NCBI GenBank assembly: GCA_002840155.1
Contig: PGZH01000009.1
Location: 124,001-188,000, forward strand
Origin: Gammaproteobacteria bacterium HGW-Gammaproteobacteria-13
GTDB taxonomy: Bacteria; Pseudomonadota; Gammaproteobacteria; Pseudomonadales; Pseudomonadaceae
DNA length: 64,000 nt
Reading direction: 5' to 3'
Position numbers and translations under genes: made by a program. Shown piece by piece: positions 1 through 64,000 of this stretch. A model generated the notes under the pieces. That model was not told the origin of the DNA. It was given only the letters and a program-made list of their open reading frames with translations, and did no database searches. Each line of letters begins with the position of its first letter. Positions within the stretch are counted from its first letter, which is position 1.

Positions 1-428
1 CGGCAGCCGGCGAAATCGTCGTGGGCAAAGCGGGCCTTGGCCAGGCCGAGAAGAATATCCGGCGCGTCGCTGTGAATCCCCCGCAAGGCTAGCTGATAGT
101 GCTTGGCCGCTTCTTCGGCCTGGCCCATACGCAACAGTTCATCGGCGAGGTTGACGCGGGTGTCGCGGGTGTCACGAATCTCCAACTCATCACGCAGGGC
201 GCGCAGGTGGCGCTCGGGGTCGATGCTGTCGTGCAGGCGGTTGATGGTCCGGCGCCCACGGTGACTGCCGAGCATGTCGGGCAGCATGATGCCGAGGAAG
301 TAGATCAAGCAGCCGAGGCCCGGCAGGGCGATGATCAAGTAGATCCAGTAGCGTTCCTGGCCACTGCGCACTACGTGCAGACCACAGGTGACTTGGCAGG
401 CGATAACCAGCAGAGCGAGTAGGGGCAT
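1..428 (-). CDS. TPR-like membrane protein (3' part outside window)
   Basis: The gene starts at ATG 428 on the minus strand and runs off the left edge; about 142 codons are visible. The product opens with a hydrophobic segment (MPLLALLVIAC) and a second one around residues 28-48 (YLIIALPGLGCLIYFLGIML), so the N-terminus is membrane-anchored. It continues into a helical region (NLADELLRMGQAEEAAKHY) with the look of a tetratricopeptide repeat. Pseudomonas genomes carry similar small membrane-anchored TPR proteins; the exact function is unknown. The remaining repeats are cut off, so length and C-terminus cannot be judged. Confidence 0.7.
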   Translation of the reverse strand, partial: MPLLALLVIACQVTCGLHVVRSGQERYWIYLIIALPGLGCLIYFLGIMLPDMLGSHRGRRTINRLHDSIDPERHLRALRDELEIRDTRDTRVNLADELLRMGQAEEAAKHYQLALRGIHSDAPDILLGLAKARFAHDDFAGC

Positions 429-586
429 GGTGGTAATCCAGTCCTTTGGAATAGAGATAAGTCGCGCAAACGTGGCTATCAGATCACGGATGGTAGCTGC
501 TTGTCAGGTGCGGCCATGGCGCCTGTGGCGTGGATCACAGTGGGCCTGGCTACTGTTTTGTGGGCGTTATTCTCCGAGTCTTGGGT

Positions 587-1369
587 TTACTGCATCCCCG
601 GCAGAAAACGCTCCAGTAAATGCTGCGCCTCACCGTTTTCCTGTTGCTCGATGATGATCTGGTTAAGTCGGTTGATCAGCTCGTGGGCGCGCGGTGAGCC
701 TTTGCTGACCATTAAGTAGAAGGTCTTCTGTTGCGGTAGCGGCAGAGGCGTGAGTTGCCCCGGATCGCTGTAGGTGCCGATGGCAATGCCGCCGAGCAGG
801 GGTTCGATCTCGCTGGGGAAGAAGTCACAGCGCTGGCGGTCGAGCATTTCGAGGTTCTGCTGAATGGTTGGTAGTCGCTCCAGGGGCCAGTCAATCCCAT
901 AGGGTTGGTAATTGAAACCGATCACGCCGCACACCTTGAACTGGCGCAGGTCATCAGGCAGTGCCAGTTGCGGCGGCTCGGCAAAGCGTTTGCGCGAATA
1001 GAACAACCCCAGGCGGGTTTTGTAGAGCGGTACGCTGTAGTAGAGAAAACCGGCGCGGGTGCTGTTGAAGCTGGCGTCCCAGGTCATTTCGCAGCGGCCT
1101 TTGCTGGCGAAGTCGGCCAGTTCCTGCTGGGCGCGAGCCCAGGGCATGTAGTGGATGCGGTAATCCAGGCCGAGGTTTTCCAGCGCCTTGAGCACTAGGG
1201 TGGCGGAATAACCGGTCAGCCGGCTTTGCTCTGGTTCGCCGTTGACCCGCTCCCAGAAGCTGTACGGCGGCCACTCGTAGCTGTCGCCCAGGCAGATCTG
1301 CACTGGTTGTTCGTTGGCGTGGACGTTGATGGCGACGCTAAGGGCAAGCAGTGCCAGGCTAATACGCAT
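587..1369 (-). CDS. Periplasmic solute-binding protein, family 3-like (orphan)
   Basis: The 260-residue product has a clear signal peptide (MRISLALLALSVAINVHA, cleavage near residue 18-19) followed by a bacterial extracellular solute-binding family 3 type fold. Typical features are the early WPPYSF segment, the GYSATLVLKALENLG helix and the WARAQQEL segment. Such proteins bind amino acids or related small ligands in the periplasm. No permease or ATPase gene is adjacent, so it may serve a distant transporter or act as a ligand sensor. The substrate cannot be predicted from sequence alone. Confidence 0.8.
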   Translation of the reverse strand: MRISLALLALSVAINVHANEQPVQICLGDSYEWPPYSFWERVNGEPEQSRLTGYSATLVLKALENLGLDYRIHYMPWARAQQELADFASKGRCEMTWDASFNSTRAGFLYYSVPLYKTRLGLFYSRKRFAEPPQLALPDDLRQFKVCGVIGFNYQPYGIDWPLERLPTIQQNLEMLDRQRCDFFPSEIEPLLGGIAIGTYSDPGQLTPLPLPQQKTFYLMVSKGSPRAHELINRLNQIIIEQQENGEAQHLLERFLPGMQ

Positions 1370-1488
1370 GTAAACCTCCCATGCAGCTGACGGCGATTTG
1401 AGTGTTATTAGCGTAGTTGAGACGCTGAGAGGACGGTCAATGATCTGTCCGTGATTGCGCTGTTTTACCGCCCTCCCGGTTACCGCGA

Positions 1489-1764
1489 TTACAGCTGCTC
1501 TGCCAGCGCGCTCTGGTTATCCGCGACGAATCTGGCCACTTCGGCATCGCCTTGATGCAGTTTTTCGAAGCAGTGCTGGTGCAGTACGGCATACAGGTAT
1601 TGCGGGTCGACTACTGGGTCTTGCGCGTCGTGCAGGCCGGCGGTGCGGGCGGCCTGGTCAAGCGTCGTGCTGCAGGCCAGAAGCGCCTTGTCGATCTCTG
1701 CCAAGAGCTGCTGTTGTGCGTCTTCCAGTAGTACGCAGAGTTGTTCTTCTTGGGCCTCGGTCAT
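1489..1764 (-). CDS. Small conserved protein coupled to MATE transporter
   Basis: A 91-residue acidic protein starting MTEAQEEQLCVLLEDAQQ. The ATG at 1764 overlaps the stop codon of the upstream MATE gene in an ATGA arrangement, so the two are probably translationally coupled. Longer in-frame starts lie inside the MATE gene and are less likely. It has no signal peptide or membrane segment and seems mostly helical. I do not recognise a family. Its place as last gene of a marR-MATE operon suggests an accessory role, but this is inference from position. Confidence 0.65.
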   Translation of the reverse strand: MTEAQEEQLCVLLEDAQQQLLAEIDKALLACSTTLDQAARTAGLHDAQDPVVDPQYLYAVLHQHCFEKLHQGDAEVARFVADNQSALAEQL

Positions 1765-3119
1765 TGCGGTTGTTCCTGAGTTGGATTGAGGGGTGTGCTG
1801 TCGAGACGTTTCAATTGTTGCAACTGGCGCCGCAGCATCCAGATCACCACCAGGCTCAGGCAGACGTTGGACAGCGGCAGGGCCAGCCATACGCCGTTAA
1901 GGCCCAGCAGCAGTGGCATCAGCGCGAGGAAGGGCAGCTGGATCAGCATATTGCCCACCGTCACCAGGGTGGCGTAGCGGGCCTGGCCCATGGCCTGGAA
2001 GAAGCTGGCGGCCAGAATGATAAAACCATCAAGGAACATGGCGAACAGGTGCAGGCGCAGGCCCAATACGCTGGCGTCGAGCAGGGCTGCGTCGCTGCCG
2101 CTGAAAATCCCGGCAAACAGCCTGGGCAGGATTAACAGCGCCGCAGTCATCAGTACGCCACTGCCCACCGCCGTGAGCAGACCCAGGCGCAGCACACGGC
2201 GCACCTTGTCCGGCTCGCGGGCACCGTAGAAGTAGCTGACCAGCGGTTGCATGCCGCCGCACACGCCTTCGGCAAACATGTAGTAGAAGGCCATCAGGTA
2301 GCCGGCGATGGCGTAGGCGGCCACCTGCAGGGGGCTGCCGTAGTGCATAAACAGCAGGTTGTGTAGCACCACCACCAGGCTCATGTAGAGGTACATCAGC
2401 ATGCTGGAGAAGCCGGTGGTGAGGATGTCCAGGCTCTTGCGCAGGTTTAGCGTGCAGGCGGCCAGGGCCATCTGCAGCGGGTTGTGACGGCTGCAGATAA
2501 AACCCAGGCAGATCAGCACCGACAGGCTTTCGCCTATCACCGTGGCCAGGGCCGCGCCGTGCAGGCCCCACTCCAACTTGATGATAAACAGGTAATCGAG
2601 CGCCACGTTGGTGAGGGCGCCCACCAGCATGGCCAGGGTCGCCAGGCGCGGTGCGCCGAGGTTGCGCACCAGCAGGGGCAGGGCGATGGAGCCGAATACC
2701 AAGGGCGTGGCCCAACCGAGCACCAGCAGGTAGTCGTTACCCAGTTGCGCCAGGTCGTTCTCGGCGCCTTGCATGGCCATAAACGCTGGGCCACTCAGCA
2801 CCACCAGCACGCCTGTGGGGATGCCCAGGAGAACCAGCAGCCAGAGGGCCTGGGCCAGGTAGCTGCGTGCTTCTGGCCACTGCGCGGCGCCCTGGGCCAG
2901 GGAGCATTGAGCGCCGCCGCCCATGCCGATCATCATGCCGATGGCCAGCATCAGCCCGGACAGCGGCCAGGCCATGTTGATCGCCGACAAACCGGTGGCG
3001 CCCATGGCGTGGCCGATAAAGATGCCGTCGACGACCATGTACAGGCCGCTGATCATCAAGGCGGCGATGGCCGGGATGCTGTAGCGCCAGAAGGTGCGGG
3101 TGATGCTTTGACTGTTCAT
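1761..3119 (-). CDS. MATE family multidrug efflux transporter
   Basis: A 452-residue polytopic inner-membrane protein with about twelve hydrophobic segments, the usual MATE length. The N-terminal region (SIPAIAALMISGLYMVVDGIFIGHAMG) is characteristic of the NorM/DinF/MATE superfamily, which exports cationic drugs and toxic metabolites using Na+ or H+ gradients. It lies 34 bases downstream of a marR-type regulator on the same strand, a common arrangement in which the regulator represses the pump until a ligand binds. The small gene at 1489-1764 overlaps its stop codon. The substrate is unknown. Confidence 0.92.
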   Translation of the reverse strand: MNSQSITRTFWRYSIPAIAALMISGLYMVVDGIFIGHAMGATGLSAINMAWPLSGLMLAIGMMIGMGGGAQCSLAQGAAQWPEARSYLAQALWLLVLLGIPTGVLVVLSGPAFMAMQGAENDLAQLGNDYLLVLGWATPLVFGSIALPLLVRNLGAPRLATLAMLVGALTNVALDYLFIIKLEWGLHGAALATVIGESLSVLICLGFICSRHNPLQMALAACTLNLRKSLDILTTGFSSMLMYLYMSLVVVLHNLLFMHYGSPLQVAAYAIAGYLMAFYYMFAEGVCGGMQPLVSYFYGAREPDKVRRVLRLGLLTAVGSGVLMTAALLILPRLFAGIFSGSDAALLDASVLGLRLHLFAMFLDGFIILAASFFQAMGQARYATLVTVGNMLIQLPFLALMPLLLGLNGVWLALPLSNVCLSLVVIWMLRRQLQQLKRLDSTPLNPTQEQPQ

Positions 3120-3153
3120 AAGGCTTTCGCGGGTAAAGGGTTGCGCGGCGGTG

Positions 3154-3579
3154 TCAGCCGATTTCGAGGGTCTGGCAGGCTTTGGCCAGTAAATGGCTCA
3201 GCTGCTGCATTTCTTCGCGGCTGAGGTTTTGTTCAAGGCTGGCAGCGGTTTGCACGTAGACATCGCGCTCTTCCTGTTCCAGCGCATTGGATTTGGCCGT
3301 GGCCAGCAGGCGCATGGCGCGGCCGTCGTCACTGCAGGGCAGGCGCTGCAGGTAGCCGCGTGCTTCCAGCTTGCTGGCCATGGCACTGGCGCTGGCCTTG
3401 CTGACACTCATGCGCTCAGCCAGTTCGGTCAGGCGCAGGCCGTTTTCGGCGGACATCAGGGCATACAGGTAATCCAGCTCGCTGTTGCTCAGCTCCATGC
3501 TGCCGCTGTGCTGGGCGTACTGCCGCCAGTGGTGCCACATGTGCCATTGCAGGCGTTTAAGGCTGTCGGTGATGGGCAT
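3154..3579 (-). CDS. MarR family transcriptional regulator
   Basis: A 141-residue winged helix protein. The central part (LTELAERMSVSKASASAMASKLEARGYL) is the helix-turn-helix and wing of MarR-type regulators. ATG 3579 is preceded by GGAGAG six bases upstream. The gene is first in an operon with the MATE exporter, so it most likely senses a toxic ligand and represses its own operon. A palindrome just upstream (3601-3611) is a candidate operator. Ligand unknown. Confidence 0.9.
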   Translation of the reverse strand: MPITDSLKRLQWHMWHHWRQYAQHSGSMELSNSELDYLYALMSAENGLRLTELAERMSVSKASASAMASKLEARGYLQRLPCSDDGRAMRLLATAKSNALEQEERDVYVQTAASLEQNLSREEMQQLSHLLAKACQTLEIG

Positions 3580-3600
3580 GCGTGCTCTCCGTTATATTTC

Positions 3601-3621
3601 GTTAGGCTAACTAACTATATG
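3601..3621 (-). promoter_or_regulatory. Candidate MarR operator upstream of marR-MATE operon
   Basis: GTTAG-G-CTAAC at 3601-3611 is a perfect inverted repeat, followed by further TTAG/CTAA half sites (CTAACTA, 3607-3613). It lies 22-42 bases upstream of the marR ATG, where a repressor would block transcription. MarR proteins usually bind such short AT-containing palindromes; assignment to this regulator is inferred from position. Confidence 0.5.
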
Positions 3622-3671
3622 AAGTGTAGCAAGTCTGCAGTTGATCGACGGTGGCCTGTTAGGGCTTGAGG

Positions 3672-4400
3672 TCAGCGGTAGCGGGCGAGTATGTCGTCGA
3701 ATTCGCCAGCCTGTTTCATCTGCACCATGGCGCGCAGCAGGGCCATGGTCGGTATATCCACGGCGTCGCGGACGATACAGGCGATAGGGTCGGTAGCCAC
3801 TTCGCTAAGCAGGTGCAGTTTTTCCCCAGGCGCTTGGTGGCGGTTGAACCAGTGCAGCGAGAGTTCGTTGCTGATGGCGTAGCGGTAGCGCCGGGCGCTG
3901 AGTTTGAGCAGCACCTGATCCTGGGTGCGAGCGTCTTCGCGTTGGATTTGGTTGCTGGCAAACAGCGGTTCCAGGCGCGGGTAGGTGAAGCCGAGGACGG
4001 TGCCCAGGCGCTCATTGAGCAGCTGCTCGGGTTGCAGTTTTTCGGCAGTAACGCCTGCCAACACATCGCGCTGGGTCATAAAAGGCAGGCTCCAGATATA
4101 GCGGTAGTGGCCGCTGTTGACCCAGTTCGGGCTGACGTAGCAGCGCACATCGATCTCGCCGCTATCCAATGCATGCTGTACGCGCATGCGCGGCATCACC
4201 AGCAGCTCGGCCTTGCGTCCAACCTTGGCGGCCATGCGCTGTTGCAGGTCGACCAGAATGCCTTCCACCGCCTTGCCGTCTTCGATACGCACCATGGGCA
4301 TGGCCCAGCTGTCGTTGATCGAGAAGCGCAGCGCCCGCTCGGCGGCGAATGAAGCGCCGCTCAATATGAGCAACAGCAGGGCAGGTAACAGCTTGGGCAC
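3672..4400 (-). CDS. Periplasmic solute-binding protein, family 3-like (second orphan)
   Basis: The likely start is GTG 4400, which has AAGGA about nine bases upstream and gives a proper signal peptide (VPKLLPALLLLILSGASFA). An upstream ATG at 4484 would overlap the lysE gene and put non-signal residues in front. The 242-residue product resembles family 3 solute-binding proteins (GILVDLQQRMAAKVGRKAELLV, DVRCYVSPNW). Like the gene at 587-1369 it has no adjacent permease or ATPase. It follows lysE with 29 bases between the genes and could be co-transcribed with it. Ligand unknown. Confidence 0.75.
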   Translation of the reverse strand: MPKLLPALLLLILSGASFAAERALRFSINDSWAMPMVRIEDGKAVEGILVDLQQRMAAKVGRKAELLVMPRMRVQHALDSGEIDVRCYVSPNWVNSGHYRYIWSLPFMTQRDVLAGVTAEKLQPEQLLNERLGTVLGFTYPRLEPLFASNQIQREDARTQDQVLLKLSARRYRYAISNELSLHWFNRHQAPGEKLHLLSEVATDPIACIVRDAVDIPTMALLRAMVQMKQAGEFDDILARYR

Positions 4401-4429
4401 CAGGGCAGATCCTTTGCGCTGTGGGCGCT

Positions 4430-5041
4430 TCAGCGGGTCATCGGCAGGGCTGCGCCCATCAGTGCAAACATCCCGCCGCAGCAACGGTTGAAGCCTTTGC
4501 CGCTGCGTTGCAGCCAGGGGCGCACGCGATGGGCCATGCGTGCCAGCAGGTATTCGACACTGCCTTCGACCACGGCAAAGGTCAGCGCTATGATGGCGAA
4601 CTGCAGCCAGAGGTCACCGCGTGGGTCGAGAAACTGCGGCAGAAACGCGCCGAAAAACAGGATCACTTTTGGGTTGGAAATGGCTGACAGCAGACCTTGG
4701 CGAAACAGCTTGAAAGGGCTGGTCTCGCTGGCCTTCTCGGCCATCGCAAGGTGCAGCGGCGGGGCGCGCCAGAGTTGAATGCCGAGCCAGATCAGGTAGG
4801 CGCCACCGAGCCATTTGAGAATGGTCAGGGCCTGCGCCGAGGCTTGCAACAAGGTGCCGATACCGAGCATCGACAAGGCCATCAGCAGGGTAAAACCCAG
4901 CACCCCGCCGCTGACGGTAAACAGGGTTTTGCGATGGCCGTATAAAGCGCCATGGCTGAGCGCGAGCAGGCCGTTGGGGCCTGGAGTCAGCGCCAGGCCA
5001 AATACCGCCGTGACAAAAAGCAGCCAGGTATGCAGAGCCAT
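4430..5041 (-). CDS. LysE family amino-acid exporter
   Basis: A 203-residue inner-membrane protein with about six hydrophobic segments, the normal size for the LysE/RhtB family. The N-terminus (FGLALTPGPNGLLALSHGALYGHRKT) carries the family's conserved TPGPN motif near the first membrane segment. Members export amino acids such as lysine, homoserine or threonine, or cysteine pathway products. The substrate cannot be told from sequence. It is followed on the same strand by a periplasmic binding protein gene. Confidence 0.9.
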   Translation of the reverse strand: MALHTWLLFVTAVFGLALTPGPNGLLALSHGALYGHRKTLFTVSGGVLGFTLLMALSMLGIGTLLQASAQALTILKWLGGAYLIWLGIQLWRAPPLHLAMAEKASETSPFKLFRQGLLSAISNPKVILFFGAFLPQFLDPRGDLWLQFAIIALTFAVVEGSVEYLLARMAHRVRPWLQRSGKGFNRCCGGMFALMGAALPMTR

Positions 5042-5190
5042 AAGACAGGTATCCAGAAGCGGGAGAGTGCAGGGCAGAGCCTGCGTGCCTCTGTTTTTTC
5101 ATGCTGTGACTGGATAGTCAAGCCGCCTTAGGTCGCAGCGGCGGATATGCCCAAGTAACGACCCTGCCGGTGAAGGCAGGACCGCTGCTA

Positions 5191-6264
5191 TCAGCGGTTG
5201 GCTTCCTTGAAGTTATCGTCGGACGGCTCCTTGCTGTAGGCGCCCTGATCCTGCACCAGTTTCTTGCTGCCATTCATCAGCGTGCTGATGCGGCTGTCGC
5301 TGGTTTTCGCCGAGGCGGCCTGGTTGCTGGTGCCGCTGATCAGCGGTGGGTTGCTGCTGAACGACCACAGGTAGTGCCACACGGCGGCATTGTGTTTCTC
5401 GGTCAGCTGTGTGGTGTTGAAGTACCAGGGTTTTAGCTCGCTGAAGGCGGTCATGTTCATCAGCCCGGTGTTGCTGTCGCCGATAAAACCGGTGCTGCTG
5501 GCCCCGGAGGTGCGGTAGACCTCGAAGATCACGCCCTTGGTTTTCAGCTCGCTGACATAGGTGCGGCACACTTCGCCGACCCACTTGTTGCCCAGGAAGC
5601 TTTTCGCGTTGTTGGAGTAGAAGGGGTCGAGCAGGGCGACGCGCTTTGGCAGCAGCTTGCTGTTAACCGTGCCAGCGCTGACTGCATCGCTGATCTTCTT
5701 GGTCAGCACGATGGCCATCTGGTTGCCCAGCGAATGCCCGGCAATACGGATATTGCTGCCGCTGTAGCCGGCGAGGTTGGCCTTATAGCTGTTGAACAGC
5801 AGGTCGCTGGCCGATTGAGTTGGACCGCTGGCGTAAACCCCGCTGCTGTTGCGCCAGCGCATGGCGCGCGGGCCGCTGGCGGTCCAGATCTTGGCTTCGG
5901 CATCCTTCACTTCGCCTTCATCGGCAAACTGGTTCCAGTACAGCACGCCGACGTTGTAGCCCGCTGCCAGCCAAGCGTTAGCAAGATCCAGATCGGGGCC
6001 GCCGGCATCTTTACGGTTGAAGGTTTCGCGATTCTTCTTTTGCGTCGAGCCGTTCTGCCAGCCGTGGATATAGATCAGCGTCGGCTTGCTGGCCACGTAA
6101 TAGGCGTTGCTTTGGCCGGGCACGGCTTTTTGCCAGCTGTCGCCGTAACCGAACCAGTACAGGCCGTGGTCGAGATTCTGGAAGGTGCTGTCGGGGAACA
6201 CACCCACGGCGGCCTGGCTCAATGGGGCAAAACTCAGCACCAGCAGTAAAAGCAGCTTGCGCAT
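5191..6264 (-). CDS. Secreted lipase-like alpha/beta hydrolase
   Basis: ATG 6264 is preceded by AAAGG and gives a good signal peptide (MRKLLLLLVLSFAPLSQA), so this start is preferred over one 54 bases upstream. The 357-residue mature-type sequence contains an oxyanion-loop segment (LIYIHGW), the nucleophile elbow GHSLGNQ, a candidate acid (LLDPF) and a candidate histidine (EKHNAAVWHY), as in class 3-like lipases. It probably hydrolyses lipids or esters outside the cytoplasm. A 15-bp palindrome lies 42-56 bases upstream of the start. Substrate not determinable. Confidence 0.8.
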   Translation of the reverse strand: MRKLLLLLVLSFAPLSQAAVGVFPDSTFQNLDHGLYWFGYGDSWQKAVPGQSNAYYVASKPTLIYIHGWQNGSTQKKNRETFNRKDAGGPDLDLANAWLAAGYNVGVLYWNQFADEGEVKDAEAKIWTASGPRAMRWRNSSGVYASGPTQSASDLLFNSYKANLAGYSGSNIRIAGHSLGNQMAIVLTKKISDAVSAGTVNSKLLPKRVALLDPFYSNNAKSFLGNKWVGEVCRTYVSELKTKGVIFEVYRTSGASSTGFIGDSNTGLMNMTAFSELKPWYFNTTQLTEKHNAAVWHYLWSFSSNPPLISGTSNQAASAKTSDSRISTLMNGSKKLVQDQGAYSKEPSDDNFKEANR

Positions 6265-6611
6265 GGCGGAAACCTTTCTTGTTATTAGGGAAAGGCGAGC
6301 ATATAGATTGTCCGACAATCATCTATCACCCGGACGGGTGAGGCTGCTCAAGCGCCAGTGCGCGGGTGCTGGCGGGATGTGTCTTGCGCCACGTTGTGAG
6401 CATCTTTGCCTCAATAGCCGGCAGCTTGTTGCATCTGGCCTGGCGTGCTGAGCGGACGAAGCCCCCCTGGCTGTGGCAAACTCCGTGGCTCGTAACAGGA
6501 CGTTTCATGGATCGAGTTTGCTGAGCCTGTCAGCCGTTTTTTTGCCCATGGCCTAGCCTGCCCTGGGCGTATTGCATAACTGGCCGCTGCCTGCGGCGAA
6601 GAACAAGAGGA
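6265..6611. other. Intergenic region between divergent hydrolase and ketoacyl-synthase genes
   Basis: This 347-base stretch has no gene I can support; short open frames in it lack ribosome sites. It must contain the promoters of both flanking genes. The only clear structure is the GATTGTC-C-GACAATC palindrome near the hydrolase side (annotated separately). A T7 run follows GTCAGCCG near 6538. Confidence 0.6.
6306..6320 (-). promoter_or_regulatory. 15-bp palindrome, FadR/GntR-type operator candidate
   Basis: GATTGTC-C-GACAATC is a perfect inverted repeat. Its core TTGTCCGACAA fits the TNGTNNNACNA pattern known for FadR-subfamily GntR regulators. It lies just upstream of a TATATG sequence that could be the -10 box of the minus-strand hydrolase gene. 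No GntR gene is present in the window, so the binding protein is unknown. Confidence 0.45.
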
Positions 6612-7739
6612 ATGACTGTGCATAACGTCGTGATCAGTGGTACCGGCCTCTATACCCCGGCAAACAGTATTTCCAACGATGAGTTGGTCGAGTCGTTCAA
6701 CGCCTTTGTCCAGCAATTCAATGCCGACAACGCCGCGGCCATCGCCAGCGGTGAAGTCGAAGCGCTGAGCGAGTCGAGCAGCGGCTTTATCGAAAAAGCC
6801 TCGGGCATCAAGAGCCGCTTTGTCATGGACAAGGCCGGCATCCTCGACCCCAAGCGCATGGCGCCGCGCATCCCGGAGCGCAGCAATGAAGACTGGGGCA
6901 TCCTCTGCGAAATGGCCGTAGGCGCCGCCAAGGACGCCATGGCTCGCGCCGGCAAGACTGCCGCCGATATCGACGGGGTGATCGTTGCCTGCTCCAACCT
7001 GCAGCGCGCCTACCCGGCGGTGGCGATTGAAGTGCAGGCCGCACTGGGCATCCAGGGTTTCGGTTACGACATGAACGTCGCCTGTTCCTCCGCCACCTTC
7101 GGCATCCAGGCTGCGGCCAACAGCGTGCAACTGGGCCAGGCCCGCGCGATTCTGATGGTCAACCCGGAAATCTGCACCGGCCACCTGAACTTCCGCGACC
7201 GCGACAGCCACTTTATCTTCGGTGATGCCGCCACGGCGGTAATCATCGAGCGCGCCGACCAGGCCACCTCGAATTACCAGTTCGATATCGTCGGCACCAA
7301 GCTGATCACCCAGTTCAGCAACAACATCCGCAACAACTTCGGCTTCCTCAACCGCTGTGCGGAAGAGGGCGTTGGCGCGCGCGACAAGCTGTTCGTCCAG
7401 GAAGGCCGCAAGGTGTTCAAGGATGTCTGCCCGATGGTTGCCGAGCTGATTGCCGCACACCTGGCGGAGAACAAGCTGAACGTCGGCGACGTGAAGCGTT
7501 TCTGGCTGCACCAGGCCAACCTCAACATGAACCTGCTGATCGCGCGCAAGCTGCTCGGTCGCGACGCAGAGCCAGGCGAAGCGCCGGTGATTCTCGACAC
7601 CTACGCCAACACCAGCTCGGCTGGTTCGGTGATCGCCCTGCACAAATACCAGGAAGACCTGCCGAGCGGCGCCCTGGGCGTGCTCAGCTCGTTCGGTGCG
7701 GGCTATTCGATTGGTAGCGTGATTCTGCGTAAGCATTGA
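6612..7739 (+). CDS. Beta-ketoacyl-ACP synthase III (FabH-like, PA3286 type)
   Basis: A 375-residue thiolase-fold enzyme, longer than housekeeping FabH (about 320) because of an insertion around residues 30-60. The catalytic triad is visible: Cys158 (NVACSSATF), His300 (WLHQANLN) and Asn333 (YANTSSAG). ATG 6612 follows AAGAGG. The gene order with an ECF sigma factor and zinc-finger anti-sigma downstream matches the PA3286-PA3285-PA3284 cluster of P. aeruginosa. From memory, PA3286 prefers medium-chain acyl-CoA and feeds beta-oxidation products into fatty-acid synthesis; this paralogue probably does the same. Confidence 0.88.
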
Positions 7740-8350
7740 TGGAGTACCCGGCCGATCAAGCGCTGCTGACTCGTCTGCGGGCGGGTGAGCAGAAGGCCTA
7801 CCGCGAGCTGGTCGCCACCTATCAGGGGGCGATGCGCGCGGTGGCCTTTGCCATTGTTGGCAGCCGCAATGCCGATGAAGTGGTGCAGGACGCCTGGTTG
7901 GCCGTGGTGCGCAGCCTCGATGGTTTTCAGGCGCGTTCCAGTCTGAAGACCTGGCTGCTGACCATCACCGCCAACACCGCGAAAACCCGCCTCAAGGGCA
8001 ATCGCCGTGAAGTGCTGCTCGACGATATTCCCTCGCCCCACGGCAGCATTGGTGATGAGCGTTTCAGCGCCGATGGCCATTGGCTGCTGGCGCCGCATGC
8101 CTGGCATCACGACTCCCCGGAAGCACTGCTGACCGAGGACGAGTTGCGCGAATGCCTGGAGAAAACCCTGGCCAGCCTGTCCGAGTTGCAGGGCAGCGTA
8201 TTGCACCTGCGTGAGCGCGAAGGGCTGGAGTTGGAGGAGATCTGTAATCTTTTGCAGGTCTCGCTCTCCAATGTGCGGGTGCTGCTGCACCGCGCGCGTC
8301 TCAAGGTATTCGCCACCCTGGAGCATTTTGAGGAGACCGGCCAATGTTGA
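7739..8350 (+). CDS. ECF-type RNA polymerase sigma factor
   Basis: The ATG at 7739 overlaps the TGA of the ketoacyl synthase gene (TGATG), so it is translationally coupled. The 203-residue product has sigma region 2 (RNADEVVQDAWLAVVRSLDGF; KTWLLTITANTAKTRLK) and region 4 (EREGLELEEICNLLQVSLSNVRVLLHRARLKV). The downstream gene, overlapping by seven bases, encodes a zinc-finger anti-sigma factor. The sigma factor is probably held inactive by that partner and may control its own operon. An in-frame TTG directly before the ATG is less likely as start. Confidence 0.9.
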   Translation: MEYPADQALLTRLRAGEQKAYRELVATYQGAMRAVAFAIVGSRNADEVVQDAWLAVVRSLDGFQARSSLKTWLLTITANTAKTRLKGNRREVLLDDIPSPHGSIGDERFSADGHWLLAPHAWHHDSPEALLTEDELRECLEKTLASLSELQGSVLHLREREGLELEEICNLLQVSLSNVRVLLHRARLKVFATLEHFEETGQC

Positions 8351-8577
8351 GCTGTAAGGAGTTGGTGGCCCACTCCAGTGAATTTATTGATGGTCAGTTG
8401 GGCCTGGGTAAACGCATGTCGGTGCGTTTGCATCTGGCGATGTGTCAGCACTGCCGACGCTTTATCCGGCAGATGCGCCTGAGTCAGGCGGTACTACGGC
8501 AACTGCCGCCCGGGCAGAGCGCCGAGCTGGATAAATTAGCGGCCAAGCTGGCCGAAGTTCGGCGCAATAACGGCTGA
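8344..8577 (+). CDS. Zinc-finger (zf-HC2) anti-sigma factor
   Basis: A 77-residue protein with the Hx3Cx2C zinc-binding signature (HLAMCQHC, residues about 30-37) of ZAS-type anti-sigma factors. No transmembrane segment is present, so it is a soluble anti-sigma. It overlaps the ECF sigma gene by seven bases, the usual coupling of sigma/anti-sigma pairs. It is expected to bind the sigma factor encoded at 7739-8350; the signal releasing it is unknown. Confidence 0.85.
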   Translation: MLSCKELVAHSSEFIDGQLGLGKRMSVRLHLAMCQHCRRFIRQMRLSQAVLRQLPPGQSAELDKLAAKLAEVRRNNG

Positions 8578-8579
8578 TT

Positions 8580-8598
8580 GCCAGGCCATTGGCCTGGC
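8580..8598. terminator. Hairpin between convergent genes
   Basis: A perfect 8-bp stem (GCCAGGCC / GGCCTGGC) with an ATT loop starts two bases after the anti-sigma stop codon and lies before the stop of the convergent gene at 8611. There is no strong T-run on either side, so terminator activity is plausible but not certain. Confidence 0.5.
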
Positions 8599-8610
8599 TC
8601 AGTTCTCGGC

Positions 8611-9144
8611 TTACTCGGCTTCCTGCGCGGCCTTAAGCGCTTCATAGGCCGGCGCGGCGTAGATGCCGACTTCCACCGCCAACTCCATCACCCGCGCCAA
8701 GTCTGTGCTGTAGACCAGTACGGCTTGCAGCTCGTCATCCAGTGGCTCGCTGAAATCCAGCAAGACATACCCTTTGGTTTCCGGGCTGAGGCTGGCGAGT
8801 TGCACCTGGATGCGATTGAGCGCTTTCAGCGGCTCGACCTTGGCCAACTGCTTGGCTTTGAGCACAAAGCTCACCTCCGGGCCAAACGACTCGGTGATCT
8901 GCTGGAACAGCGCGTCATAGCTGTCGGCTTGGAACAGCACGGTTTCCGGCAGGCTGCCGACCACCACCCATTCGCCCAGCGGGATCGGGAAGCTGTCGTC
9001 GAAATTGATATCCGGGTTGGCGGCGAGAAACGCCTGCGGATCGGCATAGGCCTGGGCGGCCTCGGTGGCGATGCGCGTGACTTCTTCTGGCAGCATGCAG
9101 CCCGAGCTTATTTTGCTGATCAGTTCTTCGAGCTGGGCTTTCAT
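8611..9144 (-). CDS. Conserved hypothetical protein
   Basis: The preferred start is ATG 9144 with AGGA eight bases upstream; an ATG three codons earlier (9153) is also possible. The 177-residue protein (MKAQLEELISKISSGCMLPEE) is acidic, has no signal peptide or membrane segment, and appears to be mixed alpha/beta (LGEWVVVGSLPETVLF; VLLDFSEPLDDELQAVLVY). I do not recognise a family. It lies convergently to the FabH-like/sigma/anti-sigma operon with a hairpin between them, so it is transcribed separately. Confidence 0.7.
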   Translation of the reverse strand: MKAQLEELISKISSGCMLPEEVTRIATEAAQAYADPQAFLAANPDINFDDSFPIPLGEWVVVGSLPETVLFQADSYDALFQQITESFGPEVSFVLKAKQLAKVEPLKALNRIQVQLASLSPETKGYVLLDFSEPLDDELQAVLVYSTDLARVMELAVEVGIYAAPAYEALKAAQEAE

Positions 9145-9277
9145 TTGGGTCATCCTGCGGCATAAAAGAGGCCGGCAAGGATAGCCGCAAATGGCTGCAG
9201 AAGCTGCATGTTGGGCTATTTCGGGCCCGCACGGTGGCCAGCGTGCCACCTCTTGTAACGGCTCGGCATAGGGGCTG

Positions 9278-9297
9278 TCTGTACGGTACCGTACAGA
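9278..9297. promoter_or_regulatory. 20-bp perfect palindrome upstream of tandem Crp/Fnr genes
   Basis: TCTGTACGGT/ACCGTACAGA is a perfect 20-base inverted repeat, about 97 bases before the ATG of the first Crp/Fnr gene and followed at once by an AT-rich TATAAAAA stretch that could serve as -10. Such long GTAC-containing palindromes are typical TetR-family operators, but no TetR gene is in the window. It is not the TTGAT-N4-ATCAA type expected for Fnr. Confidence 0.6.
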
Positions 9298-9393
9298 TAT
9301 AAAAACAGATTGGATTATGCTGGTGCGTGCAGTTCAGGCTCTGTAGCGAGCGCATATCAATCGCCAACAGGCCTAAGAAGACCGGAGACAGTG

Positions 9394-10122
9394 ATGTCCG
9401 TAGCCCCCAATCCGCAGCAAAACCACCTACTTGCCGCCTTACCTGACGAAGTGCTGGAGCGCCTGTTGCCGCACCTTGAGCTGGTGGAGATGCCGCTGGG
9501 CATGGTGCTTTACGAATCGGGCGACACGCTGCGGCATGTCTACTTTCCCACCGATTCGATTGTGTCCCTGCTGTATGTGATGGAAAGCGGCGCCTCGGCG
9601 GAAATTTCCGTGGTGGGCAATGACGGGGTGATTGGCGTGGCGCTGTTTATGGGCGGCGAGAGCACCACCAGCCGGGCCATTGTGCAAAGTGCCGGCAGTG
9701 CTTATCGGGTGCTCGGCAAGCGCTTCAAGGAAGAGTTCAACCGCCATGGCGACATGCTGCAGTTGATGCTGCGTTACAGCCAGGCGCTGATTACCCAGAT
9801 GGCGCAGACAGCGGTGTGCAACCGCCACCACTCGATTGACCAGCAGCTGTGCCGCTGGCTATTGCTGTCGCTGGATCGCCTCTCCGGCAGTCAGCTGGCC
9901 ATGACCCAGGAACTGATCGCCAATATGCTCGGCGTGCGCCGTGAGGGCGTTACCGAGGCGGCCGGCAAACTGCACCGCCTGGGTGTGATCGATTACAGCC
10001 GTGGGCTGATCACTGTGCTGGATCGCGACAAGCTCGAACGCCTGAGCTGTGAGTGTTATGCCGTGGTCAAGCGCGAAACAGACCGCCTGCTGCCTTATAA
10101 AGTGGCGCATCCGGCGCACTAA
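9394..10122 (+). CDS. Crp/Fnr family transcriptional regulator (first of tandem pair)
   Basis: ATG 9394 has GGAG seven bases upstream. The 242-residue product has an N-terminal cyclic-nucleotide-binding-type beta-roll (MVLYESGDTLRHVYFPTDSI; VVGNDGVIGVALFMGG) and a C-terminal Crp-type winged helix (MTQELIANMLGVRREGVTEAAGKL). There is no N-terminal cysteine cluster like that of Fnr, so it does not look like an oxygen-sensing Fe-S protein, and the effector is unknown. A paralogue of the same architecture lies 152 bases downstream. Confidence 0.88.
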   Translation: MSVAPNPQQNHLLAALPDEVLERLLPHLELVEMPLGMVLYESGDTLRHVYFPTDSIVSLLYVMESGASAEISVVGNDGVIGVALFMGGESTTSRAIVQSAGSAYRVLGKRFKEEFNRHGDMLQLMLRYSQALITQMAQTAVCNRHHSIDQQLCRWLLLSLDRLSGSQLAMTQELIANMLGVRREGVTEAAGKLHRLGVIDYSRGLITVLDRDKLERLSCECYAVVKRETDRLLPYKVAHPAH

Positions 10123-10274
10123 CCTGTTACGCGCGCGGTTAGCAATTTAATGGCGTGGCTTGAGTGCCGTAGCGCACAGAGCTTTGCCGGGTGCTCAGGC
10201 AGACTGCAGCGGCGAGAGCGTCAGGCACCGCTGTCGTGCCATTCTTTGGCAAGCGTCGTGCTCGGGACAAGTGA

Positions 10275-10979
10275 ATGTCTGTTAAAGCACCGCTGCATAT
10301 CCTCAGCCTTCTGATCGAAGGGCTGCCGGCCAAACAACGCAAACAACTCCTTGAAAGCTGCGAACCGGTGGACCTGGTTTTCGGCAATGTGCTGCATGAG
10401 GCCAACCGGCCGATTCACCATGTGTACTTCCCCCTCAGCGGTTTTATCTCACTGGTCACCACCCTGGATGGGCATCAGCCGCTGGAAATGGGTTTGATCG
10501 GTAATGAAGGCATGCTCGGTGCGACCCTCGCTCTGGGCATCGGCCTGGCGCCCATGCGTGCGGTGGTGCAGGGCTCCGGTAGCGCCTTGCGCATCAGCAG
10601 CCAGTTGTTCAAGCAGGAGTTGCTCAGCAGCCCGGCGCTGTTGCGTTCTCTCAAACGCTACCTGTATGTGGTGCTGGCGCAGTTGTCACAGAGCGCGGCT
10701 TGCACGCATTTTCATGCAATCGAGCCGCGCCTGGCGCGCTGGCTGCTGATGACCCATGACCGCGCCCATGCCGATCATTTCCACCTGACCCATGAATTTC
10801 TCGCCGACATGCTCGGGGTGCGCCGCAGTGGGGTATCGATTGCCGCTGCGGCGTTGCAGGCGCGCGGTTTGATCAGCTACAGCCGGGGTGAGATCAATAT
10901 CCTTAACCGCGCCGGGCTGGAGCGCGCGGCCTGCGAGTGTTATGCGGCGTTGCAGGCCGATTACCGCGCGCAGTTCTAA
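10275..10979 (+). CDS. Crp/Fnr family transcriptional regulator (second of tandem pair)
   Basis: A 234-residue paralogue of the preceding gene with the same layout: beta-roll (VDLVFGNVLHEANRPIHHVY; MGLIGNEGMLGATLALG) and winged helix (LTHEFLADMLGVRRSGVSIAAAAL). ATG 10275 lacks a strong ribosome site, so expression may be low or the start uncertain. Its stop overlaps the stop of the convergent GGDEF-EAL gene by four bases. The tandem probably arose by duplication and the two copies have diverged substantially. Effector unknown. Confidence 0.85.
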   Translation: MSVKAPLHILSLLIEGLPAKQRKQLLESCEPVDLVFGNVLHEANRPIHHVYFPLSGFISLVTTLDGHQPLEMGLIGNEGMLGATLALGIGLAPMRAVVQGSGSALRISSQLFKQELLSSPALLRSLKRYLYVVLAQLSQSAACTHFHAIEPRLARWLLMTHDRAHADHFHLTHEFLADMLGVRRSGVSIAAAALQARGLISYSRGEINILNRAGLERAACECYAALQADYRAQF

Positions 10980-13102
10980 CCCTGGGTGCCGGTTACCTGG
11001 TGCAGCGTATTGATCGGCGAGCTGATGCCGCTGCGCAGCAGGTTGGCAAACTGCTCCGCGCTGACCGGGTGGCTGAACAGAAAGCCCTGGCCTTCGCTGC
11101 AGTGATGGTTGCGCAGAAACTCCAGCTGCGCAGTTTCTTCGATGCCTTCGGCGATCACGCGCTGATTGAGGCTATTGCCCATGGCGATTACGGCGCTGAC
11201 GATAATGCCGTTGCTGTTGTGGATGTCCTGAACAAAGGAGCGATCAATTTTCAGCACATCGATGGGGAACTGGTTGAGGTAGCTGAGGCTTGAGTAACCG
11301 GTGCCGAAGTCGTCCACCGCCAGTTGCACGCCGAGGGTTTTGAGCCGTTGCAGGATCGTGGCGCTGGCCTGAGCGTCGCGCATCAGCACGCTTTCGGTGA
11401 TCTCCAGCTGCAGGTTGTGGGGGTTAAGGCCGGTGACTCGCAGGGCACTTTCCACGCTGTCGACAAAGTCCTTGCGGCGAAACTCCATGGCCGAGATGTT
11501 CACTGCCACCGAATCCAGGGCATATCCACAGTTCTCCCAGCGCTTGGCCTGGGCACAGGCGTGCAGCAGCACCCAGCGGCCCAGTGGCACGATCAGCCCG
11601 CAGGCTTCGGCCACCGGAATAAAACGCGCCGGCAGAATCATGCCCCAGGCCGGGTGCTGCCAGCGGATCAGCGCTTCGGCGCTGGTGATTCTGCCGCTGT
11701 GCAGGTCGATCTTCGGCTGGTAGTGAAGGGTGAACTCGCTGTTCGCCATGGCCGTGCGCAGGTGCGCTTCGATCAACTGCCGTTCGACCGCGTGAACATT
11801 CATCTCCTGGCGGAAGAACTGGTAGTTGTTGCGGCCTTCCTCCTTGGCCAGGTACATCGCCGTGTCGGCATTCTTGATCAGGCCTTCGGCATCCGTGGCA
11901 TCGTTGGGGTAGGTGCTGATGCCGATGCTGGAGGTGATATGCAACTGCTGCTGGCCAATGCTGTGGCTTACGGCCAGGGCGCTGAGGATTTTTTCAGCGG
12001 TGCGCGCGGCATCTTCGGCCGAGTGGCTTTCGCTTAGCAGCACAACAAATTCGTCACCGCCCAGACGGCTGACCGTATCGGAGCTGCGCACACAGTCGCT
12101 CAGGCGCAGCGCTACCGCTTGCAGCAGCTGGTCGCCGACGCCGTGGCCAAGCGAATCGTTGATGTGCTTGAAGTTATCCAGGTCGAGAAACAGCAGCGCC
12201 AGGTGGCTGCTGCGCCGTTCGGCCAGGGCAATCGCCTGGTTGATCCGGTCATTGAGCAGGGCGCGGTTGGGCAGATTGGTCAGGGCGTCGTGCTGCGCCA
12301 GGTGGGTCATCTTTTCGGTCATGGCGTGGGCGGCGGTCATGTCGTGGAAGACCATCACCGCGCCTTTGAGGCGCCCGGCTGAATCATGGATCGGCGCGGC
12401 GGAATCTTCGATGGCGGACTCGCTGCCATCGCGGCGGATTAGTATCGTGCCGGCCGCCAGCACTTTGCTCTCATCGTGCTGCAGCACCTTGACGATGGGG
12501 TTGGCCACCGGCTCGCGGGTTTTATCGTTGACCAGGTGCATCACGCTGGCGATTGGCAGGCCATGGGCTTCGTCGAGTTGCCAGCCAGTCATATGTTCGG
12601 CGGCGCTGTTGAGGTAGTCGACGTTGCCCTGTAGATCGGTGCTGATCACCGCATCACTGATCGAGTTGAGCGTCAGTTCGGCGCGGGCTTTTTCGATGAA
12701 CAGCGCTTCTTCCACGGCCTTGCGCAGGATGATATTGCGCAGCGACTGCGGCACCAGAGAGCTGCCCAGATACCCCTTGGACAGGCAGCCCTGGGCGCCA
12801 CGGCGGATCGCCTCATCGGTCTGCGCATCGTCATCAATATCGCTAAGGGTCATGATCGGGATGCTCGGCACCAGGGCGAACAACTGATCAAAGGTCGCCA
12901 GGCCCTGGCTGTCGGGCAACTCCAGATCCACCAGAATGGCATCTATGGCTTTGTGCCCAGCGGCTTGCAAGCGCGCTATAGCGAGGTCCAGGCGAGTTAA
13001 CGATTCGCTGCTAAAGGGTCCGTCCTGGGCTCTTTTCAGGGCTTTTTCCAGTGTCTCGGCATCTTTACAGTCAGCGGTGATGATCAGAATGCGATTAACC
13101 AT
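10976..13102 (-). CDS. Receiver-PAS-GGDEF-EAL cyclic-di-GMP protein
   Basis: A 708-residue protein without membrane segments. In order: a response-regulator receiver (about 4-125, phosphoacceptor Asp59 in LVDLELPDS), a PAS domain (about 140-250), a diguanylate cyclase domain with intact GGDEF (RLGGDEFVVLLSES), and an EAL phosphodiesterase domain with the catalytic motifs EALIRW and DDFGTGYSSL. Both enzymatic motifs look complete, so the protein could make or degrade c-di-GMP depending on its input. No histidine kinase gene is adjacent. An imperfect TGCGCAA/TTGCGCA repeat lies just upstream. Confidence 0.93.
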   Translation of the reverse strand: MVNRILIITADCKDAETLEKALKRAQDGPFSSESLTRLDLAIARLQAAGHKAIDAILVDLELPDSQGLATFDQLFALVPSIPIMTLSDIDDDAQTDEAIRRGAQGCLSKGYLGSSLVPQSLRNIILRKAVEEALFIEKARAELTLNSISDAVISTDLQGNVDYLNSAAEHMTGWQLDEAHGLPIASVMHLVNDKTREPVANPIVKVLQHDESKVLAAGTILIRRDGSESAIEDSAAPIHDSAGRLKGAVMVFHDMTAAHAMTEKMTHLAQHDALTNLPNRALLNDRINQAIALAERRSSHLALLFLDLDNFKHINDSLGHGVGDQLLQAVALRLSDCVRSSDTVSRLGGDEFVVLLSESHSAEDAARTAEKILSALAVSHSIGQQQLHITSSIGISTYPNDATDAEGLIKNADTAMYLAKEEGRNNYQFFRQEMNVHAVERQLIEAHLRTAMANSEFTLHYQPKIDLHSGRITSAEALIRWQHPAWGMILPARFIPVAEACGLIVPLGRWVLLHACAQAKRWENCGYALDSVAVNISAMEFRRKDFVDSVESALRVTGLNPHNLQLEITESVLMRDAQASATILQRLKTLGVQLAVDDFGTGYSSLSYLNQFPIDVLKIDRSFVQDIHNSNGIIVSAVIAMGNSLNQRVIAEGIEETAQLEFLRNHHCSEGQGFLFSHPVSAEQFANLLRSGISSPINTLHQVTGTQG

Positions 13103-13202
13103 GATGCCAATACGTCCTTGCGCAACATTGCGCAGGGCGTATTAAGCGCTGCGTTGCCGATATGGCAGTAACCTTCGTGGTGAGTGCAGGGTTGCAGCGC
13201 AC

Positions 13203-13502
13203 TCAGAAACGTAGCTTTGGCAGGGCTGGCTCATCGTTTTGTGGTGCCTTGACCGGCAGGTTGATCCAGCGGTTGCCTGGACGCTCCGTGCTATTGGCGG
13301 GGGTGGCACTCTCTGTTTCGGGCTGCAGTCTGGCGTTGTAGAGGTCGTCGCGCTCGCCCGCTGCGGCGCCCGGTGCGTGTAGCGGTGCGCGGCTGAACAC
13401 GTCAGGCGCAAAAAACTCAGCATATGCGCTGCCGCTTAGCAGCGTCGCCAGTATCAGGGCGCTGGAGCGGGTCATTGCGCGGGTGTATCCAAGCCTGTGC
13501 AT
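13203..13502 (-). CDS. Small exported protein of unknown function
   Basis: ATG 13502 has a strong GGAGAG five bases upstream and gives a 99-residue product. Residues 1-28 form a signal peptide (ending LLSGSAYA). The mature part is short, proline-rich and polar (NRWINLPVKAPQNDEPALPKLRF) without cysteines. I do not recognise a family. It is on the same strand as, and downstream of nothing obvious; the GGDEF-EAL gene follows 100 bases later, so co-transcription is possible. Confidence 0.6.
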   Translation of the reverse strand: MHRLGYTRAMTRSSALILATLLSGSAYAEFFAPDVFSRAPLHAPGAAAGERDDLYNARLQPETESATPANSTERPGNRWINLPVKAPQNDEPALPKLRF

Positions 13503-13553
13503 CTCATCTCTCCATGGCAGCCGAGGTTTATCGGGTGCCTTTCCAACGTACAA

Positions 13554-13882
13554 CGTCTGGCTGCGGCGATTGGCCCTCGCGAGCGTCGATAACTGCGTGC
13601 TCGTTCAGCGAGGTTTTTGCTCAGGGAGGCACCGCGCGGCCTGTGGCAGGGCGTGCGAGCGTAGAGGCAAGGCGCTGGGTGGTTATGTCCATAATGACCT
13701 CTGAGCAAATCCCATGCTGGCGCAGATAACGTGGGCAAGGCTCTTAGATACATGGCTTGCCGGGCTGTTGTCAGTGCGCTATCGCACCTAGCGTGCATAC
13801 GGCTTAAAGCCTGCTCGGTTTAGCCAGTCAGGCTGCTAAACTGGCGCACTTTTCACCGCCCGATCATCCTCTGGAGCCCCTT
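13554..13882. other. Intergenic region upstream of pgm
   Basis: This 329-base region has no credible gene. It contains a GTTTAGC/GCTAAAC inverted repeat (13819-13841) close to pgm, which could be a hairpin or regulator site. Nothing else stands out. Confidence 0.5.
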
Positions 13883-15535
13883 GTGAGCCCGCGTATTCAC
13901 CCTTTGGCCGGTCAGCCGGCACCTGCGACCCTGTTGACCGATATCTCTGCGCTGCTGGCAGCCTATTACGATCTGCAGCCGGACCTGAGCGTGGCCAGCC
14001 AGCGCGTGGCGTTTGGCACCTCCGGGCATCGCGGCAGCTCCCTGGCGCACAGCTTCAACCAGGCGCATGTGCTGGCGATCAGTCAGGCGATCTGTGATTA
14101 CCGCAGCAGCCAGGGCATCAGCGGTCCGCTGTTTATCGGTGCCGATACCCACGCGCTGTCGCAACCGGCGCTGGACAGCGCGCTTGAAGTGCTGGCGGCC
14201 AATGGCGTGCAGACCATGATCTCCGCCGGCGGTGAGTTCACCCCGACGCCGGCGATCAGCCAGGCCATTCTGGTGCACAACCAGGGCCGCAGTTCGTGCC
14301 TGGCCGATGGCATCGTTATCACCCCTTCGCACAACCCGCCGGACAGCGGCGGCTTCAAGTACAACCCCACTAATGGCGGCCCGGCTGACAGCGATATCAC
14401 CACCTGGGTGCAGAACCGCGCCAATGCGCTGCTCGAAGGCGGCCTGCGCGAGGTCAAACGTATGCCCCTGGCGCAGGCGCGCCAGGCCGCCAATGTGCAG
14501 GAATACGATTACCTCGGCAGCTATGTGAATGACCTGGGCAATGTCATTGACTTCGCGCCGATTCGCGCCGCCGGTCTGCGTCTGGGTGTCGACCCGTTGG
14601 GCGGCGCCGGCGTGCATTACTGGGGCCGCATCGCCGAGCAGTACGGCCTCAATCTGCATGTGGTGAGCGAGATTATCGATCCGCAGTTCGCCTTTATGAG
14701 CCTGGACTGGGACGGGCAGATCCGCATGGACCCATCCTCCAGCCATGCCATGCAGCGCCTGATTGGCCTGAAGAACGGCTACGACATCGCCTTCGCCTGC
14801 GACACCGACTACGACCGTCACGGCATCGTCGCGCCAAGCGTCGGCCTGCTGCCGGCCAACCACTTCCTCAGCGTGGCCATCGATTACCTGTTCCAGCATC
14901 GTCCGCAGTGGAGCGCCAGCGCGGCGGTGGGCAAAACCCTGGTCAGCAGCGCGATGATCGACCGCGTCGCTGCACGCTTGGGGCGGCCGTTGCAGGAAGT
15001 GCCGGTGGGTTTCAAATGGTTTGCCGGCGGCCTGTTCGATGGCTCCCTGGGTTTTGGCGGCGAGGAGAGCGCCGGGGCGACCTTCCTGCGCCGTGATGGC
15101 CGGGTCTGGACCACCGACAAGGACGGCATCGCGTTGGCCCTGCTGGCCGCCGAGATGACCGCCGTGACTGGGCGTGACCCGGGCGAGTTGTACCAGGGGC
15201 TGAGCGATGAGTTCGGCGCGATTTATGCCGACCGCGTTGATGCGCCGGCCACGCCTGTACAGAAAAAAGCCCTGGGCAAACTCTCGCCCGCGCAGATCAG
15301 CAGCCGTGAGCTGGCGGGTGATGCCATCACCCAGGTGCTCGACAAGGCGCCGGGCAATGGCGCGGCGATTGGCGGGATCAAGGTGGTCAGCGCAGGCGGC
15401 TGGTTTGCCGCGCGGCCATCGGGCACTGAAGACATCTACAAGATCTACGCCGAGAGCTTTCGCGATGCCGCGCACCTGCAGCGCATCTTTAGCGAGGCGC
15501 AGCAGATCGTGGATGGCGCACTGACCGGCGAATAG
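13883..15535 (+). CDS. pgm: Phosphoglucomutase (alpha-D-glucose phosphate-specific)
   Basis: The GTG start at 13883 has GGAG seven bases upstream. The 550-residue length matches bacterial Pgm (about 546). The enzyme interconverts glucose-6-phosphate and glucose-1-phosphate in the cytoplasm. Visible motifs are TSGHRGSS (residue 46 on), the phosphoserine loop TPSHNPP (Ser149), the metal loop DTDYDRHG and the sugar-binding GGEESAG, plus the phosphate-binding RPSGTED near the end. Glucose-1-phosphate is the precursor of UDP-glucose, the donor for the cyclic glucan synthase encoded 0.8 kb downstream on the opposite strand. Confidence 0.96.
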
Positions 15536-15663
15536 AGCGGCGCCCGTTGGTGCGATAGCGCACCGACGGCGGCTGCAGTGGCGTACAGGATGAAGAAGCG
15601 CTTGGGGGCCATGTCGGCACCTGTTGTTTCGGCGCGCTGCAGTGACTCATCAAGGAGAACGCC

Positions 15664-15822
15664 ATGAGCCTGGGTACCATTCTATTGATCGTGCTGGTGC
15701 TGTTGTTGGTCGGCGCCATACCGGCCTGGCCACACAGCCGCAGCTGGGGCTACGGGCCTACGGGCGGCTTGGGCGTAGTGGTGATTGTGCTGTTGGTGCT
15801 GCTGTTAATGGGCCGAATTTAA
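15664..15822 (+). CDS. DUF3309 family small membrane peptide
   Basis: A 52-residue peptide starting MSLGTILLIVLVLLLVGAIPAWPHSR with two hydrophobic segments separated by WGYGPTGG. Sequence and length fit the DUF3309 family of tiny membrane proteins common in proteobacteria. ATG 15664 has AAGGAG nine bases upstream. It was too short for an automatic ORF list, but the strong ribosome site and family match support it. Function unknown. Confidence 0.85.
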   Translation: MSLGTILLIVLVLLLVGAIPAWPHSRSWGYGPTGGLGVVVIVLLVLLLMGRI

Positions 15823-15849
15823 AGCTGCCATAGCAACATGCGTAGCCTT

Positions 15850-15929
15850 TGTAGGAGCGGGGGGCGCCTAGTTCCATGCCCGCGAATCGATGTCGATGAA
15901 AAGCATCGCGGGCATGGCCCGCTCCTACA
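15850..15929. repeat. Pseudomonas-type intergenic inverted repeat
   Basis: TGTAGGAGCGG at the left end pairs with CCGCTCCTACA at the right end, and the inner CATGCCCGCGA pairs with TCGCGGGCATG. This is the long hairpin of the common Pseudomonas GTAGGAGC intergenic repeat family. Confidence 0.8.
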
Positions 15930-16003
15930 GGTTGCGTAGAACCTTCCACCTGATCTGATCAGGCGTTAGTCTGCGCAGCGTATCCCCCCGCTGTGGTCGC
16001 CGC

Positions 16004-16360
16004 ATGTACCGTCTTGATCTGAAAATCCGCCTGCATAACGGCTCCGACATTGCCATCGGCCCCGGCAAGGCCGAGCTGTTGGCGGCTATCGCCCAGCACG
16101 GCTCGATCAGCGCCGCCGCGCGCGCCATGGGCATGTCCTATCGGCGTGCCTGGCTGTTGGTGGAAACCATGAACCGCAGCTTCAAGCAGCCGCTGGTCAG
16201 CACCCTGGCCGGCGGCAAGCAGGGCGGTGGCACCCAACTTACCGCCACCGGCGAGCGGGTTCTGCAGCGCTATCAGGCCGTCTGCACCGCCGCGTTGGCA
16301 GCGGTGCAGGGTGGTTGCGACGAGTTGGCCGAGTTGCTGGCCGAACCCGCCCCGCTATAG
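16004..16360 (+). CDS. ModE N-terminal-like winged-helix protein
   Basis: A 118-residue single-domain protein resembling the N-terminal DNA-binding domain of ModE/LysR-type regulators (AIAQHGSISAAARAMGMSYRRAWLLVETMN). The molybdate-binding MOP domain of full ModE is absent. Similar one-domain proteins regulate molybdenum enzyme or transport genes, but none is nearby. The 3' end overlaps the convergent glucan synthase gene by six bases. Target genes are unknown. Confidence 0.82.
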   Translation: MYRLDLKIRLHNGSDIAIGPGKAELLAAIAQHGSISAAARAMGMSYRRAWLLVETMNRSFKQPLVSTLAGGKQGGGTQLTATGERVLQRYQAVCTAALAAVQGGCDELAELLAEPAPL

Positions 16361-19300
16361 CTCAATACGCAGGCGATGCGTGGCGCCATCCAGTGCCACT
16401 TTCAGCTGTCCTTGTGGACACTCGATAGGTTGCTCGTCCAGCCAGGCCTGGCGAATGCCCTGGCTGCGTTGCGCCGGATTGCTCAGCTCGATCTGGTAGT
16501 GGCTGCCGGCTAAGGCGATACGTGCGCTAAAGCCTGGCCAGTCGGTCGGAATGCAGGGGTTGAGCAACAGCCAGTCACCCTCGCGGCGAATGCCGAGAAT
16601 CCCTTCGACGCCGGCGCGGTGCATCCAGCCGGCCGCGCCGGTGTACCAGGTCCAACCGCCGCGGCCGTTGTGCGGAGCCACCGCGTAAACATCGGCGGCC
16701 AGCACATAGGGCTCGACCTTGTAGCGCTGGCAGGCTTCAGGGCTGTGGCCGTGGTTGATCGGGTTGACCAGATCAAACAGATCGAACGCCTGCTTGGCGG
16801 AGCCGAGCTGGCAGTACGCCAGAATCGCCCACATTGCTGCGTGGCTGTATTGCCCGCCGTTCTCCCGCAGGCCCGGCGGATAGCCCTTGATATAGCCAGG
16901 CTCCAGCGGGGTTTTGTCGAACGGCGGGGTGAACAGCAGGGCGATGCCATCGTCCTCGCGGATCAGCTGGCGCTGCATGGCGGCCATGGCCATGTTCGCC
17001 CGCAGCGGATCGGCGCTGGTGGATAGCACCGCCCAGGACTGGGCAATCGAGTCGATCCGGCATTCGCTGCTTTGTACCGAGCCGAGCCAGGTGCCGTCAT
17101 CGAAGGTCGCGCGGCGGTACCACTGGCCATCCCAGGCATAGGTCTCCAGCGCCAGGCGCAGCTGCTCGGCATGCGCTCGCCAGCGCGCCACGCGGGCGCT
17201 GTCGTGCGCCTCGGCATAGGGGCTGAACAGCGCGATGCTGCGCAGCAGCAACCAGCCCAGCCACACACTTTCGCCCTTGCCGTGTTCGCCGACGCGGTTC
17301 ATGCCGTCGTTCCAGTCGCCGCCGCCAATCAGCGGCAGGCCCAGTTCGCCGGTCAGCTGCAGGCATTGGTCGAGGCCACGGGCGCAGTGCTCGAAAAGCG
17401 AAGCCGGCGCATCTGCCTGCATCGGCTGGAAGAACGCATCGTGCTCACCGGCGGCCAACAGCGGACCTTCGAGAAAGTCCAACTGCTCATCGAGAACCGC
17501 TGCATCGCCGCTGCACTGGATGTACTGCGCGGTGGCGTAGGCCAGCCACACCCGGTCATCGGAGATGCGCGTGCGCACGCCCTGGCCGGAATGCGGCAGC
17601 CACCAGTGCTGCACGTCGCCTTCGACAAACTGACGGCTGGCCGCGCGCAGGATATGCGCGCGGGTCATGGCCGGGCTGGCGAAGGTCAGCGCCATGCCGT
17701 CCTGCAGCTGGTCGCGAAAACCGTAGGCGCCGCTGGCCTGGTAGAACGCCGAGCGCGCCCAGACGCGGCAAGCCAGGGTCTGATAGAGCAGCCAGCCGTT
17801 GAGCATGATGTCCATGGCGCGGCTTGGCGTCTGCACCTGCACCGCGCCGAGCACCCGTTGCCAGTGCGCCTGCACCTGGGCCAGTACGGCGTTCAGATCG
17901 GCCTCGCGGTACTGCGCAACCAAGGCGCTGGCTTGTTGTTCGCTGGCGCATTGGCCGAGTAGCCAGAGCACTTCAATGCTTTCCCCAGGCTGCAGTTCCA
18001 GCTGGCATTGCAGCGCGGTGCAGGGATCGAGGCCCGCGCCCAGGCTGCCGCTCAGCGGCGTTTGCCGGGCCAGTGCGGCAGGGTGCGCGAGGCTGCTGTT
18101 ACGCCCGATAAACTCGCTGCGATCCGCCGTCCAGCTGCTTTGCCGCCCGCCCAGGTCGCTGAACGCGCTGCGCCCGGTAAAAGCGATGCTCCACGGGTTG
18201 CGTAGCAGAATGGCGCCGGTGGCGCTGTCCTGGCGGCTGAGGATAAACGGCGCATTGGCCGCTCGCGTGCTGCCCAGCACCCATTCGGCGTAGGCGGTAA
18301 CGCTCAGCCGCCGTGGCCGGCCGGAGAGGTTACGCAGGGTCAGCCGGGAAATCTTGATCGGGTCTTCCAGCGGCACGAACTGCAGCAGTTCCATGGCAAT
18401 GCCGCTGGCCTGGTGGCTGAAACGGCTGTAACCAAAGCCATGTCGCGCTTCATAGTGGCCGCTGTCGCGCAGCGGTTGGGCGGTGGGGCTGAACAGCGCC
18501 AGGCTGTCTTCGTCGCGCACATACAAGGCTTCGCCTGGCGGGTCGCTGACCGGGTCGTTGGACCAGGGCGTGAGCTGGTTTTCCCGGCTGTTGTCGGCCC
18601 AGGTGTAGCCGCTGCCTTCGGCCGAGACCTGAAAGCCGAACTGCGGGTTGGCGATCACGTTGATCCACGGCGCCGGGGTGTTGCTCCAGGCGTTCAGGCG
18701 CACCACATACTCGCGGCCATCCAGGTCGAAACCGCCCAGGCCATTGGCAAACTCCAGTGGGCTGAGCGGCGGCGTGTGGCATACCGGGAGCGGTTGCGCA
18801 CTGTGGTTGCCAGTGCTGGCAGGTACGGCACTGGCGCAGGGCGGAATACGCGCCAGTTGCTCGCTGATCGGCCCGCGATGGGCCACCAGCAGCACCCGCG
18901 CCACCGCTTGCAGGTGTTCGCGGAACTCGCCACTGAGTAGGTCGGCGCGCAGCACGAACACCGAGCCTTGCGCCAGTTCGGCGGCAAAGCGCGGGCGTGA
19001 CTGGCTGCTGCGCACGGCGGTTTCGATGGCCACCTGCAGGTCCTGCAGGTAGGAGGAGGCATGCTCGTTGACGATCACCAGGTCCACCGCCAGGCGCTTC
19101 ATCCGCCAGTATTCGTGGGCGCGCAGCAGCTGCCGCACCTGGGCGATGTCTTCAGCGTCGCTGATGCGCAGCAGAACAATCGGCAGGTCGCCGGAAATTC
19201 CCTGGGACCACAGCACCGACTGACTGCCGAGACCGCGCAGCAGGCTGGCGGCCGGTGCGCGAAAGCGCGCGTCGGCGTACAGAATCGGCGCGGCTAGGCG

Positions 19301-22300
19301 CTGGAAGTCAGCGGCTTCAGCGGCAAGCATATCGAGGTGGCGCAACTGCACCTGGGCTTGGGTCCAGGCCAGGGTTTTCGCCCGGTCGAAGGCGCTGCGG
19401 TCATGGTGCTTGTCGATCAGATCAAGCAGCGCCTCACGGGTCGGTGCCACCACCGTCCAGAACGCCACGCGGGCAATCTTGCCCGGCTCGATCAACAGGC
19501 GCTGGCGCAGCGAGAAGATCGGGTCGAGCACCGTGCCGACGCTATTGGACAGGCGTTGACCCTGGCGAATCACCGCAGCGGCGTGCAGCGCGCAACTGCG
19601 CCCGAGAAATTTCGCACGGTCGGATTCGTACTGCGGCTCGGCGCTCACTTCACCTTCAACCACGGCAAAGTGCGCGGCCCACAGCGACGGCTCGCTGGCG
19701 CTGCGCGGACGCCGGGTGGCAAGCAGTGCGGCGAAGGCCGGCAGGTATTCGGTGACCACAAACAGTTTGGAGAACGCCGGGTGGGCGTTGTCGCTGGCGG
19801 CGCTGGCCAGTACCAGTTCGGCGTAGGAGGTCAGTTCGATTTCCCGCGCCACGCGGCCGCTGTTGGTCAGCGAAACGCGGCGCACTTCACCGTCGTCTTC
19901 GCCGGAGACCAGCACTTCCAGGCTGGTGGTGAGGTTGCCGTCGTGGCGGCTGTAGCTGGCGTAGTCCTCGGCGAACACCACTTCGTCATAGGGGTTGCCG
20001 CTGCTCGGCTGCGCGCCCAGGGACCAGTGCGTGCCGTTGCGGGTGTCCCAGAGGAAGATGAATGAGCCGTGCTGGTCGCGGGTGCTGTCTTCCTGCCAGC
20101 GGGTGACGGCGATGTCGCGCCAGCGGCTGTAACCGGCGCCGCTGGTGGTGAGCATCACGCTGTAACGGCCGTTGCTGAGCAGGTGGGTGACCGGCGGGTT
20201 GCCGTTGAAGTGGTTCAAGCGGCGTTCGTTGTGCAGCGTGCAGTCGGCTTCTGCGGCGCAGGCGCTGACCTCTTCGGCGCGCGGGTGGGCGACCGCGACA
20301 TTGCGTGGCATACGTTCCTGCAACAGCAGCTCGCAGGCCTGGATCATCGGCTCACGGTGGAAGCGCGCACGCATCTGGCCGTCATGCAGGGTGTTGGCGA
20401 TGGCGACGATGCTCATGCCCTGGTGGTGGGCCATAAAGTTACGCACGATGGCAAACGGCTGCTCATCCGGCAGCCGGGTGCGGGTGAAGTCCAGCGCTTC
20501 ATAGAAGCCATAACGGCCCAGTGCGCCCATCTCGGCCAGGCGGCGGTAGTTGGCCAATGCGCCTTGCGGGTCGACCATGGTCGCCAGCCCCGTGGCATAA
20601 GGGGCAATCACCCGGTTGGCGGACAAGCCGCGCTTGAGGCCCAGGCCTGGTACGCCGAAGTTCGAGTACTGGTAGGTCTGCTCCATATCGCGGGCGTTGT
20701 AGGCCGACTCGGAAATCCCCCAGGGGATGCCCAGTGCTTTGCCATAGGCAGCCTGACGTGCCACCACCAGGCGGTTGGTCTGCTCCAGCAGGCTGCCGGC
20801 CGGGGCGCGCATCACCAGCGAGGGCATCAGGTATTCGAACATCGAGCCGGACCAGGAAATCAGCGCCGAGCCGCTGCCCAGTGGCGTGGCGGTGCGGCCC
20901 AGGCGGAACCAGTGGCGGGTGCTGACATCGCCCTTGGCGATGGCAAACAGGCTGGCCAGGCGCGCCTCCGAGGCGAGCAGGTCATAGCAGCTGCTGTCCA
21001 GGCTGTTGTCCGCCAGGCAGAAGCCAATCGACAGCAGTTTGCGCTCCGGCTCCAGCAGGAAGGCGAAATCCATGCCCAGGGCCATGCTGCGCGCCTGCTC
21101 GGCAACGCTGCGCAGTTCGTCGTGCAGTTGGTTATCGGTCAGCTCGGCATCCTCCTGCAAGTCGGCCAAGGCCTGGGCCAATGCCTGCAGCCAGAACTGC
21201 AGGTCGCCGGCCTGATTGTCCGTGTCCAGTGGGGCGAAACCGCTGGCCAGCTGCGCGGCTTTTTCACTCAGGCGCAGCAGGGTTGGCAGCAGGCCGTGCA
21301 GCGGCTGTGCGCCATTCAGGCCCGCTTCGATCTGTTGCAGTAATTCGTGCAGCTGTTGGCTGCGTTCATTCCCGGCGGCGGGCAGGGCCGCCAGTGCGGC
21401 GCGGGCCAGGTGCAGGTTGTCGTGCAGGCCCTGGCGGGCGTCCGCGCTGACCGGCGCTTTCAGCCATTCCTCGCAGGCATTGGCGACTACCAGCAGGTGG
21501 CCGGCCAGGTTGCCGCTGTCCACCGACGACACATAGGCCGGCGCCAGCGGGCGTAAATCCTCGGTGTCGTACCAGTTGAAGAAGTGCCCGCGATGGCGCT
21601 GCAGCTGCGCCATAACCACCAGGGTGGCTTGTAGGCGAGCGAGGGTGCGCTGGGTGCCGGCCCAGCCGAAATCGCGGGCGGCGATGGCGGAGAGTAAGTA
21701 CAGGCCCATATTGGTTGGCGAGGTGCGGTGGGCGATGACCGGCTTGGGGTCTTCCTGAAAGTTATCCGGCGGCAGCTGGTTGTCGGCTGGCGTGACGAAG
21801 GTTTCGAAGAAGCGCCAGGTGCGCCGAGCGATCAGCCGCAGCTCGCTAGTTTGCGTCGGATCGACCAGCAGGCGTTTGGCCACGCGCGGCGAACGGCTGA
21901 CCCGCAGGGCAATTGCCGGTGCGCTGAGCCAGAGCAGGGCAAAGGGCAGAACCACAGGCCAGATGGCCGGCGACCAGAGCAGGGCAGCGGCGCAGAGCAA
22001 CAGGCCGAGCAGCGTGCCGCCAGCCATGCCGCTGTAAAAGCCCAGCAGCTTCAGGCGCGGGCTGATCGACGCCTGCGCGGCGGTGGTCCATTCCAGCAGG
22101 TTGCGCCGGGTGATCAGCAGGCGGGTCAGGGTGCGGCTGATCGCATCGAGCATGCGCCAGCTCTGGTCGGCGAGAAACGTCAGGTTCAGCGCGCTTTGTA
22201 GCAGCGCCAGCAGCAGGTCATCGCGCAGCTTGCCGAGATGGCTGCGCCAGCGAATACCGGCGCGCGCTGGTAGCAGGCCGAAGCACAGCGGCAGCAAAGC

Positions 22301-24850
22301 CGGGATCAGCAGGCTGGCAATCAGCAGCAGGCTGGCGCAGAGCGCTGCCGGCAACGGCAGCAGCCAGCTCAGACCCAGCGCCGCCAGGGTGGCCGGGGCC
22401 AGCAGGGAGCGACGCAGGTTGTCGAGCATCTTCCAGCGGCCGATGCTCGGCAGCGCCTGTTTGCCGCGTAGCGGCCCGAAAATCCACGGCAGCAGCTGCC
22501 AGTCGCCACGGGTCCAGCGGTGCTGGCGCTTGCCGGCGACGTCGTAGCGCGAGGGGAATTCCTCGACCACTTCCACATCCGAGGCCAGGCCTGCGCGGGC
22601 GAAAACACCTTCGAACAGGTCATGGCTGAGCATGCTGTTTTCCCCGACCCGGCCGGCCAAGGCTGCCTCGAAGGCATCGATGTCGTAGATGCCCTTGCCG
22701 GTAAAGGAGCCTTCGCCGAACAGGTCCTGGTACACATCGGACACAGCGGCGGCATAGGGGTCCATACCGCCGGGGCTGGAGAAGACCTTCTGGTACAGCG
22801 AGCCTTCACGCTGCAAGGGCAGCGACGGGGTGACCCGGGGTTGTAGGATCGCGTAGCCGCCGACTACCCGCTGCAGCGCTGCGTCGAAACGTGGCTGGTT
22901 CAGCGGGTGGGCCATCTTGCCGATCAGGCGCAGCGCCGCATCACGCGGCAAGCGGGTGTCGGCATCCAGGGTGATGACATAGCGCACATCTGCAGGGATG
23001 CGCTGGCTTAGCCCTGGTACCTCGGTAAAGCTGGTATCAGTGGCGCCACGCAGCAGGCGGTTGAGTTCATGCAGCTTGCCGCGCTTGCGCTCCCAGCCCA
23101 TCCAGACGTTTTCACTGGGGTTGAACTGCCGGCGCCGGTGCAACAGGAGAAAACGACTACCGGCGATGCCGGGGCCGTAACGCTGGTTGAGCTGGCCGAT
23201 GGCGACGCTGGCCAGTTGCAGCAGGGCGGCGTCGCTGGCCAGGTGTTCCTGCTGGGCATCCAGGCCATCGGTGAGCAGGGCGAAGGTCAGGTCGCCGCCA
23301 TGCCCGGCCAGGTGATGCACTTCCAGGCGCTCGATCTGCTCCAGCAGATCGGCCTTGCTGCCGAGCAGGGTCGGCACGGCAATCAGCGTGCGCAGGTTGC
23401 TGGGCACCCCTTCGCTAAGCTCCAGGCCCGGCAGGCCCATGGCGCCGAAGCTGTTACTGACCGCGCGGTTGACCAGCGCGGTGGCCACTTCGGTGGCCGG
23501 CAGAAAGCCCAGCACACCCAGCGCCAGCAGCCAGCCAGCAGTCACGCCCTGGCCGGCCAGGCTGTACAACGCCAGACCCAGCAGCAGGCTGGCCAGGCCG
23601 ACGATGGCGCCGACGTAGCCGGGCATGCCGAGGTGGATATGCCCACGGCTGATGCGCAGGCGCAGCGGTGGGCGAAAGTTGATGCGCTGCTCCAACGCCA
23701 GGCGGCCTTCGGCAATCAGGTGGTAGCCGGGGTCGCTGGTGCGTGGGTCGGCATGCTCGGCCTCGCCGGCCAGTTGGCTGGCCTGCAGGGCCTGTTCCGC
23801 AACTTCCAATTCACTGCAGGTGCTGCCACGGGCCAGTTGTTCAATGGCGCTGCGGTACTGGTTGCGGGTGGCGAAATCCATCGCGGCAAAGTCACTGCGC
23901 GCGCCCAGGCGGGCATCCACCAGGCTGACGTTCTCGAACAGCTGCGCCCAGTCGATGGAGGAAATCAGGCGCATGCTGTTGATGATATTGCGCACCGTGA
24001 GGTTGGATGCGCCCTGGCGCTGCTGCGCGTGCTGTACCACTTCATCGATGCTGCTGCCCTGCGCGCCGAGGCGCTCTTCCAGCCAGCCCAGCGCTGGCGT
24101 GGTGAGCGGATCATGGTCACGCAGGCGCTTGGCCAGCTGCGCGGCAAACGGCTCGCTAAGCGGTATGCGGGCGCGCTCGTGCAGCTCCTTGTCGAGTGCT
24201 GCGTGCGTGGCGCTTTTGCCCAGCAGACGGCTGGCCAGGGCATCGGCGTCGGCCCGCGCGCTGCGCCCGGCGGTCATCTGGTCGGCCAGGCGGCGCAGGT
24301 TCTCGATCAGCACGATGCGCAGGGTGATGGCCACCGCCCACAGCTCGCCGATGGTCAGCGGCTGCACCTGCTGATAGGCGACGAGAAAGCGCTGCAGGAT
24401 GTCTGGGTCGAAGTGGCTGTCGGTGTGGGCGATAAACGCCCAGGCCATGCCCAATACCCGTGGGTAACCGGCAAAGGGGCCGCTGGCGAGTTTTGGCAGC
24501 TGGCGGTAATAGCCGGGCGGCAGGTCATCGCGGATCTCGCGAATCTGCTCTTCGACCAGGTGGTAGTTGTCCAGCAGCCACTCGGCCGCTGGCACCACGC
24601 CGCGGCCATTGGCCAGCTCCGCAGCACTGGCCCGGTAGGCCGCGAGCAGCACCTTGGCGTTGTCATTCAGGCGGCGATGCAGGGACAGCACCGCGGGCGG
24701 CTTGCTGCTCACCGGCTGGGCTGCGGCCAGGGTGCAGGCGTGTTGTTCGAGGCGTTCGATGCCGAACAGTTCTTCGCGTACCGGGGCGTGATCAAGCCAT
24801 GGCGAGGGTGCAGCGGCACGGCTGAATAGAGCAGAGAAGACTGAGGTCAT
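16355..24850 (-). CDS. Cyclic beta-1,2-glucan synthase (ChvB/NdvB/Cgs type)
   Basis: A 2831-residue inner-membrane enzyme, the size of Rhizobium/Agrobacterium/Brucella cyclic glucan synthases. It has an N-terminal cytoplasmic region, hydrophobic segments near residues 410-450 and 800-1000, a GT84 glycosyltransferase domain between them (TLDADTRLP) and two GH94-related domains in the C-terminal half, with GGGDWNDGMNRVG carrying the presumed acid. It builds beta-1,2-glucan from UDP-glucose on a protein intermediate and cyclises it for the periplasm. No chvA/ndvA-like exporter is seen in this window. It differs from the short NdvB of P. aeruginosa. The gene is intact. Confidence 0.93.
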   Translation of the reverse strand: MTSVFSALFSRAAAPSPWLDHAPVREELFGIERLEQHACTLAAAQPVSSKPPAVLSLHRRLNDNAKVLLAAYRASAAELANGRGVVPAAEWLLDNYHLVEEQIREIRDDLPPGYYRQLPKLASGPFAGYPRVLGMAWAFIAHTDSHFDPDILQRFLVAYQQVQPLTIGELWAVAITLRIVLIENLRRLADQMTAGRSARADADALASRLLGKSATHAALDKELHERARIPLSEPFAAQLAKRLRDHDPLTTPALGWLEERLGAQGSSIDEVVQHAQQRQGASNLTVRNIINSMRLISSIDWAQLFENVSLVDARLGARSDFAAMDFATRNQYRSAIEQLARGSTCSELEVAEQALQASQLAGEAEHADPRTSDPGYHLIAEGRLALEQRINFRPPLRLRISRGHIHLGMPGYVGAIVGLASLLLGLALYSLAGQGVTAGWLLALGVLGFLPATEVATALVNRAVSNSFGAMGLPGLELSEGVPSNLRTLIAVPTLLGSKADLLEQIERLEVHHLAGHGGDLTFALLTDGLDAQQEHLASDAALLQLASVAIGQLNQRYGPGIAGSRFLLLHRRRQFNPSENVWMGWERKRGKLHELNRLLRGATDTSFTEVPGLSQRIPADVRYVITLDADTRLPRDAALRLIGKMAHPLNQPRFDAALQRVVGGYAILQPRVTPSLPLQREGSLYQKVFSSPGGMDPYAAAVSDVYQDLFGEGSFTGKGIYDIDAFEAALAGRVGENSMLSHDLFEGVFARAGLASDVEVVEEFPSRYDVAGKRQHRWTRGDWQLLPWIFGPLRGKQALPSIGRWKMLDNLRRSLLAPATLAALGLSWLLPLPAALCASLLLIASLLIPALLPLCFGLLPARAGIRWRSHLGKLRDDLLLALLQSALNLTFLADQSWRMLDAISRTLTRLLITRRNLLEWTTAAQASISPRLKLLGFYSGMAGGTLLGLLLCAAALLWSPAIWPVVLPFALLWLSAPAIALRVSRSPRVAKRLLVDPTQTSELRLIARRTWRFFETFVTPADNQLPPDNFQEDPKPVIAHRTSPTNMGLYLLSAIAARDFGWAGTQRTLARLQATLVVMAQLQRHRGHFFNWYDTEDLRPLAPAYVSSVDSGNLAGHLLVVANACEEWLKAPVSADARQGLHDNLHLARAALAALPAAGNERSQQLHELLQQIEAGLNGAQPLHGLLPTLLRLSEKAAQLASGFAPLDTDNQAGDLQFWLQALAQALADLQEDAELTDNQLHDELRSVAEQARSMALGMDFAFLLEPERKLLSIGFCLADNSLDSSCYDLLASEARLASLFAIAKGDVSTRHWFRLGRTATPLGSGSALISWSGSMFEYLMPSLVMRAPAGSLLEQTNRLVVARQAAYGKALGIPWGISESAYNARDMEQTYQYSNFGVPGLGLKRGLSANRVIAPYATGLATMVDPQGALANYRRLAEMGALGRYGFYEALDFTRTRLPDEQPFAIVRNFMAHHQGMSIVAIANTLHDGQMRARFHREPMIQACELLLQERMPRNVAVAHPRAEEVSACAAEADCTLHNERRLNHFNGNPPVTHLLSNGRYSVMLTTSGAGYSRWRDIAVTRWQEDSTRDQHGSFIFLWDTRNGTHWSLGAQPSSGNPYDEVVFAEDYASYSRHDGNLTTSLEVLVSGEDDGEVRRVSLTNSGRVAREIELTSYAELVLASAASDNAHPAFSKLFVVTEYLPAFAALLATRRPRSASEPSLWAAHFAVVEGEVSAEPQYESDRAKFLGRSCALHAAAVIRQGQRLSNSVGTVLDPIFSLRQRLLIEPGKIARVAFWTVVAPTREALLDLIDKHHDRSAFDRAKTLAWTQAQVQLRHLDMLAAEAADFQRLAAPILYADARFRAPAASLLRGLGSQSVLWSQGISGDLPIVLLRISDAEDIAQVRQLLRAHEYWRMKRLAVDLVIVNEHASSYLQDLQVAIETAVRSSQSRPRFAAELAQGSVFVLRADLLSGEFREHLQAVARVLLVAHRGPISEQLARIPPCASAVPASTGNHSAQPLPVCHTPPLSPLEFANGLGGFDLDGREYVVRLNAWSNTPAPWINVIANPQFGFQVSAEGSGYTWADNSRENQLTPWSNDPVSDPPGEALYVRDEDSLALFSPTAQPLRDSGHYEARHGFGYSRFSHQASGIAMELLQFVPLEDPIKISRLTLRNLSGRPRRLSVTAYAEWVLGSTRAANAPFILSRQDSATGAILLRNPWSIAFTGRSAFSDLGGRQSSWTADRSEFIGRNSSLAHPAALARQTPLSGSLGAGLDPCTALQCQLELQPGESIEVLWLLGQCASEQQASALVAQYREADLNAVLAQVQAHWQRVLGAVQVQTPSRAMDIMLNGWLLYQTLACRVWARSAFYQASGAYGFRDQLQDGMALTFASPAMTRAHILRAASRQFVEGDVQHWWLPHSGQGVRTRISDDRVWLAYATAQYIQCSGDAAVLDEQLDFLEGPLLAAGEHDAFFQPMQADAPASLFEHCARGLDQCLQLTGELGLPLIGGGDWNDGMNRVGEHGKGESVWLGWLLLRSIALFSPYAEAHDSARVARWRAHAEQLRLALETYAWDGQWYRRATFDDGTWLGSVQSSECRIDSIAQSWAVLSTSADPLRANMAMAAMQRQLIREDDGIALLFTPPFDKTPLEPGYIKGYPPGLRENGGQYSHAAMWAILAYCQLGSAKQAFDLFDLVNPINHGHSPEACQRYKVEPYVLAADVYAVAPHNGRGGWTWYTGAAGWMHRAGVEGILGIRREGDWLLLNPCIPTDWPGFSARIALAGSHYQIELSNPAQRSQGIRQAWLDEQPIECPQGQLKVALDGATHRLRIEL

Positions 24851-25154
24851 AGGGCGCGGTTCCAGCCATCATTGGCATGCGCGATAGGCGTCGAGGTGCG
24901 AGACCCATCTGAGAAACCGCGACAGCGGACCTACGAAGTCACGATTGCCGTGCCCCTGTTGCTTCGCCGTGCTGATTTTGCATATTGGCCGCAGACGCTG
25001 GTGTGACCGGTCAACACCCAAGACCCGGGTACCGCGATGGCGGGGTAAACCTGCACCATCGGGAAGAATGCTGTCGCAGCATTGTCACCACCCTACAGCA
25101 GGGCCCTGGCTGGCGTCTGTTCGCTAACGGACATAGCTGCAAATGGGCCTGCGT
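24851..25154. other. Intergenic region upstream of glucan synthase gene
   Basis: About 304 bases without a supportable gene. It separates the gluQ stop from the glucan synthase start and presumably holds the promoter of the latter. I see no repeat or clear operator in it. Confidence 0.5.
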
Positions 25155-26042
25155 TTAACGCAGCTGCGCTTCTGCGAGGGTCAGGCTGCGCGGAATAAGC
25201 GATGCGTCCCAATGCTGGCTGGCCCAGTGCAGCAGCTCGCCGGGCTGGCCGTAGCTGGCGCCGTCCGGCAACTGCTGGCCAAGCGCACGCAGGGCGCGGA
25301 TCAGCAGTGGAGTGGCCTGGTCGGCCGGCAGCGGCGGCGAGCGGTAGGATTTGCCCAGCTTGTGGCCATCCGGCTGGATAATCAGCGGCACATGCAGGTA
25401 GCGCGGCTGCGGCAAGCCCAGCAGCTCCTGCAGGTACAGCTGGCGCGGGGTGGAGTCGAGCAGATCGGCGCCACGCACTATATCGGTGATGCCCTGCCAG
25501 GCATCGTCGAGCACCACCGCCAGCTGGTAGGCATACAGACCATCACGGCGGCGAATCACAAAGTCACCGACCTCACGGCCCAGGTGCTGGCGGTACTCGC
25601 CTTGCACGCGGTCGACAAAGTGGTAGCTCAGCTCCGGCACGCGCAGGCGAATCGCCGCATCGGCAAAACCGTGGCCGGCATTGCGGCAGGTGCCGGGGTA
25701 GATGCCCTGAGTGCCTTCCAGTTGTTTACGTGAGCAGGTACAGGCGTAGGCCAGGCCCTGGCTGAGCAGGCGTTCGACCAGTGCGGCGTATTCGTCGTGG
25801 CGCGCGCTCTGGCGCACCAGCTCGCCGTCCCACTCGAAGCCGTAGCTTTCTAGGGTGCTGAGAATGCCAGCCTGGGCGCCGGCGACTTCCCGTGGCGGGT
25901 CGAGGTCTTCCATGCGCAGCAACCAGCGGCCGTTTACCGCGCGCGCGTCAAGGTAGGACGCAAGAGCTGCGACCAGTGAGCCGAAGTGCAGGTAACCGCT
26001 CGGGGTGGGGGCGAAGCGGCCGATATACGCGGGTGTGTTCAT
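25155..26042 (-). CDS. gluQ: Glutamyl-Q tRNA(Asp) synthetase
   Basis: A 295-residue truncated paralogue of glutamyl-tRNA synthetase that attaches glutamate to queuosine at the wobble base of tRNA(Asp). It contains the class I HIGH-like motif (PSGYLHFGS), the zinc-binding cysteines (CTCS...GTCRN) and a KMSKS-like loop (KLGKSY), and lacks the anticodon-binding domain. ATG 26042 is chosen; a GTG 12 bases upstream is possible and neither has a strong ribosome site. The gene follows dksA, as in many gammaproteobacteria, with a hairpin in the gap. Confidence 0.95.
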   Translation of the reverse strand: MNTPAYIGRFAPTPSGYLHFGSLVAALASYLDARAVNGRWLLRMEDLDPPREVAGAQAGILSTLESYGFEWDGELVRQSARHDEYAALVERLLSQGLAYACTCSRKQLEGTQGIYPGTCRNAGHGFADAAIRLRVPELSYHFVDRVQGEYRQHLGREVGDFVIRRRDGLYAYQLAVVLDDAWQGITDIVRGADLLDSTPRQLYLQELLGLPQPRYLHVPLIIQPDGHKLGKSYRSPPLPADQATPLLIRALRALGQQLPDGASYGQPGELLHWASQHWDASLIPRSLTLAEAQLR

Positions 26043-26074
26043 TTGCCGTGGCACACACAGGGAGACAGAAACAA

Positions 26075-26098
26075 CAGAGGGTGCCGAAGCACCCTCTG
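26075..26098 (-). terminator. dksA terminator / attenuator before gluQ
   Basis: A perfect 10-bp stem (CAGAGGGTGC / GCACCCTCTG) around a tetraloop lies eight bases after the dksA stop; on the minus strand it is followed by TTGTTTCTGT. This would end most dksA transcripts before gluQ. A terminator at this place is also known between dksA and gluQ in enterobacteria. Confidence 0.8.
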
Positions 26099-26105
26099 GG
26101 TCAGA

Positions 26106-26549
26106 TCAGGAACCGATCTGTTTTTCTTTGATTTCCGCCAGCGTCTTGCAATCGATGCAAAGGGTGGCGGTGGGGCGGGCTTCCAGTCGGCGGATGCCGA
26201 TTTCTACGCCGCAGGAATCGCACCAGCCGTAGTCGTTGTCTTCGATCAGTTGCAGGGTTTCGTCGATCTTCTTGATCAGCTTGCGCTCGCGATCACGGGC
26301 ACGCAGTTCCAGGCTGAATTCTTCTTCCTGGCTGGCGCGGTCCGCTGGATCGGGGAAGTTGGCTGCTTCGTCCTGCATGTGGTGCACAGTGCGATCAACT
26401 TCCTGCATCAATTCCAGCTTCCACTTGTTGAGGATGCCGGTGAAGTGGGCGCGCATCGGCTCACCCATGTATTCCTCGCCCTTTGTTTCTTTATAGGGCT
26501 CGAAACCACGAGTCAGTTGGCTGCTTTTTGCTTTTGCTTTGGTGGGCAT
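26106..26549 (-). CDS. dksA: RNA polymerase-binding transcription factor DksA
   Basis: A 147-residue protein with the DksA layout: a coiled-coil (about 30-110) whose tip carries DPADRASQ (the DxxDxA motif) and a C-terminal four-cysteine zinc finger (CDSC...CIDC). It binds the secondary channel of RNA polymerase and with ppGpp represses rRNA and activates amino-acid promoters. All key residues are present. The downstream gluQ gene and intervening hairpin follow the usual gammaproteobacterial arrangement. Confidence 0.97.
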
Positions 26550-26889
26550 GGATGACCGCCTCTCACTCTCTCTAATCCACTGCGCAGGACGGTGTCCCTT
26601 GCCGATCCTACGTCGCGTAGAACTGGCCCTGCGGCTGCAAGCGGGCGAACTTACCAGAACAACTCCCGCCGCGCCACTCCCGGTTGTCGTGGTTGCGCCG
26701 GGTATGCTGCAGCAGGCCGTTGAAAAAACGTAGGCGAGGCAGGCAAGACAAGGCGAAAACAGGCGAGGAAGCGGAGTGTACTTTTGTACATGAGCACTCC
26801 GAGCCTGTTTTTAACGCCGTATTGCCAACGCAGGTAGTTTTTCAACGGCCTGTTAGAATCCGCGCCTTAATCCAGACCAAGGCAGTCCC
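26550..26889. other. Intergenic region between dksA and aminotransferase gene
   Basis: The 340 bases hold the divergent dksA promoter region on the left and a 140-bp inverted-repeat element (26713-26852, annotated separately) on the right. No gene is supported here. Confidence 0.6.
26713..26852 (+). repeat. 140-bp inverted-repeat element, copy 1
   Basis: The element begins CAGGCCGTTGAAAAA and ends with its exact reverse complement TTTTTCAACGGCCTG. The interior is an imperfect palindrome centred near GTACTTTTGTAC, with flanking CGGAGTG / CACTCCG arms. A diverged second copy in opposite orientation lies at about 51366-51490. It ends about 38 bases before the aminotransferase start. It encodes nothing and looks like a MITE-like or large REP-type element. 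Confidence 0.8.
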
Positions 26890-28071
26890 ATGGCCCAGTC
26901 CTACAGTGCGCGCAGCCGCGCCATAGAACCTTTTCACGTGATGGCGCTGCTGGCTCGTGCCAATCAGCTGCAGGCCGACGGCCATGATGTGATTCACCTG
27001 GAAATCGGCGAGCCAGATTTCACCACCGCCGCGCCGATTGTCGCTGCCGGGCAGGCGGCCCTGGCCGATGGCCACACCCGTTACACCGCCGCGCGTGGCC
27101 TGCCGGCCCTGCGTGAGGCAATCTCCAGTTTCTATGGCCAGCGTTACGGTCTGGATATCGACCCGCAGCGCATTCTGATCACCCCGGGCGGCTCGGGTGC
27201 CTTGCTGCTGGCCACCAGCTTGCTGGTCGACCCTGGCAAGCACTGGCTGTTGGCCGACCCCGGTTACCCCTGCAATCGGCACTTTCTGCGCCTGGTCGAG
27301 GGCGCGGCGCAGCTGGTGCCGGTTGGCCCGGATGTGCGTTATCAGCTGACGCCCGACCTGATCGAACGCTATTGGGACCAGGATAGCGTCGGCGCGCTGG
27401 TGGCGTCCCCGGCCAATCCGACCGGTACTTTGCTTAGCCGTGATGAGCTAAGCGGGCTGTCGCAGGTGCTGAAGGCGCGCGGCGGCCATCTGGTGGTGGA
27501 TGAGATCTACCATGGCCTGACCTACGGCGTAGATGCCGCCAGCGTGCTGGAAGTGGACGACGAGGCTTTTGTGCTTAACAGTTTTTCCAAGTATTTCGGC
27601 ATGACCGGCTGGCGCCTGGGCTGGCTGGTGGCGCCACCGGCCGCCGTGCCGGAACTGGAGAAGCTGGCGCAGAACCTCTATATCAGCGCGCCAAGCATGG
27701 CTCAGCATGCTGCGCTGGCGTGTTTTCAGCCGCAGACCCTGGAGATCCTCGAACAGCGCCGTCACGAGTTTCAGCGCCGTCGTGATTTCCTCCTGCCCGC
27801 GTTGCGTGAGCTGGGCTTCAAGATCGCCGTGGAGCCGGAGGGCGCCTTCTATTTATATGCCGATATCAGCGCCTTCGGCGGCGATGCCTTTGCCTTCTGT
27901 CAGCACTTTCTGGAAACCGAGCATGTGGCCTTTACCCCCGGCCTGGATTTCGGTCGCTACCAGGCTGCGCAGCATGTGCGCTTTGCCTACACCCAGGACC
28001 TGCCGCGCTTGCAGCAGGCGGTGGATCGCATCAAACGTGGCCTGATCAGTTGGCAGGCCCATGCAGTTTGA
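26890..28071 (+). CDS. Class I/II PLP-dependent aminotransferase
   Basis: A 393-residue cytoplasmic aminotransferase of the AspC/class I-II fold. The PLP lysine is Lys234 in [16 protein letters not shown]; other family marks are the cofactor loop GGSGALLLA, the SPANPTGT motif and DEIYHGL. It is probably an aromatic or aspartate-type aminotransferase, but substrate specificity cannot be set from sequence. The 3' end overlaps sfsA by 11 bases, and the dksA-gluQ pair lies on the other side, as in other pseudomonads. Confidence 0.9.
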
Positions 28072-28768
28072 GCCGCCGCTGGAAGAAGGGCGCCTGCTGC
28101 GCCGCTACAAGCGCTTTCTCGCCGATATCGAGACCGCCAGCGGCGAGCTGCTGACCATCCACTGCGCCAATACCGGCTCGATGCTCAACTGCATGAGCGA
28201 GGGCGCGCGCATCTGGTTCAGCCGCAGCAACGACCCCAAACGCAAGCTGCCGGGCACCTGGGAGATCGGCGAAACACCGCACGGCCGCCTGGCGGTAATC
28301 AATACCGGGCGCGCCAATGCCCTGGTGGAAGAGGCGCTAAATGCTGGACTGATCACCGAGCTAAACGGCTTTACCAACCTCAAGCGCGAAGTGCCTTACG
28401 GCCAGGAGCGCAGCCGGATCGACTTTCGTCTGGACTACCCCACAGGCGTGGCGTTCGTCGAAGTTAAGAGCGTCACCCTGGGGTTCGCCGATAGCCGCGT
28501 CGCCGCCTTTCCCGACGCGCGCACCGAGCGCGGCAGCAAACACCTGCGTGAACTGGCTGCACTGGCCCGTGAGGGAATTCGCGCGGTGCAGCTGTATTGC
28601 GTGAATCTGACGGACATCGACGCGGTGCGCCCAGCTGAGGAAATCGACCCGGCCTATGCCGCCGCTTTGCGTGAGGCGGTGAATGCTGGTGTGGAAGTGC
28701 TGGCTTACGGCGCGGCGATCAGCGCGCAGGAAGTGCGGTTGATCAAGCGACTGGATGTGCGGTTATAG
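28061..28768 (+). CDS. sfsA: Sugar fermentation stimulation protein SfsA
   Basis: A 235-residue protein matching SfsA in length and sequence ([11 protein letters not shown] near residue 27; [32 protein letters not shown]). SfsA has a nuclease-like fold with an OB domain and binds DNA; the physiological role is unclear. The start codon lies inside the end of the aminotransferase gene, so the two are translationally coupled. A GTAGCCCG repeat follows downstream. Confidence 0.93.
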
Positions 28769-28791
28769 GAACGGAGCTTTTCGTTTCAACC

Positions 28792-28899
28792 CGTAGCCCG
28801 AACAAGCGCAGCGCAGTCCGGGGTTGGATGTTTGCGCAGTTGCCTGTGAGTAGGGCGGTGATTGCTTCCCGGATTGCGCCAAGGCTTATCCGGGCTACG
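28792..28899. repeat. GTAGCCCG-type intergenic repeat (copy 1)
   Basis: CGTAGCCCG at the left end is the reverse complement of CGGGCTACG at the right end, with CGCAGTCCGG/CCGGATTGCG arms inside. This is the widespread proteobacterial CGTAGCCCGGAT...ATCCGGGCTACG element; related copies are at 47474-47552 and 52312-52371. Confidence 0.8.
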
Positions 28900-28920
28900 G
28901 TGCCCGCGCCTACAGGGGCG

Positions 28921-30099
28921 TCAATGCTGCGTTCTGCCGGCCGGCAACGCTTGCACAGGCTGCATGGCAGTACGCAGATGCTGCTCGAACAGCTCGACAA
29001 TCGCCGGCCAGCCCTGGCGTGAGGCATGTAGCCGGGCATTCAGGCGCACCCGGCGCAGGCCTTCGTGGTCGGTCAGCAGCCAGCTGGCGGCGTCGATAAA
29101 ACCTTGTTCGTCCTCGGCCACTGCCAACGCGCCGTTATGCCCGTGGCGGATATGTTGCGCAGCCGCCGCCTGATCAAACGCGACCACGCCAAGCCCGGAA
29201 GCCAGGGCTTCGAGTACCACATTGCCGAAGGTTTCCGACAGGCTGGGAAACACAAACAGATCGCCCGAGGCGTAATGCGCCGCCAGTTCTTCTCCACGCT
29301 GCAGGCCGCAGAACACCGCCTCGGGCAGTTGCTGCTGGAGGCTGGTGCGCTGCGGGCCATCGCCGACCAGAATCAGTTTCAGCCGCCGCTGCGGGTGCGC
29401 CTGTTGCAGCGCCTGAAAGCTCTTGCTGAGCAGGGCCAGGTTCTTTTCTGCGGCCAGGCGGCCGACATGCAGGATGGCGATGTCCTGTTCCGCCAGGCCC
29501 CAGCGCTCACGCAAAGCTGTGCAGCGTTTGGCCGGGTGAAACAGCTGGCTGTCGACGCCCCGCGAGAGCAGTTCCAGGTTGTCGAAACCACGCCGCTGCA
29601 GTTCGATCTGCTGACTGACGCTGGGCACCAGGGTCATCTGCGAGCGGTTATGGAACCAGCGCAGGTAGTTGGTCAGAACGCGGGTCAGCAGGCCGAAGCC
29701 GTAATGCCCGGTGTATTGCTGGAAGTTGGTGTGAAAACCGCTGACCACCGGGATCTGCAAACGCCGCGCGGCGCGCAGGGCGGACAGGCCCAACGGACCT
29801 TCGGTGGCGATATACAGCACATCCGGGCGTTGCCGCTGCCAGTTGCGCAGCAGCTTGTGCATCGACGACTGACCCCACTGCAAACCGGGGTAGCCGGGCA
29901 GCGGCCAGCCACGGGTCAGCAGCAGGTCCTGATCGACCGCGCCGCGCGGGTCGACGCTTTGTCGCGGACGTACCAATTGCACGCGATGGCCATGGCCACG
30001 CAAGCCCTCGACCAGGCGCCCGAGGGTATTGGCTACGCCGTTGATTTCCGGCGGGAAGGTTTCGCTGATCAGCGCGATATGCAGGGAAGCTGTGCTCAT
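28921..30099 (-). CDS. Glycosyltransferase family 4 (GT-B) protein
   Basis: A 392-residue retaining GT-B glycosyltransferase. The N-terminal domain has SETFPPEINGVANTLGRLVEGL and the C-terminal domain has the nucleotide-sugar motif (HVGRLAAEKNL; SLSETFGNVVLEALASGLGVVAF with E-x7-E). It resembles the MgtA/SQD2-like group that transfers sugars to diacylglycerol or phosphatidyl-inositol, but the acceptor is unknown. There is no signal or membrane segment. It is a single gene, flanked by a repeat and a LysR gene. Confidence 0.85.
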   Translation of the reverse strand: MSTASLHIALISETFPPEINGVANTLGRLVEGLRGHGHRVQLVRPRQSVDPRGAVDQDLLLTRGWPLPGYPGLQWGQSSMHKLLRNWQRQRPDVLYIATEGPLGLSALRAARRLQIPVVSGFHTNFQQYTGHYGFGLLTRVLTNYLRWFHNRSQMTLVPSVSQQIELQRRGFDNLELLSRGVDSQLFHPAKRCTALRERWGLAEQDIAILHVGRLAAEKNLALLSKSFQALQQAHPQRRLKLILVGDGPQRTSLQQQLPEAVFCGLQRGEELAAHYASGDLFVFPSLSETFGNVVLEALASGLGVVAFDQAAAAQHIRHGHNGALAVAEDEQGFIDAASWLLTDHEGLRRVRLNARLHASRQGWPAIVELFEQHLRTAMQPVQALPAGRTQH

Positions 30100-30157
30100 G
30101 GCAGCAGTCTCCGCTGCCGCTATGTAATGACTGTGACGCTTTGATTGCGCTTGTATT

Positions 30158-31060
30158 TCAGTCGAGCAGCTTGATCAGTTGCTGACGCAGCCAGGCGTGC
30201 GCCGGGTCGCGGTGCTGCTGGTGGTGCCAGATCAGGCTGACCTGCACCGGCGGCATATCGAAGGGCAGCGGCGCGATTTCCAGCGCATGCACCGGAGCGA
30301 ACGCCTCGGCCAGGCGCGCTGGCACGGTGCCGAGCAGGTCGGTCTGGGCGACGATGGCCGGGATTGGCAGGTAGTTGGGTAGATGCAGCGCCGCCTGCCG
30401 GCGCACCCTGGCCGAGCCGAGGACGATTTCCAGCGGCGAGCCACGCCCGGCGCGTGGCGTTACCGTGATATGCCGCGCCTGTTGGTAATCCTCCAGGCTT
30501 AGCCCGCCGATAAAGGCCGGGTGGCCGGCGCGGCCGATGGCCACCAGCGGCTCTTCACGCAGCGGCGCGTAATGCAGGTCAGGCGAATCGAAGTGCAGAT
30601 AATCGATGGCCAGGTCCAGCGCACCGCTTTCCAAGCGTTGCACCAGGCTGTCGGCATCATCGGCTTGCACCAGCAGCTCGACCTGCGCGGCGACTCGCGT
30701 CAGATGCGCCTGCAACATGGGCAGCAGCGCGGCCTGGGCGTAGTCGTTAAGCGACAGGCTGAAGGCGTGCGGGGTTTGCGGGTCGAACGGCTCGGCCGGG
30801 CCCAGGCCTGTCTGCAGCAGGCGCAGCGCCTGGCGCACCGGCACATACAGAGCCTGGGCGCGTGCGGTGGGGGTCAGGCCACGGGCGGTGCGCAGGAATA
30901 GCTCTTCACCCAGTTGCTGGCGCAGGCGGGCGAGGGCGTTGCTCACCGTCGACTGGCTCAGGTGCAGGCGTTCGGCTGCGCGGGTCAGGTTGCCTTCCTG
31001 CATCAGCGCATCGAAGACCAGCAGCAGGTTGAGGTCGAGCTGACGCAAATTCGTTATCAA
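30158..31060 (-). CDS. LysR family transcriptional regulator
   Basis: A 300-residue LysR-type protein: N-terminal winged helix (LTRAAERLHLSQSTVSNALARLRQ, about 22-45) and a C-terminal effector-binding domain of NodD/PcpR style (MITNLRQLDLNLLLVFDAL start). It is divergent from the fatty-acid-hydroxylase/SRPBCC gene with 82 bases between start codons. LysR proteins commonly control the divergent neighbour, so that gene is its likely target. The inducer is unknown. Confidence 0.9.
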   Translation of the reverse strand: MITNLRQLDLNLLLVFDALMQEGNLTRAAERLHLSQSTVSNALARLRQQLGEELFLRTARGLTPTARAQALYVPVRQALRLLQTGLGPAEPFDPQTPHAFSLSLNDYAQAALLPMLQAHLTRVAAQVELLVQADDADSLVQRLESGALDLAIDYLHFDSPDLHYAPLREEPLVAIGRAGHPAFIGGLSLEDYQQARHITVTPRAGRGSPLEIVLGSARVRRQAALHLPNYLPIPAIVAQTDLLGTVPARLAEAFAPVHALEIAPLPFDMPPVQVSLIWHHQQHRDPAHAWLRQQLIKLLD

Positions 31061-31142
31061 GAATAATGCTCTTTCTGAATATCCATTATCGGAATGATCT
31101 GGCCGCGCCTAGACTGCTGTCAATCCGCACAGGAGTCATGCC

Positions 31143-32276
31143 GTGGCCTATAACAACGACAATGCCCAGGCTTTCCGCGCACGTTATCGGGATGCCATCC
31201 ACCCGCTGTACAACCCCTGGCTGCATGCCGGCTTTGTCCTGGCCTACGGCCTGACCTGCATCAGCCTGCTGTGGCGCACGCTGGACGCGGTGGCGCTCTG
31301 GCAGTGGCTGCTGGTTCCGCTGAGCCTGGTGTTCTTCAGCTGGGGCGAATATCAGGTGCACAAGCGCCTGGGGCACAACAAGACGCGCTTCGGCCAGCTG
31401 TTCTACAAGCGCCACACCGGTGATCACCACAGCTTTTTTGTCGAAGGCCAGATGCGCTACGAGACGTCGCGCGACTGGCGGGTAATCCTCTTTCCCGCCT
31501 GGCTGATCGTGCTCTACAGCCTGCCGCTGCTGGGCATTTGGTGGGTTCTGGCGCCTATTGACGGCAACCTCGCCGCGCTGTTCGTCGGCAGTATGCTGTT
31601 GGGGTATATGAGCTACGAGGTGGTGCACGCCTGCGAGCATCTACCGGCTGAACATCCCGTCGCGCGACTGCCGTGGATTCGTCAGATGCGCCGTCTGCAT
31701 GCGCTGCACCATCGCCGTGAGCTGATGCATTCTCGCAACTTCGGCATCGTCCATCCGCTGATGGACTGGCTGTACGGCACCCTGCACTGGGAAGCGGAGC
31801 CGACTTATCAGCAAAACCGCCAGCAGCATCGCGTGCATATCGCTCGTTCAGCTGACGAGGTGTTGAGCTATGCCGCCGCGCCTATTCACTGGCCCGAATG
31901 GCACCCGTCCTCGTTGCGCATCTATGTAAGTGATGGGGGCCGCGAGGGCGCGTTGCTCGCCGGTGAAGTATTTGAGGAAGATATCCACGCTGGCGGGCGC
32001 ACCGGCCATCTGTGCTGGGATGTGCTCGACTATCAACCGGCACGCCGGTGGCAGGCCAGCGCCCGTGGCGATCACGGCCTGGGGCTGCTGCTGACCTACG
32101 AGTGCCTGGACGTGGAGGGTGGTTGCGAGTTCGTGCGCACCCTGGAATACGGCTTTGATGGCCTGCTGATGCGCCTGGCCAATCGCCTGCTGCTGAGCCG
32201 GCGGATTGAGCGCGAATCCCAGGCCTCGATGCAGGCGCTGCGCGCGGTGCTGGAGCGCAGCCAACCTGCAGGATGA
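31143..32276 (+). CDS. Fatty acid hydroxylase-like membrane domain fused to SRPBCC domain
   Basis: The GTG start at 31143 has AGGAG seven bases upstream. The first 240 or so residues form a fatty-acid-hydroxylase superfamily membrane enzyme with four hydrophobic segments and di-iron histidine boxes (HKRLGH, HTGDHH, HACEH, HALHH). Residues about 245-377 (EVLSYAAAPIHWPEWHPSSLR) look like a START/SRPBCC lipid-binding fold. Such hydroxylases oxidise lipids or sterol-like compounds in the membrane; the attached domain may hold the hydrophobic substrate. The divergent LysR gene probably regulates it. Substrate unknown. Confidence 0.8.
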   Translation: MAYNNDNAQAFRARYRDAIHPLYNPWLHAGFVLAYGLTCISLLWRTLDAVALWQWLLVPLSLVFFSWGEYQVHKRLGHNKTRFGQLFYKRHTGDHHSFFVEGQMRYETSRDWRVILFPAWLIVLYSLPLLGIWWVLAPIDGNLAALFVGSMLLGYMSYEVVHACEHLPAEHPVARLPWIRQMRRLHALHHRRELMHSRNFGIVHPLMDWLYGTLHWEAEPTYQQNRQQHRVHIARSADEVLSYAAAPIHWPEWHPSSLRIYVSDGGREGALLAGEVFEEDIHAGGRTGHLCWDVLDYQPARRWQASARGDHGLGLLLTYECLDVEGGCEFVRTLEYGFDGLLMRLANRLLLSRRIERESQASMQALRAVLERSQPAG

Positions 32277-32280
32277 TTAC

Positions 32281-33033
32281 TTAGGACGTGGACGTGAGCG
32301 ACTGCTCCTGGCGCTCACGCACCCAGAACACCGTGGCGCCGGCTACGGCCGCCGGCATCATCAGGATATTCAGTCCTGGCACCAGCAAGGCGGCGTAGGT
32401 GATGCCGCCAAAGCCCAGGCTCTGCCAGCGTTTTTCACGAAGCCAGGCGAGCATGTCCTGCCAGCTCATCTTGTTGTTGTCCGCCGGGTAGTCGATGTAT
32501 TGAATCGCCATCATCCACACGCCAAATAACAGCCACAGCGGTGCGGCGATCAGGTTGACCACCGGGATAAAGGTCAGGATCAGCAGGGCGATGGCGCGCG
32601 GCAGAAAATAGCCCAGTTTACGCAGCTCCCGACCCAGGGTGCGCGGCACCATGGCCATTAGCTCAGCCCAGCTGAACGGCGGAAAATCGTCCTGGCCGCG
32701 CACCACCACTTCGACCTTCTCCGCGAGAAAGCCGTTAAACGGCGCAGCGATGATATTGGCCAGCAGGGTGAAGGTGAAAAACACCATCAGCAGTACCAAC
32801 ACCACAAACAGCGGCCACAGCACGTATTCAAGAAAGCTCAGCCAGCTCGGCAGGCTGGGCATAAAGGTATCGACCCAGCCGCCGAACTGCTGCAAGGCCA
32901 GGTAAATCAGGCCAATAAACAGGATCAGATTGATCGTCAGGGGCAGCAGCACAAACAGCCGCAGGCCAGGGCTCAGCACCAGTTTCAGGCCTTCGCTGAG
33001 GTATTGCGGGCCGGTCAGTACGGGAGCGGGCAT
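32281..33033 (-). CDS. cysZ: Sulfate transporter CysZ
   Basis: A 250-residue inner-membrane protein with about four hydrophobic segments that matches the CysZ family in length and sequence ([38 protein letters not shown]). CysZ mediates sulfate uptake for cysteine synthesis. It lies divergent from trxB, the arrangement seen in other Pseudomonas genomes, and ends four bases after the convergent hydroxylase stop. No other sulfate genes are adjacent. Confidence 0.93.
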
Positions 33034-33245
33034 GGGGAGAGTCTCCGCGAGGTTGAAGTCGCGCCGACCTTACCGGCTTTGTGTGGCAGGTGAAAGCCTC
33101 TGCAACGGGCGCTAACGATTGTCTGGCGGGGTTATAGCGCTTGCCTATGCACGGTATTGGCAAAGCATATTTCCGCCGTGGGCTGGGCGGGCATAGGCTG
33201 CGCGGCAACTGATGGTTTATCCCTTTGCGGGGCTTCCACCCTTAA

Positions 33246-34256
<1,011 letters not shown>

Positions 34257-34290
34257 GCCTGAGAATACAAAGACCTTGATGTAAGCCTTA

Positions 34291-34325
34291 ATGCCGTTCA
34301 CTTGGATCAAGTGAGCGGCATTTTT
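34291..34325 (+). terminator. Rho-independent terminator of trxB
   Basis: ATGCCG-T-TCACTTG pairs with CAAGTGA-GCGGCAT (one bulge) around a short loop, followed by TTTTT. It lies 35 bases after the trxB stop codon. Confidence 0.85.
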
Positions 34326-34360
34326 ATGTGGTCGGCAATAGATGGCGATGGTGAAACCGC

Positions 34361-34420
34361 GTAGGAGGCGCTTTAGCGGCGAGCTTTTAGTGGTTGTATC
34401 GCGGCTGAAGCCCCTCCCAC
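34361..34420. repeat. Pseudomonas GTAGGAGG-type intergenic repeat
   Basis: GTAGGAGGCGCTTTAGC at the left pairs imperfectly with GCTGAAGCCCCTCCCAC at the right, with CGGCGA/TCGCGG inside. It is a degenerate member of the same broad repeat family as 15850-15929. Confidence 0.6.
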
Positions 34421-34477
34421 ACCAGGTCTGCGTTTATCTGGAGTATTGCGATAGGCCCGGGGCCTTTCTGCGGCTTC

Positions 34478-35065
34478 TCAGACCCAGGTATTGAGCTTCA
34501 AATCCCGCGAACTCATGCGCAGAAACTGATCGCTGGCTTTGACCAGCAGGGCATGTTCATCGACGGTCAGTTCGCTGCTCTTTTTGCCCTGCGCTTCGCT
34601 GCGGTACAGGGTTCTGCCGCCTTCTTCGCGCAGGCGCTGGTAGCGCTGGCTGCGTGCTTCCACTTTGAGGGTCAGCAGGTCGACGTAGGCGACTTGCATC
34701 AGTTCGCTCTGCCCGGTTTCCAGGGCGCAGCGTTGTAGGGCTGGGGTGTGGGTAAAGGGTGACTCGGAAAGCATCACCTGCTGGCATTCGCTGAGGTCCG
34801 GGCGTGGTTCGCCGTTGTGGAACCAGTTGCCGCGAATGTCGCGCTTGAGGTTGAGGCTGCGTTGGCCGTGGTTGTCGACCTTCAGCCACAGGCGGCGAAA
34901 GCGCCAGCGCGGGTCGCAGTTGAGCACGTAGGTGGCAGCGATGCTGTGGCCTTGCAGGCTCTGCATCAGATGACTGGTGGCGTTGATGCCGTGTTCATCG
35001 ATGTTCAGGCGCAGGTTTTCCACGCCGGGGTTGTGCCATGGTTTCCATACCAAGGTCTGCTGCAT
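34478..35065 (-). CDS. Putative glycolipid-binding domain protein (DUF1089)
   Basis: A 195-residue soluble protein without signal peptide. The start (MQQTLVWKPWHNPGVENLRL), the central LNLKRDIRGNWFHNGEPRPDL and the tail with LTVDEHALLVKASDQF resemble the putative glycolipid-binding family (PF06475) of which PA1994 was the structural model. The biochemical role is not established. It stands alone between the trxB repeat region and the hopJ operon. The family call is from sequence memory. Confidence 0.75.
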   Translation of the reverse strand: MQQTLVWKPWHNPGVENLRLNIDEHGINATSHLMQSLQGHSIAATYVLNCDPRWRFRRLWLKVDNHGQRSLNLKRDIRGNWFHNGEPRPDLSECQQVMLSESPFTHTPALQRCALETGQSELMQVAYVDLLTLKVEARSQRYQRLREEGGRTLYRSEAQGKKSSELTVDEHALLVKASDQFLRMSSRDLKLNTWV

Positions 35066-35250
35066 CTAAGCGACTCCAAGCCAGGTAGGGTTGGAGAAAC
35101 CGGGGAAGCGCGGCCATGACGCAGCACGGAGCACCTTCCCTGGTGTTCTCGTTCAAGTAATGGCGCGCAGCATAGGGGGATTCAATTGTGATGTCTGTCA
35201 GCTTTTGCCGACAGTTGCGCAAGTTCTTGCTCGTTAGTACGGGCGAGTGA

Positions 35251-35595
35251 TTACAAACTGTTGCGCTGCAGTGACGGTTGCTCGAAGCGCACGCCCGCCA
35301 GGCCTGTTTCCATCAGTGCGCGGATGTTGCCGTGGTCGCTACCGCTCGGGGTGGCCAGTACGCTGCGGTAATGCTCGCCAAAGCACAGCAGGGTTTCTTC
35401 CAGGCTCAGGCCTTCGAGCAGGGCCAGGCCGAGGGTCTTGCATGAGCCTTCGTTCTGCCCGGCCGCGTTGGCTACATTGCCATTGCTGAAGGCGCTGGGC
35501 TGGTATTGGTAGTGCTCGGCAATAAACGCCAGAGTTTCGGCGAAGGTGAAGTGCTCGCCGCGCAGTTTGGCGCGAAAGTCGGTGAGGCTGCTCAT
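35251..35595 (-). CDS. HopJ type III effector-like protein
   Basis: ATG 35595 overlaps the TAA of the preceding DUF1244 gene (TAATG), so it is coupled. The 114-residue product (MSSLTDFRAKLRGEHFTFAETLAFIAEHY; NEGSCKTLGLALLEGLSLEETLLCFGEHYR) matches the HopJ family. Despite the name, HopJ-like proteins occur widely in non-pathogens and there is no type III secretion locus here, so an intracellular role is more likely. It is the last gene of the folM-folE-folX-DUF1244-hopJ run. Confidence 0.85.
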   Translation of the reverse strand: MSSLTDFRAKLRGEHFTFAETLAFIAEHYQYQPSAFSNGNVANAAGQNEGSCKTLGLALLEGLSLEETLLCFGEHYRSVLATPSGSDHGNIRALMETGLAGVRFEQPSLQRNSL

Positions 35596-35885
35596 TACTT
35601 GTTTCCTTTGCTGAAGGCGGCCTGCTGCTCGGCGCTGGCTTCCTTCTGGTATTTGGCTTTCCACTCGGCATACGGCATGCCGTACACCTCTTCACGGGCC
35701 TCATCCGGGGTGATGGCCACACCGATATCGTCGGCGGCGGCCTTGAACCACTTGGACAGGCAATTCCGGCAGAAACCGGCGAGATTCATCATGTCGATGT
35801 TCTGCACATCCGGGCGGGAGCGCAGGTGCTGCACCAGGCTGCGAAAGGCGGCGGCTTCAAGTTCGAGGCGTTCTTGCTCGGTCAT
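35595..35885 (-). CDS. DUF1244 family protein
   Basis: A 96-residue protein starting MTEQERLELEAAAFRSLVQHL with the conserved NLAGFCRNCLSKWFKAAAD segment of DUF1244. A longer in-frame start at 35984 is not supported by a ribosome site. It overlaps hopJ by one base and follows folX after 123 bases. Function unknown; conserved linkage with HopJ and folate-related genes is seen in pseudomonads as far as I recall. Confidence 0.85.
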   Translation of the reverse strand: MTEQERLELEAAAFRSLVQHLRSRPDVQNIDMMNLAGFCRNCLSKWFKAAADDIGVAITPDEAREEVYGMPYAEWKAKYQKEASAEQQAAFSKGNK

Positions 35886-36008
35886 GGCGATGCTCTCTAA
35901 AGGCAGGCGGGAGTGCGTGGCGGCGATGATAAGAGCATGCCCGCCTGGCGGCAACGACCCGGCGCAGGACGCACCGGGAATCATCTGAGCAATTTTTCAG
36001 CCTGTTGC

Positions 36009-36380
36009 TTAACGGTGCCCGGCGAGGGTGATCGACACCGATTCGGCAAAGCGCAGGGCGTGCAGCTTGTCGACTTCCACTTCGGCATAACATACCGCCT
36101 GATTTCCCATCACCAGGTCGAGGATTTCCTGGGTCAGGCGCTCTAGCAAGGCGAAGCGGTTGCCTTCGACGTGGCTAATCACTGCCTTGGTGATGGTTCG
36201 GTAGTTGAGGGCGTGGTCGATATCGTTGTCACGCACCGCTTCCACGGCGGGGTAGAGGATGGTCAGGTTGATCAACACGTCCTGCTTGTTGTTGATCTCC
36301 TCTTCCTTGATGCCGATGTAGGTGCGCAGGCGCAGGTCCTTGACGCGGATACGCGCCATCCCAGGTTCCAGTCGCGGCAT
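36009..36380 (-). CDS. folX: Dihydroneopterin triphosphate 2'-epimerase
   Basis: ATG 36380 overlaps the folE stop (TAATG). The 123-residue product has the FolB/FolX tunnelling fold ([29 protein letters not shown]) with the catalytic lysine region near its end ([17 protein letters not shown]). FolX converts dihydroneopterin triphosphate to the dihydromonapterin form, which FolM reduces. In pseudomonads the resulting tetrahydromonapterin is the cofactor of phenylalanine hydroxylase. Confidence 0.93.
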
Positions 36381-36940
36381 TACTTGCTCCGTCCGATCAG
36401 TTGCAGGAATTCGTGGCGAGTGTTGCAGGATTCGCGGAAGGCTCCAAGCATCACCGAAGAGGTCATCACCGAATTCTGCTTCTCCACACCGCGCATCATC
36501 ATGCACATGTGTTTGGCCTCAACCACCACGGCCACGCCAGCGGCGTTGGTAACCTGCTGGATCGCATCGGCAATCTGCTTGGTGAGGTTTTCCTGGATCT
36601 GCAGGCGGCGGGCAAACATGTCGACGATGCGGGCCACTTTCGACAGGCCGAGCACCTTGCCGGTGGGGATATAAGCCACGTGAGCCTTGCCGATAAATGG
36701 CAGCAAGTGGTGCTCGCAGAGCGAGTACAGCTCGATATCACGGACGATCACCATCTCGTCGTTATCCGACTCGAACAGCGCGCCGTTGACCACTTCGTCA
36801 AGGCTCTTGTGGTAGCCGTTGCACAGGTACTGCATGGCCTTGGCGGCGCGTTTGGGCGTGTCCAGCAGGCCTTCACGCTCGGGGTTTTCACCAACGCCGA
36901 GGAGAATCTCGCGGTAGTGGTCGGGCAGTTCTGGGGTCAT
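36380..36940 (-). CDS. folE: GTP cyclohydrolase I
   Basis: A 186-residue type I GTP cyclohydrolase, which makes dihydroneopterin triphosphate from GTP. Zinc-ligand segments [10 protein letters not shown] and the later HMCMMMRGV are intact, as is GLSKVARIV. It sits between folM (22-base gap) and folX (overlap), so these three genes form a tetrahydromonapterin pathway operon. In P. putida a folE gene is among the reported light-induced genes; operator-like repeats upstream of this operon fit that. Confidence 0.96.
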
Positions 36941-36962
36941 TACAGGGTCCTCGCGGCCAGGC

Positions 36963-37673
36963 TCATTTGAGATGGCGGCCGCCGTTGACAGTCAGTGTGG
37001 TGCCGGTGACGTAGGGGTTGTCGAGCAGGTAGCGCAAGCTTTGGTAGATCACCAGCGGCCCGGGTTCGATGCCCAGTGCCGATTTGTTCAGGGTTTTGCT
37101 GCGGTAGTCGGCGTCGTCGTTCGGGTTGAATAGGATCAGCGCCGGGGCGATGCCGTTGACCTTGATCTGTGGGGCGAAGCGCGCGGCAAACGACAGGGTC
37201 AGGCTGTCCAGCCCGGCCTTGCTGGCGCAGTAGGCCGGCCGGTTGGCGCTGCCTTTGCGCGCCACGTCATCGCTGATATGCACGATATCGGCCGGCGTTG
37301 AGCGCGCCAGCAGTGCTTGGCAATGCAGGTTGATCAGGTAGGGCGCGAGCATGTGCACGCTAAACAGTTGCTGGAAGGCCGCCGCTTCTTCGCCCGGCGC
37401 CTCCACCAGCCAGTCGGAGGCGTTGTGCACAATGGCGCGCAGGCTGTCGGTGTGGTTCTTGAGCTGTTCGATAAACGCCAGGATGCCGGCTTCGCTGGCA
37501 AAGTCCGCCTGCAGGGCCAGGGCGCCGCGCTGCCTGAGCGCAGCAATACCTTCGCGCTCGCTGCGGTAGCTGACGATCACGGCGTGACCATCATCAAGCA
37601 GGCGTTCGGCGCAGTACAGGCCGATGCGCTGGCTGGCTCCGGTTATCAGGATGGGGGCGGCGCTGACGCTCAT
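36963..37673 (-). CDS. folM: Dihydromonapterin reductase
   Basis: A 236-residue short-chain dehydrogenase with a TGASQRIG nucleotide loop and the catalytic Tyr/Lys in YCASKAGL, plus the [13 protein letters not shown] stretch typical of FolM. It reduces dihydromonapterin (and dihydrofolate weakly) with NADPH. It is the first gene of a tight operon with folE and folX. Its upstream region carries a TATACC-N12-TGTACA element and a TTGTAC/TATAAC promoter candidate on the minus strand. Confidence 0.93.
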
Positions 37674-37766
37674 GCTCGACTCGGCAGAAGGAAAAGGGTG
37701 GGTTCAGCGATGCTGCGCCGGGTTACCTGACCAGTAGGGCGTGGCTTCGACTGAACCAGAAGTAAA

Positions 37767-37793
37767 GTTATACCAGCAATAGGCTTTGTACAA
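37767..37793 (-). promoter_or_regulatory. Candidate folM promoter with PplR-type operator
   Basis: Plus strand TATACC (37769-37774), 12 bases, then TGTACA (37787-37792). This nearly matches the PplR1 consensus I recall from P. putida, T(G/A)TACA-N12-TGTA(C/T)A. On the minus strand the same DNA reads TTGTAC, 15 bases, TATAAC, a plausible -35/-10 pair with a short spacer. The -10 lies about 94 bases upstream of the folM ATG. Confidence 0.6.
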
Positions 37794-37900
37794 CCATGCG
37801 CCCTGTGCGGGTACTGGTCTGTTTCATGCCGTTTAGCCTATTTCATTGAGCTGTATCGGTATTTTTTCTATGGATGGGCTGAATAAAATTGTTTTTATCG

Positions 37901-37925
37901 TGTACAAGATTGGTTTTCTTGTACA
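37901..37925. promoter_or_regulatory. Second TGTACA repeat pair, folM/DUF6482 intergenic
   Basis: TGTACA (37901-37906) and TGTACA (37920-37925) are separated by 13 bases. The right half ends 13 bases before the DUF6482 ATG, so a bound regulator would affect that gene directly; on the minus strand TTGTACA is followed by an AT-rich stretch that could serve a distal fol promoter. Confidence 0.6.
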
Positions 37926-37938
37926 GGTATGTGCCGTT

Positions 37939-38235
37939 ATGAAGCCTTGGCAGTTGAGCATCGCGGTGCTGTGTGGGCAGGTGTGCCATGTCGAGGTGCT
38001 CACTCTGCGCTGTTGTGGCTACAAGGTGCAGGTGGTCGGCAAGGCTGGCGGCGTGCGCACGTTGGAGTATGCGCCGGGGCGAGCGCTGTGGCCTGGGCTG
38101 GCATTGCTCAAGGCGCGTCTGCGTCGTTGCGGCGTGCGGCAGATGCTGTTGCTGCAGCCGGAAAGCCACGATGAAATTATTGCTCGCCCTGCCTTGCTTG
38201 AGCCTGATCCAGGGCTGTGGATCAAGCTGCGCTGA
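37939..38235 (+). CDS. DUF6482-like small protein
   Basis: A 98-residue basic protein (MKPWQLSIAVLCGQVCHVEVLTL). The pattern of an N-terminal short beta region, a central KVQVVGKAGGVRTLEYAPGRAL segment and a C-terminal LLLQPESHDEIIARP resembles DUF6482 proteins found in Pseudomonas, often tied to light- or stress-regulated genes. The ATG at 37939 is chosen because translation from upstream codons would read through the TGTACA repeats; its ribosome site is weak. Convergent with the DUF393 gene. Confidence 0.6.
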   Translation: MKPWQLSIAVLCGQVCHVEVLTLRCCGYKVQVVGKAGGVRTLEYAPGRALWPGLALLKARLRRCGVRQMLLLQPESHDEIIARPALLEPDPGLWIKLR

Positions 38236-38239
38236 TGGC

Positions 38240-38665
38240 TTATCGCGGGTTTCTGCTGGCAGTGCAGGTGGCGTTTCTGCAGCGCCGGCTGGCGTCCGGG
38301 TGGGGCAGCCAGTCGAGGTGTGGGCGTAGCCGGCAGAACAGTCGGTAACCCAGCTCCAGCAGCGGCCGCAATGCCGGCCAGGTCAGCGGCGCGGCCCAAC
38401 GCTCAAGGCCGGCTGCACGCCAGCTCCACAGCGTGGCATCCAGGCCGGTCACCCATTGCCCGTCGGCGAAGCGGGCATGCAGGCGGTTCTGCAGGGTTTC
38501 TCGGCTGTGGCCGACGGACTCGGGATGAAAGTCGTTTAGGCCGATATCAACCAGGCACAGGCGCTGCACATCGGCACGCTGACGCAGCAGTTGGATCTCG
38601 CGGGCGCACAGTGGGCAGTCGCCATCGTAATAAAGGGTCAGGGGCCAGCTCGGTTGCTTGTTCAT
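38240..38665 (-). CDS. DCC family thiol-disulfide oxidoreductase-like (DUF393)
   Basis: A 141-residue protein with the family signature YYDGDCPLCAREIQLL (Cys17 and Cys20 form a CxxC-like pair) close to the N-terminus. DUF393 proteins are predicted thiol-disulfide oxidoreductases with a thioredoxin-like fold. Members often neighbour photolyase and LitR-type genes. It is divergent from the MerR/LitR gene, and the 91-base gap between them holds a CTTTGTA/TACAAAG palindrome. Actual activity is unproven. Confidence 0.85.
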   Translation of the reverse strand: MNKQPSWPLTLYYDGDCPLCAREIQLLRQRADVQRLCLVDIGLNDFHPESVGHSRETLQNRLHARFADGQWVTGLDATLWSWRAAGLERWAAPLTWPALRPLLELGYRLFCRLRPHLDWLPHPDASRRCRNATCTASRNPR

Positions 38666-38674
38666 GGTCTAACT

Positions 38675-38697
38675 CTTTGTATAAGTCTTGTACAAAG
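38675..38697. promoter_or_regulatory. Operator-like palindrome between DUF393 and MerR/LitR genes
   Basis: CTTTGTA (38675-38681) and TACAAAG (38691-38697) form an inverted repeat with a 9-base spacer. Overlapping this are TGTATA (38678) and TGTACA (38689), 11 bases apart. On the minus strand TATACA could be the -10 of the DUF393 gene, whose ATG lies 12 bases on. A regulator here would control both divergent genes, including its own. Confidence 0.65.
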
Positions 38698-38756
38698 TAT
38701 GCCGGAAGTAGCTGAGTTACAATGCGTGCAACATTTTTTCTGTGATACCTGCGCCC

Positions 38757-39710
38757 ATGTCCGATCACGTTGGTACTGCGTCCCTCGTTTCGAGTGCCCT
38801 CAAGCAGGAAGAGTTATTTCCTATCCGTGAGGTGGCGCGCCTGACCGGCGTCAATCCGGTCACGTTGCGGGCCTGGGAGCGGCGCTATGGGCTGATCCAG
38901 CCAACCCGCACCGACAGCGGCCATCGCCTGTATTCGCAGGTGGATATCGAGTCGGTGCGCAGCATCCTGGCGTGGATCGAGCGCGGTGTGGCGGTGAGCA
39001 AGGTTGGCAAGATTCTGGCCAAAAGCAGCTCGATCAAATCTGCCAGTTCACCGGTTTATGAAGAGGTCAGCGCCAGCGAGTGGGGCGAGTGGCAAGCCCA
39101 GCTGCGCCGCGCCATCAGCGCCTTCGATGAGCCGCGCCTGGATCGTCTGTACGGCCAGATTTTCTCCAGCTACCCGTTGCCGGTGGTGTTTCAGGACATC
39201 CTCATGCCGCTGTGGCAGGAGCTGTTGCTGCGCCAGGACGAGTACGGCCAGACCAGCGAGTGGCTGTTTCTCGATACCTTTCTGCGTGCCCGTACCTTGC
39301 AGCGCCTGCAGGTACTGCGTGCCCAGGTTGAGGAGCGCGTACTACTGGCAGCCTTGCCGGGCCATTGCCGCGAATTGGAACTGCTGGTTGCCGGATTGCT
39401 GCTGAGCAGTGCCGACACCGCTGTCAGTGTGCTCGGGCTGGGTCAGCCGCTGGAAGAACTGACTCTGATCTGTGAAAAAATGCAGCCCCAGGCCCTGGTG
39501 CTGTTCTCCAATCAGCCGCCCAGTGATGACTTGCCCAAGGTGCTCTCGCGTCTGGCGCTGGCGTTGGATTGCCCGCTGGTGATGGCCGGCGATGGTGCCG
39601 ACCTGGCCGAGGAAAGCCTCAGCGGTTCGCCGATTGCCTGCCTGGGCAACGAAGGGCGCCTGATGCAGCGCCGCCTGCAGCAGTTTCTGGCTGGCCACCT
39701 GGATACCTGA
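38757..39710 (+). CDS. LitR/CarH-family MerR regulator, B12-ligand residues lost (PplR-like)
   Basis: A 317-residue protein: MerR winged helix (about 20-85; LTGVNPVTLRAWERRYGL, SGHRLYS), a four-helix segment (about 105-190) and a B12-binding-like fold (about 190-310). In B12-sensing CarH the helical segment ends in an Glu-His pair and the Rossmann part has GExHELG with the axial His; here these read E168-W169 and G202-H203-C204-R205-E206-L207. That fits class II LitR proteins such as P. putida PplR1-3, which work with short LOV photoreceptors. ATG 38757 is used; a GTG 15 bases upstream is possible. Confidence 0.88.
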   Translation: MSDHVGTASLVSSALKQEELFPIREVARLTGVNPVTLRAWERRYGLIQPTRTDSGHRLYSQVDIESVRSILAWIERGVAVSKVGKILAKSSSIKSASSPVYEEVSASEWGEWQAQLRRAISAFDEPRLDRLYGQIFSSYPLPVVFQDILMPLWQELLLRQDEYGQTSEWLFLDTFLRARTLQRLQVLRAQVEERVLLAALPGHCRELELLVAGLLLSSADTAVSVLGLGQPLEELTLICEKMQPQALVLFSNQPPSDDLPKVLSRLALALDCPLVMAGDGADLAEESLSGSPIACLGNEGRLMQRRLQQFLAGHLDT

Positions 39711-39801
39711 TTTCTTCTATTAAGCACGCCTGAATAAGCGCAGTCGCCGTTATGGCAACTGCGCTTTCGCCTGCGTGCAATTTTTTGCTGATTCCGATTA
39801 G

Positions 39802-39900
39802 TTGTACAGCTTGTACAGAAAACTGCTTGCTATCTGGGGTTTTAGGCTATACAAAAGCTATACATTGTTTGTTTGTGTATAGCTTGTATCCACTTGTACA
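39802..39900. promoter_or_regulatory. Cluster of seven TGTACA/TATACA repeats upstream of acyl-CoA dehydrogenase
   Basis: Hexamers occur at 39803 (TGTACA), 39812 (TGTACA), 39848 (TATACA), 39859 (TATACA), 39876 (TGTATA), 39885 (TGTATC) and 39895 (TGTACA). CTATACA (39858) and TGTATAG (39876) form a perfect inverted repeat with an 11-base spacer, and TGTATA/TGTACA at 39876/39895 are spaced by 13. The last repeat ends 18 bases before the dehydrogenase ATG. The motif matches those near folM and the LitR gene. Confidence 0.75.
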
Positions 39901-39918
39901 GCTTGAGGACTCAGCAAC

Positions 39919-41697
39919 ATGACCCAATACCGCGCACCCCTTCGTGATATGCGTTTCGTTTTTGACGAGGTGCTCGACGCTTATGCCACCCTGCAGTCGC
40001 TGCCTAGTCAGCGCGAGTTCGGAAACGACCTCGGTGGCGCCATTCTGGAAGAAGCCGCCAAGCTGGCGGAAAACGTGCTGGCCCCATTGAATGGGTCAGG
40101 CGACAAGCAAGGCTGCGCGTATGATCCGCAGAGCAAGTCGGTAAAAACCCCGGATGGCTTTCGTGCTGCCTATCAGCAATTCGCCGAAGGTGGCTGGACC
40201 GCACTGGCCTGCTCGCCTGGGTTTGGTGGCCAGGGGCTGCCCCATGTGCTGAATATGATGGTCGAGGAGATGGTCTGCTCGGCCAACCTGTCGCTGGGCA
40301 TGTACCCGGGCCTGACCCACGGCGCGATCAATGCGCTGACCGCCCACGGCGCCCGCGAATTGCAGGAGCGCTACCTGCCCAAACTGATTAGCGGCGAATG
40401 GACCGGCACCATGTGCCTGACTGAGCCGCAGTGCGGCACCGATCTGGGCTTGATTCGTACCCGCGCCGTACCGCAGGCGGACGGCAGCTATGCCATAAGT
40501 GGTACGAAGATCTGGATCACCGGCGGCGAGCACGATCTGGTTGACAACATCCTGCACCTGGTACTGGCCAAACTGCCCGATGCCCCGGACAGCGTGAAAG
40601 GCATTTCGCTGTTCCTAGTGCCCAAGTTTCTTGAAGATGGCAGCCGTAATCCGGCGTTCTGCGGCGGCCTGGAACACAAGATGGGCATCAAGGGCTCGGC
40701 CACCTGCGTGATGAATTTCGAAGGCGCCCAGGGCTGGTTGATCGGCGAGCCGAACAAGGGCCTCAAATGCATGTTCACCATGATGAATTCGGCGCGTTTG
40801 ATGGTGGGCATGCAAGGCCTTGGCATTGCTGAAAGTGCCTACCAGGTCAGCCTCGGTTTCGCCAAGGAGCGCCTGCAAAGCCGTTCGCTGTCGGGCCCGA
40901 AAGCTGCTGATAAACCGGCCGATCCGATCATCGTGCATCCGGACGTACGCCGCATGTTGCTGCGTCAGAAGGTGATGATCGAAGGCTGTCGCGCGCTGGC
41001 CTATTTCACTGGTCTGCATGAAGACGTTGCCCATGACCACGAAGACCCCGCGGTGCGCGAGCAGGCCGATGATCTGGTGCAACTGCTGACCCCAGTGGTG
41101 AAGTCCTTCCTCACCGATGAAGGTTTCAACTGCGCCAACGAAGGCTTGCAGGTGCTCGGCGGCTCCGGCTTCACCGAAGACTGGGGCATCGAGCAACTGG
41201 TACGTGACTCGCGGATTACCCGCATCTATGAAGGCACCAACGGCATTCAGGCGCTGGATTTGGTCGGGCGCAAACTGGGCCTGGGTGGCGGCCGTGCGGT
41301 GCGTAATTACTTCGCCCTGGTCGAAGGTTGGCTCAAGGCCAATGCCGAGGCTGAGCACGTCACAGCGGTAGGTGCTGCCCTCAAGCAGTTGCAGCAAGCC
41401 ACGCTGTGGATTGCCAGCGAGGGGATGAAAGACCCCGAGCAGGCCGGCGCCGCAGCAACCCCTTACTTGCGCTTGTTTGCCCTGACCAGCCTGGCCTGGA
41501 TGTGGGCGCGCATGGCTGCCGTGGCCAAGGCCAAGCTGGCGGCCGGCAGCACGGAAACCCTGTTTTACGGCGCCAAGCTGAAGTCTGCGGACTTTTTTAT
41601 GGCGCGCATCCTGACCGAGACCGACAGCCTGTTGGCTGAGGTCAAGGCCGGCAAAGCCACGCTGATGGCCTTCAGTGAAGAGGAATTTGCTGCCTGA
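39919..41697 (+). CDS. Acyl-CoA dehydrogenase (C-terminal-extended, about 592 aa)
   Basis: A 592-residue flavoprotein of the long acyl-CoA dehydrogenase type with an extra C-terminal domain, common in Pseudomonas fatty-acid degradation. Family motifs include MCLTEPQCGTDLGL (FAD loop), KIWITGGEHD, MNSARLMVGMQGLG, and RITRIYEGTNGIQALDL containing the catalytic glutamate region. It oxidises acyl-CoA to enoyl-CoA and passes electrons to ETF. GAGG precedes the ATG. Unusually, its promoter region is packed with TGTACA/TATACA repeats shared with the neighbouring LitR/fol genes. A terminator follows at 41790. Confidence 0.93.
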   Translation: MTQYRAPLRDMRFVFDEVLDAYATLQSLPSQREFGNDLGGAILEEAAKLAENVLAPLNGSGDKQGCAYDPQSKSVKTPDGFRAAYQQFAEGGWTALACSPGFGGQGLPHVLNMMVEEMVCSANLSLGMYPGLTHGAINALTAHGARELQERYLPKLISGEWTGTMCLTEPQCGTDLGLIRTRAVPQADGSYAISGTKIWITGGEHDLVDNILHLVLAKLPDAPDSVKGISLFLVPKFLEDGSRNPAFCGGLEHKMGIKGSATCVMNFEGAQGWLIGEPNKGLKCMFTMMNSARLMVGMQGLGIAESAYQVSLGFAKERLQSRSLSGPKAADKPADPIIVHPDVRRMLLRQKVMIEGCRALAYFTGLHEDVAHDHEDPAVREQADDLVQLLTPVVKSFLTDEGFNCANEGLQVLGGSGFTEDWGIEQLVRDSRITRIYEGTNGIQALDLVGRKLGLGGGRAVRNYFALVEGWLKANAEAEHVTAVGAALKQLQQATLWIASEGMKDPEQAGAAATPYLRLFALTSLAWMWARMAAVAKAKLAAGSTETLFYGAKLKSADFFMARILTETDSLLAEVKAGKATLMAFSEEEFAA

Positions 41698-41789
41698 AAC
41701 GACTGCGCAATCCGGTAGCCATCAGTTCCGCCCATTTTCGGCTATCGGATTTTTTTATCCCTGCTGCAGGCGTTTCGCCTGCACTTTAG

Positions 41790-41815
41790 GCCCGCCTGAT
41801 TGCGGGTCTTTTTTT
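41790..41815 (+). terminator. Rho-independent terminator after acyl-CoA dehydrogenase
   Basis: GCCCGC pairs with GCGGGT (one G-U pair) around a six-base loop, followed by TCTTTTTTT. A further small hairpin (TGCAGGCG / CGCCTGCA) lies just upstream at 41764-41782. Confidence 0.8.
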
Positions 41816-41846
41816 GTCTGGGATTTGCGCGGAATGTGTTGGGGGC

Positions 41847-42458
41847 TCAGCGGCGCCCAGCATGCAGCCGTTGTTCCTGCTGCAGGTGTTGCTGGTAGAT
41901 AAACTGGCGCAGCTGCTCATCGCTTTGCGGGTCCAGGGTGTGCAGCTGATAGGCCAGCAGGCCGTCTTCGGTTGCACGGACGAAAACCCCGATCACCGCA
42001 ATCGGCGTGTGCTCGTCTACCGGCAACACCAGATGAAAGCGCTTGGGCGCCTTACGCCGGGCCCGATGCTCGATCAACGCGCCATTCATCGACAGCTGAT
42101 GAATCCACAGGTCGCTCGGCTGCGCACTGGGTGTGTGCAGCGGCAATGGCTCGGGCAGGGGCGAGCGCCAGGCGCGGTTGATCTCACCTTCATCGAAAAT
42201 CTGCGGGGCGCTGAGCTGCAGGCAGGGCGTGCTTTGCTCATCCTGGCTGAGGTGCAGGTCGAAGGTCAGGTGCTGGTTGGCGATATGCGCATGCAGGCTT
42301 AGCTGCTCATTGACGGCGCAGTGCGACAGCAGCTCGCTGAGCTGTTTGCCAATATCCACCGACAAGCGCGGTTGGCTGCGCTGTTCGGTGGTTGCGGGCT
42401 GGTGCAGCTGGCGGATAAAGGCCAGTTCTGCCTGGGTCAGGAGTGCCTGTTCTTGCAT
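41847..42458 (-). CDS. Probable PilZ-domain protein
   Basis: A 203-residue cytoplasmic protein. The middle part has LWIHQLSMNGALIEH, which resembles the D/NxSxxG strand of PilZ c-di-GMP receptors, followed by a beta-rich region (FHLVLPVDEHTPIAVIGVFVRA). The typical RxxxR motif is not evident, so c-di-GMP binding is uncertain. It is downstream of the LOV gene on the same strand (52 bases), so the two may be co-transcribed. Confidence 0.55.
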   Translation of the reverse strand: MQEQALLTQAELAFIRQLHQPATTEQRSQPRLSVDIGKQLSELLSHCAVNEQLSLHAHIANQHLTFDLHLSQDEQSTPCLQLSAPQIFDEGEINRAWRSPLPEPLPLHTPSAQPSDLWIHQLSMNGALIEHRARRKAPKRFHLVLPVDEHTPIAVIGVFVRATEDGLLAYQLHTLDPQSDEQLRQFIYQQHLQQEQRLHAGRR

Positions 42459-42510
42459 GGAAGCGGTCTACATCAATCCCTAGAAGCTGTTGTGACCGCT
42501 GCACTGGGGA

Positions 42511-42972
42511 TTAGTTACTGCCGGTCGTCGCCTGCAGGCGCGCCAGTTCTGCCTTGAGTATCGCCAGTTCGGCTTCCAGCTGGGTGACCCGCTCCTGCGC
42601 CTCGACCTGCTCGGTAACGTTCTTCTGGATACCGATGTAATAGGTCAACTGGTCGGCATCATTGACCACCGGGGTGATCGACAGCTCGTTCCAGAACGGC
42701 GTGCCGTCTTTGCGGTAGTTGCGGATGATCTGCCGGCATGGGCGGTGCGTCTTCACCGCTTCGCGGATCGCCGCGAGGCCCGGCTGGTCGCGGTCACCGG
42801 CCTGGAGGAAGCGGCAATCCTGATAAAGGATGTCTTCGCTGGCGTAACCCGTGAGCTTTTCAAAGGCGGGGTTGGCATAGATCAGGATGTTGTCGTCACC
42901 TTCCTGTTCGGCCACCACGATGCCGTCGTTGGAGGCGTTGATCACCAGTTGCAGCAGTTTGGCGTTGATCAT
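42511..42972 (-). CDS. Short LOV blue-light receptor (PpSB-LOV type)
   Basis: A 153-residue single-domain photoreceptor. The LOV core has the photoactive cysteine Cys53 within DCRFLQ, the FMN-contacting N-x-A-F-x-x-L-T-G-Y segment (residues 34-43) and NYRKDGTPFWNELSITPV, followed by a C-terminal coiled-coil helix (about 120-148). The start and key residues closely match P. putida PpSB1-LOV as I recall it, including Cys53. Such proteins form dimers that switch in blue light and, in P. putida, are needed for PplR-dependent light induction. The LitR-type gene lies 2.8 kb away. Confidence 0.92.
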   Translation of the reverse strand: MINAKLLQLVINASNDGIVVAEQEGDDNILIYANPAFEKLTGYASEDILYQDCRFLQAGDRDQPGLAAIREAVKTHRPCRQIIRNYRKDGTPFWNELSITPVVNDADQLTYYIGIQKNVTEQVEAQERVTQLEAELAILKAELARLQATTGSN

Positions 42973-43084
42973 GAGGCGATTTCCCAGGCTATGTCGGCTG
43001 CATTCTAAAACATCCGGGCGGGCTGTCTACTTGCGGCATAATGCCGGGCTTATCGATTTGGTTCTGACTGTTTCGGAGTTTTGC

Positions 43085-43537
43085 ATGAAGATCGCCATCC
43101 TTTCCGGCTCGGTGTACGGCACCGCCGAGGAAGTTGCCCGCCACGCCGAGCGCCTGCTCAACGCCGCCGGCCATGAGGCCTGGCACAACCCGCGCGCCAG
43201 CCTGGCGGATATTCAGGCCTTTGTACCCGAGGCGTTTCTGGCGGTGACCTCGACCACCGGCATGGGCGAGTTGCCGGATAACCTGCAGCCACTGTACTTC
43301 GCCATTCGTGACCATCTGCCGGCCTGGAGCGGGCTGCCGGGCGGGGTGATTGCCCTGGGCGATTCCAGTTATGGCGATACCTTCTGCGGCGGCGGCGAGC
43401 TGGTGCGCGAGCTGTATGCCGAACTGGGCATTCGCGAAGTGCAGCCGATGCTGCGCCTGGACAGCAGCGAAAGCGTGACCCCGGAAAGCGACGCCGAGCC
43501 CTGGCTGGCCGACTTTATCGTAGCGTTGCAAGGCTGA
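43085..43537 (+). CDS. Flavodoxin (MioC-like)
   Basis: A 150-residue FMN-binding flavodoxin. The phosphate loop SGSVYGTAEEVA (about 6-17) and the flavin-contact segments TSTTGMGELPDN and GDSSYGDTFCGGG are typical of MioC/short-chain flavodoxins. ATG 43085 has GGAG eight bases upstream. It transfers electrons in the cytoplasm; the partner is unknown. It overlaps the cupin gene in a TGATG arrangement, so the two form an operon, and it is divergent from the LOV gene. Confidence 0.9.
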   Translation: MKIAILSGSVYGTAEEVARHAERLLNAAGHEAWHNPRASLADIQAFVPEAFLAVTSTTGMGELPDNLQPLYFAIRDHLPAWSGLPGGVIALGDSSYGDTFCGGGELVRELYAELGIREVQPMLRLDSSESVTPESDAEPWLADFIVALQG

Positions 43538-44004
43538 TGCACCCGCGCGCGCAGGAACTGATCAGCACGCTGCAGTTGCAGGCGCATCCGGAAGGTGGTT
43601 GTTACCGCCGCTTGTATGAGTCCTCTGCGCAGCTGGACGGCGGTCGCCTGTGTGGCACAGCGATCATTTTCCTGTTGCCGGCCGGCGCGGTCAGCCGCTG
43701 GCATCGGGTGGATGCCGATGAGCTTTGGCACTTCTATGAAGGTGCGCCATTGGAGCTGCTGCTGGCCGAGCAGCCCGACGCGGTGCGTTGCGCACGTCTG
43801 GGGCCGGTGGCTATTGGCCAACTGCCGCAGCGCCTGGTGCCAGCACATGCCTGGCAGGCGGCGCGCAGCACCGGGGCATTTACCTTGGTGGGCTGTACGG
43901 TAACCCCGGGTTTCGACTTTGCCGGCTTTCAGCTACTCAGTGATGACCGTGAGGCTCAGCGCGACTGGCCCATGCTCACCCAGTTGCATCCCGAACTGGT
44001 TTGA
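43537..44004 (+). CDS. Cupin-fold DUF985 family protein
   Basis: A 155-residue protein of the cupin_5/DUF985 family. The opening LQAHPEGGCYRRLYES and the core SRWHRVDADELWHFYEGAPLELLL are diagnostic, with conserved metal-type histidines His76 area. The protein start overlaps the flavodoxin stop by one base, so translation is coupled. Family members bind small ligands or metals in a beta-barrel; the function of this one is unknown. Confidence 0.88.
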   Translation: MHPRAQELISTLQLQAHPEGGCYRRLYESSAQLDGGRLCGTAIIFLLPAGAVSRWHRVDADELWHFYEGAPLELLLAEQPDAVRCARLGPVAIGQLPQRLVPAHAWQAARSTGAFTLVGCTVTPGFDFAGFQLLSDDREAQRDWPMLTQLHPELV

Positions 44005-44103
44005 CCTGCAAGGCCACCACGCTGGCCGCCAGAGCGACTCACCTTTGCGGCATCCCTCGCTAGACTCCTTGGCACTTTAATAACAAAAGCCGAGGAATCC
44101 ACC

Positions 44104-44886
44104 ATGACCGTTGCCCACGCACTGCCTGTTGTCAGCCTCAAGGATCAGGTATCCGCCGCCGAATGGCAGACCCGGGTGGATCTCGCCGCCTGCTACCGGC
44201 TGATCGCCCTGTATGGCTGGGATGACCTGATCTTCACCCATATCTCGGCAAAAATTCCCGGCACTGAAGATTTCCTGATCAATCCTTATGGCCTGATGTT
44301 CCATGAGATCAACGCCTCCAGCCTGGTGAAGATCGACTTGAGCGGTAAAAAGCTGATGGACAGCCCCTTCGACATCAACCCCGCCGGCTACACCATCCAC
44401 AGCGCCGTGCACGAGGTGCGCCACGATGTTGGTTGCGTGCTGCATATCCACACCCCGCAGGGGATTGCCGTATCGGCGCAAAAGCAGGGTTTGCTGCCAC
44501 TGTCGCAGCAGTCGCTGTTCGTTCTCGCCAGCCTGGCCTATCACGGTTATGAAGGCGTGGCGCTGAACCATGACGAGAAGTCGCGCTTGCAGTCGGATTT
44601 GGGCGATAAGAACTTTATGATCCTGCCCAACCACGGCTTGCTTACCGCCTTCGGCAGCATCGCCGATGCCTTCCTCGGCATGTTCACCCTGCAGCGTGCC
44701 TGCGAGATTCAGGTCATGGCGCAGAGCGGTGGCACTGAGCTGATCCATATCCCGCAACAGGTGCTCGACGGTGCCCGCGCGATGATCGCCGGGGTGATGA
44801 AAAGCCCGCAGGGCATGGGCGGTGCCTTGCCGTGGCCGGCGTTGCTGCGCAAGCTGGATCAACAGATGCCGGGTTACGCCGCATGA
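44104..44886 (+). CDS. Class II aldolase/adducin family protein
   Basis: A 260-residue soluble protein of the FucA/adducin fold, with the zinc-type histidines in LHIHTPQG and LPNHGLL and the FTHISAKIPG segment. Bacterial members act on sugar phosphates or as aldolase-like enzymes, but many of this length, which lie in lipid or aromatic degradation clusters, have unknown substrates. It starts an operon with an alpha/beta hydrolase and a DUF1569 protein (overlapping start/stop codons). Upstream 100 bases contain the promoter. Confidence 0.88.
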   Translation: MTVAHALPVVSLKDQVSAAEWQTRVDLAACYRLIALYGWDDLIFTHISAKIPGTEDFLINPYGLMFHEINASSLVKIDLSGKKLMDSPFDINPAGYTIHSAVHEVRHDVGCVLHIHTPQGIAVSAQKQGLLPLSQQSLFVLASLAYHGYEGVALNHDEKSRLQSDLGDKNFMILPNHGLLTAFGSIADAFLGMFTLQRACEIQVMAQSGGTELIHIPQQVLDGARAMIAGVMKSPQGMGGALPWPALLRKLDQQMPGYAA

Positions 44887-45767
44887 CTGCGCTGCCGGGG
44901 ATTGCCCTGGCGGATTGGCGCCGCGCGGGCCAAGACTTTCGCTTTAACGGCCATGGCATCCGCTATTGGGCGGCCGGGCAGGGCGAGCCGCTGTTGCTGA
45001 TTCACGGCTTCCCCACTGCCAGTTGGGATTGGCACTACCTGTGGGCTGCGTTGGCTGAGCGCTATCAGGTAATTGCCTGCGACATGCTCGGCTTTGGCGA
45101 CTCGGCCAAACCGCGCGGGCATGCCTACAGCCTGCTGGAACAGGCCGATCTGCAACAGGCGCTGCTGGCGCATCTGGGTGAGTCGAGGCCGCTGCATGTA
45201 TTGGCCCATGACTACGGCGACAGCGTGGCGCAAGAGCTGCTGGCACGGCATCAGAACGGGCGCGTAGAACTCGCCAGTTGTGTCTTTCTCAACGGCGGGC
45301 TGTTTCCAGAAACCCACCATCCGGTATTGGTGCAGAAGCTGCTGCTTAGCCCCATTGGTCCGCTGATTGGCCGGTTGTTCAGCCGCCAGAAGCTGGCGCA
45401 GAGTTTTGCCAAAGTGTTCGGCCCACAGACCCAGCCCAGTGAGCGTGAATTGGATGACTTCTGGAGCCTGATCGCCGCCCATAACGGCCCGGCGGTGATG
45501 CACCGCTTGATCCGTTATATGCCCGAGCGCCGCGTCAACCGCGACCGCTGGGTGGCAGCGATGCAGGCCACGGCGGTGCCGATGCGTGTGATCGATGGTG
45601 CTGTTGACCCGATTTCCGGGGCGCATATGGTGGCGCGTTACCGCGAGCTGATCCCCCAGCCGGACACCGTGCTGCTGGAGGGCATTGGTCATTATCCGCA
45701 GACCGAGGCCCCAGCTCAGGTGCTGGCGCATTACCTGCAATTCCGTGAAGGGCTGGAGGCCACATAA
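44883..45767 (+). CDS. Alpha/beta hydrolase (Asp-nucleophile, epoxide hydrolase/dehalogenase-like)
   Basis: ATG 44883 overlaps the aldolase TGA (ATGA). The 294-residue enzyme has the oxyanion segment HGFPTASWDW, nucleophile elbow AHDYGDSVAQ with Asp instead of Ser, a charged pair near DGAVDPIS and His in GIGHYPQTEAP. An aspartate nucleophile points to epoxide hydrolases or haloalkane dehalogenases. The enzyme is probably cytoplasmic. It is the middle gene of a three-gene operon; substrate unknown. Confidence 0.88.
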   Translation: MTALPGIALADWRRAGQDFRFNGHGIRYWAAGQGEPLLLIHGFPTASWDWHYLWAALAERYQVIACDMLGFGDSAKPRGHAYSLLEQADLQQALLAHLGESRPLHVLAHDYGDSVAQELLARHQNGRVELASCVFLNGGLFPETHHPVLVQKLLLSPIGPLIGRLFSRQKLAQSFAKVFGPQTQPSERELDDFWSLIAAHNGPAVMHRLIRYMPERRVNRDRWVAAMQATAVPMRVIDGAVDPISGAHMVARYRELIPQPDTVLLEGIGHYPQTEAPAQVLAHYLQFREGLEAT

Positions 45768-46297
45768 TGCAACGACGTACTGTTCTGAAAGGTGCTGCCC
45801 TCGGTGGTGTGGCGGTTCTGGGGGCCGGGTTCTGGGCATTGCCCAGCGGCGAGGCGCCAGCCGCAGTCAGCCTGGATGCGGCCCAGCAGCTTTTGGCCGG
45901 TTTGGTCGATCAGCCATTACGCAGCCTCAAGGGGTGGAGCCCGGCCGAAGTTTTCAACCATTGCGCGCAGAGCATCGAGTATTCCATCAGCGGTTATCCC
46001 GAACTCAAGCCGGGTTGGTTCCGCAGCAGCGTCGGCCCGCTGGCGTTTAGCGTATTTGCCGCGCGTGGGGCGATGCGCCATCCGCTGAATGAGGCCATTC
46101 CCGGCGCGGCCCCGCTGAATGCGCCAGCCACACAGGCTCAGGCATTGCAGCGTTTGCAACAGGCGTTTGCCGACTTCGCTGCGTATCAGGGCGAGTTGCA
46201 GCCGCATTTTGCCTACGGCGCGCTTAGCCATGCCGATTACGCTCAGGCCCATGTGTTGCATCTGTATAACCACTTGAGCCTGATCCGCCCGGCCTGA
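45767..46297 (+). CDS. DUF1569 protein with Tat-type signal
   Basis: A 176-residue protein whose start overlaps the hydrolase stop (TAATG). The N-terminus MQRRTVLKGAALGGVAVLGAGF has a twin-arginine motif and a hydrophobic stretch, so it is probably exported folded. The rest (LKGWSPAEVFNHCAQSIEYSISGYPE; HVLHLYNHLSLIRPA) matches DUF1569, a DinB-like four-helix family that often binds metals through histidines. Function unknown. Confidence 0.8.
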   Translation: MQRRTVLKGAALGGVAVLGAGFWALPSGEAPAAVSLDAAQQLLAGLVDQPLRSLKGWSPAEVFNHCAQSIEYSISGYPELKPGWFRSSVGPLAFSVFAARGAMRHPLNEAIPGAAPLNAPATQAQALQRLQQAFADFAAYQGELQPHFAYGALSHADYAQAHVLHLYNHLSLIRPA

Positions 46298-46404
46298 CTA
46301 TCCCGCTGCTTTATTGCGCACCATTCAGCGCTGCGCGTAGCTATTGTGACCAGAGCGCGACTGCTGGACACTCGGTGCATTGTTAATCTGCCGAGGAATG
46401 CTGC

Positions 46405-47316
46405 ATGAGCGACGCCATCCGTTTTCAAGATCAGGTTGTAATCGTCACCGGGGCCGGCGGCGGCCTGGGCCGCGCCCATGCGCTGTTGTTCGCCAAACAC
46501 GGTGCCAAGGTGGTGGTGAATGACTTGGGCGGCAGCACCCACGGTGAAGGCGCCAATGCCTCGGCGGCCGATAAGGTGGTTGAGGAAATCCGCGCAGCGG
46601 GCGGCACCGCTGTGGCCAACCACGACTCGGTGACTGACGGTGAGAAGATCGTGCAGTGCGCCCTGGATACCTTTGGCCGCATCGATGTGGTGGTGAATAA
46701 CGCCGGCATCCTGCGCGACAAGACCTTCCACAAGATGGAAGACGCCGACTGGGACCTGGTTTACAAGGTCCACGTCGAGGGCGCCTACAAGGTCACCCGC
46801 GCCGCCTGGCCGCACATGCGCGAACAGGGCTATGGCCGGGTGATTTTCACCGCATCCACGTCGGGCATTTACGGCAACTTCGGTCAGTCCAACTACGGCA
46901 TGGCCAAGCTCGGCCTGTACGGCCTGACCCGCACCCTGGCCCTCGAAGGGCGCAAGAACAACATCCTGGTCAACGCCATCGCACCTACTGGCGGCACGCG
47001 CATGACCGAAGGCCTGATTCCGCCGCAGGTGTTTGAACAGCTCAAACCTGAGCTGGTCAGCCCGCTGGTGGTGTACCTGGCGAGCAACGCCTGCGAAGAA
47101 ACCTCCGGCCTGTTCGAAGTCGGCGGCGGCTGGATGGGCAAAGTGCGTTGGGAGCGCAGCCTGGGTGCTGGCTTCGATCCGCGTGAAGGCTACAGCCCGG
47201 AAGATGTGGCGGCCAACTTCGCGCAGATTTGCGACTTCGAGGGCGCCGCCCATCCGAAGGACAATATCGAAGCGATGAAAGAGATGATGGCCAACCTGCA
47301 GAAGTTCGCCCTCTGA
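46405..47316 (+). CDS. SDR family 3-hydroxyacyl-CoA dehydrogenase (MFE-2-like)
   Basis: A 303-residue short-chain dehydrogenase with NAD-binding TGAGGGLGRAHA and catalytic Ser/Tyr/Lys (S150 area, YGMAK). Sequence resembles the N-terminal dehydrogenase domain of peroxisomal multifunctional enzyme type 2, which oxidises (R)-3-hydroxyacyl-CoA. It probably functions in beta-oxidation or polyhydroxyalkanoate-related metabolism. It is a single gene with a strong terminator after it; the crotonase gene downstream is separate. Confidence 0.9.
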   Translation: MSDAIRFQDQVVIVTGAGGGLGRAHALLFAKHGAKVVVNDLGGSTHGEGANASAADKVVEEIRAAGGTAVANHDSVTDGEKIVQCALDTFGRIDVVVNNAGILRDKTFHKMEDADWDLVYKVHVEGAYKVTRAAWPHMREQGYGRVIFTASTSGIYGNFGQSNYGMAKLGLYGLTRTLALEGRKNNILVNAIAPTGGTRMTEGLIPPQVFEQLKPELVSPLVVYLASNACEETSGLFEVGGGWMGKVRWERSLGAGFDPREGYSPEDVAANFAQICDFEGAAHPKDNIEAMKEMMANLQKFAL

Positions 47317-47380
47317 TTGCGCCACTCTGGCGGGGAGATCGGTCAGCAGGCTGATTTCCACCGCCCAGGGCTTTAAGGTG

Positions 47381-47412
47381 AAGGCCGGCTAAATGCCGGC
47401 CTTCGGCTTTTT
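47381..47412 (+). terminator. Rho-independent terminator after SDR gene
   Basis: AAGGCCGGC pairs with GCCGGCCTT around TAAAT, followed by CGGCTTTTT. It lies 64 bases after the stop codon. Confidence 0.85.
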
Positions 47413-47473
47413 AGGGACGGCAGGTTTGCAACACCTCCAATCGCGCTCGTGGGCCAGGGCACCACACCTATGC

Positions 47474-47552
47474 CGTAGCCCGAATAAGCGCCAGCGCAAT
47501 CCGGGTTTGGTTTCCCGGATTGCGCCGTGTGCCACGGCTTATCCGGGCTACG
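47474..47552. repeat. GTAGCCCG-type intergenic repeat (copy 2)
   Basis: CGTAGCCCGAATAAGC at the left pairs with GCTTATCCGGGCTACG at the right, with CGCAATCCGGG/CCCGGATTGCG inside. Same family as 28792-28899. Confidence 0.8.
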
Positions 47553-47588
47553 ATCGGTGGCTTGGCTGTTTTATATGTAGGAGTTTCC

Positions 47589-48356
47589 ATGAGCGTCATT
47601 ATCGAAAAGAACGGTCCCGTCACCACCCTGATCATCAACCGCGCCGAGGTGCGCAATGCGGTTGATCGGCCGACTGCTGAGGCGCTGGCTGCTGCCTTGC
47701 GTGCCTTTGAAGCGGACGAGCAGGCGCGGGTGGCGGTATTGGCCGGGGCGGGCGGGACTTTCTGCGCTGGCGCTGATCTGGGCGCGGTGGCCGCAGGCGC
47801 TGAGCGCGCCAACCGCCTGGAAACTGAGGGCGACGGGCCGATGGGGCCGAGCCGTATGCAGCTGAGCAAACCGCTGATTGCTGCCATTGAAGGCCACGCG
47901 GTGGCTGGTGGACTGGAGCTGGCGCTGCTTGCCGACCTGCGCGTGGTGGCCGATAACGCCGTGCTGGGGGTGTTCTGCCGACGCTTTGGCGTGCCGCTGA
48001 TCGACGGTGGCACCGTGCGCTTGCCACGGATTATCGGCCAGGGCCGCGCGCTGGATCTGATTCTTACCGGTCGCCCGGTATTGGCCGAGGAGGCGCTAAG
48101 CATGGGCCTGGTCAACCGGGTGGTCGCAGCCGGCAGTGCGTTAGCCGCCGCTCAGCAGTTGGCGCTGGAGATTGCTGGCTTCCCGCAACGCTGCATGCTG
48201 GCTGATCGCGCCAGCGCCTATGCGCAATGGGATCTGCTTTTTGTGCAGGCGCTGGGCAACGAGTTTGCCGGCGGCATGGCGGTAATTGCCAGTGGCGAAA
48301 CCCAGGCCGGTGCGCAGCGTTTTAAGGATGGCACGGGGCGTCACGGCACCTTCTGA
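47589..48356 (+). CDS. Crotonase/enoyl-CoA hydratase family protein
   Basis: ATG 47589 has AGGAG six bases upstream. The 255-residue crotonase fold shows the oxyanion loops (TFCAGADLGAV; EGHAVAGGLELALLADLRV) and the FGVPLIDGGTVRL segment. The typical catalytic Glu pair is partly altered, so the reaction (hydratase, isomerase or hydrolase) cannot be fixed. It follows the SDR gene but a terminator and repeat lie between them, so it is transcribed on its own. Convergent with the enhancer-binding protein gene. Confidence 0.88.
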   Translation: MSVIIEKNGPVTTLIINRAEVRNAVDRPTAEALAAALRAFEADEQARVAVLAGAGGTFCAGADLGAVAAGAERANRLETEGDGPMGPSRMQLSKPLIAAIEGHAVAGGLELALLADLRVVADNAVLGVFCRRFGVPLIDGGTVRLPRIIGQGRALDLILTGRPVLAEEALSMGLVNRVVAAGSALAAAQQLALEIAGFPQRCMLADRASAYAQWDLLFVQALGNEFAGGMAVIASGETQAGAQRFKDGTGRHGTF

Positions 48357-48365
48357 TCAGCGCGT

Positions 48366-49904
<1,539 letters not shown>

Positions 49905-49977
49905 GGAACAGGCGGCCGACTGATTTACAGGTGCGCCAGTATGCCCGGTCTGCGGGGCTTAGTTAACCGAAGGGCGT

Positions 49978-50277
49978 TCAACCGCAGGTCAGGCGAATGA
50001 TTACTTCGCTTTCATCGATATCGATATTCAGGCGCTGCGGGTTGTAATCCATGGTCGCGGCGTCGCCGGGGGCGAGGACGCGCAGGGTTTTGGCATTGGC
50101 CTGCTGCTGCACCTGCTCAACCAACTCGGCGCTGGCGGTTTTCCCGAGCACGCCTTGCAGATTGTCGACCGAACAGTCGCCGTTGATTTCGGCGGTTTGC
50201 TGCGCTGGCGGTTGCGAGCCGCAACCGGCCAGCAAGGCGAGCAGGCTGAGGCTGGCGAGGGCGTGACGAAGAGCCAT
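49978..50277 (-). CDS. I78-family peptidase inhibitor lipoprotein
   Basis: A 99-residue lipoprotein with lipobox LLAGC (Cys19). The mature part has the I78 inhibitor pattern: [17 protein letters not shown], a Thr-rich middle with [14 protein letters not shown], and a closing cysteine (RLTCG) likely bonded to the first. I78 members inhibit serine proteases such as elastase. It is probably exposed in the periplasm or outer membrane. It stands alone upstream of the enhancer-binding gene. Confidence 0.82.
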
Positions 50278-50437
50278 GGTCTATTTCCTTGTCTGCATAA
50301 AACTTGGGTCAGCCTAGCAGCCGCATCCGTTGTAGCTCAACGTTGGTCTGGAAAATCAGCCAGGTTGCTGCATCAGCATTTCCGCAAGCGCGGGCAACTT
50401 CCCTACAATTGCGCTTTTCCCCAGAGCAGGAGGTTCT

Positions 50438-51361
50438 GTGCAAGCGGTGATCTCGATTCAACATCTGAGCAAGACCTACGCCAGCGGCCATCCGGCGCTG
50501 CAGGACATCAATCTGGATATTCGCCCCGGCGAAATCTTTGCCTTGCTCGGCCCCAACGGCGCGGGCAAGACCACGTTGATCAGCATTATCTGCGGCATCG
50601 TCAACCCAGGCGGCGGGCGGGTGCTGGTGGGCGGTAAGGACATCATCAAGGACTATCGCGCCTCGCGCTCGCAGATCGGCCTGGTGCCGCAGGAACTGGT
50701 CAGTGACGTGTTCGAAACCGTCTGGGCGACGGTGAAATTCAGCCGTGGCCTGTTCGGCAAGAAGCCCGATCCGGCCTATCTGGAGCAACTGCTCAAGGAC
50801 CTGTCGCTGTGGGAAAAACGCGACGCGAAGATTTTCGAGCTGTCCGGCGGCATGAAGCGCCGGGTGATGATCGCCAAGGCGCTGAGCCACGAGCCGCAGA
50901 TTCTGTTTCTCGACGAGCCCACCGCCGGCGTCGATGTCGAGCTACGCCGCGATATGTGGAACATGGTGCGCCGCCTGCGTGAGCGCGGGGTGACTATTAT
51001 CCTCACCACCCACTACATCGAAGAGGCCGAGGAAATGGCCGATCGCATCGGGGTGATCAGCAAAGGCCGAATCATTCTGGTAGAGGACAAGCAGGCGCTG
51101 ATGCACAAGCTCGGCAAGAAGCAGCTGACCCTGCAGCTGCAACAGCCGTTGGCGAGCATCCCCGCGGAGCTTGCGCGCTACCCGCTGGAGCTGATCGACG
51201 AGGGCCACGCCCTGGTGTTCACCTTCGACACCCAGAGCGAGCACACCGGCATCGCCGAACTGCTCAAGGACCTCGCCCAGCACGGCATCGACTTCAAGGA
51301 TTTGCAGTCCAGCCAGAGTTCATTGGAAGAGATCTTTGTCTCTCTGGTCTCAGGCCGATGA
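50438..51361 (+). CDS. ABC transporter ATP-binding protein (YadG-like)
   Basis: The GTG start has AGGAGG five bases upstream. The 307-residue ATPase has Walker [10 protein letters not shown], signature LSGGMKRR, Walker [10 protein letters not shown] and a switch His in TTHYIEEAE. Sequence over its length resembles E. coli YadG, partner of permease YadH. The permease gene follows but 145 bases away, with a repeat element in the gap. The complex is a predicted exporter whose substrate is unknown. Confidence 0.92.
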
Positions 51362-51365
51362 GCAG

Positions 51366-51490
51366 CTACTGCACTCAACTATGCCGCGTTGAAACCAGGC
51401 TCGGCCTGCTCATGTACAACTCGTACACTCCGCGGCCTCGCCTGGTTTCGCCTTGCCTAGTCTTCGCTCGCGACGCTTCTCAACGACCTG
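51366..51490 (-). repeat. Inverted-repeat element, copy 2 (diverged)
   Basis: Reverse-strand relative of 26713-26852: GCTCATGTACAA, GTACACTCCG, CCTCGCCTG-TTTCGCCTTG and the end TTCTCAACGACCTG are recognisable, although about a fifth of positions differ. It lies between the ABC ATPase stop and the permease start, so it forms part of the operon's intercistronic RNA. Confidence 0.75.
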
Positions 51491-51506
51491 AAACGGAGCC
51501 ACGGTC

Positions 51507-52268
51507 ATGAATTTCTACGCAATCCGTGCCATCTATCTGTTTGAACTGGCGCGCACCTGGCGCACCCTGCTGCAGAGCATCGCCACCCCGGTGATCAGTA
51601 CCTCGCTGTATTTCGTGGTGTTCGGTTCGGCCATCGGTTCGAGCATGACCCAGGTGCAGGGCGTCAGTTACGGCGCGTTTATCGTGCCGGGGCTGATCAT
51701 GCTGGCGCTGCTCACCGAGAGTATTTCCAACGCCTCATTCGGCATCTACATGCCCAAGTATTCGGGGAGCATCTACGAGCTGCTGTCGGCGCCGGTGTCC
51801 TACCTGGAAATCCTGGTTGGCTATGTCGGTGCGGCGGCCACCAAGTCGATCATTCTCGGCCTGGTGATCCTGGTCACGGCGCGGCTGTTTGTCGATTTCG
51901 AGATTCTCCATCCGGTCTGGATGTTGGCGTTTCTGGTGCTGACCGCACTGACCTTCAGCCTGTTCGGCTTCATCATCGGCGTCTGGGCCGATGGCTGGGA
52001 AAAGCTGCAGATCGTGCCGGCGCTGATCGTCACGCCGCTGACCTTCCTCGGCGGCGCGTTTTACTCGATCAGCATGCTGCCGCCGGTGTGGCAGACGGTG
52101 ACCCTGTTCAACCCGGTGGTGTACCTGATCAGCGCCTTCCGCTGGAGCTTCTACGGCGTTTCCGATGTCAATGTGGTACTCAGCCTGGGGATGATTCTCG
52201 GCTTTCTGCTGCTGTGCATCCTGGCCGTGGGCTTTATCTTCAAAACCGGTTATCGGTTGAAAAGCTGA
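51507..52268 (+). CDS. ABC-2 type permease (YadH-like)
   Basis: A 253-residue integral membrane protein with six hydrophobic segments and the ABC-2 permease features [27 protein letters not shown] and [20 protein letters not shown]. It resembles E. coli YadH and pairs with the ATPase at 50438-51361 as an exporter. Usually these genes are tightly coupled; here a 125-bp repeat element separates them. A GTAGCCCG repeat follows downstream. Confidence 0.92.
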
Positions 52269-52311
52269 AGCGCGTTTGATGCGCTAGTGTGGGAGCGGTC
52301 TGGTCGTTTGG

Positions 52312-52371
52312 TAGCCCGGATGAAATCCGGGGCCATGCTACCAGTCATCCCCGGATTGCATCCGGGCTACG
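52312..52371. repeat. GTAGCCCGGAT-type intergenic repeat (copy 3)
   Basis: GTAGCCCGGAT and ATCCGGGCTAC form the ends of a 60-base hairpin with an ATCCGGGG/CCCCGGAT inner arm. Third copy of this family in the window. Confidence 0.8.
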
Positions 52372-52395
52372 GTTCAGCCTGTCGCGGGAGGACGA

Positions 52396-53637
52396 GTGGA
52401 CAAGGATCAGCCAACGGAGGTGCAGGCCCAGCTTGCGCAGCTCTACCGCGATGAATCGCGCCGCGTGCTGGCCACTCTGATTCGCTTGCTGGGTGATTTC
52501 GACCTGGCCGAGGAGGCGCTGCACGAAGCCTTTCGCGCGGCCATGGAGCAGTGGCCGCAGAGCGGTGTGCCGGCCAATCCACGGGCCTGGCTGGTGTCGG
52601 CGGGGCGCTTCAAGGCCATCGACAACCTGCGCCGGCAGTGGCGTTTTCAGCCGCTGGATGAACACGTCGAGCTGGCCGATGATGCGCCGCTGGACGAGGG
52701 CGAGCTGCTTGAAGACGACCGCCTGCGCCTGATCTTCACCTGCTGCCACCCGGCCCTGGCCTGCGATGCCCAGGTGGCCCTGACCCTGCGCGAAGTCTGC
52801 GATCTGGGCACCGAGGAAATCGCCCGCGCCTTCCTCACCACGCCCGCCACCCTGGCCCAGCGTATCGTCCGCGCCAAGACGAAGATTCGCGATGCGCGCA
52901 TCCCCTATGAAGTGCCCGGACGCAGCGAGCTGCCCGAGCGCCTGGATGCCGTATTGCGGGTGATCTACCTGGTGTTCAACGAAGGCTATTTCGCCAGCTC
53001 TGGCGATTCGCTGACCCGCGCGCACCTGTCCGATGAGGCCATCCGTCTGGCGCGTCTGCTGCTGGAACTGCTGCCCGAGCCGGAAGTGCAGGGCCTGCTG
53101 GCCTTGATGCTACTGCATGAATCGCGGCGTAGCGCGCGCAGTTCGGCCAGCGGCGAAGTGGTGCTACTGGAGCAGCAGGACCGCAGCCAGTGGGACCGCG
53201 CGCTGATTGCCGAAGGCGACACGCTGGTGCTGCAGGCCCTGCATTCGCGGCGTTTCGGCCCTTACACCCTGCAAGCCGCGATTGCCGCTGTGCATGCCGA
53301 AGCCGCCCACGCCGAGCAGACCGACTGGGCGCAGATCGTCGGGCTCTACGACGCTTTGCTGCGTCTGAATCCATCACCAGTGATTGAGCTTAATCGCGCC
53401 GTGGCGGTGGCGATGCAGCAAGCCCCGGAGGCCGGCCTGGCGCTGATCGACGCGCTGCTGGCCAGCGGCGAACTGGCCGATTACCACCTGGCTCACGCCG
53501 CCAGCGCCGACCTCAATCGCCGCCTGGGCCGCGTGGAACCTGCACGCGATGCTTATCAGCGGGCGCTAGAGCTGGCCCAGCAGGGCGCGGATCGGCAGTT
53601 TCTGCAGATGCGCCTGGACGAGTTGCCGGCCGGCTAA
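52396..53637 (+). CDS. ECF42-type sigma factor with C-terminal extension
   Basis: The GTG start at 52396 has GGGAGG five bases upstream. The 413-residue protein has sigma regions 2 and 4 (residues 1-180; [40 protein letters not shown]) and a long C-terminal TPR-like domain (DUF6596). This is the ECF42 layout, where the extension replaces a separate anti-sigma factor and regulates activity. ECF42 genes normally lie next to DGPF/YciI genes, as at 53772 here. The signal is unknown; the operon probably responds to stress. Confidence 0.9.
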
Positions 53638-53771
53638 GCCGCCATTCGCCTGGCGGATAAGCGCAGCTTGGCTACCGTTGGTCGGGACTGAAAATATTTT
53701 GCGCAGCGCTGTCGATTCAGCGCCGCGTCATTCGATTAGTCAGTAACCGCGCCACACCACCGGAGAACGCC

Positions 53772-54116
53772 ATGAAATACCTGTGCCTGGTCTACAGCAA
53801 CGAGCATGAGCTGCATAACTCGCCGGACAGTCCGCGTGACGAGGAGTGTTTTGCCTACGCCGAGTCGGTAGCAGAAAGCGGCCGCATGCTCGCCGCCGAA
53901 GCGCTGGAGTCGGTACAGACTGCCACCACGGTGCGCATGCGCGGCGGCAAGCTGTCGATCATCGATGGGCCGTTTGCCGAGACCAAGGAACAGCTGGCTG
54001 GTTTCTATCTGGTGGAAGCCCGCGACCTTAACGAAGCCATCCAGCTGGCCGGGCATATTCCGGCGGCGCGTGTCGGTTGTGTGGAAGTCCGCCCGGTACG
54101 TGAGCTTCAGGTCTAG
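53772..54116 (+). CDS. YciI/DGPF family protein
   Basis: A 114-residue protein of the YCII-like DGPF family, with the conserved DGPFAETKEQL motif in the middle and MKYLCLVYSNE at the start. DGPF proteins are standard neighbours and targets of ECF42 sigma factors; their catalytic role is unknown, though a ferredoxin-like fold with a His/Asp site is known. It follows the sigma gene after 134 bases. Confidence 0.9.
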   Translation: MKYLCLVYSNEHELHNSPDSPRDEECFAYAESVAESGRMLAAEALESVQTATTVRMRGGKLSIIDGPFAETKEQLAGFYLVEARDLNEAIQLAGHIPAARVGCVEVRPVRELQV

Positions 54117-54164
54117 AGCGCACGCTGCCCGCTTTGCTCAATCAACGGAAAAGGAGCACTGCAT

Positions 54165-54950
54165 ATGAGTCGTCCTGAATACCCCAAGATTGCCAGCCGT
54201 GAGCAGTGGCTGATTGCCCGCAAGGCCTTGCTGGCCAAAGAGAAGGCGCTGACCCAGCAGCGTGATGCGCTGAATGTTGAGCGCCGCCAGCTGCCGATGG
54301 TCAAGGTCGAGGCCGATTACCGTTTTCAGGGGCCTGAAGGTGAGCTGGGTCTGGCCGATCTGTTCGCCGGGCGCAGCCAGCTGATTATCTACCACTTCAT
54401 GTACCACATGGACCGCGGCGAGGGCTGCGATGGTTGTTCCTGCGTGGTCGACAATATCGGCCACCAGGCCCACCTGCATGCCCGCGATACCACGCTGGTG
54501 CTGGTTTCCCGCGCGCCACTGGCCGATCTGCAGGCGTTTCAGCGGCGCATGGGCTGGAGCTTGCCCTGGTATTCCTCGCTGGGCAGCGCGTTCAACTACG
54601 ACTACCACGCCACCACCGACGAGCAGGTTGCCCCGGTGGAATACAACTACCGCGACAAGGCCGAGCTAGAACGCCTTGGCCTGAATTACCACGTACAGGG
54701 CGAGCAGCCCGGCGTCAGCGTGTTTTTGCGCGACGGTGTACAGGTCTATCACTGCTATTCCAGTTACGGCCGTGGTCTGGAAATGCTGATGAGCAGCTTC
54801 CATTACCTCGACCTCACGCCCTTTGGTCGTGGCGAGGGCTGGGACGGTATGCCCGATCTGGAGGGCAAGGGCATGCACTGGACCCGCCTGCACGACGAAT
54901 ACCAACAACCGGCAGCTGTGCATGCCTGCTGCGCCTCAACCCAGAAATAA
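54165..54950 (+). CDS. DUF899 thioredoxin-like protein
   Basis: A 261-residue cytoplasmic protein of the DUF899 (thioredoxin-like) family: VEADYRFQGPEGELGLADLFAGRSQL, YHFMYHMDRGEGCDGCSCVVDNI (CxxCxC cysteines) and HCYSSYGRGLEM. Such proteins are common in ECF42/DGPF loci. Redox chemistry is plausible given the cysteine cluster, but function is not established. It lies 48 bases after the YciI-like gene in the same operon. Confidence 0.88.
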   Translation: MSRPEYPKIASREQWLIARKALLAKEKALTQQRDALNVERRQLPMVKVEADYRFQGPEGELGLADLFAGRSQLIIYHFMYHMDRGEGCDGCSCVVDNIGHQAHLHARDTTLVLVSRAPLADLQAFQRRMGWSLPWYSSLGSAFNYDYHATTDEQVAPVEYNYRDKAELERLGLNYHVQGEQPGVSVFLRDGVQVYHCYSSYGRGLEMLMSSFHYLDLTPFGRGEGWDGMPDLEGKGMHWTRLHDEYQQPAAVHACCASTQK

Positions 54951-54967
54951 GCACAAGGAGCACGACC

Positions 54968-55396
54968 ATGAGCAACGCCCAAGCGCAGATTCAACAGCAA
55001 CTGGACTCCTGGTCCGCCGCCTGCCGCAGCAAGGATGTCAGTCAGATCATGCGTCACTATGCCGAGGATGTAGTGGCCTACGACGCCATCGGCCCGCTGC
55101 GGTTTCAGGGCCGCGCGGCCTATCAGGTGCATTGGCAGGCCTGCATGGAAATGTGCAGTGGCCAGGCCATGTTTGAGATCCATCAGCCGAGCTTTCTGCT
55201 CAGTGATGAGCTGGCCGTGGTGCACTACCTGTTCCACTGTGGCGGCAGCGATGACAAAGGTGAAATGCAAAGCAGCTGGATGCGCGTAAGCCAGTGTTTC
55301 CGCTTGCAGGGCGGGCAATGGCTGATCGCCCACGAGCATTTCTCCATGCCATGCGACATGGAAAGCGGAAAAGTTTTGTTTGATTTGCAGCCGTAG
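54968..55396 (+). CDS. SnoaL-like (YybH) polyketide cyclase-fold protein
   Basis: A 142-residue NTF2-fold protein of the SnoaL-like/YybH type (MRHYAEDVVAYDAIGPLRFQGRAAY; SSWMRVSQCFRLQGGQWLIAHEHFS). ATG 54968 has AAGGAG eight bases upstream. It follows the DUF899 gene by 17 bases and is the last gene of the ECF42 cluster. Homologues bind hydrophobic small molecules; the ligand is unknown. Confidence 0.88.
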   Translation: MSNAQAQIQQQLDSWSAACRSKDVSQIMRHYAEDVVAYDAIGPLRFQGRAAYQVHWQACMEMCSGQAMFEIHQPSFLLSDELAVVHYLFHCGGSDDKGEMQSSWMRVSQCFRLQGGQWLIAHEHFSMPCDMESGKVLFDLQP

Positions 55397-55568
55397 TCTT
55401 GTAACTCACGGGGCACAAGGGGTGTAGCGAATTGCAGGAGGGTGCATTGCAGATTTGTGGCTACGACCAACGTCTTAGGGCTTGCCTAAAGGGGGGCTTA
55501 GTGGCGTAGGCTGGAGTTGTCGCCTTGCTTGGCGACGCTTTCGCGAACAGTTGAAGAAGGAAAGCTTT

Positions 55569-55982
55569 ATGCAAATCCAAGTTCACAGCGATAACCACAT
55601 CGAAGGCAGTGCCCGTCTGGTTGAGTGGGTGAGTGCCAGTGTTGCCAGCAAGCTGGAACGCTTCGATGACGAGTTGACCCGCATCGTTGTCCATCTGCAT
55701 GACGACAACGGCGCTAAAGCCGGCGCGCACGACAAACGCTGCCAGATCGAAGCACGGCCAAAGGGCCTGCAACCAATTTCCGTCACCCACAAGGCCGAGT
55801 CACTGGAGCAGGCCATCGACGGCTCCATCGAAAAGCTGCACAACGCCCTTGAGCATCAATTCGGCAAACTGCGCAGCAAGCGCGTCACGCCACTGCACGC
55901 CGACGAGGCCAGCGATATTCCCGGCCAGGACGCACTGCTGCAAGAGGACTTCCTCGCCGAGGAACGCCTGCGCGCCGTCTAG
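55569..55982 (+). CDS. Short HPF/RaiA-like ribosome-associated protein
   Basis: ATG 55569 has AAGGA eight bases upstream. The 137-residue product (MQIQVHSDNHIEGSARLVEWV; HLHDDNGAKAGAHDKRCQIEARP; SLEQAIDGSIEKLHNALEHQFGKLRSKR) matches the S30EA/HPF family. It carries an acidic tail after residue 110 not seen in E. coli HPF (95 residues). It probably binds 70S ribosomes in stationary phase or stress. The housekeeping hpf normally lies at rpoN, so this is an additional paralogue. A terminator follows at 56034. Confidence 0.85.
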   Translation: MQIQVHSDNHIEGSARLVEWVSASVASKLERFDDELTRIVVHLHDDNGAKAGAHDKRCQIEARPKGLQPISVTHKAESLEQAIDGSIEKLHNALEHQFGKLRSKRVTPLHADEASDIPGQDALLQEDFLAEERLRAV

Positions 55983-56033
55983 CTAAACACCACGGGCAGC
56001 CGGCCAGGCTGGTTGCCCACTCACTCATTGCTC

Positions 56034-56070
56034 GCGCCTCCGCAGGTTTCTGCGGGGGCGCTGTCGTTTT
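56034..56070 (+). terminator. Rho-independent terminator after HPF-like gene
   Basis: GCGCCTCCGCA pairs with TGCGGGGGCGC (one G-U) around GGTTTC, followed by TGTCGTTTT. Confidence 0.75.
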
Positions 56071-56241
56071 CAGGCCTAGGTTGTGCGCGGCTTGCCAGCG
56101 GCAACGGCCTGCCTAAGGCGGCAAAGTGATTCCCCTTGGGCGAAAAATGAATGGGCAGAAAAGCCCGTTTTTACTGGCTTGCAGAGGGTTGGCCCATATT
56201 CTGCAGAAATGCCTGCCAGCTGACCTAAGCAGGGATTCGCC

Positions 56242-56712
56242 ATGACCAGTATCTCCAACAACTCGCCGCTGGCGAGCTACTTCAGCAACACCGCCAAACC
56301 CAGCACGGCCGGTGCTGCAGGCAGTGGCAGCAGTACGGATAAACCGAGCGCCGCCACAGATCCACTTGCGGAAATCCGCCGCTTTGCCAGCGGCATGGTG
56401 GCTCACAGCCGCGGCGGCCTGCTGCGCGCGATGCATGCCGAGAGCAGCGGTGCCAGCAACGCGATTGCCAGTGATCGCTTCCGCCCGGTCGCCGAGCAGG
56501 ACAGCGACACCTCGAAAATTGCCCTGCCGGATGTCGCCGAACTGGACCGCGAAGACGCCGCCAAGCTGCTGGCGCAGATCAACAAGCTGGTCGACGCCGG
56601 CCTGGACAAGACGGGCACCTTTGTCGGCTACAACGGCGACCAGCAGACCGACTCGCTGACCACCTACCGCGACTGGCTGCAGGCCAGAGGCGGCGTGAGT
56701 ATTTACGTTTAA
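56242..56712 (+). CDS. Hypothetical protein with disordered N-terminus
   Basis: A 156-residue protein. The first 45 residues are Ser/Ala/Thr-rich and probably disordered; the remainder (PLAEIRRFASGMVAHSRGGLLRAM; EDAAKLLAQINKLVDAGL) is helical and ends in YRDWLQARGGVSIYV. No signal peptide or membrane segment. I do not recognise a family. AGGGA lies nine bases before the ATG. Its isolation between the HPF-like and CAP genes gives no functional hint. Confidence 0.7.
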   Translation: MTSISNNSPLASYFSNTAKPSTAGAAGSGSSTDKPSAATDPLAEIRRFASGMVAHSRGGLLRAMHAESSGASNAIASDRFRPVAEQDSDTSKIALPDVAELDREDAAKLLAQINKLVDAGLDKTGTFVGYNGDQQTDSLTTYRDWLQARGGVSIYV

Positions 56713-56840
56713 GCGTTCTGCCGCCGATTTCACCAGCCGGCTGCATGCGCATCGGGCTGGTTTCAGCGCGCGAGGTGCGCCAAGATCACCCGATCACAGT
56801 TGTGGGTACGCCGCATAGGCATGCTCAGGTCGGGGGATTT

Positions 56841-57692
56841 ATGGCTAGCAAGGAATTTATTCGGGCGTTCGCTGCCCTTGGGGTGGCGCTGGTGTGCGCT
56901 GCGGCTGCGCAGGCTGCCGAGGATGCGCAACTAGTCGGCTTGATCAACAGCTACCGCAGTGAAGTGCAGCGCTGTGGCGATCAGGCTTCCGCCGAGTTGC
57001 CGCCGCTGACGGCCGATCCGCGTCTGGTGCAACCGGTAGGTCGCTCGGGGGATTTGCAGCAGGCGATGAGTGCGGCGGGCTATCCGATGGTCAACGTGCA
57101 GGCCATCAGCCTGTCCGGCCCGCGTGATGCAGCGGCGGCGCTGAAAGTGCTGCAGGAGAGCTTCTGCAAGATTGTGCTTGATCCGCAATTTGTCGATATC
57201 GGCGTCAATCAGCAGGACCGTGAGTGGCGCATTCTGCTGGCTCGGCCGTTATTGGCTGCGCGCCTGGGCGACTGGCAGGCGGAAGGGCAGAGGCTGCTTG
57301 AACAACTCAACACTGCGCGCAGCACGGCTCGCCAGTGCGGCAGCCAAGCCTTTGCCGCCGCCGCGCCACTGGTGTGGAATGCCACCCTGGGCAGCACCGC
57401 CGAAGCCCACAGCCGGGCCATGGCCAACGGCAACTTCTTCGATCATCAAGACCCTGACGGCCGCACCCCCGGCGACCGCGCAGAGTTGGCCGGCTACAGC
57501 GGCCAGCGCGTTGGTGAGAACATCGCCGCCGGCCTGGATAGCGTCAGCAAAGTGCTCGCCGGCTGGCTGGCCAGCCCCGGTCATTGCGCCAACCTGATGA
57601 ACCCGCAATTCAGCGAACTGGGCGCCGCCTACGCCAACGATCCCAAGAGCGACGCGGGGATTTACTGGACGGCGCTGTTTGGCGCGCCGTAA
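56841..57692 (+). CDS. Secreted CAP-domain (SCP/PR-1-like) protein
   Basis: ATG 56841 gives a signal peptide ending AAAAQA (residue 25) and has GGGGG seven bases upstream. The 283-residue product has an N-terminal region of its own (residues 30-155) and a C-terminal CAP domain (about 165-283; WNATLGSTAEAHSRAMANGNFFDH, ENIAAGLDSVSKVLAGWLASPGHCANLMNP). CAP proteins are exported; some are proteases or bind sterols, but the role here is unknown. Convergent with the HAD-M1 gene, 19 bases apart. Confidence 0.88.
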   Translation: MASKEFIRAFAALGVALVCAAAAQAAEDAQLVGLINSYRSEVQRCGDQASAELPPLTADPRLVQPVGRSGDLQQAMSAAGYPMVNVQAISLSGPRDAAAALKVLQESFCKIVLDPQFVDIGVNQQDREWRILLARPLLAARLGDWQAEGQRLLEQLNTARSTARQCGSQAFAAAAPLVWNATLGSTAEAHSRAMANGNFFDHQDPDGRTPGDRAELAGYSGQRVGENIAAGLDSVSKVLAGWLASPGHCANLMNPQFSELGAAYANDPKSDAGIYWTALFGAP

Positions 57693-57711
57693 CCCGTGGT
57701 TGTGGCGCTGC

Positions 57712-60501
57712 TCAGCGCACATTGATGCGCAGCGCCACCCCGCCGACTATCTTGCCGTTCTCCCGCTGCACCAAATCCAGGGTAAAGCTGCTGCCGCGCT
57801 TGGCGTCTGCCGGCACGGTGACGCGTAGCCCCAGCCGTTGCGACTCCAGCGGGCGTAGCACGACTGGCAGCTGCGCCTGTTTACCCTTGGCAAACTTCAG
57901 CTCCAGTGCGTTAGGAAAAGTCTCGGCGAGTCGCTCCGGGGTCTTGCTGGTCAATAGCTGATCGGTGCTTGGCATTGCCGCGCAGGCGTGGCTGGCGCAA
58001 TCCAGTGGTTCCTCTGCCGTAGGCTTTGCTCTGGCTATCGACGTATCAGTCAGCTCTGGTAAACGTATGGCGCTGGTCTTGAGCGCGGGTGCCAGTGCGC
58101 GTTTATCCAGCAGCAGGCTAGCTTGCAGCGTTTCCAGCCCCTCGGGGCGCAGCAGTTCGAATAGCACGCTGCGCGTCTGCCGGGCGCGCAGGCTGGTGGC
58201 CATAAAGGGCAACACTATCCACAGATTGGGAGCCAGATCGATCACGCTGAGGTTCTTCTGCGCCAGGTTGTTCTGCTGCCGCACATGACGTCCGGCCTGC
58301 GGATGATCGAAACGGCTGAACAGCGCAGCCAGCAGGCAAAGGTGGCTGCCCACCGGCGGTATTGCACTGCGTGGCAGGCGCGCCTTGACGATGCGTGTCT
58401 CGCCGGGGCCCAGGTCGAAATCCGCTGCCGCTGTGACCGCCGGGAGGAAATCGGCTGGGTAGACGAACTGGCTACCGGCGTACTGCTTGATATTGAAACT
58501 CACCACCAGATGCCGTGCGCTGGCCGTGGCGCTGCGATTGCGCACGCGGGCGTGAATCCAGTTGTCCTGGCCGAACTCAAGGTTCTGATGTTCCAGGCCA
58601 TCGTCGTCACGGTTGCGAATCCATAGGTCCGGTGAATCCCAGAAGCGTCCGCCCCAGTTGTTGGCGCCGGGGTCGGCGGCATCGTCGCGCAGCCAGACAT
58701 CCGGCAGTGGCGCTGGATCGGGTAGGCCGTAGACGAAACGGTGGAAGGCATCCACGCAGGTTGGGTTGCCACCACGGGCCAGTAGAAAGCACTCCAGCTC
58801 TTCGGTTTTTACCGGCTGCGGATAACGCGCCAGATAGAAGCTGCGCATCAGATCGCCCAGCGGGGCGGCACCGAGCAAGCCAGCCATGCCTTTCCAGAAA
58901 CGTTCGCCAGCCCCGTAGGAGGAGCCGTGGGTAACCCGCACCCACGGGTTACGCGGACACAACGCCAGTGCCGCTTCGGCGAAGTTGAAGGGCTGTACAC
59001 CCGCCGCGCCGTTGTCGTGGTAGGTGGTCCAGGCTTCATCGAACCAGGCGTCGGCCTGGCTGGCCGGCTTCAGCCCGCGCGCCCACCAGCTGTGAAAGGT
59101 CTCGTGGCGCAGTGGGCCGGTGCCGGTGGTGGTGCCGCCGTCGTATTCCATGCCGCCCTGATGGATAAAGGCGGTAAAGCGATTGCCGTGGATATAGCGC
59201 CCGGAGCTGTTTTCGTTGTCAGCGAGGAAGCCGGCGATGGCATTGGCCTGGTTAAGCAGATTGGCGGCGTTGCTGGTGAGCTTCCAGGTGGTGATCGCGA
59301 CATTGCTGCCGGAGACCGGCAGCACGGTATTCACCGTGGTGCTTTGCAGGCTGTCGCTGGCACGCAACTCCAGCAGCGGCGACAGGGCGCTGAAACGCGC
59401 GGGAAAGTCAATGCGCCAGTGATTGGCGCCCAGCACGTGGAGGGTGCCATTGCTGATCGGTGTGTGCGCCACGGCGGTGCCGGTCAGGCGCAGTTGCAGG
59501 CTTAGCTCGAACTGATCATGAATCAGGTTGGCCGGCACAAAGGCTTCCAGATAGCGTCCCGCGCCCAGGTCGGTAAAACCGAAGTTGAATGCCAGTCGCG
59601 GGCCCGCGCTCCAGGCGATCTGCGGCAGGTAGGAGCCGGCCATGGAGGCCTGCGGCACGCCGACCGCATAGGTCAGGCGCAGGCTGTGGCTGCTACCTGC
59701 ATCCAGCACCCGGTTGAGCACGCGCAGATTGGCATTGGCGCCCCCGCCGAAGTCATGGCTGGCAACATCGGCTGGCGCAACCACCACGCCATCCAGCCAC
59801 ACACCGGTGACGCTCTGGCGCAGGTCGAAGATCGGGCAGCCAGCGTGTTTGCCGAGGCGAAACTCCAGGGTGGCGTCGCCGCTGATCTGCTGCGTGGCTG
59901 CATCGAATAGCAAGCTGGCATCAATCCGCACAATATCCATGGGCACCGCCCACAGGCCATCGACCAACTTGGGTGGCGGTGCCAGGGCCAGGCTGCTGTT
60001 TGGCGCAGCCAGTGGCGGTAGCTTGGCCAGCAAGCCGGCCAGGGCGCTGACACATTCGCCATCACTGGCCACGCAGCTGCCGCTGTTGCGTTTGAGAATG
60101 GCGCGCCAGCCATAGCCGCGGGCCGCCTGCACATGGGCCAGGTTCTCGGTGATAAAGATTGCCCGCTCGCTGGCAACGCTGTGCTGCGCCTTGCTCAGCG
60201 CCAGATCGAAGATCGCTTGTGCGGGTTTGCCGAGGTTGCCCGGCAGTTCGCTGGACAGGGTGATCAGCGCCGGCTCGATATAGCGGGCCAGATGCAGCGA
60301 CGTGAGTGTTGCCAGTACGTTGGCCACGCTGGTGCCGGCTGCCTGATCGGACAGCAGACCGAGACGGTAGCCGCGTGCCTTGAGCACTTGCAGACAATCC
60401 AGGCAGTCGGCATAACGCATCCGCACGCCGCCGGGGCCGGTAAACGTCAGGGTATCGCCCAGGTCGAAAAAAACTGTGGGGGGAACAATTGAGCCAGACA
60501 T
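57712..60501 (-). CDS. HAD-like domain fused to M1-type metallopeptidase
   Basis: A 929-residue protein without signal peptide. Residues 8-160 look like a HAD phosphatase domain (DLGDT with Asp13/Asp16, SDQ at 51, K92). Residues about 180-640 resemble an M1 aminopeptidase: GGMEY at 449-453 and HETFH at 466-470 followed, 18 residues on, by Glu489, i.e. HExxH-x18-E. The rest is beta-rich, likely two immunoglobulin-like domains. M1 enzymes usually trim N-terminal residues; HAD fusion is unusual. It is last in a cassette with a 99-residue protein and a metzincin, each gap being about 70 bases. Role unknown. Confidence 0.75.
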   Translation of the reverse strand: MSGSIVPPTVFFDLGDTLTFTGPGGVRMRYADCLDCLQVLKARGYRLGLLSDQAAGTSVANVLATLTSLHLARYIEPALITLSSELPGNLGKPAQAIFDLALSKAQHSVASERAIFITENLAHVQAARGYGWRAILKRNSGSCVASDGECVSALAGLLAKLPPLAAPNSSLALAPPPKLVDGLWAVPMDIVRIDASLLFDAATQQISGDATLEFRLGKHAGCPIFDLRQSVTGVWLDGVVVAPADVASHDFGGGANANLRVLNRVLDAGSSHSLRLTYAVGVPQASMAGSYLPQIAWSAGPRLAFNFGFTDLGAGRYLEAFVPANLIHDQFELSLQLRLTGTAVAHTPISNGTLHVLGANHWRIDFPARFSALSPLLELRASDSLQSTTVNTVLPVSGSNVAITTWKLTSNAANLLNQANAIAGFLADNENSSGRYIHGNRFTAFIHQGGMEYDGGTTTGTGPLRHETFHSWWARGLKPASQADAWFDEAWTTYHDNGAAGVQPFNFAEAALALCPRNPWVRVTHGSSYGAGERFWKGMAGLLGAAPLGDLMRSFYLARYPQPVKTEELECFLLARGGNPTCVDAFHRFVYGLPDPAPLPDVWLRDDAADPGANNWGGRFWDSPDLWIRNRDDDGLEHQNLEFGQDNWIHARVRNRSATASARHLVVSFNIKQYAGSQFVYPADFLPAVTAAADFDLGPGETRIVKARLPRSAIPPVGSHLCLLAALFSRFDHPQAGRHVRQQNNLAQKNLSVIDLAPNLWIVLPFMATSLRARQTRSVLFELLRPEGLETLQASLLLDKRALAPALKTSAIRLPELTDTSIARAKPTAEEPLDCASHACAAMPSTDQLLTSKTPERLAETFPNALELKFAKGKQAQLPVVLRPLESQRLGLRVTVPADAKRGSSFTLDLVQRENGKIVGGVALRINVR

Positions 60502-60567
60502 GATGCCTCCTTGGCGATGCGTAAAAGGCTCTTGCTAGGGGCCGTGCCTCTGCACGGCATGCTCCGT

Positions 60568-60867
60568 TCAGGGCGCCCGGCGATAGCTGAAGCGACAGCC
60601 CGCAGGGTCGGTAAAGGTCAGGGTGCCGTCACTGAGGCTGTAGGTGTAGGTGACGACTTCGTCATTGGCGGTAGAAATGGCCAGCTTACCGGGCCCCTGT
60701 AGCGCCCAGGTGCCCTGGTCCCACCAGGTGAAGCTGCCGGCGGGTTCGCTGCTGCCGACGTACAGGCCATTGCTCTGCAGGTGCAGGTGCGCGGCATACC
60801 CGGCGGCGCATTGTTCCTGGCTGTTCTTGTGCCAGTTGCCTGACAGTTGTGCCTCATGCAATTCCAT
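60568..60867 (-). CDS. Small all-beta protein in metalloprotease cassette
   Basis: ATG 60867 has AAGGAGA about eight bases upstream, strong support for this 99-residue protein. It is rich in Gly/Trp/Thr with alternating hydrophobic residues (LHLQSNGLYVG; TYTYSLSDGTLTFTD) and two cysteines (Cys20, Cys91), suggesting a small beta-barrel such as the lipocalin-like inhibitors of secreted metalloproteases (I38 family). That link rests on size, fold impression and gene context only. No signal peptide. It lies between a metzincin and a HAD-M1 gene. Confidence 0.65.
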   Translation of the reverse strand: MELHEAQLSGNWHKNSQEQCAAGYAAHLHLQSNGLYVGSSEPAGSFTWWDQGTWALQGPGKLAISTANDEVVTYTYSLSDGTLTFTDPAGCRFSYRRAP

Positions 60868-60941
60868 TCTGACTCTCCTTGGTCGCTTGGTTTGGAGTGC
60901 GCGGGGCATGGGCCCCGCGCATTCCGTTTACTGCGTTTGCA

Positions 60942-63062
60942 CTACTTGGCGCTGGTCAGGCGAGTTGGCTTGGCCTTGGCCTTGCCGGCCTTCGGCAAAC
61001 TGCCGCCCGCGTCGCCGAGCAAACGCTCGAGCTTGTCATGCTCGCTGCCGCTCATCACCGTGTCGTAATCGAGCAGCGCCGTCGCCGCTTTGGCGTCTGG
61101 TTTGCGCTTCATAAAACGACTTGCCAGGCGCTTGGTCTCGATGGCGGCAAAGTGTGGCTTGAGCACCGGTGAGTCCAACGCCGCCTGGATCGCCGCGATG
61201 CCGTCAGTCAGGTGATCACCACCGATGGCCAGCACTAGATGGGCATCCGGGGTGGTGAGCACCTTGTGCGCAGCTTCCGCGTGATTGGCGTCGACGGCAG
61301 CGGTGACCATCACACTGGCGCTGTCCGCCAGATGGGCAAGCATGCCATCCACTTCCCAATGCACTTCGACCTGCACCTGGTGGATGCCCGATACACCGAA
61401 CAACGCACCTTCGGCGCCGCGCATCAGGGTCATCGACTCCTCGATCTGCTCACCAGGCTCAAGCACCTTGAACGGCGAGTCTTCGATGCAGTGGATGATG
61501 GTGCGGAAGGTCCGCACATTGCCCGATGGGTCGGTCACGCTGCCGCTGACGCTCTCGCTTTTTAGGCTCAGGCTTGCCGGCACCAGCAGCGGTTGATCAC
61601 CGTGGTTGCGCAGGGTGACGCCGATGCGTACCGGTGCACCCAACGGCAGTTCGCCGAGCAGCGGGGTGATCTTCAGATCCAGACCCAGCACGTCTGCTTC
61701 CAGATCCGTCGGCGAAATGCTCGGGGTCGCGGTGGAGGCGCTGCCGAAGGCTACCGAACCTGGACGCACGAAGGGATCAGGGTAGTGACGCAGCTGCTTG
61801 AGATTATCCGGGTGGAAGGACCACTGGATATTGCTCGGGAACGGCGTGGCAGGCGTGCCGGCAGCCGCGATCACATCGCTGGTGCACATAAAGCCGAAGT
61901 CCGCCGAGTTGTGATACAGGCCCATGGCATGCCCCAGCTCATGCACCGCAGTGCGGAAGTAGGGCGCTGCCGCCGTGCCAAAGCGCTGACCGCTGACCGT
62001 GCCCCAGCCGGCGGAAATGGTCCAGTGCGAGGCAATCCCCACACCCTCGCGTGGCACGTTGTTGGAGTCGGTGCCGCCGTTGTCGTACATGATCCCGCGT
62101 GGTGTGGAATCGATGTTCTTCACCGCCAGCACGTGATAGCGCCATTCGCTGTCGAGGTTGACCACCGCGCGCCGCGCCAGCATGGCCGCGTGCATTTCTG
62201 CATTGGACCAGGAGTTGCCGCTGGGCTCGGCGACATTGGTGTCGCTGAGGTGCACTGTGGTTTGCCAACCCACCGCATCCATCAGGCTGGTCCAGGTATG
62301 GCCGATGCCGCTGTTGGTTGGTCGTTCGGAACCGCTGACGGTGTCGATCTCCACCGTGCAGCGGCGCAGGTAGGTGGATAGCCAGCCCATGGTCAAGCGT
62401 CCGACCACCACATTGGCGGCATTTTTCACATCGCCTTCGGCATAGTCCGAGGGTGACGGAAAGCCTGCCGGCCCGGTCATCCGTACCATCTGCGCAGTCA
62501 GCGTGCTCTCCAGCGCCCAGCTATTGGGCTCTGTGAAGCGATACAGCTGGAAGCCCAGACTGAAGCTGTTGCCCAGGTAGAAGTACTCCGGCAGCGTCGT
62601 CACCCGCACGTAGTAGCGGTAGCGCGAGCGCGGCAGAATCGGGATGCCCGACGCCGGGTTGGGGCCCGCCAGCAGGATGGGTCTGGGCGTCAGGCTGACA
62701 CTGGGTTTTAGAGTGTTTTGCAGCGGTATAGGCGAGGTGATGGGCAGCGGCAGGAAGATCACCGGCCGCTGATAAAGGTCGCCACTGGCCGTGCGGCCCT
62801 CGCTGTGCGACTCGACCCGCAGCGTGCCGTCATACGACACCAGCGGTGCACCACTGGGCTTGTAGTTGAGCAGCCAGCAGCCGGCCCGCAAGCTGCGCAA
62901 CTGCGGGAGGATGATTGGCCCGGGTTGCAGCTGCAGGTTGGGATTGATCGCCAGGTTGGCGTTGCTGATGTTGGCGTTACTAAGGCCGGGGCCATCTTCT
63001 GCGCTAGGCGGAAGCAGGTCGGGCATGGGCGGGATTTTCGAACTTTCAGGCAGATGCGACAT
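60942..63062 (-). CDS. Metzincin zinc metalloprotease
   Basis: A 706-residue protein with the metzincin active site HELGHAMGLYH (374-384, HExxHxxGxxH) and a Met-turn candidate Met392 (GFMCTSD). The N-terminal 50 residues are Pro/Asn-rich and probably disordered (LSNANISNANLAINPNLQL); no signal peptide or retained membrane segment is seen. The part after residue 420 appears to be beta-rich (LRNHGDQPLLVPASL). Matrixin-, astacin- and pappalysin-like enzymes share this motif. It is the first gene of a three-gene operon; export route and target are unknown. Confidence 0.85.
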   Translation of the reverse strand: MSHLPESSKIPPMPDLLPPSAEDGPGLSNANISNANLAINPNLQLQPGPIILPQLRSLRAGCWLLNYKPSGAPLVSYDGTLRVESHSEGRTASGDLYQRPVIFLPLPITSPIPLQNTLKPSVSLTPRPILLAGPNPASGIPILPRSRYRYYVRVTTLPEYFYLGNSFSLGFQLYRFTEPNSWALESTLTAQMVRMTGPAGFPSPSDYAEGDVKNAANVVVGRLTMGWLSTYLRRCTVEIDTVSGSERPTNSGIGHTWTSLMDAVGWQTTVHLSDTNVAEPSGNSWSNAEMHAAMLARRAVVNLDSEWRYHVLAVKNIDSTPRGIMYDNGGTDSNNVPREGVGIASHWTISAGWGTVSGQRFGTAAAPYFRTAVHELGHAMGLYHNSADFGFMCTSDVIAAAGTPATPFPSNIQWSFHPDNLKQLRHYPDPFVRPGSVAFGSASTATPSISPTDLEADVLGLDLKITPLLGELPLGAPVRIGVTLRNHGDQPLLVPASLSLKSESVSGSVTDPSGNVRTFRTIIHCIEDSPFKVLEPGEQIEESMTLMRGAEGALFGVSGIHQVQVEVHWEVDGMLAHLADSASVMVTAAVDANHAEAAHKVLTTPDAHLVLAIGGDHLTDGIAAIQAALDSPVLKPHFAAIETKRLASRFMKRKPDAKAATALLDYDTVMSGSEHDKLERLLGDAGGSLPKAGKAKAKPTRLTSAK

Positions 63063-63316
63063 TGCTGAACACTCCTATTCAACAAGGGGCGCACCCTGCC
63101 CGTAAAACTTCTCACTGCTCGAGCTACTGCACTGCTGTGGCACGTCACCCTTGGATTGATATCCATGTGGTTGATCTCATGCACACAGCGCGAAGCACAT
63201 GAGGAAAATCAGTATGGGACGGCGTTTTTCAATGTGATGTGCCGTCCATCCGGCAAGCTATGCGGTAAGACGAACGGATGCTGGCGTTTGGCTATGGCGC
63301 GTGCCTGGCGCTCCGC

Positions 63317-63733
63317 TTATTTGAGCGGCGGGTGAACCCTGGTTCTGGCAGTGGTGCGGGCGGCCAGGTTCATCAGTTGCTGGAACTTCGGGCACTCCAG
63401 GTGGTTTTCCGCTGGGCAGGACGCCGCGTGTCGCAGGCCGTCGCGGATGGCGCTGAGGCGTTTGATGCTGCGATCCAGCTCGTCGGCCTTGGCCTGCAGT
63501 TGCGCGCGGTCAATCGCTGGCTGCGCGTCGGCGACGAGCATGGTGGCGATTTCATCCAGAGAAAACCCTGCCTCACGGCCGAGCGCGATCAGCGCCAGGC
63601 GCTGGATCACCGATTCGCTGAACACCCGCTTGAGGCCGTTGCGGCCGATCGAGCGGATCAGGCCTTTCTCTTCGTAATAGCGCAGTGTCGACGCCGGTAG
63701 ACCGGACCAGCGCGAGACTTTGCCGATATCCAT
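63317..63733 (-). CDS. MerR family transcriptional regulator
   Basis: ATG 63733 has AAGGA eight bases upstream; an ATG at 63742 is nearly as good. The 138-residue protein has a MerR winged helix (MDIGKVSRWSGLPASTLRYYEEKGLI) and a dimer helix (DELDRSIKRLSAIRDGL). Two cysteines in CPAENHLECPKF may form a sensor site, but not the SoxR iron-sulfur pattern. A TCAAGT-TG-ACTTGA palindrome lies between it and the divergent DUF2938 gene, so it probably controls both. Confidence 0.88.
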   Translation of the reverse strand: MDIGKVSRWSGLPASTLRYYEEKGLIRSIGRNGLKRVFSESVIQRLALIALGREAGFSLDEIATMLVADAQPAIDRAQLQAKADELDRSIKRLSAIRDGLRHAASCPAENHLECPKFQQLMNLAARTTARTRVHPPLK

Positions 63734-63750
63734 CTCTTTCATCCTTGACC

Positions 63751-63764
63751 TCAAGTTGACTTGA
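63751..63764. promoter_or_regulatory. MerR-type operator between divergent genes
   Basis: TCAAGT-TG-ACTTGA is a near-perfect palindrome 18 bases upstream of the MerR start and 51 bases before the DUF2938 ATG. The CCTCAAGTT-ACTTGA pattern resembles MerR/SoxR family operators. Confidence 0.6.
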
Positions 63765-63814
63765 ACTGGCAGGCTTATGAAAACAGCCTTTCAGACAAAG
63801 CAAAAGAGGTGGAT

Positions 63815-64000
63815 ATGAACAGTCAATTGATCCTGCACGTGCTGTTGGTGGGCCTGGGCGCAACGCTGCTGATGGATGCCTGGGCGCTGGCGCGGCGGCG
63901 CTTGTTCGGCATTGCCTCGTTGGACTACGCCCTGGTCGGCCGCTGGCTGGGGCATATGCGCCATGGCCGCTTCCAGCATGCGGCTATCGGTAAGGCGCAA
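63815..64000 (+). CDS. DUF2938 family membrane protein (5' part)
   Basis: ATG 63815 has GAGGTGG just upstream; 62 codons are visible before the window ends. The sequence MNSQLILHVLLVGLGATLLMDAWALARRR with a further GRWLGHMRHGRFQH matches the start of DUF2938 inner-membrane proteins. It is divergent from the MerR gene and probably under its control. Function unknown. Confidence 0.8.
   Translation, partial: MNSQLILHVLLVGLGATLLMDAWALARRRLFGIASLDYALVGRWLGHMRHGRFQHAAIGKAQ

Follow-up and report, generated by a model that had tools for sequence, protein, structure and literature searches.

The litR locus of Gammaproteobacteria bacterium HGW-Gammaproteobacteria-13 represents with high probability (roughly 0.8) a blue-light switch of the PmlR2/PmSB-LOV type, in which LitR targets carry 18-bp (N12) operators as well as CarH-like 11-bp (N5) operators. 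The core system, consisting of LitR, a short LOV protein with Cys53 and folMEX, is already known from Pseudomonas mendocina (PMC9758184). What is new is a second spacing beside the published 18 bp, namely 11 bp, the distance at which tandem repeats are set in the operators of B12-dependent CarH. The window, the whole stretch of 64,000 nucleotides that was analysed, contains the following features of the locus:

36009-36380, 36380-36940 and 36963-37673, minus strand: folX-like gene, folE and folM, operon-like, with matches to the FolB family, GTP cyclohydrolase I and SDR, respectively
37769-37792, minus strand: folM operator TGTACA-N12-GGTATA of the 18-bp class (half-site 37787; GGTATA on the minus strand, 37769-37774)
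37901-37925, plus strand: operator TGTACA-N13-TGTACA upstream of the DUF6482 gene (half-sites 37901, 37920)
37939-38235, plus strand: DUF6482-family small protein, 98 aa
38240-38665, minus strand: DCC1-like/DUF393 thiol-disulfide oxidoreductase (DCC; PF04134, E 1e-21)
38678-38694, minus strand: 11-bp operator TGTACA-N5-TATACA, directly before the DCC start and also upstream of litR (half-sites 38678, 38689)
38757-39710, plus strand: class II LitR, a probable PmlR2-type MerR repressor (MerR_1, E 5e-16; CarH, E 1e-18; predicted fold)
39803-39817, plus strand: additional half-sites TGTACA-N3-TGTACA, which precede the core ACAD operator (half-sites 39803, 39812)
39848-39881, plus strand: core ACAD operator TATACA-N5-TATACA-N11-TGTATA, in overlap with the predicted -10 (half-sites 39848, 39859, 39876)
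39895-39900, plus strand: further TGTACA half-site close to the ACAD start
39919-41697, plus strand: acyl-CoA dehydrogenase (ACAD), 592 aa, from Pfam
41847-42458, minus strand: PilZ-domain protein, borderline (PF07238, 22.6 bits against a cut-off of 22.5)
42511-42972, minus strand: short LOV photoreceptor, 153 aa, Cys53

Both the LitR gene and the short LOV gene are present where an earlier note on this DNA had placed them, 2.8 kb apart. LitR has its MerR helix-turn-helix domain at the N-terminus, and CarH is the best match among solved structures. The predicted fold agrees with CarH, the isolated cobalamin domain 8c32 giving a TMt of 0.78, and a helical bundle is predicted at residues 99-188. 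B12-binding_2 (PF02607) reached the threshold of E 1e-3 for the second LitR of the genome (LitR1) and failed to reach it for the window LitR. The B12 ligand motif is lost in the latter, PGERHEIG of CarH being aligned to PGHCRELE. Residues 1-151 of the LOV protein match the solved short LOV 7r5n (E 6e-72), a LOV core with the photoactive Cys and without effector domain. The genome harbors two LitRs and one short LOV, the only one found. Synteny of the fol genes around litR is conserved in the comparison of 80 loci. The DUF6482 assignment rests on homologues, 6 of 7 of which score above the Pfam cut-off of 23.5 bits; the window protein itself scores 15.6 bits.

In the dark, the CarH-folded LitR, devoid of B12 ligands, would occupy tandem TRTAYA half-sites overlapping promoters and cause repression. 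Under blue light, a Cys53-FMN adduct would form in the LOV protein, and this protein would then bind LitR and take it off the DNA. Nearby targets would be folMEX, the DUF6482 gene, DCC and ACAD; a RudS-LitR1-photolyase cluster and a BLUF gene would be among the remote ones. The corresponding steps are described for P. mendocina, where the lit LOV binds LitR and removes the repressor from DNA, and binding to the folM promoter was shown (PMC9758184). According to the same text, light-dependent LOV-LitR binding is shown for PmSB-LOV only, folM and folE are light-induced (its Table 1), and pmlR2 and pmSB-LOV are barely so.

The shared operators of a LitR/short-LOV regulon, as claimed by the earlier note, have a published precedent in the same arrangement. 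Common to P. mendocina and this genome are a class II LitR beside a short LOV with Cys53, the adjacent folMEX genes, TGTACA-N12-GGTATA at folM and a separate second LitR cluster with a photolyase (PMC9758184). Unlike in P. mendocina, ACAD is located between litR and LOV, and the adjacent DCC carries an N5 operator. The text of PMC9758184 has no match for '11-bp', 'direct repeat' or acyl-CoA dehydrogenase and names BLUF once, for E. coli. In the literature surveyed, ACAD, DCC or BLUF were not found as LitR targets.

Half-sites of the form T(G/A)TA(C/T)A are dense around litR. Eleven are located within three gaps (564 bp in total), in agreement with the repeats that had been noticed before folM, DUF6482, DUF393/LitR and ACAD; shuffling gave a mean of 0.68 and a maximum of 6, and 0 of 5000 shuffles reached 11. 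The genome, 4,545,609 bases long, has 638 copies of TGTACA. Positions 37767-39900 contain 7 copies versus 0.30 expected from this rate (Poisson 3e-8). The earlier note would have been refuted by repeats no more frequent here than genome-wide; the counts do not refute it. The excess is weaker over the whole window (15 versus 9.0 expected, p 0.04), where 0 of 100 shuffles reached 15. The signal is the clustering of half-sites.

The exact PplR/PmlR consensus, T(G/A)TACA-N12-TGTA(C/T)A, is absent from the window. With up to two mismatches it occurs at 2 places versus a chance expectation of 1.3; the folM site has a single mismatch. The remaining half-site pairs are spaced N5 or N13. TATACA-N5-TATACA at ACAD and TGTACA-N5-TATACA on the DCC strand are tandem 11-bp repeats with the TnnACA pattern of CarH operators. 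Among the loci compared, the form TGTACA-N11-13-[GA]TATA was present in 62 of 72 folM promoters, and 16 of the 19 loci that carry the DUF6482 gene had an N11-13 pair. No half-site lies within 150 bp of LOV in the 70 loci examined.

The own genome contains exactly three TRTAYA-N5-TRTAYA pairs, at DCC/litR, at ACAD and in the BLUF promoter, versus none in the control. Twenty chosen LitR2 genomes yielded 43 pairs (control 9) and 35 same-genus relatives 39 (control 9); in 21 same-order relatives, 2 of which had a LitR match, 26 pairs faced 40 in the control. All 60 N5 pairs of 80 loci (1.56 Mb) fall inside the two gaps flanking litR. These conserved sites are not independent events because the orthologues are related. 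The exact pair is absent despite LitR in 12 of the 35 relatives and 2 of the 20 chosen genomes, and some matches sit within coding frames (RelA/SpoT, response-regulator-GGDEF). Composite arrays combine 11-bp with 17-19-bp spacings. A DUF6482-DPRP operon was recovered by the N5 scan; it resembles the published light-induced PME7070-cryB operon and may be its counterpart.

ACAD promoters adjoining litR carry the N5 pair in 22 of 23 cases. It was present at all 11 ACAD orthologues, including four of four that are unlinked from litR and were identified by protein search, versus 0 of 19 paralogues; 13 of the latter have a GTTTCAAAC box in its place. The operator is the least variable part of an alignment of 13 ACAD promoters whose mean column identity is 58%. 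Operator and terminator remain without an ACAD gene in L038, L042, L051 and L054, and by eye at L191. A conserved small RNA arising from these scars was not supported, as the spacer is unlike between L051 and L054 (by eye). A role of the ACAD as UfaD in the synthesis of furan fatty acids was ruled out, since the literature describes UfaD as a protein that binds NAD/FAD and resembles phytoene dehydrogenases and desaturases (PMC7380195). In V. cholerae, blue light raises acyl-CoA dehydrogenases (PMC5241685).

The site in the DCC/litR gap tracks DCC rather than litR, a pair being present in 31 of 45 loci with adjacent DCC versus 1 of 35 without. LitR autoregulation is therefore a less likely role of this site. 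DCC genes unlinked from litR with N5 pairs also occur; since the N5 scan itself found them, as it did the ACAD of L210, they give no unbiased rate.

On contig C22, the third N5 pair occupies the promoter of the gene for a BLUF blue-light sensor; a GGDEF-EAL gene comes next. The BLUF domain was confirmed (PF04940, E 6e-30 for L132:7234-7668), and the pair recurs in 16 of 18 BLUF orthologue promoters versus 0 of 11 divergent BLUFs. At C20:44.9 kb, a distance of 117 kb, LitR1 is encoded together with RudS-like and photolyase genes. This cluster holds both of the perfect TGTACA-N12-TGTACA sites that the genome has. Exact TRTAYA-N12-TRTAYA is restricted to the cluster (3) and C11 (1), 4 sites versus 2 in the control; the chemoreceptor gene at C11:89961 may be a target. 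Separate codes for the paralogues, N5 for LitR2 and N12 for LitR1, were dropped, because N12 sites are the ones on which PmlR2 was demonstrated and the two spacings occur together in composite arrays. The earlier note had interpreted the window as a compact regulon with most targets beside the regulator. Its shared operators stand, and its compactness is not supported: the LitR1 cluster and BLUF are remote, other species keep operators at litR-unlinked ACAD genes, and unlinked DCC genes with pairs exist.

The N5 arrays might belong to another regulator, such as a fatty-acid regulator at ACAD or LitR1, leaving only the N12-type folM site to this LitR. The operator consensus published for PmlR2 is indeed N12 (PMC9758184), and N5 pairs occur in 3 of 6 relatives whose best LitR is only LitR1-like at 37-40% identity (G039, G044, G046, G052, G053, G054). 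One of them, in G052, lies between a polyprenyl synthetase gene and an FMN_dh gene, read here as IDI-2-like. However, G044 and G046 have three pairs between them, of which two (L201, L208) are within a RelA/SpoT-like frame and one (L209) overlaps an open frame. A fatty-acid or LitR1 origin is unlikely, as the pair precedes unrelated light-themed genes (BLUF, the DUF6482-DPRP operon, DCC beside litR), both spacings meet in the composite arrays, and the ACAD paralogues lack it. Very improbable is an evolutionary relic of the ACAD/DCC neighbourhood without present regulatory effect. The operator-terminator scars agree with such a relic, but the four unlinked orthologues retain the operator, and its invariance exceeds that of the surrounding promoter. 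Control by the window LitR is preferred, though the genome has two LitR paralogues, either of which may be the one that binds; LitR probably occupies the N5 sites, and the operators point to light induction of ACAD, DCC and BLUF.

Pseudomonas putida KT2440 (PplR1-3/PpSB-LOV) shares the class II LitR, the short LOV and the T(G/A)TACA consensus, and induction of folE, phrB, ufaM and cryB is reported (PMC9758184, PMC8508746). It has three LitRs and two short LOVs, in contrast to two and one here. CarH/LitR class I regulators (Thermus, Bacillus, Myxococcus) have the fold and the tandem 11-bp repeats in common with the window LitR, their repeats nnnnTnnACAn overlapping -35 or -10 (PMC9304148). They differ in the ERHEIG ligand stretch, HCRELE here, where light sensing would be passed to LOV. 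BluR/BluF of E. coli likewise comprises a MerR-type repressor, GTACA half-sites and release by a blue-light receptor; the releaser is a BLUF-EAL protein there and would be LOV here, where BLUF is a candidate target (PMC3509220). TGTACA-like sites also fit other MerR proteins, e.g. MlrA/BluR (PMC3509220).

Operators stay with genes unlinked from litR, which suggests a light-controlled gene set wider than the published one. A photoreceptor cascade is proposed tentatively, at somewhat less than even odds: LitR released by LOV would derepress BLUF and GGDEF-EAL, and in related species CHASE3-GGDEF and chemoreceptor genes, via CarH-spaced 11-bp operators kept by B12-free LitRs. By analogy with E. 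coli BluF acting on BluR, BLUF might feed back on LitR. If the cascade is true, light would induce repair and pterin genes and re-tune light sensing and c-di-GMP or motility. The 11-bp operators would connect the Pseudomonas LitRs that are B12-free and under LOV control with the operator geometry of classical CarH. They also provide a short, low-background DNA signature for candidate targets in many genomes. The prediction is that one blue-light receptor governs the gene of another, and that its control would reach c-di-GMP enzymes, chemoreceptors and fatty-acid oxidation.

The core of the light switch has already been published for Pseudomonas mendocina, in which pmlR2, pmSB-LOV and folMEX form one region. 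PmlR2 represses from TGTACA-N12-TGTACA, an operator with 18-bp spacing. Lit PmSB-LOV binds to the N-terminal domain of PmlR2, which is then released; Cys53 is required. Light induces folM 2.4-2.5 fold and folE 1.6-3.3 fold. The light/dark changes are 1.4-1.5 for pmlR2 and 0.9-1.1 for pmSB-LOV, and the highest induction in Table 1 of that paper belongs to a separate pmlR1 cluster (Maruyama et al., 2022, PMC9758184).

The source genome (4,545,609 bases, 26 contigs) contains the window at C20:124001-188000, with the following gene order:

folX-like, folE, folM (-)
DUF6482 gene (+)
DCC1-like gene, DCC (-)
litR, 38757-39710 (+)
acyl-CoA dehydrogenase gene, ACAD (+)
PilZ gene (-)
short LOV receptor gene, 42511-42972 (-)

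LitR is identical (100%) to the LitR of the MAG 'Pseudomonas sp. C24' and shares 98% identity with that of P. peli DSM 17833. Eleven T(G/A)TA(C/T)A half-sites occur within the 564 bp of three gaps, before folM/DUF6482, DCC/litR and ACAD (shuffle mean 0.68; 11 reached in none of 5000 shuffles). Elsewhere in the window, TGTACA, TATACA or TGTATA occurs 10 times. The folM promoter has the same TGTACA-N12-GGTATA site as P. mendocina, in both cases 95 bp before folM (PMC9758184). A loose form of this site was present in 62 of 72 folM promoters examined and missing in 10. Its GGTATA may be part of a -10 element (GGTATAAC).

By sequence, a second operator class with 11-bp spacing, TRTAYA-N5-TRTAYA (N5 pair), stands at DCC/litR and ACAD, beside the published 18-bp spacing (PMC9758184). 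Two N5 pairs fall into the three gaps, against a shuffle mean of 0.001. Genome-wide pattern scans found three N5 pairs (control zero) and four TRTAYA-N12-TRTAYA pairs (control two):

N5, DCC/litR
N5, ACAD
N5, C22:71722, beginning 71 bp before the gene of a 144-aa BLUF protein (PF04940, E 6e-30), downstream of which lies a PAS-GGDEF-EAL gene in the same orientation
N12, three at the cluster of the second LitR paralogue, LitR1
N12, L100:9962-9985, TATACA-N12-TGTACA, upstream of a 4HB chemoreceptor gene by about 93 bp

The LitR1 cluster (L099:9768-10829 and 8833-9771; C20, about 44.8-46.8 kb) comprises a RudS-like 2-thiouracil desulfurase/DUF1722 gene, LitR1 and a photolyase. Two of its sites are perfect TGTACA-N12-TGTACA; the third pair (L099:12137) has a flavin amine-oxidase-like gene on one side and an epimerase-ferrochelatase pair on the other.

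CarH operators consist of tandem 11-bp repeats, nnnnTnnACAn, able to overlap the -35 or -10 element (PMC9304148); the N5 pairs fit this tandem form. A TTGC element precedes the first ACAD half-site at 21 of 23 loci, with a gap of 15-16 bp in 19; for the other two, the pattern used gives 19 bp. This spacing makes the first TATACA a plausible -10 element.

Conservation was examined in 80 named loci (1,555,753 bp). Of the 60 N5 pairs they contain, DCC/litR or ACAD promoters account for 54; the other six lie directly behind litR, the ACAD position in other species. ACAD promoters adjoining litR carry the pair in 22 of 23 cases (the exception, L091, is one base off by eye), and 20 of the 23 have a third half-site 11 bases beyond. 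At DCC/litR, the pair was found in 31 of 45 loci with an adjacent DCC gene versus 1 of 35 without (Fisher 3e-10); several of the 14 DCC-adjacent loci lacking an exact pair are one base off by eye. Directly behind litR in L038, L042, L051 and L054, and around position 2272 in L191, an ACAD promoter-operator runs straight into an ACAD-type terminator and the gene itself is absent, a pattern that looks like repeated gene loss. L031 retains the operator and an apparent decayed ACAD start. L062, titled as a Comamonas MAG, contains the Pseudomonas locus with the positions and identities of L060; the bin looks mislabelled or contaminated.

The operators stay with their genes beyond neighbourhood alone, since unlinked ACAD and DCC genes also carry pairs. 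A protein search of 26 chosen genomes yielded 11 ACAD orthologues (85-97% identity). All 11 have the N5 pair, including four unlinked to litR (L109-L112). It is absent from all 19 paralogues retrieved (at most 57% identity); 13 of these carry a GTTTCAAAC box in its place. A fifth unlinked ACAD orthologue (L210) and three litR-unlinked DCC genes (L206, L211, L214) also have pairs; these came from the N5 scan itself and yield no rate.

BLUF orthologues (at least 76% identity) were found in 18 of 50 LitR-bearing genomes, 16 with an N5 pair within 600 bp upstream. Ten of these pairs begin 51-81 bp before the start; the other six stand 487-493 bp away, upstream of a small gene that precedes BLUF (observed in L194-L197). 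Of the remaining two, L149 has none, and in L160 inspection by eye shows a one-base mismatch. No pair was found at 11 divergent BLUF genes (43% identity or less), four from the 50 genomes and seven from other relatives. The close BLUFs of two further relatives (G038, G040) do carry a pair. A GGDEF-EAL gene follows BLUF in at least 12 of the 18.

Twenty chosen genomes gave 43 N5 pairs (control 9), with none in two genomes. After seven were set aside for TATATA content, 36 were sorted by neighbouring gene.

N5 pairs by neighbouring gene
DCC/litR: 9
ACAD: 11
BLUF: 7
ACAD-type promoter without gene (L191, by eye): 1
Gap behind litR (L184): 1
CHASE3-GGDEF (L186, L189): 2
Chemoreceptor (L185, L190): 2
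DUF6482 (L183, then a DPRP photolyase-related gene; L187): 2
G012:C16, no class given: 1

LitR matches at E 1e-20 occurred in 35/35 same-genus and 2/21 same-order genomes; the former gave 39 N5 pairs (control 9), the latter 26 (control 40). LitR presence is no guarantee of an exact N5 pair, because 12 of the 35 same-genus genomes lack one, yet all have LitR. Gene context was fetched for 20 of the 39 sites. One lies at ACAD, three at DCC, one before a PAS histidine kinase and one between polyprenyl synthetase and FMN_dh (IDI-2-like) genes. Four sit inside a single conserved frame, which Pfam assigns to RelA/SpoT in L202, and two inside another (response regulator-GGDEF for L204); these six are taken as coding chance. 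The RelA/SpoT-type sites (L201, L202, L208, L220) were read as a coding false positive. Among the other eight, L203 and L212 share both flanking genes. In the polyprenyl synthetase/FMN_dh gap (L219:2279-2295), the pair is joined by a third half-site, and the only regulator of this kind in that relative is LitR1-like; this recalls CarH control of carotenoid genes.

Two LitR-like genes (100% and 38%) are present in the source genome, besides two weak matches (30% over the HTH). LitR aligns to Thermus CarH (5c8d) with E 1e-18, PGHCRELE standing opposite PGERHEIG of CarH. The histidine of the latter motif is the cobalamin ligand; by this alignment its position is an arginine in LitR. An AlphaFold2 model (41 sequences; mean pLDDT 84, pTM 0.70) consists of an HTH, a helical bundle and a Rossmann-like domain. 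Its best structural matches are CarH; full-length chains gave an rmsd of 11.8-19.5 Å, so the domain arrangement is not superposable. The isolated cobalamin domain 8c32 matched with TMt 0.78 at about 3.4-3.5 Å. In the model, the cobalamin-domain fold thus seems to be kept despite loss of the ligand motif. The LOV protein (153 aa, Cys53) is matched across its length by solved short LOVs. It is the only short LOV found in the genome; two other matches (35%, 26%) belong to long open frames (1260 and 896 aa).

In Vibrio cholerae, two acyl-CoA dehydrogenases increase under blue light (PMC5241685), which is no more than a loose parallel. In the dark, LitR would most likely cover the promoters, and lit LOV would remove it; the LOV-LitR step is carried over from P. 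mendocina. Binding of LitR to the N5 sites is predicted, as is the induction of ACAD, DCC and BLUF by light.
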